From the IMG/VR virus record IMGVR_UViG_3300027704_001882, positions 1 to 26,115 of that record: 26,115 nucleotides of DNA. One strand, written 5' to 3'. How positions within the stretch are numbered: the stretch's first letter is position 1; each line of letters starts with the position of its first letter. The stretch is from a virus. Shown here in pieces: positions 1 to 26,115 of this stretch. The translations under genes were made by a program, and so were the position numbers. The notes beneath the pieces are model-generated. The model ran no database searches, had not been told where the DNA came from, and worked only from the letters and a program-made list of their open reading frames with translations.

Positions 1-472
1 AGCGATGTGTGTACTTGTGGCACATCTGTTTCTCAGCACGATAGAAGTCACGATAAGATTGAACGTGGCACGGCACTGAACCTTTCCAAGCGTCGTACTC
101 AATCTTGTATATGTCAGGCATACACCGTGGTGGGTTACGCCACTCACCCTCTGGCATGTGACGATGGATAGCCATGCTCAGTGTTGGTAACATTTCCTTG
201 GTCTTGTGCTCATGCTCGTAGCGGTACTCAAACTCCTTGGCTAACTCGATAGCATGATCGAGCAACCACTCAGCATGGAGGTAAGACTTACCTACCCACT
301 TGGTCATTGGGTGATGCTCATAGGCAGACTTGTATCCGCCACCATCAAACCCATGGCTACGCACCGCAGTGAACAACATCTGCGCTGACTCAACGAGCAT
401 CTTGCCAACGTGTTTGTCACCTAGTGATCGAGCCGCAACCTTGGGGTCATGGTCTACGAAAAATATATTCAT
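1..472 (-). CDS. Conserved phage hypothetical protein, N-terminal part (runs off left edge)
   Basis: Reading the minus strand from ATG at 472 gives 157 open codons with no stop before the window edge, so this is a 5' part of a gene. The protein starts MNIFFVDHDPKVAARSL and contains DKHVGKMLVESAQMLFTAVR, then HPMTKW, EYRYEHEHKT and MPDIYKIEYDAW...SYRDFYRAEK. From memory this order of motifs is that of a widespread phage protein family (typical form: DxDP, DKHVVKM, E.AQ.L.TA.R, HP.T.W, YR.YY..EK) that is mostly annotated as hypothetical. I do not assign a reaction. The start is supported by a GGAGAAG ribosome site 5 nt upstream and by an ATGA overlap with the stop of the preceding 62-codon gene, which suggests translational coupling at the end of the AAA+/vWA operon. 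Confidence 0.8.
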   Translation of the reverse strand, partial: MNIFFVDHDPKVAARSLGDKHVGKMLVESAQMLFTAVRSHGFDGGGYKSAYEHHPMTKWVGKSYLHAEWLLDHAIELAKEFEYRYEHEHKTKEMLPTLSMAIHRHMPEGEWRNPPRCMPDIYKIEYDAWKGSVPCHVQSYRDFYRAEKQMCHKYTHR

Positions 473-657
473 GTAACTTCTCCAGTGATTAGTTGTTTTA
501 CTTGGTGGTCTACTTCCACGCAGACCGATCTGATCGACGTGTAATCTTTGTGACGTATGCCTCTGGTCTTGATGCGAAGTGCAACTGAAACCCAGAAGCG
601 CATGTCTCTTCGAGGGTGTAAGAAATACCATTCCGTCCTCACCTTGACCCGCTTCAC
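469..657 (-). CDS. Small basic hypothetical protein (62 aa), GTG start
   Basis: I do not recognise this protein. It is 62 residues, rich in Arg, Lys, Val and aromatic residues in its N-terminal half, with no membrane segment and no Cys pair. It begins at a GTG codon that overlaps the TGA stop of the CobT-like gene (GTGA), and its own TGA overlaps the ATG of the next gene (ATGA). Being overlapped at both ends in the same operon is the main evidence that it is a real gene. It is expected to be made by coupled translation with the vWA protein, but nothing in its sequence shows a role. Confidence 0.65.
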   Translation of the reverse strand: MKRVKVRTEWYFLHPRRDMRFWVSVALRIKTRGIRHKDYTSIRSVCVEVDHQVKQLITGEVT

Positions 658-2507
658 ACCACATCCAACAGCTTGCGGTTATCGACAGTGAACCTGTCAC
701 CTAGCAGTGCTTTGGATAGCTGATCGAGGGCTGAACCTGCCAAGTCTGACAGGTCTCTAACGACGGTGTACTTGGGATAGAAACGCTCGACTGAGTCATC
801 AACGATACCGATGCCGATGATGTCAGTCCCTGCTTTGACCGCATTATCTACAGCCTTACGTGTGTATCGTGAGATATTCTTATGGCAACCTGAAGACGCA
901 GGTGAACCGTCCGATAAGACGAGCATCACATGTCGTGACTCTTGACGAGCGGCAAGACGATGCTGTGTCTTAGCGATAGCGTCACCGTCTGCGTTATCCC
1001 ACAGGTTCATGTGCTTGATACCTGCAATAGCACCCTTGGCCTCGAACAATCTCTCTTCGAACTGCTTGAAGATAAACATGTGCAGGGGTGCTGACCTGTC
1101 GTACTCAACACCTTCACGTTTGCATGACACACCACCAAAGTTATTGGTGAACCCTAGTATCTCGTACTTGATACCTGCACTGTCGATGGATTCGGCAAGG
1201 GCAACAACACACTGCTGAGCCAGACCAATCTTGTTTGCACCACCCATGCTACCGCTCAGGTCAACGAGTATGGACACGGCGGTATCAACCTCGGCCTTGT
1301 CTGAGCGCAACTTGAACACGTTGGCACGACCACCGAATGCTTGGACGAACCGTCGTGTATCAAGGCGTCCATCCTCTCGGCCATAATCCCAGTCACGTTT
1401 CTGCTGAGCGAGTAGTGAACGCATCAACTTGGAACGCATGGAATTGATCTCACCTGCCATGGATGCAACGGCCTTGTCGTAGTCCGCTGGCTCACACATG
1501 CTAAACATATGTTGGTGAGCGGATTCGATTGTGCGGTGATGCCATTCATCCTTCTGATCGTATGTAATGTAGGTGAACCCATCCTCAGACGTGGTGAGTT
1601 CGCCATCATCCATCATACGAGTGATAGCTTCGGACATTTCTGGGTCGTAGGGCTCAACTTCTTCTTCGTATGTTTCTGTATCGGGAGCACTGACATCAGT
1701 ATCGGGAAGGCTTGGACGTCCATCGTCCGCATCACCGTCTGAGCTATCTTCATCAGCTCCGACGTCGTCGCTCCCTGCTTCTGTATCGTCATCACTATCG
1801 CCTCGCTCTGAGGTTTTTCCTTCTCCATCACCGCTATCTTCACCATCTTCTCGTTCTTCTGGCTCATCTTTATAGTCTCCATCGTTGAGTGATTGTTCGA
1901 CCACACGAGCGAGTGCGATAACGTCACTCGTACTGTGGCAATGATCGAGTGCGGCTACCCACTTGGTAACCTGTCGTTTAAGATCGTCTGGCATGAGATC
2001 GAGGCATGGCTGGCACGTCTTGCCGCCATAGTCCTTGCGACCCTCAAGCGTAACCATCATTGGTGCAACTGCCATATGCTTGTCTGCGTAGTCAGGATTC
2101 TCACGCATGTGCTGCAAGAACTGATCATTGACTGAGTCAGACGTGGCTATAAGATTGACTACTGCACCGGGATAATCTTCGATAACCCGGCGTTCCATCC
2201 ACACGTCTTCGAGACAATTCCATATGGGCTTGAGCGTCTTGTTGCCACGACGATGTGCATCATTGGCCATACGCAGAACTGCATCTTGGTCTGTATGCTT
2301 CACGTGACCTGCCTCGTGGTCTGTGTAACCACGCAAGATCATGCGTTGCTGTTCAGTCATCACGCTATTCTTGTCGATAGCAGGTAGCGTAATGATCTTG
2401 CCGTTGGTCTTGGCTTGGTTGCCAGAAAACACAACCTTGATGTCCTCCTTGCGACCAAACACTGCGGATGACTTAGTAACTTCGTTTACGAATGTATCCG
2501 TTTTCAT
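654..2507 (-). CDS. cobT: CobT-like protein: HEAGH motif plus C-terminal von Willebrand A domain
   Basis: 617 residues from ATG at 2507, chosen because GGGGGT lies upstream and the ATG follows the stop of the CobS-like gene by 4 nt; a longer reading frame would run into that gene. Order of parts: a globular N-terminal half with HEAGH at 64-68 (HExxH form) and CLEDVWMERR at 98-107; a Cys pair (C165, C168); a very acidic Asp/Glu/Ser linker at about 208-290; then RDWDYGREDGRLDTRR and a vWA domain at about 405-610 with the MIDAS loop DLSGSMGG (D416), DNADGDAI and VLSDGSP. The C-terminal half follows the CobT_C pattern of aerobic cobaltochelatase subunit CobT closely. In that enzyme CobT works with the AAA+ subunit CobS, and here the neighbour is CobS-like. 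No CobN is in view, so the true substrate is unknown. The HExxH motif could bind zinc, which is inference. Confidence 0.85.
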   Translation of the reverse strand: MKTDTFVNEVTKSSAVFGRKEDIKVVFSGNQAKTNGKIITLPAIDKNSVMTEQQRMILRGYTDHEAGHVKHTDQDAVLRMANDAHRRGNKTLKPIWNCLEDVWMERRVIEDYPGAVVNLIATSDSVNDQFLQHMRENPDYADKHMAVAPMMVTLEGRKDYGGKTCQPCLDLMPDDLKRQVTKWVAALDHCHSTSDVIALARVVEQSLNDGDYKDEPEEREDGEDSGDGEGKTSERGDSDDDTEAGSDDVGADEDSSDGDADDGRPSLPDTDVSAPDTETYEEEVEPYDPEMSEAITRMMDDGELTTSEDGFTYITYDQKDEWHHRTIESAHQHMFSMCEPADYDKAVASMAGEINSMRSKLMRSLLAQQKRDWDYGREDGRLDTRRFVQAFGGRANVFKLRSDKAEVDTAVSILVDLSGSMGGANKIGLAQQCVVALAESIDSAGIKYEILGFTNNFGGVSCKREGVEYDRSAPLHMFIFKQFEERLFEAKGAIAGIKHMNLWDNADGDAIAKTQHRLAARQESRHVMLVLSDGSPASSGCHKNISRYTRKAVDNAVKAGTDIIGIGIVDDSVERFYPKYTVVRDLSDLAGSALDQLSKALLGDRFTVDNRKLLDVV

Positions 2508-2511
2508 GTAA

Positions 2512-4359
2512 TTACCCCCATACTCGTTGGCTGATTGCTTTGAGCACCGCTCGGTCATTGACTGAAGCACGATCAAGTATCGTGGTAGCAATGGCTTCCT
2601 CGATGGCTTTCTTCTCGTCGGTGATGAAGCTCATGTAAGCTGTCATGGCCTGACCCAAGGACAAGAAACCACGTGGTGATATGGGTTGCATGACCTTGGA
2701 TTGAGTGAACGCTGTTAGGTGCTCGGTGATGTAGTTGTTAAGTTTTTCTGCATGGGCATCGGCTAACTTAGGCAGACGTGACTTGATTAGCTTCTTCCTG
2801 TCCGCTGGCTTGAGGTAGTCGACCTTGACCCACACGGTGAAGCGATCAAGGAACGCCATGCTCTGTGGCCTCGCACCTTGATACATTCCGTACTCGTCAC
2901 CTTGTCCGACAGTGTTGCCAGTAGCGAACATGCGGAAGAGCTTGTGAGGCTTGATCATACGACCACCATCCTCAGTAAGCATGAGGCCGTTACCTTCAGC
3001 AGCACGTTGTAAGACGTAAGCGATGTCAGGACGCACAAAGTCGATCTCGTCGAGGCATCCGATATACGGGCCAGACATCATCTGAGGTAAGATACCGTCG
3101 ACAAACTTGGACGTAGTCACACCACCCTCATTGGCTAAGACATCACGACCTATCAAATCCATACGAGTGATTTCACTGTCGAAGTTAACACGCATGAAAG
3201 GCCAGTTAAGACGTGCGGCAACTTGCTCGATCAACGTCGTCTTGCCTGTCCCTGTGTGACCGTGAAGATAGCAACGCTGATTAGTCATGACGGCGTAAAG
3301 CACACGCAATAACTCGAAGGGACGGAACACATAATCGTTGTCAACTTCTGGCACATGAGGGTGAACACCGTCCCACTCCCACGTTGGAACCTTGAAGCTG
3401 AACTCCTCCTTGCCACGTGTAAGACCGAACGCTCTCCACGCTTCTTGCGTCGACAACCTACCGCTTGGGATTGTACCGTCGTGCTTGGTCTCCTCCGATG
3501 CGGCTGTGATGGAAACAGCGGGTGTGGACTCTGCCTTGGCTAAGTCTTCAGTCAACGTGTTAATCGTGCCGATCATGTCGTTGATGGGTGGTAGCCCTGC
3601 CTGTGACAACGCGAGGTCGATAAGCGCACTATCAGCAGGTGGATTGAGTACGACAGCCTTGACTGGCTCCGTTTCTGACTCACCGCCATCGTCTTGCAGA
3701 CGTTCGATAATTATCTTGTAGGAACCATGATCTTCAGACGACATCTGATCGAGTTGGAGGTCTGCCTCGGTGCGAGGGGCATCCTTCTCCTCACGAATAC
3801 CAACGAGCGACTTAACACCATTGGCAGTGGCTTCGTCTGTGGCGTCTGAGAGTTGTTTCCAGATGTTCATCTCGTTAATGAAGCCGTTTATGCGGCAGTA
3901 ATCGTAAGCGTTAAGTGCGGCTGTTAAGCTCATAGTTTTCTTCTCCAAGGGTGTTGATTTTAGGTGTGCGGCTAGTACCGCTTCGAAATCTCTGGACTCT
4001 GCGAAGCGATGCTTTCCGCCTCTGCCAGTTGCACAAAGGGAAATGTCCGCTATGCAATTCAACGTACCATCTACGATGCCGAGCACATGGCCATCCTCAT
4101 AGATCGAATGTGGATGGTCGCTCTCAATGAGCAGTGCCATCGTTGTGATCGTCAGGTTGTCGCGAATAACCGATATGGTTGGTCGCTTGGCTACGCTAGG
4201 TGGTAGCGATTCGAGCATTGCATCCTTGACGGCGAAACTGATCCGTCTCTGGGTTTCATCGCTGACTGACTCGGTGAACAGCTTACGAATAGCCGCTCTC
4301 CTCTGCGAGAAGTCGTCGATATCCAGACATGAACGCAGCTTTGTTTGCGTTGGGGTCAT
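2512..4359 (-). CDS. cobS: CobS-like AAA+ ATPase (MoxR-type)
   Basis: 615 residues from ATG at 4359, chosen because GGAG lies 8 nt upstream. The AAA+ module fills the C-terminal half: GHTGTGKT Walker A at 367-374, VNFDSEITRMDLIGRD after it, Walker B CLDEID at 435-440, sensor 1 FATGNT at 478-483, an arginine in FLDRF (R506) and sensor 2 SPRG at 561-564. The P-loop surroundings (EQVAARLNWP, then DS, then DLIG) are those of CobS, the ATPase ring subunit of aerobic cobaltochelatase. Residues 1-330 are an extra N-terminal region I do not recognise; CobS itself is about 330 residues, so this protein is nearly twice as long. An in-frame ATG at codon 143 (3933) carries its own GGAGAAG, so a shorter form is possible. 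The vWA partner follows after 4 nt. Likely acts in the cytoplasm as an ATP-driven remodelling ring on a target presented by the vWA protein. Confidence 0.85.
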   Translation of the reverse strand: MTPTQTKLRSCLDIDDFSQRRAAIRKLFTESVSDETQRRISFAVKDAMLESLPPSVAKRPTISVIRDNLTITTMALLIESDHPHSIYEDGHVLGIVDGTLNCIADISLCATGRGGKHRFAESRDFEAVLAAHLKSTPLEKKTMSLTAALNAYDYCRINGFINEMNIWKQLSDATDEATANGVKSLVGIREEKDAPRTEADLQLDQMSSEDHGSYKIIIERLQDDGGESETEPVKAVVLNPPADSALIDLALSQAGLPPINDMIGTINTLTEDLAKAESTPAVSITAASEETKHDGTIPSGRLSTQEAWRAFGLTRGKEEFSFKVPTWEWDGVHPHVPEVDNDYVFRPFELLRVLYAVMTNQRCYLHGHTGTGKTTLIEQVAARLNWPFMRVNFDSEITRMDLIGRDVLANEGGVTTSKFVDGILPQMMSGPYIGCLDEIDFVRPDIAYVLQRAAEGNGLMLTEDGGRMIKPHKLFRMFATGNTVGQGDEYGMYQGARPQSMAFLDRFTVWVKVDYLKPADRKKLIKSRLPKLADAHAEKLNNYITEHLTAFTQSKVMQPISPRGFLSLGQAMTAYMSFITDEKKAIEEAIATTILDRASVNDRAVLKAISQRVWG

Positions 4360-4390
4360 AGTAATCTCCATTGGTTTGAAGGATACGCTT

Positions 4391-4428
4391 GGTGTCCAAT
4401 GTATAACGAACGATACACACCAGACACC
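4391..4428 (-). promoter_or_regulatory. Imperfect hairpin upstream of the CobS-like gene
   Basis: The 82-nt gap before the ATPase gene contains GGTGTC (arm 6 nt) pairing with GACACC, enclosing a second pair TGTAT / ATACA around a 9-nt loop. No T-run follows on the minus strand, so it does not look like an intrinsic terminator. It could be an operator, an RNA processing site or a leader structure. Only the inverted repeat is seen; the role is inference. Confidence 0.3.
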
Positions 4429-4441
4429 TTTAGCGCAAGGT

Positions 4442-4825
4442 TTAGTGTTCGGAGGGCAAATAGAGCGTGAACTCACCGAACTCGTTGGGTGCTACCCACA
4501 ACTGAAATTCACCGTTTACACGGTCAAAATCGAAGTCTGTGAATGGCACGTTGATGCTGTTGAGGATTTCGTCGTTGCCGTCCTCAAGTATGAGGCAAGC
4601 CCCTTCGCCATCCGGCACGAGCTTGGCTACGACGAAGCTAGTGTCCTTGCCGTCCTTGCGAAGTTCACGAACGTACAAGTCGATGTCCGTCATGAGCCAG
4701 AACGCATCCATTTCTGTGGCTACGTGCGTGACACCTTCGGACATGATGCTTGACGTTAAGCCAAACTTGGCGAAGTCTATTGAACCCGTGAACTGCGAGA
4801 GATTAAGTTGAGTTGAAGTTTGCAT
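4442..4825 (-). CDS. DUF6876 family protein
   Basis: 127 residues. The ATG at 4825 is preceded by AGGAG with good spacing. The sequence shows LSQFTGS near the N-terminus, EGVTHVATEMDAFWLM in the first third, LILEDGNDEIL and INVPFTDFDFD in the second half, and FTLYLPSEH at the very end. This succession (LSQFTGS, DGV.yLAE..GAYWL, EDGN, i.FTDFpLd, LPSE) is what I know as DUF6876, a family of small soluble proteins found in phages and other mobile elements with no established function. Length fits the family, so the gene appears intact. It lies between the small membrane-protein cluster and the AAA+/vWA pair on the same strand, and may be expressed with them. No membrane segment is seen. Confidence 0.8.
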   Translation of the reverse strand: MQTSTQLNLSQFTGSIDFAKFGLTSSIMSEGVTHVATEMDAFWLMTDIDLYVRELRKDGKDTSFVVAKLVPDGEGACLILEDGNDEILNSINVPFTDFDFDRVNGEFQLWVAPNEFGEFTLYLPSEH

Positions 4826-4894
4826 AAATGCTCCTGTGAAGTTTGGGAAAAGAAACGACGAGAAACAGAACGATTTGAACCGATCTGCTTCCTA

Positions 4895-4907
4895 CTAAAA
4901 GTTCCTT
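4895..4907 (-). repeat. Leader repeat copy A (AAGGAACTTTTAG on minus strand)
   Basis: The 13-mer AAGGAACTTTTAG on the minus strand lies in the leader of the DUF6876 gene, just downstream of a GT/CA tract. An identical 13-mer occurs in the leader of the 138-residue gene at 5843-5855, in the same orientation and also just downstream of a GT-rich stretch. A shared regulatory element for both leaders is possible. Confidence 0.45.
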
Positions 4908-4914
4908 TAGAATT

Positions 4915-4943
4915 GCGCACATGTGTGCGTGTGTGTGTGTGCG
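4915..4943. repeat. GT/CA tract with CGCACA-TG-TGTGCG inverted repeat
   Basis: CGCACA (4916-4921) and TGTGCG (4924-4929) form a 6-bp inverted repeat around TG, followed directly by six TG units (4930-4941). It sits in the 123-nt gap between the 48-codon gene and the DUF6876 gene. Similar GT/CA-rich stretches are found in the other leaders of this cluster. Confidence 0.5.
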
Positions 4944-4948
4944 AGACG

Positions 4949-5095
4949 TCATTCGTCGTTGTCGACAGAGCCACCGAGGTGACGGTACAGGTCGTCGATC
5001 CACGTTTCTGCGTCGATGTCCCCGTTGATAATATCGTCCTCGATCCACTGCCTGATCTGGCCAGCGAGAAGGGTTTCGTGGTCGTGGTTTTCCAT
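4949..5095 (-). CDS. Small acidic hypothetical protein (48 aa)
   Basis: 48 residues, starting MENHDHETLLAGQIRQWIED and ending GGSVDNDE, with no Cys and a strong excess of Asp and Glu. The ATG shares its A with the TGA stop of the upstream membrane-protein gene (TGATG), and GGAGG lies about 8 nt before it, both of which support a real, translationally coupled gene. It reads as one or two amphipathic helices with WIEDD and WIDDLYRHL segments. I do not recognise a family. Its pairing with the 67-residue membrane protein suggests the two are made together. Confidence 0.6.
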   Translation of the reverse strand: MENHDHETLLAGQIRQWIEDDIINGDIDAETWIDDLYRHLGGSVDNDE

Positions 5096-5298
5096 CACCA
5101 CCTCCACGGTAGGAGCGATAAACACTCGCCCATGATGAGAGAGCCATCAGCAGTCGGGTAGGATTCCCCACAGCCCATGAGCCAGTTCACTACCATCCAC
5201 GCGAAGATCAGGCCGACGAAGGTGGCGACTGCTATTTCGCCTACGATCTCGACCACTTTCGCGCTTATTTTGCGACGTTGTTGACGTTGTATCTGCAT
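5095..5298 (-). CDS. Small single-span membrane protein (67 aa)
   Basis: Start at ATG 5298 is preferred over codons further upstream because AAGGAG precedes it at normal distance, while the longer frame runs back into the terminator hairpin. The protein has a basic N-terminus (MQIQRQQRRK), one hydrophobic span at about residues 19-41 (GEIAVATFVGLIFAWMVVNW), and a short C-terminal tail with two cysteines (C43, C59). The positive-inside rule suggests the N-terminus is cytoplasmic. Size and shape would fit a small phage membrane effector or holin-like protein, but it is not next to a lysis gene and I assign no role. Its stop overlaps the start of the 48-codon gene. Confidence 0.65.
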   Translation of the reverse strand: MQIQRQQRRKISAKVVEIVGEIAVATFVGLIFAWMVVNWLMGCGESYPTADGSLIMGECLSLLPWRW

Positions 5299-5322
5299 GT
5301 GTGTGCTCCTTGGTTTAGACAC

Positions 5323-5353
5323 AAAAAAACCCCACAAGCGCGAGCCTGTGAGG
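5323..5353 (-). terminator. Intrinsic terminator on the minus strand
   Basis: On the minus strand CCTCACAGGC pairs with GCTTGTGGGG (10 pairs including two or three G-T) around a TCGC loop, followed by seven T. It lies 20 nt after the stop of the 138-residue gene and 24 nt before the start of the membrane-protein gene, so it should cut expression of the downstream cluster unless read through or unless a separate promoter exists. Confidence 0.85.
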
Positions 5354-5373
5354 TCTGGGTGGGTGCGTAGGTT

Positions 5374-5790
5374 TTAACTACGCTTGGCTGCGATCAACTT
5401 CGTTGTGAACGCTGTGAATGCGGCTTCGTCGAGTGCGAGAACCTGCGCGGTGAGTGCGTCCATCGCTGACGGGTTAGCCTTCGGCTTAGCGACTGCCTTG
5501 GCCTTGGCCTTAGCCTTCGGCTTGATAGGCGTTACGTCAGCCTTCGGCTCGCGAGGTACTGCGGCCCAAGCTGCGTTGGTGGCTTCACGGCCTTCGGCGG
5601 CGTAAGCGGCCATGCGAAGATCATCACCTGCGGCTGCGGCCTTGGCTGCGTTGATCCAACGCTTGCGCTTGGTCACCTCGGCTTTAGCCGACAGGTACGC
5701 AAGAGCTTCCTTGCGAGTTTTGGCGACGAGGTAGCCGTTGGCTACTTGCGTGAGGGTGCTACCTGCGAATTTGTTAGTTGCGAGTGTCAT
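5374..5790 (-). CDS. Ala/Lys-rich hypothetical protein with histone H1-like tail (138 aa)
   Basis: 138 residues from ATG at 5790, supported by GGAG 9 nt upstream; the open frame extends further 5' but without a ribosome site. The N-terminal part (NGYLVAKTRKEALAYLSAKA, then KRKRWINAAKAAAAGDD) is helical and basic. A low-complexity stretch KPKAKAKAKAVAKPKAN lies at residues 90-106, resembling histone H1 or AlgP-type tails, and a short helix ends in AAKRS. Such tails bind nucleic acid non-specifically in known proteins, so a DNA-binding role is possible but is inference. It is the first gene of the leftward module and is closed by a strong terminator, so it may be expressed separately and strongly. 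Confidence 0.75.
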   Translation of the reverse strand: MTLATNKFAGSTLTQVANGYLVAKTRKEALAYLSAKAEVTKRKRWINAAKAAAAGDDLRMAAYAAEGREATNAAWAAVPREPKADVTPIKPKAKAKAKAVAKPKANPSAMDALTAQVLALDEAAFTAFTTKLIAAKRS

Positions 5791-5842
5791 GTGCGTTACT
5801 CCGATTTGATTTTGCAGATCGACGGAAGGCCGAGCTGTCCCC

Positions 5843-5855
5843 CTAAAAGTTCCTT
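5843..5855 (-). repeat. Leader repeat copy B (AAGGAACTTTTAG on minus strand)
   Basis: Identical to the 13-mer at 4895-4907, here about 50 nt upstream of the start of the 138-residue gene and preceded by GTGTACGCGCGTGTACGCGG. Similarity extends weakly beyond the 13-mer (GGA, then CAG or GCAG, then TCGG). Confidence 0.45.
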
Positions 5856-6022
5856 CCGCGTACACGCGCGTACACACAGGACGACACGGCGGTGCAGTTT
5901 TCGTAACCTGTTGAAATGATTGGTGGTGGGGTCTTTCAGACCATCGTTAGTGCGCTTGCGTGGATCGTTCCTGAAACGTGCGCCCACATATACACACAAA
6001 CACCCCTATGAAGGGAGAATAA

Positions 6023-6187
6023 ATGCAAGAAAATCAGCAGGTTAGGCTCACACGTGACGCTTGTGTGTCACATACACCCGTCCGCGCGAGGGGGGGGCGT
6101 ACACCCCACCCCGCCGATGGGAGTCCCGCGAGTTTGGTCACCTCCCCACCCCCACGACCAACCGCACCAATTTTTGAAAACGTCTAA
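6023..6187 (+). CDS. Possible leader ORF upstream of terminase (54 aa)
   Basis: ATG at 6023 follows a strong GAAGGGAG ribosome site and opens 54 codons ending at TAA 6185-6187, 5 nt before the terminase small subunit ATG, which has no ribosome site of its own. That arrangement is typical of translational coupling. Against it, the predicted peptide is Pro/Arg/Thr-rich with no recognisable fold (MQENQQVRLTRDACVSH, later SPPPRPTAPIFENV) and its bases include the G8 run and C-rich stretches, which look more like a DNA or RNA signal. It may be a leader whose translation matters more than its product. Confidence 0.35.
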   Translation: MQENQQVRLTRDACVSHTPVRARGGRTPHPADGSPASLVTSPPPRPTAPIFENV

Positions 6188-6192
6188 CTATA

Positions 6193-6645
6193 ATGGCTAC
6201 AGTCGTAATAACATGTGAGACTTGCAAGAAAGAGTTCTCGACAAAGGCGTATCATAAAGATCGTCGCAAGTTCTGCTCAATGCAGTGCAGAAAAACAGCC
6301 CCACACTTAAAGAAGGCCAGCGAGATGACAGCATTAGCTTCACGAGAGAAACTTACCCCCGCAGAAAGCGGAAGAATACGGGCGGAAATTGCCACATACA
6401 TGCGCGACCAGCTAACAGACGCTCACTTAGTAGTCATGGGTACAAAGGAATGGAACCCTACACAGGCCAGAGTATTTGGAATGCTACTCAATAAAGTAGT
6501 TCCTGACCTTAACCACAGTTTTAACCAGCACGAACATTCAGCCAAGACCCTAACCGACCTGTCTCGTGATGAATTAGAGGCGATTGCACAGGGTGTATCC
6601 GAGATCGAAGTAGAAAGCATAGGAGTTATTGAACATGAAGATTAG
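6193..6645 (+). CDS. Terminase small subunit with N-terminal zinc finger
   Basis: 150 residues. The N-terminus has four cysteines in the form CxxC (C8, C11) and CxxxC (C28, C32) around YHKDRRKFCSMQC, which looks like a treble-clef or FCS-type zinc finger. The rest is helical and ends in VFGMLLNKVVPDLNHSF...TLTDLSRDELEAIAQGV, a pattern I know from small terminase subunits. Small terminases bind the packaging site and load the large subunit, and the large subunit gene follows 200 nt downstream, which supports the call. The zinc finger may add DNA recognition. No ribosome site is visible before the ATG, so translation may depend on the ORF ending 5 nt upstream. Alternative: a separate DNA-binding protein that only resembles TerS. 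Confidence 0.7.
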   Translation: MATVVITCETCKKEFSTKAYHKDRRKFCSMQCRKTAPHLKKASEMTALASREKLTPAESGRIRAEIATYMRDQLTDAHLVVMGTKEWNPTQARVFGMLLNKVVPDLNHSFNQHEHSAKTLTDLSRDELEAIAQGVSEIEVESIGVIEHED

Positions 6646-6850
6646 AAATATCCAGAAGGACGCGCTTGAATCCAGCATGACGCTAGACCAGTTCGGTAGT
6701 GCAATGAAGCAGGTGAACCTATCTGGGGTATCCACTGAGCGGGTAGGAGAAGCCATTAAGGATCATTTAATGCACATCATGGCTGATACTATTAATGACA
6801 AAGAAAAGGCTCAGGAGATACACATAAGCCGCTTATTGAAGCGCAAATGA
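6635..6850 (+). CDS. Small hypothetical protein between terminase subunits (71 aa)
   Basis: 71 residues from ATG at 6635, supported by AGGAG 9 nt upstream; a TTG two codons earlier is too close to that site. It overlaps the end of the small terminase gene by 11 nt and its TGA overlaps the ATG of the large terminase (ATGA), so it is locked into the packaging operon. The sequence is hydrophilic and helical (MTLDQFGSAMKQVNLSGVS, ending ISRLLKRK). I do not recognise a family. Its position suggests a packaging or assembly accessory, which is inference. Confidence 0.75.
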   Translation: MKIRNIQKDALESSMTLDQFGSAMKQVNLSGVSTERVGEAIKDHLMHIMADTINDKEKAQEIHISRLLKRK

Positions 6851-8472
6851 GTAAGACATTATCTCAATCACAAGTTGCCAAGTACCTACTCAAGTTGCGG
6901 GACGCTCAGGATAACTTTGAGTCCTTTGTTAAGCTGATCTACCCTGAGTGGGAGCTTGCCGATTTTCAGTTAGAGCTAATCGACACGCTAGATAAGCTGG
7001 AGAAAGATACTCTTGGTGTTAACAATGTTCTCATCACGATGCCTCCACGCCATGCCAAATCAACTTTTGGTACAGTCCTGTTCCCCTCATACTTTATGGC
7101 TCGAAACCCTCAAAGATATATCATGTCTTGTTCGTACAATGCTCAACTGGCTACGGACTTTGGGCGACAAGTACGTTCAGTTGTAGAAGACAAGACAATA
7201 ACCCAAGCCTTCCCAGACTTCACTTTATCCAAAGAGAGTAGGGCGGCAGATGTATGGCGTACTGAAGTTGGTGGAGCTTACTTTGCGGTAGGCGTCGGAG
7301 GTACGACGTCTGGCCGACCAGCAAATCTTCTGCTGGTAGATGACCCAATCAAGTCACGTGAAGACGCAGAGTCGATGACCCAGCGCAATAAGACGTGGAA
7401 CTATTACACCTCTGCACTGGCCACTCGTTTACAGCCAGAAGGAGGGGGAGCACCCCCGAAACAAATAGTAATCCTAACTCGCTGGCATCCAGACGACCTT
7501 GCCGGGAGAATAATGGACACGGAAGATTGGAAGGAGGGGCGTTGGAAGCACATCAATTTCCCTGCCATCAAGTCTGCACCCGGAAAGAAGAAGATATCCA
7601 GACGTATGCTTGCGGAAGATGATCCACGCTATGTCACTACTGAAGAGTACAGAGCACTATCCCCGGCTAAACGTAATGTCACTGATGGGGATACCGAAGA
7701 ACCATTATGGCCAGAACGCTTTCCTCTTGAAGAACTGAAGCGAAGAGAACGCCTGAACCCTCGTGAGTTTGCATCGCTATACCAGCAGCAACCTTACATT
7801 GAGGGCGGTAACCTTATCAAAACGGAGTGGTGGAGATCGTATCCAGCAGACCTAAGACCTCAAAAGTTTACCAGCCTAGTCATTACTGCCGACACAGCGT
7901 TTAAGAAAACTGAAACTGCCGACTACAGTGTCATGGTAGTTGCTGGTGTCGACACGACTGGCGACATGTACATAGTCGATATCATAAGAGGTAAGTGGGA
8001 TTTCCCCGAACTCAAGCAGCGCATGATAAGACTAAACAATGAGTGGCGCGGCAAAGGTCTTAGAGCTATTTACATAGAGGACAAGGCCAGTGGCCAATCA
8101 CTCATACAGGAGTTGAAGCGTGAGTCTGGTGTATCCGTCATTCCCTACAAAGTAGTTAATGATAAAGTAGCTAGAGCCAATGCCATTCTTCCTATCATAG
8201 AGGGTGGCAGGGTCTTTCTTCCAGAGGAGTCACCGTGGCTGGATGACTTTATAGACGAAGCAATTAGTTTTCCCAACGGAAACCATGATGACCAAGTAGA
8301 CGCTATGGTTATGGCCATAGATGTTCTGTCTCGCACATCAATATCCCCAGAGGCGTGGTCACTACACACCGACACCTCACAGTCTCTCAATAACAATAGC
8401 CAAGACTTCGGCAAATCTCTTCAGAGAAGTGTCAAAGGGTTAGCTGCAAAATGGAATGGGTGGGGTCTGTAA
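6847..8472 (+). CDS. terL: Terminase large subunit
   Basis: 541 residues. The ATPase half carries MPPRHAKST at 65-73 (Walker A of terminases), LLLVDDP at 161-167 (Walker B) and VILTRWHPDDLAGR at 208-221 (coupling motif region). The nuclease half, from about 340, has VITADTAFKKTETADYS (D349), YIEDKASGQSL (E411, D412) and GNHDDQVDAM (D481, D482), the acidic residues expected of the RNase H-like metal site. The overall pattern is that of the large terminase family with TIGR01630-type C-terminal domain. Length is normal and no frameshift is seen. The protein cuts concatemeric DNA and drives it through the portal, whose gene is next. The start overlaps the preceding stop by ATGA. Confidence 0.96.
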   Translation: MSKTLSQSQVAKYLLKLRDAQDNFESFVKLIYPEWELADFQLELIDTLDKLEKDTLGVNNVLITMPPRHAKSTFGTVLFPSYFMARNPQRYIMSCSYNAQLATDFGRQVRSVVEDKTITQAFPDFTLSKESRAADVWRTEVGGAYFAVGVGGTTSGRPANLLLVDDPIKSREDAESMTQRNKTWNYYTSALATRLQPEGGGAPPKQIVILTRWHPDDLAGRIMDTEDWKEGRWKHINFPAIKSAPGKKKISRRMLAEDDPRYVTTEEYRALSPAKRNVTDGDTEEPLWPERFPLEELKRRERLNPREFASLYQQQPYIEGGNLIKTEWWRSYPADLRPQKFTSLVITADTAFKKTETADYSVMVVAGVDTTGDMYIVDIIRGKWDFPELKQRMIRLNNEWRGKGLRAIYIEDKASGQSLIQELKRESGVSVIPYKVVNDKVARANAILPIIEGGRVFLPEESPWLDDFIDEAISFPNGNHDDQVDAMVMAIDVLSRTSISPEAWSLHTDTSQSLNNNSQDFGKSLQRSVKGLAAKWNGWGL

Positions 8473-8531
8473 GGACGACCATCTGACACATCTCAGTTAT
8501 CTTTGGCATATAGAAATGGACGGTAGCAAAA

Positions 8532-10457
8532 ATGGCTTCACAAACAGGTTACAGGTCAGCGGCTTATCAATCAGGCCCGAACGATGGTGTGATTGTTGAC
8601 CTTTCGGAACATGCGGAAAAATTAGTCAACTATGAAGATATATCTCACCTCCTTTCTGAAGAACAGGAGCGTCGTATCGTGGACTATGTTAAGTCCATGT
8701 CTGATATGTCTTATTCCAAAATTCGTAAACGCTACGATCATTGGAAAGAAGCAGACCGCGCTCACGATGTTTATGTACCTGCCGATGCAACAGAGTTCCG
8801 CGAGAAGGCTGTCATGGCAGATACGAGAGCGATTGCTGACACAGTCCTCACCTATCTCATGGCTGCAATGGGCGGACGAAACCCCATGTTTCAGCTTGAG
8901 GGTTTAAACAGAAAGTCACGCAGCGCATCACTCATCTTAGAGAGAGTGCTGCACCAGCAGATGCGAAGAACAGCGGGAGAGGCACGACTTGCCCAGATGA
9001 TACTGGACAGTATTCGTTATGGCTTTGCCCCGACTAAAATAATTTGGGACGCTAAGTCCAACCAGAATAAGATCGTAAACTTCGACCCCCGCAGGTGCTT
9101 CCCAGACCCACGAGTAAATTGGGGTGACTGGGAGAACATGCAGTTCATCGTGTTTGCAGACTACATGTCTTACAACGCACTATTGAATAGTGGCTTATAC
9201 CCTAAGTTAAAGATGTTCCCAGCTTTACGGAACAAGATTTCTGGTACTCGCAATTCATGGAACGCTCACCATTGGCACAAGGAAGAAGGTCGAGGATTAT
9301 CAATCGACCCAGCCCAGCCGAATGAGAAGAACGCAGATCATGCGTATTTTACGCTTGGTGACGCTAGAGTAGTGGATGAGTCTTGGGTACGTCTATCTGG
9401 TCACGAGATTGGCATCCCTTCGATTGACGAAATATTTCTTGTCCTGACCGTAATGGACGAGAGTGTTGTCATTAGGTTCCAGTTAAACCCCTATGGCCAG
9501 CAGTTCCCTGTTGTTTTCGGTGGGCTTTACCAAGATAGCCATAAGACTTACGGCCAATCGCTGTATGATCTCATACTTCCGATGCACGATATCGCTACAT
9601 TCTTGATGAGATCGCGCATAGATAACATCGGTGCTGCGCTAAACAACCTTATATTCGCTGATCCGACGCAGGTTTCTATACCAGACTTGATAGATCGCAA
9701 CCCATGGGGCATAGTTCGCACACTTCCGGGCAGTAAACCCGGTGATGGCGTGTTCATTGCTCAGGTTCCAGACGTAACACGCGGACATCTCAACGATATA
9801 GCACAGATGTCAGAGCTGAAGCAGCGCGTAAGCGCAGCGTCAGACGCACAACAAGGTATGCCGACCTCAGACGGAATCCGCACAGCAACGGAGATACAGC
9901 GTTTAACCCAACTCGGATCGCAGAGGCTCGGTGTACTCTCGCGCATCATGTCTGCCACAACCATACGGCCAATGGTCAGGATGATGGTAGCGAATATCCA
10001 AGACAGCTTGTCGATGGAAGGGTCGATTAAGATGGACAAGAACAACACGCCCAACCAACTGTCGGGCATGATCCAAGATGGCTATCTTGATTACAATGTT
10101 TCCAAAGACTTGCAGGGAGAAATTGATTTCCTTGTAATAGACGGAACTCTTCCTCTCGAACCCACGCGAAATGCAGAGACGTGGATGAACATGCTCCAGA
10201 TCATGAACCAGACTGGCCTTAATATGGAATACAACGCGGGTCAGATAGCTGAAGAAGCTATTCGAGCCATGGGTATTACTGACATGGACAGGTTCCGCGT
10301 CGACCAGAAGCAGCTTCAAGAGCAAGGGCCAAGTCCTTCTCAGCAATTAGCTATGATGGAGAAAATGCGTGGGGCAAGCGTTCAGCCACAAGAGAACATC
10401 GAGAAAGAAGTTCAAAAAGGCAATCTCATACCTATGTCTGAGGCAGGGAATCGGTAA
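8532..10457 (+). CDS. Portal (head-tail connector) protein
   Basis: 641 residues. It follows the large terminase by 59 nt. The sequence has the features of large portal proteins of short-tailed phages: RAIADTVLTYLMAAMGGRNPMF near residue 100, then IIWDAKSNQNKIVNFDPRRCFPDP, QQFPVVFGGLYQDSHKTYGQSLYDLILPMHD in the middle, and the helical stretch GIRTATEIQRLTQLGSQRLG...RPMVRMM that corresponds to the portal stem and wing region. The C-terminus is Gln-rich and probably flexible. It should form the dodecameric ring at one capsid vertex through which DNA enters and leaves. The ribosome site before the ATG is weak (GGACGGTAGC). An ATG 16 nt upstream is out of frame. Family assigned from pattern and position. 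Confidence 0.88.
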   Translation: MASQTGYRSAAYQSGPNDGVIVDLSEHAEKLVNYEDISHLLSEEQERRIVDYVKSMSDMSYSKIRKRYDHWKEADRAHDVYVPADATEFREKAVMADTRAIADTVLTYLMAAMGGRNPMFQLEGLNRKSRSASLILERVLHQQMRRTAGEARLAQMILDSIRYGFAPTKIIWDAKSNQNKIVNFDPRRCFPDPRVNWGDWENMQFIVFADYMSYNALLNSGLYPKLKMFPALRNKISGTRNSWNAHHWHKEEGRGLSIDPAQPNEKNADHAYFTLGDARVVDESWVRLSGHEIGIPSIDEIFLVLTVMDESVVIRFQLNPYGQQFPVVFGGLYQDSHKTYGQSLYDLILPMHDIATFLMRSRIDNIGAALNNLIFADPTQVSIPDLIDRNPWGIVRTLPGSKPGDGVFIAQVPDVTRGHLNDIAQMSELKQRVSAASDAQQGMPTSDGIRTATEIQRLTQLGSQRLGVLSRIMSATTIRPMVRMMVANIQDSLSMEGSIKMDKNNTPNQLSGMIQDGYLDYNVSKDLQGEIDFLVIDGTLPLEPTRNAETWMNMLQIMNQTGLNMEYNAGQIAEEAIRAMGITDMDRFRVDQKQLQEQGPSPSQQLAMMEKMRGASVQPQENIEKEVQKGNLIPMSEAGNR

Positions 10458-10894
10458 TGACGAAAAAGGTATTACAAAAGAATGTCGATCCCTCTGTCAC
10501 CGCCTATGTTGGTGCTGTCGAGAGCGACATGCTGTCCTCAATAAATCAACTCAAAGAATTGATTTTAGAGCAAGGCAAGCAAGTATCGGAATTAAGAAAA
10601 GATTTACTGAAGGTGCAACAAAGTTCCGACTCTACAGACAGCAGCATCGCAGCAGTAGAGCTGAAAGCTAAGCGTCTTATAGATAAGGCACTTGGCGGCA
10701 GAGATCATGAAGACGGATCATGGAAGGAAGAGGTTCAAGAAGCCACCTTAGCAATAGCGGCTCGCGTTGGGGCTTTTGAAAAACGAATGGACACTATGGA
10801 GGGCAAGCTCACTCGTTACTTCGATAAGGAAAAGTACGCGATAACCAAGGCTATGATCGCCAAAGTAATTAGTGAGGAGAAGGTCAATGGCTGA
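10457..10894 (+). CDS. Coiled-coil hypothetical protein (145 aa)
   Basis: 145 residues, starting at an ATG that overlaps the portal stop (TAATG). The protein is charged and strongly helical: SINQLKELILEQGKQVSELRKDL forms a clear heptad pattern near residues 28-50, and a second helical part (AFEKRMDTMEGKLTRYFDKEKYAI) lies near the C-terminus, separated by a Gly/Asp turn (GGRDHEDGS). I do not recognise a family. Being between portal and fibre genes it could be a connector accessory, a fibre-attachment spacer or an assembly factor. The end overlaps the start of the fibre gene by 8 nt. Confidence 0.8.
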   Translation: MTKKVLQKNVDPSVTAYVGAVESDMLSSINQLKELILEQGKQVSELRKDLLKVQQSSDSTDSSIAAVELKAKRLIDKALGGRDHEDGSWKEEVQEATLAIAARVGAFEKRMDTMEGKLTRYFDKEKYAITKAMIAKVISEEKVNG

Positions 10895-13004
10895 AACAAG
10901 ACCGATAGGTGAACAGCTAAGATTTCTATCATCCAAGACAGGAGCGCATATACTTGATGACTACTTGGAAGCGTCAGAGAAAGGCACTCGTACCCTTAGC
11001 GATATGCTTGATGATTTATTTAATTCATCAGGTGTTTTCCAGTCCAGTCTATTCCAGTTTAGAGAAGACCCCTCTAATGCCGGAACATTTCAAGTTAGAG
11101 TTGGTCAGTTCGTTGGCGCAGACACAGGCTGGACTACCATTACCTTCACAGACTTCGCGGGATATGTCGCTGATGCTCTAACCTATAAGAATGCTGCGGA
11201 AGCAGCAAAGACCGCAGCCGAGAGTGCTCGTGATACTGCGCTGCCTGTCATAAATAATATTGCTGATGTGATAACCACGGCAGCAAATATTACGGATGTT
11301 AACACTGTAGCTGCACAAGCTACTGGTACTAAGACCTATGCGGTTACAGCCGCTGGCGGAAAGTTCTATTTAGACGGGACAATTAATCCAGCTCTAACTT
11401 TGAAAGAAGGGTTCACATACACCTTTGATCTTTCAGATAGCTCTTTATCCACACACCCTTTTAAACTTTCGTCATCCATAAGTGGCTCACCTCTATATAC
11501 AATAGGGGTCACAATTACTGGGACTCATGGTTCGGCTGGGGCTAAGATTGAGATAGTTGTTAATTCTGCCACGCCTAGAACACTTTACTACCTATGCACT
11601 TCACATTCAGGCATGGGTAACACCATCACTTCGCAGCAACACAACTTAGACCTTTTGGCGGCAATCAACGCTAAAATAACAACGGCTGCTAATGTCGTCG
11701 CTCCAGCAATAACAGACGTAATAACCGTAGCAAATAATGTTGTAGATATAGCTGCCGTTGCCTCAGATATTGTAGACGTGAATACCGTGGCGACATCTAT
11801 CGCGAATGTGGATTCCGTTGGAACAAATATTTCGGCAGTCACAACCGTTGCTAATACTGGCAATTTAACAAACATTACAACCGTCTCAAGTAATATAGCC
11901 CACGTCGGAACCGTCGCGTCCAACATTACAGGTGTACAAACAGCAGTAACAAACATTTCCGACATCAACACTGTGGCCTCAAACTTGGGCGCAAGTGGAA
12001 GCATTACAACTGTTTCAAATGCAATAGGCTCGGTTAACGTCACAGGAACAAACATCACAGCCGTACAGACCGTGGCCACTAACATAGCGGCGATAGTAAA
12101 CGTATCGACAGACTTGCTAGAGTCTATTTCAGAGATAGATACCGTTGCGGCTGCAATAGCGAATGTTAATGCAGTAGGCACAAACATAGCTTCGGTCACA
12201 ACTGTTGCCAACGCAGCAGCCCTTGCAAACATTAGCACTGTGGCAACAGGCATAGCGGATGTTAATTCCCTCGCATCAGTATCAGCAAAGATTGCTGCGT
12301 TAGCTGATGTTGAGGATGGTACAACTGCAACAGGTGCTATCACTGGTTTGTTTGCTGACCTAGCTACCATTCAATCCCTTGGCACTAACATCGCTGAGAT
12401 TGTCACCACATCAAACAACATAACATCAGTTATCGCCACGTCTGGAGCAATAACGAACATAAACCAACTTGCTCCTCACGTCGGAGCATCTGGAAACATC
12501 ACGTTGGTGGGCAATTCCATTGGTAATGTGAACGCGCTTGTTCCTCGTTTGGCAGATATACAAACAATTATTGCCGGGACAAATTTAAGCAACATTCAAA
12601 TAACAGCTCAAAATGCTACAGACATAGCTGCTGCTGCTGCAAATATTTCAGACATTGCGACAGCCGCTACTTATGTGACCCAGATTATTGAAGCTCCTCT
12701 ATTTGCAGCGGATGCAGAAAAGTACGCTGTACATGGCACTAACTCTACGTTCACAGACCGAAATGGGAACGTAAATTACTCAGCAAAACACTGGGCTTCT
12801 GTAGCACAGTCGGTGGGTAATGCTTTCGTAACTCTGCAAGGAGATGAGCGAAGCACGGGCGATACGGACGACATCACGGCCAACGGTGCGGCAGACTCTG
12901 TGAAATTCTTGGGTCTTGGCGGAACTAAGGTTCGTACCGATCAATCAACCAAGGAAGTTTATATAGATAGTCGCTCGGTGGCTATGGCAATAGCATTGGG
13001 GTAA
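10887..13004 (+). CDS. Tail fibre protein with cupredoxin-like domain and decapeptide repeats
   Basis: 705 residues from ATG at 10887 (GAGGAGAAGG upstream; an in-frame start five codons earlier lacks a site). Residues 1-92 form an anchor domain shared with the second fibre (YLEASEKGTRTL..., FQFREDPSNAG..., VGADTGW). A short helix with AAEAAKTAAESA follows. Two decapeptide units lie at 124-143. Residues about 147-248 look like a cupredoxin fold with THPFKL (H190) and YYLCTSHSGMG (C237, H240, M243), the His-Cys-His-Met set of type 1 copper sites. From about 262 to 600 the sequence is made of decapeptide units such as DIVDVNTVAT and SIANVDSVGT. The C-terminal 100 residues (TFTDRNGNVNYSAKHWA...) look like a globular tip. 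It should bind the host surface. Placement before the scaffold gene is unusual. Copper binding is inference. Confidence 0.85.
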   Translation: MAETRPIGEQLRFLSSKTGAHILDDYLEASEKGTRTLSDMLDDLFNSSGVFQSSLFQFREDPSNAGTFQVRVGQFVGADTGWTTITFTDFAGYVADALTYKNAAEAAKTAAESARDTALPVINNIADVITTAANITDVNTVAAQATGTKTYAVTAAGGKFYLDGTINPALTLKEGFTYTFDLSDSSLSTHPFKLSSSISGSPLYTIGVTITGTHGSAGAKIEIVVNSATPRTLYYLCTSHSGMGNTITSQQHNLDLLAAINAKITTAANVVAPAITDVITVANNVVDIAAVASDIVDVNTVATSIANVDSVGTNISAVTTVANTGNLTNITTVSSNIAHVGTVASNITGVQTAVTNISDINTVASNLGASGSITTVSNAIGSVNVTGTNITAVQTVATNIAAIVNVSTDLLESISEIDTVAAAIANVNAVGTNIASVTTVANAAALANISTVATGIADVNSLASVSAKIAALADVEDGTTATGAITGLFADLATIQSLGTNIAEIVTTSNNITSVIATSGAITNINQLAPHVGASGNITLVGNSIGNVNALVPRLADIQTIIAGTNLSNIQITAQNATDIAAAAANISDIATAATYVTQIIEAPLFAADAEKYAVHGTNSTFTDRNGNVNYSAKHWASVAQSVGNAFVTLQGDERSTGDTDDITANGAADSVKFLGLGGTKVRTDQSTKEVYIDSRSVAMAIALG
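11670..12686 (+). repeat. Decapeptide repeat region within the fibre gene
   Basis: The coded protein shows many ten-residue units of form (N/D/S)I-x-x-(V/I)-x-x-V-(A/G)-x, for example NIAHVGTVAS, NITGVQTAVT and NISDINTVAS in direct succession. Hydrophobic residues recur with spacing 3, 3, 4. The DNA itself is diverged, so this is a protein-level repeat of about 30 nt. Confidence 0.75.
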
Positions 13005-13010
13005 TACTAA

Positions 13011-13343
13011 ATGGCTAGTTATAATTTTAAGAACGCTACTGCGAACGATGTAGGTACAACACCTTCAGACGTTTACACAGTCCCGGCGAGTAAAAAATCA
13101 ATCATGATTGGGTGCAGTGTCACGAATATCACTGGAGCCGCCTTACCTGTAGAGCTTTCACTTGTAAAAGCTGACTCCACAGTAATCCATCTTTCTCGCG
13201 CACAACGAGTAGAGGGTGGGACGACCCATGACTTTCTAAGTGGTAAAAAGCTAGTAATGCAAGCTGGAGAAAAAGTGCAACTCGTTTCTAAGGTTGCCAG
13301 CTCTTTAGACTGCGTTGTGTCGGTACTAGAGGATGTTGACTAA
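13011..13343 (+). CDS. Probable virion structural protein, beta-sandwich type (110 aa)
   Basis: 110 residues, beginning 6 nt after the fibre stop. The sequence alternates hydrophobic and polar residues like a small beta-sandwich: SIMIGCSVTNITGAALPVEL, then KKLVMQAGEKVQLVSKV and CVVSVLEDVD at the end. Similar small proteins are often encoded beside tail fibres in marine phages, without a defined role. Its stop overlaps the next start (TAATG), so it is translated together with the following 76-residue protein. Candidate roles are a fibre base, a decoration or a tail adaptor; none can be chosen from the sequence. Confidence 0.75.
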   Translation: MASYNFKNATANDVGTTPSDVYTVPASKKSIMIGCSVTNITGAALPVELSLVKADSTVIHLSRAQRVEGGTTHDFLSGKKLVMQAGEKVQLVSKVASSLDCVVSVLEDVD

Positions 13344-13573
13344 TGGCTAATGGATTTTATGAAGGCACAGCTCTAGCTGACCAAACATTCTACGGCTTCA
13401 AGCTGTATAAAACGGGCGATCTAAATGTCGATGTCATTAATGACGGGACGACACCAGTACGCCTTCCAGACGATAATATTATCGACCCAGAGGACTATAA
13501 GGCGTGGGTATGGTCTAAAGACACCATCACGTTCCGCTGGGATAACGGTCACTTACTAATGGAAATGATATGA
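13343..13573 (+). CDS. Small hypothetical protein of the fibre block (76 aa)
   Basis: 76 residues, acidic and aromatic, with FYGFKLYKTGDLNVDVINDG and IIDPEDYKAWVWSKDTITFRW. No membrane segment and no family that I recognise. It is overlapped at both ends: its ATG shares bases with the previous stop (TAATG) and its TGA with the next ATG (ATGA). This fixes it as part of the receptor-binding operon. It may be a small structural or adaptor protein of the fibre complex. Confidence 0.75.
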   Translation: MANGFYEGTALADQTFYGFKLYKTGDLNVDVINDGTTPVRLPDDNIIDPEDYKAWVWSKDTITFRWDNGHLLMEMI

Positions 13574-15330
13574 GCCAGATAATCGACTTAGGAAAACTAC
13601 GTTTCTATTTCGCGGGTGACTGGGATACCGCCACCACCTACGAGTTGAACGACATCGTAAAGTACGGTGGCAATATTTATGTGTACACATACGGGTTAAA
13701 AACTAGCACCCATCTCCCCACTGACAATACTTACTGGCAGTTGATGGTTGAGGGCTTTAAGTTCCAAGCAGTGTACGCGAATGCAACAGCATATCGAGTT
13801 GGAGATGGCGTTACCCACGGTGGTAAAGTTTACATCTGTATTCTTGATAGCACAGGCAACACGCCCCCAAATGCTACATATTGGTCGCTGTTTGCTGACG
13901 GTATTCAATGGGAAGGTGAGTATGTCAATTCTACCGCTTACCAGAAAAACGACATTGTGTCTTATGGCGGCAATGCTCTTTATATTTCCAAGATCGACAC
14001 AACAGGAAACCTACCTTCAGACGCTACCTATTGGGATGCGTTCATTAGTGGAATTAACGCAGAAGGTGTGTACAACGCAGCTACCGCTTATGTTAAAGGC
14101 GACATTGTTGCCTATGGTGGCAACCTCTACCGCGCCCTTACTGACACTACTGGCAACCTCCCTAGTGACGCATCCAAGTGGGTTGAGTTCCTTGGTGGTA
14201 TTAAGGCACGTGGTGCATACAACGCAGCGACAGCTTATGCGCTAAACGATGTCGTAAATTATGGTGGCTCACTATACCGAGCAAAGAATGAAACAACGGG
14301 TAATCTTCCTTCAGTTACAGCTAACTGGGAGCTTTATGTAGTAGGCGCAAATTATCGCGCTGCATATGCAAACGCCACAGCATACGTCTTAAATGACGTC
14401 GTAACTTATGGTGCAAGTGTTTATATCGCAAAAGGCGATACCACAGGAAACCTTCCGACAGTCACAGCTAATTGGGACGTGTATGTTTCAGGTATTAGCC
14501 CAGAAGGTGCATACGACAATACATCGGCATACACGCCTAACGATGTGGTGTCTTACGGTGGTTCGCTTTATAAATGTATTCTCGAAAGCACAGGCAATCT
14601 GCCTACTGACGCAACCTACTGGTCGGTATTCCAAAGCGGCATTAACCCACGTGGTAACTGGGCAGCATCGACTGATTACTTGCCCGGAGATGTCGCGGTC
14701 TATGGCGGCAACACTTTCCGCGTATTAGTAGCTCACGCATCCACAGTTTTCGCAACAGACTTAGCCGCATCCAAGTGGCAGAAGTACAATGGCGGAATTG
14801 ATTGGAAGGGCAACTGGGCAACGTCTACAGCTTTCAAGGTTGATGACATAGCGAAGAATGGTGTCTCGTCTTATATCGCCCTTGTTGACCACACGTCTGG
14901 CACATTCGCAACAGACCTTGCAGCAGGTAAATGGCAAGCGTTTGCTGAAGGCGGATCAAATACTATCCCAAGCCAAACTGGTAATGCAGGTAAAGCCCTT
15001 GTTACAGACGGCACAAACTATAACTGGGCGGACGTTGCAACTACTTGGTCTGCGAAGTCTGCGGACTACACGGCAGTTGCTGCCGATCATTTAATCGTCA
15101 ACACGGCGTCTGCCGCAGTCACAATAACATTACCAGCATCTCCGGCAACAGGTGATGAGGTTCACATGGTAGATGGTGCGGGGAGTTTTGCGACAAACAA
15201 CCTAACCGTTGCTCGCAATGGCAAAACAATTATGGGCTCAGCTACTGATATGACCGTTTCTGACAGCAATGTAGGGTTCGGTCTTGTTTACTACGCGGCC
15301 ACGACTGATTGGAGAATTATAGATGTCTAA
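13570..15330 (+). CDS. Tail protein with nine carbohydrate-binding-like repeats
   Basis: 586 residues. After a short N-terminus (MSQIIDLGKLRF) there are nine repeats of about 49 residues up to about residue 460, each with the pattern (G/A).Y..(A/S)TAY..(N/G)D(V/I)V.YGG..Y.......TGN.P.....W. The conserved aromatic residues, the GD or ND turn and the final Trp follow carbohydrate-binding modules of the CBM5/12 or chitin-binding type. The C-terminal module from about 475 (VNTASAAVTITLPASPATGD, then LTVARNGKTIMGS) resembles a beta-structured end domain of tail proteins. The gene overlaps its neighbours at both ends. A role in binding host polysaccharide is likely, by family resemblance. The repeats may stand side by side in a rod, giving avidity. 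Confidence 0.8.
   Translation: MSQIIDLGKLRFYFAGDWDTATTYELNDIVKYGGNIYVYTYGLKTSTHLPTDNTYWQLMVEGFKFQAVYANATAYRVGDGVTHGGKVYICILDSTGNTPPNATYWSLFADGIQWEGEYVNSTAYQKNDIVSYGGNALYISKIDTTGNLPSDATYWDAFISGINAEGVYNAATAYVKGDIVAYGGNLYRALTDTTGNLPSDASKWVEFLGGIKARGAYNAATAYALNDVVNYGGSLYRAKNETTGNLPSVTANWELYVVGANYRAAYANATAYVLNDVVTYGASVYIAKGDTTGNLPTVTANWDVYVSGISPEGAYDNTSAYTPNDVVSYGGSLYKCILESTGNLPTDATYWSVFQSGINPRGNWAASTDYLPGDVAVYGGNTFRVLVAHASTVFATDLAASKWQKYNGGIDWKGNWATSTAFKVDDIAKNGVSSYIALVDHTSGTFATDLAAGKWQAFAEGGSNTIPSQTGNAGKALVTDGTNYNWADVATTWSAKSADYTAVAADHLIVNTASAAVTITLPASPATGDEVHMVDGAGSFATNNLTVARNGKTIMGSATDMTVSDSNVGFGLVYYAATTDWRIIDV
13603..14956 (+). repeat. Nine tandem repeats of about 150 bp coding for CBM-like modules
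   Basis: Repeat starts can be followed by FAGDWDTATTY, FQAVYANATAY, WEGEYVNSTAY, AEGVYNAATAY, ARGAYNAATAY, YRAAYANATAY, PEGAYDNTSAY, PRGNWAASTDY and WKGNWATSTAF. Units 4 and 5 are the most alike; unit 1 and the last two are the most diverged and have longer final loops (VFATDLAASKW, TFATDLAAGKW). Confidence 0.85.
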
Positions 15331-16633
15331 TTATAAAGACTTTTTGGTAGCAACGGGGTCATCAGGTAGTGGCGGCAGTGCCGCAATAAAGCCAACCACC
15401 TTATATAGTGAAAATAAAATAGGGACATGGTCTCCTTCTGAGCCCCAAGCATGGGATGAAATTACTTCATACGCCCGTGTCCATCAGTATTCTCCTAGAG
15501 GACAGTTTGCGATACACAGTCATACTTTTAGTAGTTCAGCTCAGTCTCCTAACTACAACTCAAACCGCTTGCGGATCGCTCCCTTTACAGTACACCAGAC
15601 TACTGGCGTAATGACTTTTGGCACTTCTGCTAATGCTTTCATCAACACCAGCGGATTCGTCCACTCAACGATGTCGTATGGTTTTCATGGCTCTTACGGA
15701 GTCAACTGGGGCCACTCTGCGTGGGGGAGTGGTAACACCCACTATTATGGTGGTTGCGTCTGGCGAATTGTAAACAATGCAGTCGTTGGTGGGCAGTCTA
15801 CTGGCAACAGCACTTATGCTACTGAGAATACAAGTAACGGAATGTTGCCTGTGTATGAGTATGGCGGCACAACATTTTACAACATCCCAAATGGTAACTA
15901 CACTTCTATGGGATCAATTACCAGTAGTGGTTATAACGCTGATTGGGCAAGCCAGAATGAATCTGGCGGTAGTAATGGATACACTTATTTATATCGTTGT
16001 GTAGGAAAGACTGTTGGTGAAGGCCACGCAGGTCTTCAGAGTAATGCCCAACATATAATAGCAATGAACGCTCAGGGAAGTAACGGCACTGTCGGAAGTT
16101 CCTACGCCGCAGGTTCAAATCAGGCGCAAAGTGGCGGCATTGGTTTTGAGTTAGAGAGCGGAAAACAAGTATATTTCACCACTAAAGGTACGTTTATCCG
16201 TGGTTCAGAAGTTAGCGGCATACAGGGCTTAGCTGTAGTAACAGTAGCTGGTGCTGCTGCCTCAAGCATACCACTAATAGGCGGAGGGGCCGGTAGTGCC
16301 TTAAAAGATGTTGGAGTTACTAACCACAGTGCCACTTACAACGCTAGTGGATACCCAGCGAAAGAAGCAGACACGTTTTATTATTACGCTGGGGAGAACC
16401 CTAACCGCCTTATTAAGTTTAAAATCACAAACCCAAGCGGCCTCAATATTACTATTGAGCTAAAAGGCACGGTAGATTTAAGTGAGATCGGCGGTACTTC
16501 ACAGATGTCCCACTACCATGCCCTAGTCGATGTTACAGGCAACGATGACCAGTTCATAGTTTGTAGCTACCGATCTGGCAGTCACCAGCCAAGCCATACA
16601 ATCGTTGTAGATAACCCAATTAAAGACGCATAG
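15323..16633 (+). CDS. Gly/Ser/Asn/His-rich virion protein, possible receptor-binding tip
   Basis: 436 residues, overlapping the repeat protein by 8 nt. The N-terminus MSNYKDFLVATGSSGSGGSA looks like a short flexible anchor. Residues about 30-260 are rich in Gly, Ser, Asn, Tyr and His with alternating small and aromatic residues (HSTMSYGFHGSYGVNWGHSAW), then VTVAGAAASSIPLIGGGAGSAL and a C-terminal beta-rich part with SHYHALVDVTGNDDQFIVCS. I do not recognise a family. As the last large gene before a tail-assembly-chaperone-like gene, it is the best candidate for the distal, adaptable host-binding protein. The Gly-rich surface recalls polyglycine-type adhesin tips, but this is only a resemblance in composition. 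Confidence 0.7.
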   Translation: MSNYKDFLVATGSSGSGGSAAIKPTTLYSENKIGTWSPSEPQAWDEITSYARVHQYSPRGQFAIHSHTFSSSAQSPNYNSNRLRIAPFTVHQTTGVMTFGTSANAFINTSGFVHSTMSYGFHGSYGVNWGHSAWGSGNTHYYGGCVWRIVNNAVVGGQSTGNSTYATENTSNGMLPVYEYGGTTFYNIPNGNYTSMGSITSSGYNADWASQNESGGSNGYTYLYRCVGKTVGEGHAGLQSNAQHIIAMNAQGSNGTVGSSYAAGSNQAQSGGIGFELESGKQVYFTTKGTFIRGSEVSGIQGLAVVTVAGAAASSIPLIGGGAGSALKDVGVTNHSATYNASGYPAKEADTFYYYAGENPNRLIKFKITNPSGLNITIELKGTVDLSEIGGTSQMSHYHALVDVTGNDDQFIVCSYRSGSHQPSHTIVVDNPIKDA

Positions 16634-16643
16634 GAGGAGTTTA

Positions 16644-16862
16644 ATGAAAGTTTCAACATTACGCACTAAGCGAAACGAGCTGTTAAAAGCATCAGACTTC
16701 TTAATGCTTCCTGATGTTCTGCAAAGTACCGCAGAAAAAGAAGCCGCTTTAGCTTATCGAACAATTCTTCGAGATTTAGTAGATACAGATATGACTGATG
16801 AAGATGCAAAAGACATAGAGTTGCCTGTTGCTAATGCAGTTATAGCTGGCAAACTTACTTAA
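16644..16862 (+). CDS. Tail fibre assembly chaperone-like protein (72 aa)
   Basis: 72 residues with a strong GGAGGAG ribosome site. It contains LRTKRNELLKASDFLMLPDVLQ...AALAYRTILRDLVD, which follows the pattern R...LL..SDW..LPD......(W)..YR..LRDL known from small phage tail fibre assembly chaperones (XkdW or Phage_tail_APC type). Two differences are seen: Phe replaces the usual Trp after SD, and the Trp before YR is absent. Such proteins bind fibres during folding and are not in the virion. It follows three fibre-type genes, as expected for this role. Confidence 0.65.
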   Translation: MKVSTLRTKRNELLKASDFLMLPDVLQSTAEKEAALAYRTILRDLVDTDMTDEDAKDIELPVANAVIAGKLT

Positions 16863-16878
16863 TAGTGAGAAGTAAATC

Positions 16879-17142
16879 ATGTCTGAAGTGGTTTCGTTAG
16901 CACGTGAAGAACTACAAGCTCTCATGCGAGAAGCTGCACGTGAGGGAGCGAGAACAGCCCTTGCTGAAGTTGGCCTTAGTGATGGAGACGCTGGAACAGA
17001 TATCCGGGAACTTAGGAACCTTATAGATAGCTGGCGTTCTGCAAAAAAAGACATAGGCAGCACGATCCTTAAAGTATCAACAAGCGCAATATTGATATTT
17101 ATCGCTGCTGCCGTGGCAATGAAATTTGGTTTTACAGAGTAA
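16879..17142 (+). CDS. Small membrane protein with C-terminal span, holin-like (87 aa)
   Basis: 87 residues: an amphipathic, Glu/Arg/Ala-rich N-terminal half (REELQALMREAAREGARTAL), a middle part DIRELRNLIDSWRSAKK, and one hydrophobic span at about 62-82 (STILKVSTSAILIFIAAAVAM). This layout (acidic helix, RELR..LD.WR.AK, then one membrane span) is that of a small phage and prophage membrane protein family which I believe is DUF6127, sometimes labelled holin-like. No endolysin gene is seen nearby, so a lysis role is open. The ribosome site is GAGAAG. Confidence 0.7.
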   Translation: MSEVVSLAREELQALMREAAREGARTALAEVGLSDGDAGTDIRELRNLIDSWRSAKKDIGSTILKVSTSAILIFIAAAVAMKFGFTE

Positions 17143-17151
17143 GGAAACATC

Positions 17152-17229
17152 ATGAGCGTTAAGGTAAAAGCACACAAGCCAGTTATTTCTGGCCCTGCTA
17201 AATGCAAGAAGAATAAGAAGTCTAAGTAA
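17152..17229 (+). CDS. Very small basic peptide (25 aa)
   Basis: 25 residues: MSVKVKAHKPVISGPAKC followed by a Lys/Asn/Ser tail. AAGGAAAC lies before the ATG and the TAA shares its last A with the ATG of the next gene (TAATG), which has no strong site of its own. These two facts support a real gene despite its length. About 40 percent Lys with a single Cys. No function can be inferred beyond likely binding to nucleic acid or other polyanions. It was found by reading the gap between the longer genes. Confidence 0.55.
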   Translation: MSVKVKAHKPVISGPAKCKKNKKSK

Positions 17230-17480
17230 TGCCCAAGCCATCCAAAGGCAAAGCCAAGGTTAAGGTCACAAAGTCTGGCAAGCGTGTAAGCTATGGCCAA
17301 GCTGGTAAGGCCAAGGATGGCAGCTCTCGTGTTCAGCCGGGTACTAAAAAGGGAGATGCTTATTGCGCCCGTAGTATGGCTCAAATGAAGAAACACCCCA
17401 AAGCAGCAAAAGACCCCAACAGTCCTTTACGTCTGTCTCGCAAAAGATGGAAGTGTAAGGGCGCGGTTTCATCTAAATAG
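17229..17480 (+). CDS. Small basic conserved phage protein (83 aa)
   Basis: 83 residues, very basic. Motifs: VKVTKSGKRVSYGQAGKA, GTKKGDAYCARSMAQMKKHP and SPLRLSRKRWKCKGAVSS. From memory this set (VRYGQKG, PGTKKGDAYCARS, DPNSPN.LSRK.WKC.G) marks a small conserved protein of marine phages, possibly the family named DUF6321. Two cysteines (in AYCARS and KWKC) are conserved in that pattern and could bind metal or form a disulphide. Its start overlaps the stop of the 25-codon gene. No role is known; the position before the scaffold gene suggests expression with head genes. Confidence 0.75.
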   Translation: MPKPSKGKAKVKVTKSGKRVSYGQAGKAKDGSSRVQPGTKKGDAYCARSMAQMKKHPKAAKDPNSPLRLSRKRWKCKGAVSSK

Positions 17481-17489
17481 GAGAACCCC

Positions 17490-17642
17490 ATGGCTAAGAA
17501 GCCCGGACTTTACGCCAACATCGCCGCTAAACGTCGTAGAATTGCAAACGGCAGTGGTGAGAAAATGCGGAAAGCGGGAACCAAGGGTGCTCCAACATCA
17601 ACTAACTTCAAACAAGCGGCAAAGACTGCAAGGAAAAAATGA
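17490..17642 (+). CDS. Small basic conserved phage protein (50 aa)
   Basis: 50 residues beginning MAKKPGLYANIAAKRRRIAN, then GSGEKMRKAGTKGAPTSTNF and a Lys-rich end. This KKxGLYANI.AKR.RI..GSGEKMRK.G.KGAPT pattern is one I recognise from many phages as a small conserved protein without known function. AGGAG overlaps the stop of the preceding gene and its TGA overlaps the next ATG (ATGA). It is too short for many gene callers, but pattern, ribosome site and coupling all support it. Confidence 0.8.
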   Translation: MAKKPGLYANIAAKRRRIANGSGEKMRKAGTKGAPTSTNFKQAAKTARKK

Positions 17643-17893
17643 CATCAAAAGAGAAATTACGCAAACTTAAAGAACTCGATCAATCATCAGGATGGCAAGT
17701 TCTCCATGACATCATGAAAGAAGAGATAGTAAGTGTGGCAATGGAGATTGCTGAGTCACCGTCCATGCACATTGATGAGATAAATTTCAGACGTGGCGCA
17801 ATCTTTTCAGCCAAGCGGTTGCTTGAGCTTCCTCAACGTCTGGCTGTCCAACTAGAGAATGAAATCGTCATGGACGACAAGCTCAAACAATAA
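17639..17893 (+). CDS. Hypothetical protein upstream of scaffold (84 aa)
   Basis: 84 residues, helical and charged: GWQVLHDIMKEEIVSVAMEI, then HIDEINFRRGAIFSAKRLLELPQRL and a final acidic-basic tail. Reads as a three-helix soluble protein, with no Cys and no membrane span. I have seen short proteins of this type next to head genes in other phages, but cannot name a family. Coupled to the 50-codon gene by ATGA. Confidence 0.75.
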   Translation: MTSKEKLRKLKELDQSSGWQVLHDIMKEEIVSVAMEIAESPSMHIDEINFRRGAIFSAKRLLELPQRLAVQLENEIVMDDKLKQ

Positions 17894-17951
17894 GCTGATA
17901 CTAAACTGAACTTAAAACGCAACCCCGCTAAGGCCGGGACAGGAGATACAA

Positions 17952-19013
17952 ATGGCAGCACCACAATCACCAGAGCAAATGATGGCAGCAGTTGATGGCA
18001 TCGCTTCAAAAAGAATGGGTGTAGACCCACAGCAAGCAGTTAATGCTCCGCCCCCACAGGGCGCACCACCTCAAGCCCCGGCTCAAGAAGCACCTAAAGA
18101 ACCCAGTAGTCAGGACAAAGCTGCTGAGCAAGGTTCTCCTAAAACAGAAGGCGACAAGATGTCAGCCGATGCCATTGTTTACCAAGTTGATTTTGGTGAA
18201 GGGCAGGGCCAGCGTGACTTAACTCCCCAGCAAATCAAATCCACTTTTGATCGTTACAGTTCAATGAACTACAAAAATGCACAGTATAAGCCTGTGTACG
18301 ACCTTGTGGATCAGATTATGCGTGACAACCCGAACATGAACTCCAAGCAAGTAGCTGACCAGATGAACAACATCTACAAAGCTCAGGAGTCTAATCCTAC
18401 TATGGGTAACACGGAAGGTAAGAAATCCGGCAATCCTAGTGACGGCCCATCAGACTTAGACTCTTCCCTTGAGAAGTGGGAGCAAGAAAATGCTGCCAGC
18501 TTGCCGCCCGGATATAAAGAAATGATCCAAGGTGGTCAGCAGGGTATGCAACAAATGCAGCAAGAGCTTGCACGAACTCAGGCGATGATCCGTCAAATGG
18601 CGGCACAGAACCAAGGTGTTGCAGACGCGGCTAAGACCCAAGTTCAAAATAGTACATCACAGCAGGTTGAAGCAGTTAGACAGCAGATAGCCAACAACTT
18701 GGATCGCGTACAGCAAGGCTTGAAATTACCTGCTGAAAAGGCTCAAGACTTCATGGTGTTCGCTGCCGAGCGTGGCTACACCTTGGAAGACTTTGCTGAT
18801 CCGCAGCTTACAGTGAATGTAATGTCAGACTTTAAGAACAATATGGACTCACCTGAGATGGAACGTATGCGTGGCATATCGCAACGCCGCCAAGCATTCA
18901 CTGGCTCTCTGGGATCAACTCCCGGTGGCGGATCGAATGAATCGGCTCCAGTTGGCGATAGCACCTTCGACAAATTCACTCAGACAGCTATGAATAAAAA
19001 AGGGATAGCGTAA
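17952..19013 (+). CDS. Capsid scaffolding protein
   Basis: 353 residues with AGGAGAT before the ATG. The composition and layout are those of phage scaffolds: a disordered Pro/Gln/Ala-rich N-terminal part (NAPPPQGAPPQAPAQEAPKEP), a hydrophilic middle, a Gln/Met/Ala-rich helical stretch (GGQQGMQQMQQELARTQAM) near residues 194-212, further coil-forming helices (VEAVRQQIANNLDRVQQGL), and a C-terminal part with Gly/Ser linker and short basic helix (FDKFTQTAMNKKGIA) such as scaffolds use to touch the capsid protein. The gene lies directly before the major capsid gene, the usual place. It should guide procapsid assembly and then leave. The sequence alone does not match a named family for me. Confidence 0.85.
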   Translation: MAAPQSPEQMMAAVDGIASKRMGVDPQQAVNAPPPQGAPPQAPAQEAPKEPSSQDKAAEQGSPKTEGDKMSADAIVYQVDFGEGQGQRDLTPQQIKSTFDRYSSMNYKNAQYKPVYDLVDQIMRDNPNMNSKQVADQMNNIYKAQESNPTMGNTEGKKSGNPSDGPSDLDSSLEKWEQENAASLPPGYKEMIQGGQQGMQQMQQELARTQAMIRQMAAQNQGVADAAKTQVQNSTSQQVEAVRQQIANNLDRVQQGLKLPAEKAQDFMVFAAERGYTLEDFADPQLTVNVMSDFKNNMDSPEMERMRGISQRRQAFTGSLGSTPGGGSNESAPVGDSTFDKFTQTAMNKKGIA

Positions 19014-19024
19014 TTTCTCCCCTG

Positions 19025-19095
19025 CTTACTTTGAAATAAGTAAGTATTACCCCCCAGTTTGCTAGGTATTAACTACAGGCTGGGGGGTTTTTTTT
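19025..19095 (+). terminator. Intrinsic terminator between scaffold and capsid genes
   Basis: A small perfect hairpin (CTTACTT at 19025-19031 with AAGTAAG at 19038-19044) is followed by the main stem CCCCCCAG (19050-19057) / CTGGGGGG (19080-19087) and eight T (19088-19095). The 22-nt loop can form a few more pairs. It follows the scaffold stop by a few bases and should end or reduce transcription before the capsid gene. Confidence 0.85.
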
Positions 19096-19255
19096 GTTAG
19101 GGACGAAAAAACTTTTCTTTAGGCGTATATTCTACTTAATGCAGATGGTTGCGCTAAGGCCCAGCCGCATAAACAACTAGGGCATACGTGATGGATATAT
19201 TCCGCGTTGCTCGACCTAACCCGTTTCTTTAACAGCCCTCAAAGGAGATTTAACC
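19096..19255 (+). promoter_or_regulatory. Leader and candidate promoter region of the capsid gene
   Basis: 160 nt between the terminator and the capsid ATG. Two TATATT boxes (19126-19131 and 19196-19201) each match five of six positions of a -10 element, but no good -35 stands at 16-18 nt from either. An excellent ribosome site AAAGGAG lies 9 nt before the ATG. Because a terminator stands upstream, some promoter is expected here; it may be used by a phage or modified host polymerase. Confidence 0.35.
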
Positions 19256-20452
19256 ATGGCTGCTATCCAAGGATTGCGCGGGACTGGCGAGTTTTCGTCT
19301 GACTTCCGCCCCAAGAATTACCGAGAGTTATACACTCTCTTAGAACCACAAGGAAATGCCCCTCTCAACGCTTTGTTGGCTATGGGTTCGTCTGAAGCAA
19401 CTGACGATCCAGAGTTCAAGAACTTCCGAGATGAGCTTCCTGATCGTAAGATGAAAGTTAATGGAGCTGTAGCTAGTACATCTACTACAACTATCACCAT
19501 TGATGCGTCTGACGACAACAAGTTTGCTGTTAACGGCTCAATCGTTATCAACAGCGCAACTGGCGAAGTAATGCACGTGACTGCGGACACAACAGGTACA
19601 ACCCTGACTGCGACCCGTAATATCGGCGGCACTGCTCACCAGATTGCTGATAATGCTGAGATGTTCATTGCTGGTTATGCTGCGTCTGAAGGTGGATCAG
19701 CTCCGACTGCTATCTCATTTGATGCCGTCGTAGCTAACAACTTCTGCCAAATCTTCCGCACAGCGTTTAGCGTATCGAATACGTTGAACTCTACGCATCT
19801 GCGTACTGGCGACAAGATGGACGAAGCAATGACTAAAGCCCTCAAGTTACACATGTCAGACATCGAACGTGCGATGCTGTTTGGTGTGAAGCATGAGAGC
19901 AATGGTTCAACAGCTCAGCCTACTCGTTTCACTGGCGGTCTTATCAACAGCCTCACCAATGTAGTCGACATTAACAGCGACTTCGCTTCTTACGGTGGTA
20001 CTGGTGCAGGGCAAATGACTGAAGAAGGTTTTGACAGCTTGCTGATCTCTACCATCTTTAAGTATGGCTCTTCACAGAAGATTGCTTTTGTTGGCGAAAA
20101 CGTCGCTAATCAGCTACAGCAGATTGGTAAAGACCGTTGGGCTCCTACGTCTGTTGAGGGATCTTACGGTGTAAGTCTTACCAAGTATTCCTCGTTCGCG
20201 GGTGATTTGATGGTGCATTTACATCCTCAGTTCCGTCAGATTCCGGGCATGAAGAACGCTATGCTGGTAGTAGACTTCCCATTCCTGTCGTATCGTTACC
20301 TCCAAGGTCGCGACACACAGTTGTTGGAAAACCGTCAAGCACCTGATTTAGATGCGGTACTCAGTGAATACATGACTGAGTGCGGTCTTGAATTACTTCA
20401 GGACAAGACACATGCTTATATTAAGAACTGGAACACCCGCGTAGCTTCATAA
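19256..20452 (+). CDS. Major capsid protein (DUF5309-type, HK97 fold)
   Basis: 398 residues with AAAGGAG before the ATG. N-terminal part: GLRGTGEFSSDFRPKNYRELYTLLEPQGNAPLNALL. A beta-rich insertion follows (ITIDASDDNKFAVNGSIVI, TGEVMHVTADTTGTTLTATR, GGTAHQIADNAEMFIAGYA). Then come SVSNTLNSTHLRTGDKMDEAM, KALKLHMSDIERAMLFGVKH, and a C-terminal domain with DLMVHLHPQFRQIPGMKNAMLVVDFPF and YLQGRDTQLL. This is the pattern of the DUF5309 or SU10-type major capsid family, HK97 fold. Length is normal and the preceding gene is a scaffold. It builds the icosahedral shell. It has terminators on both sides and so a separate transcription unit, as expected for the most abundant virion protein. Confidence 0.93.
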   Translation: MAAIQGLRGTGEFSSDFRPKNYRELYTLLEPQGNAPLNALLAMGSSEATDDPEFKNFRDELPDRKMKVNGAVASTSTTTITIDASDDNKFAVNGSIVINSATGEVMHVTADTTGTTLTATRNIGGTAHQIADNAEMFIAGYAASEGGSAPTAISFDAVVANNFCQIFRTAFSVSNTLNSTHLRTGDKMDEAMTKALKLHMSDIERAMLFGVKHESNGSTAQPTRFTGGLINSLTNVVDINSDFASYGGTGAGQMTEEGFDSLLISTIFKYGSSQKIAFVGENVANQLQQIGKDRWAPTSVEGSYGVSLTKYSSFAGDLMVHLHPQFRQIPGMKNAMLVVDFPFLSYRYLQGRDTQLLENRQAPDLDAVLSEYMTECGLELLQDKTHAYIKNWNTRVAS

Positions 20453-20486
20453 GCGGGACGACCTTTCTTTATAAAAGAGCGATATT

Positions 20487-20517
20487 AAGGGGGTGCAATG
20501 CACCCCCTTTCTTTTTT
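20487..20517 (+). terminator. Intrinsic terminator after the capsid gene
   Basis: AAGGGGGTGCA (20487-20497) pairs perfectly with TGCACCCCCTT (20499-20509), followed by TCTTTTTT. It lies 34 nt after the capsid stop. The following gene has its ribosome site directly after the T-run, so downstream genes depend on read-through or on a promoter within this site. Confidence 0.92.
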
Positions 20518-20529
20518 CGGAGGATAAAC

Positions 20530-20850
20530 ATGAATACGAAGACGATTAAACGTCGGGCAAGAACCGACACTGGACACTTTAAATCTGACGATCCTAAAAC
20601 CCCTGATGTAAATGAAGCGTGGGAAGTGGCTGAGAAGCCCAAGGAAAAGGCAGCCCCAGTTAAAGCACCTGAGCCAGAATTTGTTTGGTTTGAGTCGCGC
20701 AATACCGAACCATCAATGTTCGAGGTCGCTGGAATATCTCCTATCCGTAACTTCAGCAATGGCCGTCTTGAGTACAGGGTTGAGCCTGATGATGCAGATA
20801 GGTTCTCTCAGAACCATTTCGTTATGAATGGACGAATTGTTAGGAAATAA
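20530..20850 (+). CDS. Hypothetical head or connector protein (106 aa)
   Basis: 106 residues with GGAGG immediately after the T-run of the capsid terminator. The N-terminus is basic (MNTKTIKRRARTDTGHF), then a Lys/Pro/Ala/Glu linker (EKPKEKAAPVKAPEPEF) leads to a compact C-terminal part with VWFESRNTEPSMFEVAGISPIRNFSNGRLEYRVEPDDADRF. The C-terminal half (G..P.R.F.NGRLE..V....A..F) looks like a small domain often encoded after the capsid gene, with no known role. It may be a head-stabilising or joining protein, inferred from position only. Confidence 0.75.
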   Translation: MNTKTIKRRARTDTGHFKSDDPKTPDVNEAWEVAEKPKEKAAPVKAPEPEFVWFESRNTEPSMFEVAGISPIRNFSNGRLEYRVEPDDADRFSQNHFVMNGRIVRK

Positions 20851-20852
20851 TT

Positions 20853-21317
20853 ATGGCCGAACAGAGTAATCTCAACTCGCACATCGGGGATACAAACTCA
20901 CCCCTAGAGACGCTTGCAATGCAAGCACTCCGCAGGTTTGGTGACTTTCACCCCGGAACAATCGACGGAGATGTGCTGCTCATGTTTGTAGAATTTGCCA
21001 ACATGGTCATAGATGACGTTCGCACACATCCTTATCACGATGGTACGGCGATTGATTACTACACCTCTTCTACCGATGTTCGGAAAGTTCCAGACCCGAT
21101 TATTATCCAAGGTCTTTTGTATCATTACGCCTTACAGCAAGCCAGCGACAAGGTTAGTATCTATATGCCTATGTATAACAAGGGTTTAAACCAACACATG
21201 TGGCATTCCGTCAATGGAAATACAAAGATACAGATGAAGATAACTGACGGGGGGACAAACAAAAGGAACAGTGAAGGTCTTACAACTAATAAGTATAACG
21301 GGACGGTAACTTCGTAA
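20853..21317 (+). CDS. Probable head-tail adaptor, T7 gp11-like by position (154 aa)
   Basis: 154 residues, ATG 2 nt after the previous stop with AGGA inside that gene's end. The protein is mostly helical in its first 100 residues (ETLAMQALRRFGDFHPGTID, VLLMFVEFANMVIDDVRTHP, PDPIIIQGLLYHYALQQASD), a layout seen in head-tail adaptor proteins such as T7 gp11 or P22 gp4 types, and ends in a polar, probably flexible arm (ITDGGTNKRNSEGLTTNKYN). It stands between capsid and the large propeller-like connector, the place of the first tail ring gene. The family is inferred from layout, not from a named match. Confidence 0.65.
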   Translation: MAEQSNLNSHIGDTNSPLETLAMQALRRFGDFHPGTIDGDVLLMFVEFANMVIDDVRTHPYHDGTAIDYYTSSTDVRKVPDPIIIQGLLYHYALQQASDKVSIYMPMYNKGLNQHMWHSVNGNTKIQMKITDGGTNKRNSEGLTTNKYNGTVTS

Positions 21318-22825
21318 TGGCTGGAGTAAAATCACCCAGTGGTATTAGAGTAACGACATTCGCGTATGAAGATTTTCAAGGTCTTGATACGTCAAGAGAC
21401 ATAACATCTCTTGATACAGGCAAGTCTCAACACCTGTCGATTGTTAAGAATGGGTCTTGTGATTGGCGTGGGCAGATGGTCAGAGACCCATCGGCTACAA
21501 AGGTCAGCGGAACTAGTACTATCGAGCACGTTAGTTTCTATGGCGCGAACAAATTCGTGTTCGTAGAAAGAACGGGGGCTGGATTAGACTTGAAGTCTGA
21601 CGCTGGAAAGATTGTTGAGAACGCCTACACGTCTAGCGATGTTGTAACTTCTACTGTTTTTAACAGAAATATTATCTTCTCAGCTAAGGCTCGTCAGCTC
21701 AGACGCTTCGACGGTGCAGAGTTTTACGCTAATGCCTCTCCAGCAATGGACTTGCTAAGACCTGCATATAGCACGTCTACTCAGTCAAGACTTGTTGTTG
21801 CTGGAGTTTCAGGAAATGAAACGAGCATCTATGTGTCTCGTGTAAACCAAGATGAGATATGGTCAGACGATGAGGCTGAAGATTCAGAAGATAAAGCAAA
21901 AGCATTTGAATTTGATGTAGCAAACTTTCTCGGCACTGCCGACAAAATCACTGGGCTTGGTTCCTTTGAACAAAACAGACTTGTTGTTTTCGCAGCAGAC
22001 AGAGCCTTAATTTACCGAACAGACCCGGATTACACACGATGGCTACTAGACGACAACGCGAACATTTTCATCGGCTGTGCGAGCCACAATACAATTCAAA
22101 ACGCAGGGACAGACCTGCTTTTCTGCTCGCGATCTGGTATCCATTCGATCAAGAGATCGGAAGACAACGGAATACTCGTGTATTCTTACAGCCTGTCGGA
22201 CAAAATAGACTTACTGTATCGGGAGCTGTTCAACTCCGTCGATAACCCTGAGAAGATAAGCGCAGTTTTTGACCAAGATAATGGTCAGTACCACGTCTTC
22301 TTCCCTCTGCCGGGCAACGAACTCTGCACACGTCTGACGCTATCAATGAACCCTGAGTCTGGTGAATCAATACCAAAGTATTCAACAGGTGATTTCTTGC
22401 GAGCTAGGTGCGGATCATTCCTTAATGGCCAGTTATTGTTTGGAACTACGGGCGGGGTCTACAAGATTCTTCAGCCAGAAGCGGAGGACGAGGGGTCAGT
22501 AACTCCTGAAATGGAAGTACTTACTCCACTTTTATGGCACGGTAGTTTGTCCGAAACTAAAGAAACAGTTTCTATAATCATCCAAGCTGCTGGCAAGGGC
22601 CAGATAGCCATTGATGCACAAGATGACAGTGGCAACATTATTGGCTCAATGGTCATAGAGGTGGATGATACAGCGGACGACAATCACTTTGCTGGTGTGC
22701 CATTATCACGTCAATACGAGCGACAATGGCTACACCGCTACCGTGCGGCTCAATACAGGATAAAGACAACTGGTGGCAGCGGCCTAATGAGGATCATCGG
22801 GTTTGCAGTCAATGTGAGGAAGTAA
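21317..22825 (+). CDS. Beta-propeller-like tail hub or DNA-stabilising protein (T7 gp12 / P22 gp10 type)
   Basis: 502 residues, coupled to the preceding gene by TAATG. Many short beta segments follow one another in blade-like order: FQGLDTSRDITSLDTGKSQH near the start, RRFDGAEFYANASPA, VSRVNQDEIWSDDEAED, GLGSFEQNRLVVFAADRALI, HNTIQNAGTDLLFCSRSGIHSI, AVFDQDNGQYHVFFP. This recalls the propeller domains of the tail nozzle or packaged-DNA-stabilising proteins of short-tailed phages. An acidic loop (DDEAEDSEDKAKAFEFD) lies near residue 190. The C-terminal 100 residues form another beta-rich unit (IIIQAAGKGQIAIDAQDDSG). It probably closes the head-tail junction and forms the tail tube end. The call rests on pattern and gene order. 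Confidence 0.72.
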   Translation: MAGVKSPSGIRVTTFAYEDFQGLDTSRDITSLDTGKSQHLSIVKNGSCDWRGQMVRDPSATKVSGTSTIEHVSFYGANKFVFVERTGAGLDLKSDAGKIVENAYTSSDVVTSTVFNRNIIFSAKARQLRRFDGAEFYANASPAMDLLRPAYSTSTQSRLVVAGVSGNETSIYVSRVNQDEIWSDDEAEDSEDKAKAFEFDVANFLGTADKITGLGSFEQNRLVVFAADRALIYRTDPDYTRWLLDDNANIFIGCASHNTIQNAGTDLLFCSRSGIHSIKRSEDNGILVYSYSLSDKIDLLYRELFNSVDNPEKISAVFDQDNGQYHVFFPLPGNELCTRLTLSMNPESGESIPKYSTGDFLRARCGSFLNGQLLFGTTGGVYKILQPEAEDEGSVTPEMEVLTPLLWHGSLSETKETVSIIIQAAGKGQIAIDAQDDSGNIIGSMVIEVDDTADDNHFAGVPLSRQYERQWLHRYRAAQYRIKTTGGSGLMRIIGFAVNVRK

Positions 22826-22829
22826 AAAG

Positions 22830-24389
22830 ATGGCGCGAATAAGACAACAGTACCCACAGAACTACGGTTCGAGCGGCAATATCAATACTGAATTTGAATC
22901 TGTTGTGCGCTATTTGAACGCGGCAGAACTTGGCAACAAAACAATTGGTGAGCTTTTTGCTAAGATTTTTGACGCCAACGGTAACTGGGACGGCCCAGTA
23001 GAGTTTCGTAAAGACGCCACAACTGGCATCCAGTATCGTGTTGGTGAATATGCCAGCGAAACAACAGGTTGGAAAACCCTCATCACTCTTGCTGAATTGC
23101 GAGGAGAGAAGGGCCAGACTGTTGGCGAAATTGGTGCTCCTATCATCTTTGGTCGTGCAAACTTTACCGCGACTGCGTCTCAAACAGCATTCGATTATGC
23201 TTTTGCTACGACAGACGAACTTCTAGTTTATGTAAACGGCGTCTTACAGAATGAAGGCGCGGCAGATGACTACACTAAAGACGCAGCCGGAGGCAGTACA
23301 TCTTCAGGCGTTGTTACTTTTAACTCTGGTGTGACGGCAGGGCAAATAATAAGTATCTTTAAGATCAGAGCGACATCAATCACTGGCTATAGCCGTGTGG
23401 ATACGCTCACAACTGCTACACAGATCAACTTCCCGTTCACCTTTGATGAGAATACTAAGCTACAGGTTTATAAGAACGGTATCCTTCAGCGCGATGGCGG
23501 CACAAACGATTACACACTTATTGCAGATCAAAACACTGTCCAGTTCAACACGGGTGTACCAGTAAACAACCTCGTCAGTATTATCACAGTTGAGAACACA
23601 TCTGTCCAAGCCGTCACTGGCCTCATGTTCGAGGAAAATTTCGTACACACTGACAGTGGTTTAATTAAGTTCGAAAAAATAAAGATAAATGATGGTGCGT
23701 TAACTCAGGCAAAGGTGGCAAATCTTGTTACTAACCTTTCTGACAAAGCAAAGTTGTCTGTATCTCCTACTACACCAACAAGCTCAGTTACTGGTGACTT
23801 ATGGCACGATACATCACAGGTTCCTAACCAGTTAAAGTTCTATGATGGCACTCAATGGTTACGGACTTCTCCAGACTCATCTCTCCCTACATTTGCGACA
23901 GGAAATGCAGGTCAGTTCGTTAAGGTAAATGGAACTGGCACAGCTCTTGAGTATGGGTCGATTGATCTATCATCAGCTATAAATGTTACAGATAAGGGCA
24001 ACGCAAATGGCGTGGCATCATTGGATAGCACTGGACGGTTGCCCGTTAGTCAGCTTCCTTCCAACCTGTCCAGCACCAGCATGTATGACATTCAAGCTAC
24101 CGCCACTAATCAGACGTACACAATCCAGAGAATATACAAACAAAAGATTAGGATAGAAGCTGTTTCGGCTCTCTTGTCTAGTGGCACTTGTAACATCCAG
24201 ATTAATATAGACGGGGTAAATTACGGCGACATCATTGCTGTTACATCAGCAGGTAACGAGTCTGTTTTGGGAACGCCTATAGAAGTTACCAACATAGTCA
24301 GCAGTCACGCGATTGGATACACGGTTACTGGTGCGTCATCAGCGGCAAACCTAGAAGTCACATATTCAGTTGGAGTATTGAGCACGTAA
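22830..24389 (+). CDS. Second tail fibre protein
   Basis: 519 residues with GGAAG before the ATG. Residues about 25-92 (YLNAAELGNKTIGELFAKIF, VEFRKDATTGIQYRVGEYAS, TTGWKTL) align with the N-terminal domain of the first fibre, so both probably attach to the same virion site. Two beta repeats follow at about 104-186 and 187-262, each with T.A.TQ..F.(Y/F).F......(L)(L/Q)VY.NG(V/I)LQ and DYT. Residues 318-345 (GDLWHDTSQVPNQLKFYDG) and 388-412 (KGNANGVASLDSTGRLPVSQ) are modules common in marine phage fibres. The C-terminal domain is beta-rich. It sits right after the propeller-like hub, where T7-like phages place tail or internal proteins. Confidence 0.82.
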   Translation: MARIRQQYPQNYGSSGNINTEFESVVRYLNAAELGNKTIGELFAKIFDANGNWDGPVEFRKDATTGIQYRVGEYASETTGWKTLITLAELRGEKGQTVGEIGAPIIFGRANFTATASQTAFDYAFATTDELLVYVNGVLQNEGAADDYTKDAAGGSTSSGVVTFNSGVTAGQIISIFKIRATSITGYSRVDTLTTATQINFPFTFDENTKLQVYKNGILQRDGGTNDYTLIADQNTVQFNTGVPVNNLVSIITVENTSVQAVTGLMFEENFVHTDSGLIKFEKIKINDGALTQAKVANLVTNLSDKAKLSVSPTTPTSSVTGDLWHDTSQVPNQLKFYDGTQWLRTSPDSSLPTFATGNAGQFVKVNGTGTALEYGSIDLSSAINVTDKGNANGVASLDSTGRLPVSQLPSNLSSTSMYDIQATATNQTYTIQRIYKQKIRIEAVSALLSSGTCNIQINIDGVNYGDIIAVTSAGNESVLGTPIEVTNIVSSHAIGYTVTGASSAANLEVTYSVGVLST

Positions 24390-24392
24390 ATT

Positions 24393-24860
24393 ATGGCGGG
24401 ATATAGAGCGGCAACTCAAGAGGATTTAGACGAGCTAGCTCCTAAAATGAGAGACGCAGACAGGATCGAAGTTTGGTGCAGCCACGGGATGACCCCGGAT
24501 GAAATTTTACAGTATTCATGGGTGGTCTCGAACGAAGTGAATGCAGCATACAATGATGAGGACGAAGTGATAGGTATTTTTGGTTGGAGTTTAGATGAGA
24601 GAGGTAGCTGCGTACCGTGGCTGCTCGCGTCTGACGACCTAAAGAACTACACGAAACAGTTTCTCAAAGAGTCTCGCGTTTGGGTTCGCGGTTTAATGGA
24701 AAAGTTCCCTCACGGATACAATTATTGTCACGCCGCAAATCAACAGTCGCTCAAGTGGCTTAGATTGTGCGGTATAAAAGATTTTCAAAGAGTAGATGGG
24801 TGGGGCTACTACCCCTCACCATTTGTAAAGTTCTCATGGACTAGAAAGAAGGAGAAGTAA
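24393..24860 (+). CDS. T7 gp13-like internal virion protein, GNAT-like fold (155 aa)
   Basis: 155 residues. The order YRAATQEDLDELAPKMRDADRIEVWCSHGMTP, EVIGIFGWSLDERGSCVPWLLASDDL, FLKESRVWVRGLMEKFPHGYNY and HAANQQSLKWLRLCGIKDF matches the phage family related to T7 gp13 (DUF2833-like), which has an acetyltransferase (GNAT) fold. The N-x-x-S-x-x-W-L-R-x-x-G end segment is typical of the GNAT fold, here with Ala-Asn-Gln-Gln-Ser. Known members are virion or virion-assembly proteins, and no acetyl transfer has been shown for them to my knowledge. The following gene looks like a large internal protein, consistent with that role. Confidence 0.78.
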   Translation: MAGYRAATQEDLDELAPKMRDADRIEVWCSHGMTPDEILQYSWVVSNEVNAAYNDEDEVIGIFGWSLDERGSCVPWLLASDDLKNYTKQFLKESRVWVRGLMEKFPHGYNYCHAANQQSLKWLRLCGIKDFQRVDGWGYYPSPFVKFSWTRKKEK

Positions 24861-24861
24861 T

Positions 24862-26115
24862 ATGTGCGGAGGCGGAGGTGGATCATCTAATAGCCCAGCC
24901 CCACCAGCAGATTATACGGCGCAAAAGAAACAATTTGCAGCGGATACACTGGCGGGATACCAAACGACGGCTGACACATATAACTCTGGTGTTGATGCGT
25001 TTAACAGCAATTTAACCAATGCAGCAACAAATCTTGCTAGTGGAGAAGATGCGTTTAACAACGCGGGTATTTATGATTTGTATGACGACCCTGATACAGC
25101 GGACGTCAACGAAGACCCTTTAGCTGGATTCTCTTCAGCCTTATCTGGGTTTGATTACAGCACCTTAGATGCAAGTGCTCAAGGCTTTGGGGACTCTCCC
25201 ATCTTCAGCCCTGTAGTTCAGTCTCCTTGGGGGGCGGTTACTATTGGTAACATGCCTACATTGTCTACTGCCAATACTACTCTGGGCGACGACATATACG
25301 ATAGGGGGCAAACGCTCAGTACAAACATTGATGGCTTGTATGGTGAGCGTGAGACCGCTTTTAATCAGTTCATTGATACGGCTGAGGAACTTGATCTAAG
25401 AGGGGGCCAATTTAATAACGAAGTAGACCGTGCTGGTATAACCTCAGACTTACTTGGTTTCGAGAATACTCTATCTGGTATTGCGCAAGATGGCAGAAAC
25501 CTGCAATCGGATGGGTTCTATGGACAATCCATTTATGGGGGCAACGGTGACTTAGTCAATGATTATGTTACGAGCATAGAGGATAAGATTGCTGCTCTTG
25601 ATGCTCAAAAATCCACAGAGCTTGAAAGGATTGGCACTTACGAGACAGGGTTAAATACGAGTGCCAACACCCTAGCCAATGAAGCCGCTGGTCTTGGCAT
25701 AACTGATATGGGTCGCGTTAAAGAACTAGAAGCTGAAATTGCTACACTACGACGAGAAGCAGGTCAGTTTAACTCTGAGCTTGGGTTTGATTTCAACGAC
25801 GAGCTTGCTGGTTTTAATGATCCTCTCACTAGTTTGTCGGGTGTTACCTCAGATTATAATACAGAGATGGATCGTGTATCTGACTATCAGGTTAAAACAA
25901 GAGACGATATTCGTGCCTTGCGTGACTCTGCCTTCAGTACAGACATGTACAGCATGGGTGGGCTGAACGCTTTAGACCAGTCCCTTTCAGACTTCAAGCA
26001 AGACGCAGGTACATTCGCATCTGATCTTGTCCCTGTTGGTTCTCACGACACTGCGTTACAGCCTTATTACGATACAATCGCTGGCCGAAGCTCCGCATTG
26101 CGAGGAAGCAGGAAA
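24862..26115 (+). CDS. Large internal virion protein, N-terminal part (runs off right edge)
   Basis: 418 codons are open from ATG at 24862 to the window end without a stop. AAGGAG lies just upstream, overlapping the end of the gp13-like gene. The start MCGGGGGSSNSPAPPADYTA has the Cys plus Gly-run found at the N-terminus of internal or core proteins of several short-tailed phages. The rest is Asn/Asp/Gly/Leu/Thr-rich, largely helical with repeated spacing of LSG and D..N (ADTLAGYQTTADTYNSGVD, LTNAATNLASGEDAFNNAG), with helices such as GRVKELEAEIATLRREAGQF. There is no signal peptide. It is likely an internal core protein ejected with DNA, by position. The remaining C-terminal part is not visible, so no enzymatic domain can be excluded. 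Confidence 0.75.
   Translation, partial: MCGGGGGSSNSPAPPADYTAQKKQFAADTLAGYQTTADTYNSGVDAFNSNLTNAATNLASGEDAFNNAGIYDLYDDPDTADVNEDPLAGFSSALSGFDYSTLDASAQGFGDSPIFSPVVQSPWGAVTIGNMPTLSTANTTLGDDIYDRGQTLSTNIDGLYGERETAFNQFIDTAEELDLRGGQFNNEVDRAGITSDLLGFENTLSGIAQDGRNLQSDGFYGQSIYGGNGDLVNDYVTSIEDKIAALDAQKSTELERIGTYETGLNTSANTLANEAAGLGITDMGRVKELEAEIATLRREAGQFNSELGFDFNDELAGFNDPLTSLSGVTSDYNTEMDRVSDYQVKTRDDIRALRDSAFSTDMYSMGGLNALDQSLSDFKQDAGTFASDLVPVGSHDTALQPYYDTIAGRSSALRGSRK

Follow-up and report, generated by a model that had tools for sequence, protein, structure and literature searches.

A CobS/CobT-like gene pair in a CRP-810-type phage encodes an AAA+ ATPase and a vWA protein with a putative zinc-peptidase signature

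The closest described relatives of the gene pair analysed here are CobS and CobT of aerobic cobaltochelatase (TIGR01650 and TIGR01651; CobST chains 9uka and 9ujv), whose genes are also paired and whose AAA+ core, CobT N-terminal domain and CobT_C vWA domain are homologous to those of the phage proteins. Viral cobST is already known; it is usually read as B12 metabolism and commonly counted among B12 auxiliary metabolic genes. In the accessible portions of these papers, Liu et al. 2021 (PMC8651126) proposed that viral cobST raises cobalamin output and regarded the peptidase label of cyanophage genes as mistaken, the B12 reading was repeated in an estuary study of 2026 (PMC13390420), and Wu et al. 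2024 described what cobS does in phages as uncertain. The genes treated, for tailed viruses, by Liu et al. 2021 and, for CRP-810-type phages, by Wu et al. 2024 are the same as those described below and are given a B12 function; the same portions of both papers describe neither the peptidase site nor the coupled small gene. No description of a peptidase reading of viral cobST was found in the literature covered, which lies mostly outside subscription journals.

NorQ–NorD and Rea1/Mdn1 resemble the phage pair in combining an AAA+ ring with a vWA/MIDAS partner; to our knowledge, they have no peptidase domain. Zincins possess an HExxH helix, to which gluzincins add a second acidic helix. Minigluzincins (abylysin 4jiu, jannalysin 4jix, and selecase 4qhf) and the SPRTN/Wss1/IrrE zincins rank high among the VIA-align matches to the phage N-terminal domain, with weak Z scores (4.0–5.3) and no sequence match found, and we know of no link between them and AAA+/vWA systems. 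IncC and related conjugative plasmids, which carry AAA+/DUF3150/VWA genes, encode HExxH...NxxEDxRIE relatives with an AAA+ gene nearby, as in the phage, but differ in having an extra DUF3150 gene and in lying next to ssb/bet/exo or recT/exo.

The window, i.e. the whole 26,115-nt stretch of viral DNA that was analysed, belongs by sequence with the CRP-810-type phages, having in common with them the terminase/portal genes and the cobS-cobT block. Positions 6847–13004 show 72.3% DNA identity to CRP-810 over 58% of their length, and the nearest isolated homologues of the pair are CRP-810 gp06/gp07 (49.5 and 46.8% identity). The pair and its elements are as follows.

654–2507, minus strand: CobT-like vWA protein, 617 aa, with a zincin-like N-terminal domain (ATG start; model pLDDT 79.5)
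699–1319, minus strand: vWA domain with MIDAS (CobT_C match; NorD and Rea1/Mdn1 MIDAS fold matches)
906–914, minus strand: distal Asp of the MIDAS, SDG (residues 532–534; motif)
1248–1262, minus strand: MIDAS motif DLSGS (residues 416–420)
1662–1856, minus strand: acidic, disordered linker (residues 218–282; model pLDDT below 50)
1863–2507, minus strand: N-terminal domain of the vWA protein (residues 1–215), predicted metallopeptidase-like fold (model pLDDT 92.4; VIA-align; homologous to the CobT N-domain)
2193–2219, minus strand: N97xxE100-D101xxxE105, putative glutamate-helix motif (motif and spacing)
2304–2318, minus strand: HEAGH (residues 64–68), putative zinc-binding/catalytic motif (motif and conservation)
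2512–4359, minus strand: CobS-like AAA+ ATPase, 615 aa (ATG start; AAA+ motifs and homology to CobS)
3040–3054, minus strand: Walker B, LDEID (from ATPase residue 436)
3238–3261, minus strand: Walker A, GHTGTGKT (ATPase residues 367–374)
3370–4359, minus strand: N-terminal extension of the ATPase (residues 1–330), lineage-specific

The initial annotation had described two genes 4 nt apart, a complete AAA+ motif set, about 330 extra N-terminal residues in the ATPase, and a CobT_C-like vWA domain with an intact MIDAS, and this description stands with one adjustment. Both ORFs are genuine and show homology to CobS and CobT, and they are separated by the four nucleotides at 2508–2511. In 76 of 79 viral loci, the CobS-like gene precedes the CobT-like gene in the same orientation (in the remaining three, the contig starts at the CobT-like gene), with an intergenic gap of ≤234 nt in 58 of the 76 paired loci. 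The ATPase (AAA_5, E 9e-16) carries the Walker A and B, sensor 1 (ATGNT at 479) and arginine residues (RFT at 506; R506 and R563) of CobS/MoxR-like AAA+ proteins. Its extension is better put at about 300 residues, because the alignment with canonical CobS starts no earlier than ATPase residue 333 (residues 37–248 of a solved 328-aa CobS chain align with 333–544). An N-terminal query matched in 48 of 81 loci, with many matches starting only at residue ~240, and beyond close relatives only the last ~90 residues of the extension appear recognisable. The vWA protein matches CobT_C (E 5.6e-28), CobT (PF06213, E 2.9e-18) and VWA in Pfam and has both the DxSxS and the distal Asp of a MIDAS. In a structure search, its closest vWA folds were NorD of NorQD complexes and the Rea1/Mdn1 MIDAS, both of which have AAA+ partners.

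In the model of the N-terminal domain, which includes strands, HEAGH lies inside a helix (residues 52–71) and a downstream Glu, the putative ligand, in a second helix (residues 92–111, containing E100/D101), which is the predicted arrangement of a gluzincin. HEAGH and N97..E100-D101...E105 together make up an intact gluzincin-like zinc-peptidase signature, which suggests zinc binding and proteolysis. The best superpositions of the domain are weak (VIA-align Z 3.9–5.3); 22 of the 24 best rows are what we take to be zincins, namely minigluzincins, M1, BlaR1, SPRTN/Wss1, IrrE, and ArdC (Z 5.3–3.9), and Z values of at most 5.3 lie in a low range where chance arrangements are common. A Foldseek search of the domain against PDB gave no match below E 0.001, structure matches in BFVD were for the most part further phage CobT/vWA proteins, with some low-scoring rows besides, and a Pfam search of the N-domains at a lax cut-off recovered no known peptidase family, only CobT and unrelated sub-threshold rows. 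A profile match to AcrIIA26 (E 5.7e-4), in which the matched stretch excludes HExxH, was taken as chance.

The motif is widespread in mobile elements. HExxH...N..ED...E was found in 74 of 79 loci of the phage group of the window, and in 43 of the 47 loci of this group matching the MIDAS pattern, which is independent of the peptidase motif. It is present in all 80 cyanophage-type loci, which were fetched with patterns lying outside the N-domain, and in 65 of 70 loci of the phage-plasmid group, the five misses being loci without the N-terminus. Halovirus HVTV-1 encodes a CobT-like protein with HECGH...NAAEDGAIER, and relatives on IncC, pECTOK-001_1, and Acinetobacter plasmids also contain the motif. 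Phages nickie and BUCTxx99 lack HExxH, and ICP2 has a changed second motif, so that some lineages can dispense with the putative peptidase site. In alignments A3 and A4, rows were chosen for HE-x2/3-H and an ORF of ≥550 aa and thinned by similarity (51 candidates from 79 loci, 50 aligned plus the window; A4 retains one row, L118, with a garbled N-terminus), so that selection accounts in part for the invariance of H64/E65/H68 in them; N97, E100, and D101 played no role in the selection.

Cellular CobT, by comparison of sequences, has a homologous N-domain that lacks the peptidase motif: hhalign related the phage domain to it with a probability of 98 and E 2e-13, HEAGH being aligned to QMALRL, and the motif was present in none of the best 80 of 501 confirmed cellular loci. 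Among 16 low-scoring cellular places (15 genomes) picked from the 127 genomes that match PF06213, five had the motif, which is not a frequency. In an unrooted tree built from the vWA domain only, from which IncHI2 was left out because no MIDAS was found, cellular CobT formed a single clade (SH-aLRT 99); the motif requires at least three changes on this tree, under a looser motif rule (L211 scored as motif-bearing) and with long branches flagged.

We consider it slightly more probable than its negation that the two genes encode an AAA+/vWA machine of mobile elements, in which a metallopeptidase domain of zincin type is part of the vWA subunit. The CobS-like protein would form an ATP-driven AAA+ ring, on which the CobT-like vWA/MIDAS domain would dock and pick a partner; the remodelled partner would be passed along the flexible acidic linker and cut by the HExxH domain at the N-terminus, with H64, H68, and E100 (or an acidic residue close to it) holding zinc and E65 acting as general base. 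Cellular CobT would then be a relative that lost the peptidase site. In the CRP-810-type group, the protein of about 60 aa whose gene sits at the 3' end of the vWA gene may serve as an adaptor. Zinc binding, proteolysis, the complex, the adaptor and the target are all parts that we infer, and domains of zincin-like fold can also act as scaffolds without catalysis, which counts against the machine. A MoxR/NorQD-like chaperone, in which the pair remodels or metal-loads a phage or host protein and the N-domain binds metal or substrate without cutting, is an unlikely reading that retains appreciable probability: it agrees with the NorD and Rea1/Mdn1 fold matches, the retention of the pair by some phages that have lost the motif, and the motif-free homologue in cells. 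However, cyanophages, roseophages, a halovirus, and plasmids all have the full HExxH and Asn/Glu/Asp set, for which a bare scaffold would have no need.

The initial annotation had pointed to the absence of CobN and proposed a stand-alone remodelling machine with another target. CobN was not found in the window, which is a fragment, or in any of 20 related records, including the complete CRP-810 record; the host may encode a CobN. The vWA protein scored 146.8 bits against the CobT equivalog TIGR01651 (cut-off 759.05), for which cellular CobT gave 968 and 1130 bits in positive controls and 741.8 bits in SAR11, and the ATPase scored 169.9 bits against the CobS equivalog TIGR01650 (cut-off 558.55) over residues 322–613 only, the controls applying to the CobT model alone. 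Because CobN occurs in 0/20 records and both scores are far below the cut-offs, the pair is probably not an ordinary chelatase set and is better read as a machine that acts on something else. The targets suggested earlier were guesses. Lack of CobN is not by itself a sign of proteolysis, since cells, too, can carry CobT-type genes but no CobN (33 of the 114 genomes sampled, at a CobT match of at least 100 bits; CobN in 0 of 26 SAR11). That viral CobST substitutes for or reinforces host CobS/CobT and acts with host CobN, raising cobalamin for phage replication, e.g. for a B12-dependent ribonucleotide reductase, is improbable, even though it has been proposed in PMC8651126 and repeated in PMC13390420 (as far as their accessible portions go) and both proteins are homologous to chelatase domains. 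Apart from the missing CobN, the CHUG host lineage of CRP-810 is reported, in the accessible portions of PMC11288001 and PMC9426536, to be without de novo B12 synthesis; an E. coli control gave no CobN match, and this species hosts pair-bearing phage-plasmids and conjugative plasmids with relatives. As to nrdJ, also raised in the initial annotation, it is absent from CRP-810 and 14 records of 52–62 kb, and ribonucleotide reductase is carried only by five of the 20 records, of 44–45 kb and none of CRP-810 size class. The one enzyme typed is B12-dependent (NrdJ-type, Zobellviridae-type phage T5S1; 538 bits, cut-off 399.95), and a B12 role would fit in those five relatives. The conserved HExxH/NxxED is left unexplained by the B12 reading.

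The genes flanking the pair are as follows.

2–472, minus strand: pyrimidine-dimer glycosylase-like gene, truncated at the edge of the window, a frequent neighbour (Pfam; homologues in 39/81 loci)
469–657, minus strand: small basic protein, 62 aa, with a W-x4-P...FWxxV signature, third coupled gene (GTG start overlaps the vWA stop codon)
4442–4825, minus strand: DUF6876 small protein, linked in nearest relatives only (Pfam; 5/81 loci)
5095–5298, minus strand: small protein with a hydrophobic stretch (24/81 loci)
5374–5793, minus strand: Ala/Lys-rich small protein (14/81 loci)

The linkage to the three upstream small genes claimed in the initial annotation proved weak, as the counts above indicate; the small gene that travels with the pair is the downstream one (469–657), since in 53 of 72 testable loci a homologue of it adjoins the stop codon of the CobT-like gene. 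Both this gene and the HExxH/NxxED motif had been overlooked earlier. The pair lies near gp46 and clamp genes in cyanophage relatives, beside DNA polymerase III alpha in most of the phage-plasmid types fetched, and beside ssb/bet/exo in IncC relatives. Because the genes usually lie among replication, recombination, and repair genes in the named phages and plasmids examined, an early target of the proposed machine, such as a DNA-bound protein or a host protein hindering replication, is likelier than virion maturation. A counter-defence or host-takeover module aimed at one host defence or regulatory protein is quite improbable: the spread across phages, phage-plasmids, and conjugative plasmids is consistent with it and an AAA+ protease would suit, but the PADLOC matches are weak (a Csx1 trace only for the vWA protein; IetA and PDC-M16A for the ATPase, restricted to the AAA+ core). 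A virion maturation protease or structural factor is very improbable, since, although a peptidase in a phage and terminase and portal genes starting about 2.5–4 kb from the ATPase gene would agree with it, the operon is on the strand opposite to the structural genes, the named relatives lie in the replication and recombination settings given above, and some relatives reside on conjugative plasmids, elements that form no virions.

Hundreds of phage records and thousands of plasmid records contain related genes. Phages, phage-plasmids, haloviruses, and conjugative plasmids may have in common an unrecognised class of AAA+/vWA metallopeptidases filed as cobalamin genes, with cellular CobT as a catalytically dead offshoot and many virome cobS/cobT auxiliary metabolic genes not concerned with B12; this broader proposal is tentative, and we hold it somewhat more doubtful than probable. 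The intact zinc-peptidase signature, which is absent from cellular CobT, suggests that the phage pair is a protein-processing machine rather than a pair of vitamin genes. If the vWA subunit is a peptidase, B12-based ecological claims would need revision, the cyanophage-core gene cobS would gain a new role, and the origin of a chelatase subunit would become a question of exaptation.

An adjacent AAA+/vWA gene pair of CobS/CobT type had been proposed in the initial annotation and was borne out: the genes lie 4 nt apart on the minus strand, carry AAA_5 and CobT plus CobT_C domains, and have gp06 and gp07 of Roseobacter phage CRP-810 (complete genome, 57.7 kb) as their nearest isolate homologues (49.5 and 46.8% identity). 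The window, a viral record of 26,115 bases, is related to CRP-810, whose DNA matches positions 6847-13004 with 72.3% identity over 58% of that stretch. The pair and its neighbours are as follows:

4359..2512, minus strand: ATPase gene (AAA_5, Pfam)
2507..654, minus strand: vWA gene (CobT and CobT_C, Pfam)
469-657, minus strand: small basic protein, W-x4-P...FWxxV, coupled to the vWA stop codon; also at L001:5578-5817
4442-4825, minus strand: DUF6876 protein upstream of the ATPase gene (E 3.9e-19), only in the nearest relatives
5374-5793, minus strand: protein rich in Ala and Lys, its tail (AKAKAKAVAKPKA) resembling histone H1, matching neither Pfam nor PHROG

The CobS-like gene precedes the CobT-like gene on one strand in 76 of 79 viral loci; in the other three, the contig begins at the CobT-like gene.

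A feature overlooked in the initial annotation is the 215-residue N-terminal domain of the vWA protein, which contains DHEAGH (HExxH at 64-68) and NCLEDVWME (97-105). HExxH arises in 3% of shuffled copies of this protein, so that a lone occurrence is little proof and conservation carries the weight. Among the 79 viral loci, HExxH is present in 76 and the whole motif in 74; in the 47 that match a MIDAS search pattern, and were thus retrievable regardless of the peptidase motif, the numbers are 45 and 43, respectively. Two of the four exceptions are N-terminally truncated (L160 and L168), and two (L150 and L154) have HESSH and an altered second motif. The motif is present in 80 of 80 cyanophage-type proteins, retrieved with patterns outside the N-domain (the P-SSM2 and S-SSM7 copies are annotated as peptidase), and in 65 of 70 phage-plasmid types, the other five having no N-terminus. 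Copies with the motif also occur on IncC, pECTOK-001_1, and Acinetobacter plasmids and in halovirus HVTV-1 (HECGH...NAAEDGAIER), and an IncHI2 copy combines HEAGH with a variant second motif. The HVTV-1 pair (L301:25607-32250) is close to an annotated SprT-like protein, a further zincin. None of 80 cellular CobT proteins (the best of 501 confirmed, including those of SAR11 and Caulobacter) carries the motif; one (L038) has an unrelated HExxH in a read-through region.

The whole vWA protein was modelled with a pLDDT of 79.5 and the N-domain with 92.4, the latter comprising strands 24-27 and 38-41 and helices 52-71 (HEAGH) and 92-111 (NxxED). Foldseek found no significant match to the N-domain model in the PDB. 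Among the top VIA-align rows are BlaR1, selecase, abylysin, jannalysin, M1 aminopeptidases, SPRTN, Wss1, IrrE, and ArdC; 22 of the first 24 (Z 5.3-3.9, several repeating one protein) are zincins. These matches count as supporting evidence only, because Z is low and the Foldseek pre-selection sees sequence. For the vWA half, the fold matches are NorD, from NorQD, and the MIDAS domain of Rea1/Mdn1, each an AAA+ partner. In profile comparison, the viral N-domain and cellular CobT are related (probability 98, E 2e-13), with HEAGH opposite the QMALRL region and NCLEDVWMERR opposite DAIEAARIEAV. A tree of the vWA part alone (84 rows, 262 columns, quick method) groups all 15 cellular CobT rows in a single clade (SH-aLRT 99), together with six low-scoring relatives that lack the motif, and requires at least three changes of the motif. 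Loss of the site in cells is the parsimonious reading rather than proof, since the tree is unrooted with long branches.

One of the two main rival explanations is the published B12 reading of viral cobST. The CRP-810 paper (PMC11288001) reports cobS and cobT in almost all CRP-810-type phages, calls the role of phage cobS uncertain, and describes two B12-synthesis genes as missing from the CHUG host lineage, which according to PMC9426536 has lost the ability to make B12 de novo. In the proposal of Liu et al. (PMC8651126), viral CobST takes over the CobN of the host, and the 'peptidase' label on cyanophage cobT is a mistake. Both window proteins fall short of the curated NCBI models for cobalt chelatase subunits: the CobT-like protein scores 146.8 bits against a cut-off of 759.05 (968 and 1130 for two cellular CobT proteins) and the CobS-like protein 169.9 against 558.55. 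CobN, whose absence from the window was noted initially, was found in 0 of 20 related records by a search that detected it in 5 of 14 control genomes; the 20 comprise the complete CRP-810 and Zobellviridae T5S1 records along with 18 viral contigs 44-62 kb long. Ribonucleotide reductase occurs in five of these records, all of 44-45 kb, and the single one typed is B12-dependent. CRP-810 gp49 (L002:14213-14371) is annotated as ribonucleotide reductase A subunit, yet is only about 52 aa; a reductase family search of that genome gave no match, and the label is probably a misannotation. Orphan CobST occurs in bacteria too: 33 of 114 cellular genomes with a match of at least 100 bits have a CobT-type gene without CobN, and CobN is present in 0 of 26 SAR11 genomes. 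Of five sampled bacterial genomes carrying a motif-bearing relative, one has CobN. In the control panel, Caulobacter has CobT with CobN unmatched; like SAR11 (L043, L050, L064, L092, and L097), it lacks the peptidase motif. As CobN-less CobT is also common in cells, and the cellular CobT proteins compared lack the motif, the absence of CobN alone is no evidence for proteolysis.

Of the 72 loci that extend far enough, 53 encode a protein of ~60 aa immediately after the CobT-like gene, in a frame that mostly overlaps or abuts the stop codon of that gene. Its conserved residues are a single W, a P, an FW pair, and a V, shared by 53-54 of 54 aligned rows; a Pfam search returned nothing but one sub-threshold row, the CRP-810 record lists no gene in this frame, and the protein was not found among the Zobellviridae-type loci compared. 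A pyrimidine-dimer glycosylase gene neighbours the pair in 39 of 81 loci, and the three small upstream genes are present in 5, 24, and 14 of 81. The P-SSM2 and S-SSM7 copies are near gp46 and gp45/44, and Syn30 is similar; neighbours in other lineages are DNA polymerase III alpha, primase (ICP2), and ssb/bet/exo. On an IncC plasmid (L217:786-8779), the order AAA+ / ... ssb / bet / exo / DUF3150 / vWA (HEAAH...NVLEDCRIE) represents a related machine beside the recombination module of a conjugative plasmid. Such neighbours suggest that the target is early and related to DNA.

Most likely, the pair combines AAA+ remodelling with HExxH cleavage of a partner chosen by the vWA protein. The vWA/MIDAS domain would select the partner, the AAA+ ring would unfold or remodel it, and the HExxH domain would then cleave it; the parts of the machine are present in the sequence, and peptidase activity, zinc, and the target are inferred. 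The other main rival is a chaperone that does not cut. HExxH has been lost in phages nickie and BUCTxx99, and the ICP2 copy keeps HECYH while its ED is gone; nickie, ICP2, and BUCTxx99 (L015, L016, and L017, respectively) retain the pair with a degraded motif and constitute a natural test of the necessity of the site.

Follow-up and report, generated by a model that had tools for sequence, protein, structure and literature searches.

A predicted cupredoxin-fold domain with a putative type 1 copper site within the repeat rod of a phage tail fibre

The window analysed in the present study, i.e. the whole stretch of DNA, is a complete IMG/VR virus record of 26,115 bases (IMGVR_UViG_3300027704_001882). 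Its TerL shared 81% identity with the terminase of Roseobacter phage CRP-810 across 99% of its length, and the order of the terminase, portal, small ORF, and fibre genes was common to the record and this phage. The presence of cobS and cobT has been reported in the proposed CRP-810-type phage family (PMC11288001). In the window, a gene for a CobT-like VWA protein (654-2591, minus strand; assigned to the cobaltochelatase CobT subunit in PHROGs) was located beside one for a CobS/MoxR-like ATPase (2515-4476, minus strand; assigned to porphyrin biosynthesis). Because of the TerL identity, the shared gene order, and the occurrence of cobS and cobT as reported for that family, the record most likely represents a member of the CRP-810-type phages, as judged from its sequence.

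The fibre gene adjoins the portal and terminase genes (Table 1). Its ATG start at 10887 was supported by homologues that share the N-terminus MAETRPIG, and the product matched tail-fibre and baseplate families in PHROGs. The N-terminal region of approximately 120 residues is presumably the part that attaches to the virion. Directly downstream, the window encodes another fibre-like protein, in which CBM_5_12 carbohydrate-binding repeats occur nine times (13570-15330, plus strand; Pfam E 5e-34). An ORF of 260 aa on the strand opposite the fibre (11588-12370) was regarded as a by-product of the repeats.

An earlier note on this DNA described a cupredoxin-like domain inserted into a repeat rod. 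A domain of this type was located at the proposed site, but the range of 11328-11636 that had been assigned to it corresponds to residues 148-250, which is one to two residues off the residues 147-248 quoted with it. Decapeptide repeats were present on both sides of the domain, as described: identity at a lag of ten residues was 0.50 at residues 121-146 (a short stretch, for which the figure has no shuffle control) and 0.25 at residues 251-470, against a mean of 0.12 and a maximum of 0.195 in 2,000 shuffles, and this signal did not occur within the domain. Weaker repeats continued beyond the downstream rod to approximately residue 600, and the fibre was of low complexity outside the domain. 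When residues 1-300 were modelled using AlphaFold2, a confident domain (pLDDT of at least about 90 per ten-residue block) was flanked by low-confidence helical segments at residues 90-142 and 252-299.

Table 1. Positions of the fibre gene, its rod segments, the predicted domain, and the putative copper ligands in the window
Feature	Position	Strand	Basis or remark
Tail fibre gene, 705 aa	10887..13004	+	Translation, PHROGs tail fibre matches, synteny with CRP-810 gp57 'tail fiber'
Decapeptide repeats before the domain (residues 124-143), a predicted helical rod	11256..11315	+	Lag-10 identity, low-confidence helix
Predicted cupredoxin-fold domain, residues 147-250	11325..11636	+	AlphaFold2 model, PDB matches are cupredoxins
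H190, putative first Cu ligand, T-H190-PFKL	11454..11456	+	In 98% of 57 representatives; pairs with plastocyanin ligand His
C237, putative Cu thiolate ligand	11595..11597	+	In 96% of 57 representatives
H240, putative Cu ligand	11604..11606	+	In 96% of 57 representatives
M243, putative axial Cu ligand	11613..11615	+	In 96% of 57 representatives; H-x2-M or H-x3-M loops
Rod of decapeptide repeats after the domain, about residues 275-455	11709..12251	+	Lag-10 identity, regular I-x-x-V-x-T-V-A-x-N units

The four residues H190, C237, H240, and M243 were all in frame in the fibre translation and followed one another in the order of His, Cys, His, and Met with a C-x(n)-H-x(n)-M loop, which is the arrangement in type 1 copper proteins. 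C237 was the only Cys in the 705-residue fibre, and the chance of finding His at +3 and Met at +6 from it was approximately 5e-5, a figure that considers fibre composition and excludes the fold and conservation. The spacing between the first His and the Cys was mostly 45-51 across the relatives and 47 in the window fibre, which is also the spacing in plastocyanin, and the short C-x2-H-x2-M loop is shared with amicyanin. In classical type 1 copper proteins, the first His ligand is mostly followed by Asn. This feature of plastocyanin, azurin, and amicyanin was not found in the window fibre, which has HPF at this point, and Pro directly followed the first His in 120 out of 130 domains. Because Pro occupies the place of the classical Asn, the putative copper site may have an unusual potential or affinity.

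A model of the domain was built by AlphaFold2 from an alignment of 58 relatives. The cupredoxin-like character suspected in the earlier note was borne out by this structure prediction: the model was a confident β-sandwich (pLDDT 96.9, pTM 0.89) of the Greek-key type that superposed on cupredoxins, which were its best PDB matches. In a Foldseek search against the PDB, rusticyanin and Cu nitrite reductase ranked at the top, plastocyanin, amicyanin, and laccases also ranked high, and cupredoxins and laccases dominated the matches. VIA-align with rusticyanin yielded Z values of 8.8-9.8 and an rmsd of 2.0 Å over 89 residues. Among the BFVD matches of the model, those with names were mostly cyanophage structural proteins. 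Giant-virus 'beta-sandwich proteins' from Marseillevirus LCMAC201 and Pithoviruses (A0A481YVH3, A0A481Z7Q7, and A0A481Z6J5) also matched the model in BFVD with E of about 1e-6.

No match to the window domain was obtained with Pfam and NCBIfam models. The domain did not reach the gathering cut-off of Pfam PF00127 (Copper-bind), which was the commonest sub-threshold Pfam match of its relatives (9/58, best E 0.0013); sub-threshold matches to PF25489 were also noted. Sequence profiles agreed with the predicted fold, but below significance. In a profile-profile comparison with genomic PF00127 proteins, the Cys/His loops were aligned at P 1.7e-5 and a probability of 78%. An alignment with plastocyanin paired the Cys/His loop as well as the first His, at an insignificant E-value. 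Profile searches of the PDB returned cupredoxins mixed with antibody chains, again at insignificant E-values, and a single-sequence search of the PDB gave weak matches to a haem-binding protein only. Since the profile E-values were insignificant and antibody chains were mixed in, the sequence does not by itself prove membership of the cupredoxins. We judged the window domain to represent a real cupredoxin-fold family. The superposition on cupredoxins and the paired ligands are indirect indications that the four residues would converge on one metal site.

Conservation was counted in a ligand-masked scan, the sole seed of which was TYxF[DK][QLV][SAD]D[SN][ST], and a scan seeded on ligand-containing peptides was left out of the counts. 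The masked scan detected at least 549 relatives. Among the matches listed, all four ligands were present in 81 of 85 untruncated distinct domains (H plus C-x2-H-x2-M in 56 and C-x2-H-x3-M in 25), and the other four (L102, L144, L154, and L155) were of a single type that retained the first His without the C, H, and M. In genome contigs searched with non-ligand seed patterns, the matched domain had the full set at all 38 loci, and L204 had a second domain with an incomplete set. A third scan, in which only the N-terminal 142 residues of the fibre served as the query, revealed the cupredoxin domain at the same position in 25 out of 25 close relatives, and the untruncated ones had the full ligand set, except for L234 and L235.

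The pooled domains of the scans, among the matches listed, were clustered at 70% identity, which resulted in 57 representatives. The four ligands were intact in 55 of these sequences of ≤70% identity to each other; the loop was C-x2-H-x2-M in 43 and C-x2-H-x3-M in 12. Conservation of the ligand columns was 96-98%, among the best in the domain; only the seed motif, together with a Gly and a Tyr (95%) beside the loop, scored about as high, and the residues between the ligands were variable (CTNHSGM, CQYHSAM, CAYHRYM, and CTVHGNGM). Frequent loss of ligands, which the earlier note had named as evidence against its proposal, was not observed; loss was rare, at 2 of the 57 representatives and 4 of the 85 masked-scan domains among the matches listed. 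The proposal of a cupredoxin-like domain that lies in a repeat rod and has every type 1 ligand is supported by the fold prediction, by sub-threshold profile matches that pair ligand with ligand, and by conservation in scans unable to select for the ligands.

The C-x2-H-x3-M variant of the loop, such as CTVHGNGM, was found in L099, L105, L228-L232, and others, and we know of no characterised cupredoxin with this loop length. In L102, L144, L154, L155, L234, and L235, the domain was kept and the Cys/His/Met loop was replaced by sequences such as YYYSSGGGT and YYNQTASGYGG. These site-less relatives are natural controls.

Similar to amicyanin, plastocyanin, and pseudoazurin (PF00127), the window domain combines a cupredoxin fold with the order of His, Cys-x2-His, and Met. 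These type 1 proteins are free periplasmic or lumenal carriers, whereas the window domain is part of a phage structural protein; the phage family also differs from them in the Pro after the first His, in the existence of the C-x2-H-x3-M loop, and in that the window domain had no significant match to PF00127. The Cys-His-Met loop of rusticyanin is longer. Rusticyanin was the best structural match (2cak, 2cal, and 1rcy; 21-24% identity to the domain), but is a larger, free electron carrier, while the window domain sits in a fibre. SAR86 and marine archaeal proteins (L190, 5764-6309; L197; L195; and L186) contain the same domain with all four ligands; they are cellular and, by eye, have signal or lipoprotein-like N-termini, in contrast to the virion fibre of the window.

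A metal site in a tail fibre has also been proposed for T4 gp37 and Alteromonas phage R22Y, and iron at HxH sites is known in tail fibres (PMC11705849). The iron sites of T4 gp37 and R22Y lie between the chains of the trimer, whereas the putative site in the window would lie inside one globular domain. The His residues of the window fibre are at positions 21, 190, 214, 240, 252, 339, 531, 616, and 635, none of which are two apart, and an iron-binding fibre of the HxH type was rejected because the fibre has no HxH motif.

Relatives of the domain were found in 344 phage records. Nearly all of these were of cyanophages, a few were of phages of SAR11 and OM43, and some were of marine or uncultured phages. 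Viral contigs with relatives numbered in the hundreds, and the domain also occurred in some secreted proteins encoded by marine bacteria and archaea. The phage groups that carry it include Kyanoviridae, Autographiviridae, and Aurunvirus, and its other host proteins are T7-type fibres (L187), T4-type baseplate and fibre proteins, and cellular secreted proteins. This occurrence in varied fibre, baseplate, and secreted proteins, together with the position between repeats, forms the pattern of an exchangeable module. CRP-810 gp57 (OR671924) has the same gene position, N-terminal domain, and type of repeat rod as the window fibre, but is without the cupredoxin domain, and L234 and L235 are orthologous fibres that keep the domain without the C, H, and M. 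Because the CRP-810 fibre is without the module and L234 and L235 are without the site, the domain is, in terms of these sequence comparisons, an accessory module. Some relatives retain it without the site, so that it is also of use without copper.

Taken together, we consider it probable that the virion fibre carries, between stretches of its repeat rod, a cupredoxin domain with a putative type 1 copper site. Considering the sequences and the model, this cupredoxin-fold family is predicted, as the most likely case, to bind copper in the virion. The four residues likely form a type 1 site that binds a single copper ion in each chain, and a trimeric fibre would then probably contain three. Regarding its role, we tentatively suggest that the module is a shaft-mounted surface that contacts the host envelope or the surroundings, the ligand loops of which may be stabilised by the metal. 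In a protein assembled in the reducing cytoplasm, the metal may act in place of a disulphide. Copper would be taken up on or after lysis, and redox chemistry would not be required. As a point against this reading, copper is scarce in the cytoplasm, so that the fibre could leave the cell metal-free or with zinc. A contact surface was ranked above a copper receptor or an obligatory redox function because the module is accessory, is located on the shaft, occurs with diverse hosts, and is sometimes site-less.

The domain may instead be an adhesin with a cupredoxin fold, in which the His/Cys/Met cluster binds Zn or Fe or forms a metal-free, packed structural core. The identity of a metal cannot be told from the sequence, and some relatives keep the domain after the loss of C, H, and M; however, the His-Cys-His-Met set and its spacing are the signature of type 1 copper, no internal disulphide is possible with a lone Cys, and the ligands equal the fold-core residues in conservation, with variable positions in between, which makes this explanation unlikely. 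It is slightly less probable still that bound copper helps the virion to dock on copper-uptake or copper-handling proteins of the host, in analogy to the 'Ferrojan/Trojan Horse' idea for iron. Both iron at the HxH sites of fibres and the idea of a receptor have been published (PMC11705849), and the present domain, which is presumably on the virion exterior, is mainly found in phages of oligotrophic ocean bacteria. Its position within the shaft, away from the tip, and the orthologous fibres without the module or the site argue against docking of this kind, and hosts as diverse as cyanobacteria, SAR11, and OM43 make a single shared copper receptor unlikely. An equally low probability was assigned to a redox-active site, by which the type 1 copper of the virion exchanges electrons, scavenges radicals, or senses the redox state of the host: electron-transfer proteins have this ligand set, and its four residues are kept together, but the surroundings of the fibre gene showed no gene for a redox partner, and classical members have a different residue behind the first His. 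A chance motif in a repeat protein, which the low complexity of the fibre outside the domain might suggest, is refuted by ligand conservation and is also opposed by the composition figure and the AlphaFold2 fold, and its probability is negligible.

Returning to the putative copper-binding module, we found neither a cupredoxin nor a copper site described for phage virions in the searchable literature, which included few subscription papers or bioRxiv preprints, and a cupredoxin appeared alongside cyanophage there only in the Borg paper. The cupredoxin kind is known and the phage-virion setting is new; the same possibly applies to the H-x3-M loop and to Pro after the first His. Because ligand loss is rare and site-less and module-less orthologues occur naturally, a role for the metal in attachment or stability is directly testable. 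A more doubtful, but conceivable extension is that several marine phage lineages carry dedicated virion cupredoxins, and that the type 1 copper of free particles affects attachment and joins the marine pool of copper ligands. Phages that infect abundant ocean bacteria widely carry this domain family, and, if their virions hold copper, these particles would be part of the copper-binding ligand pool of seawater.
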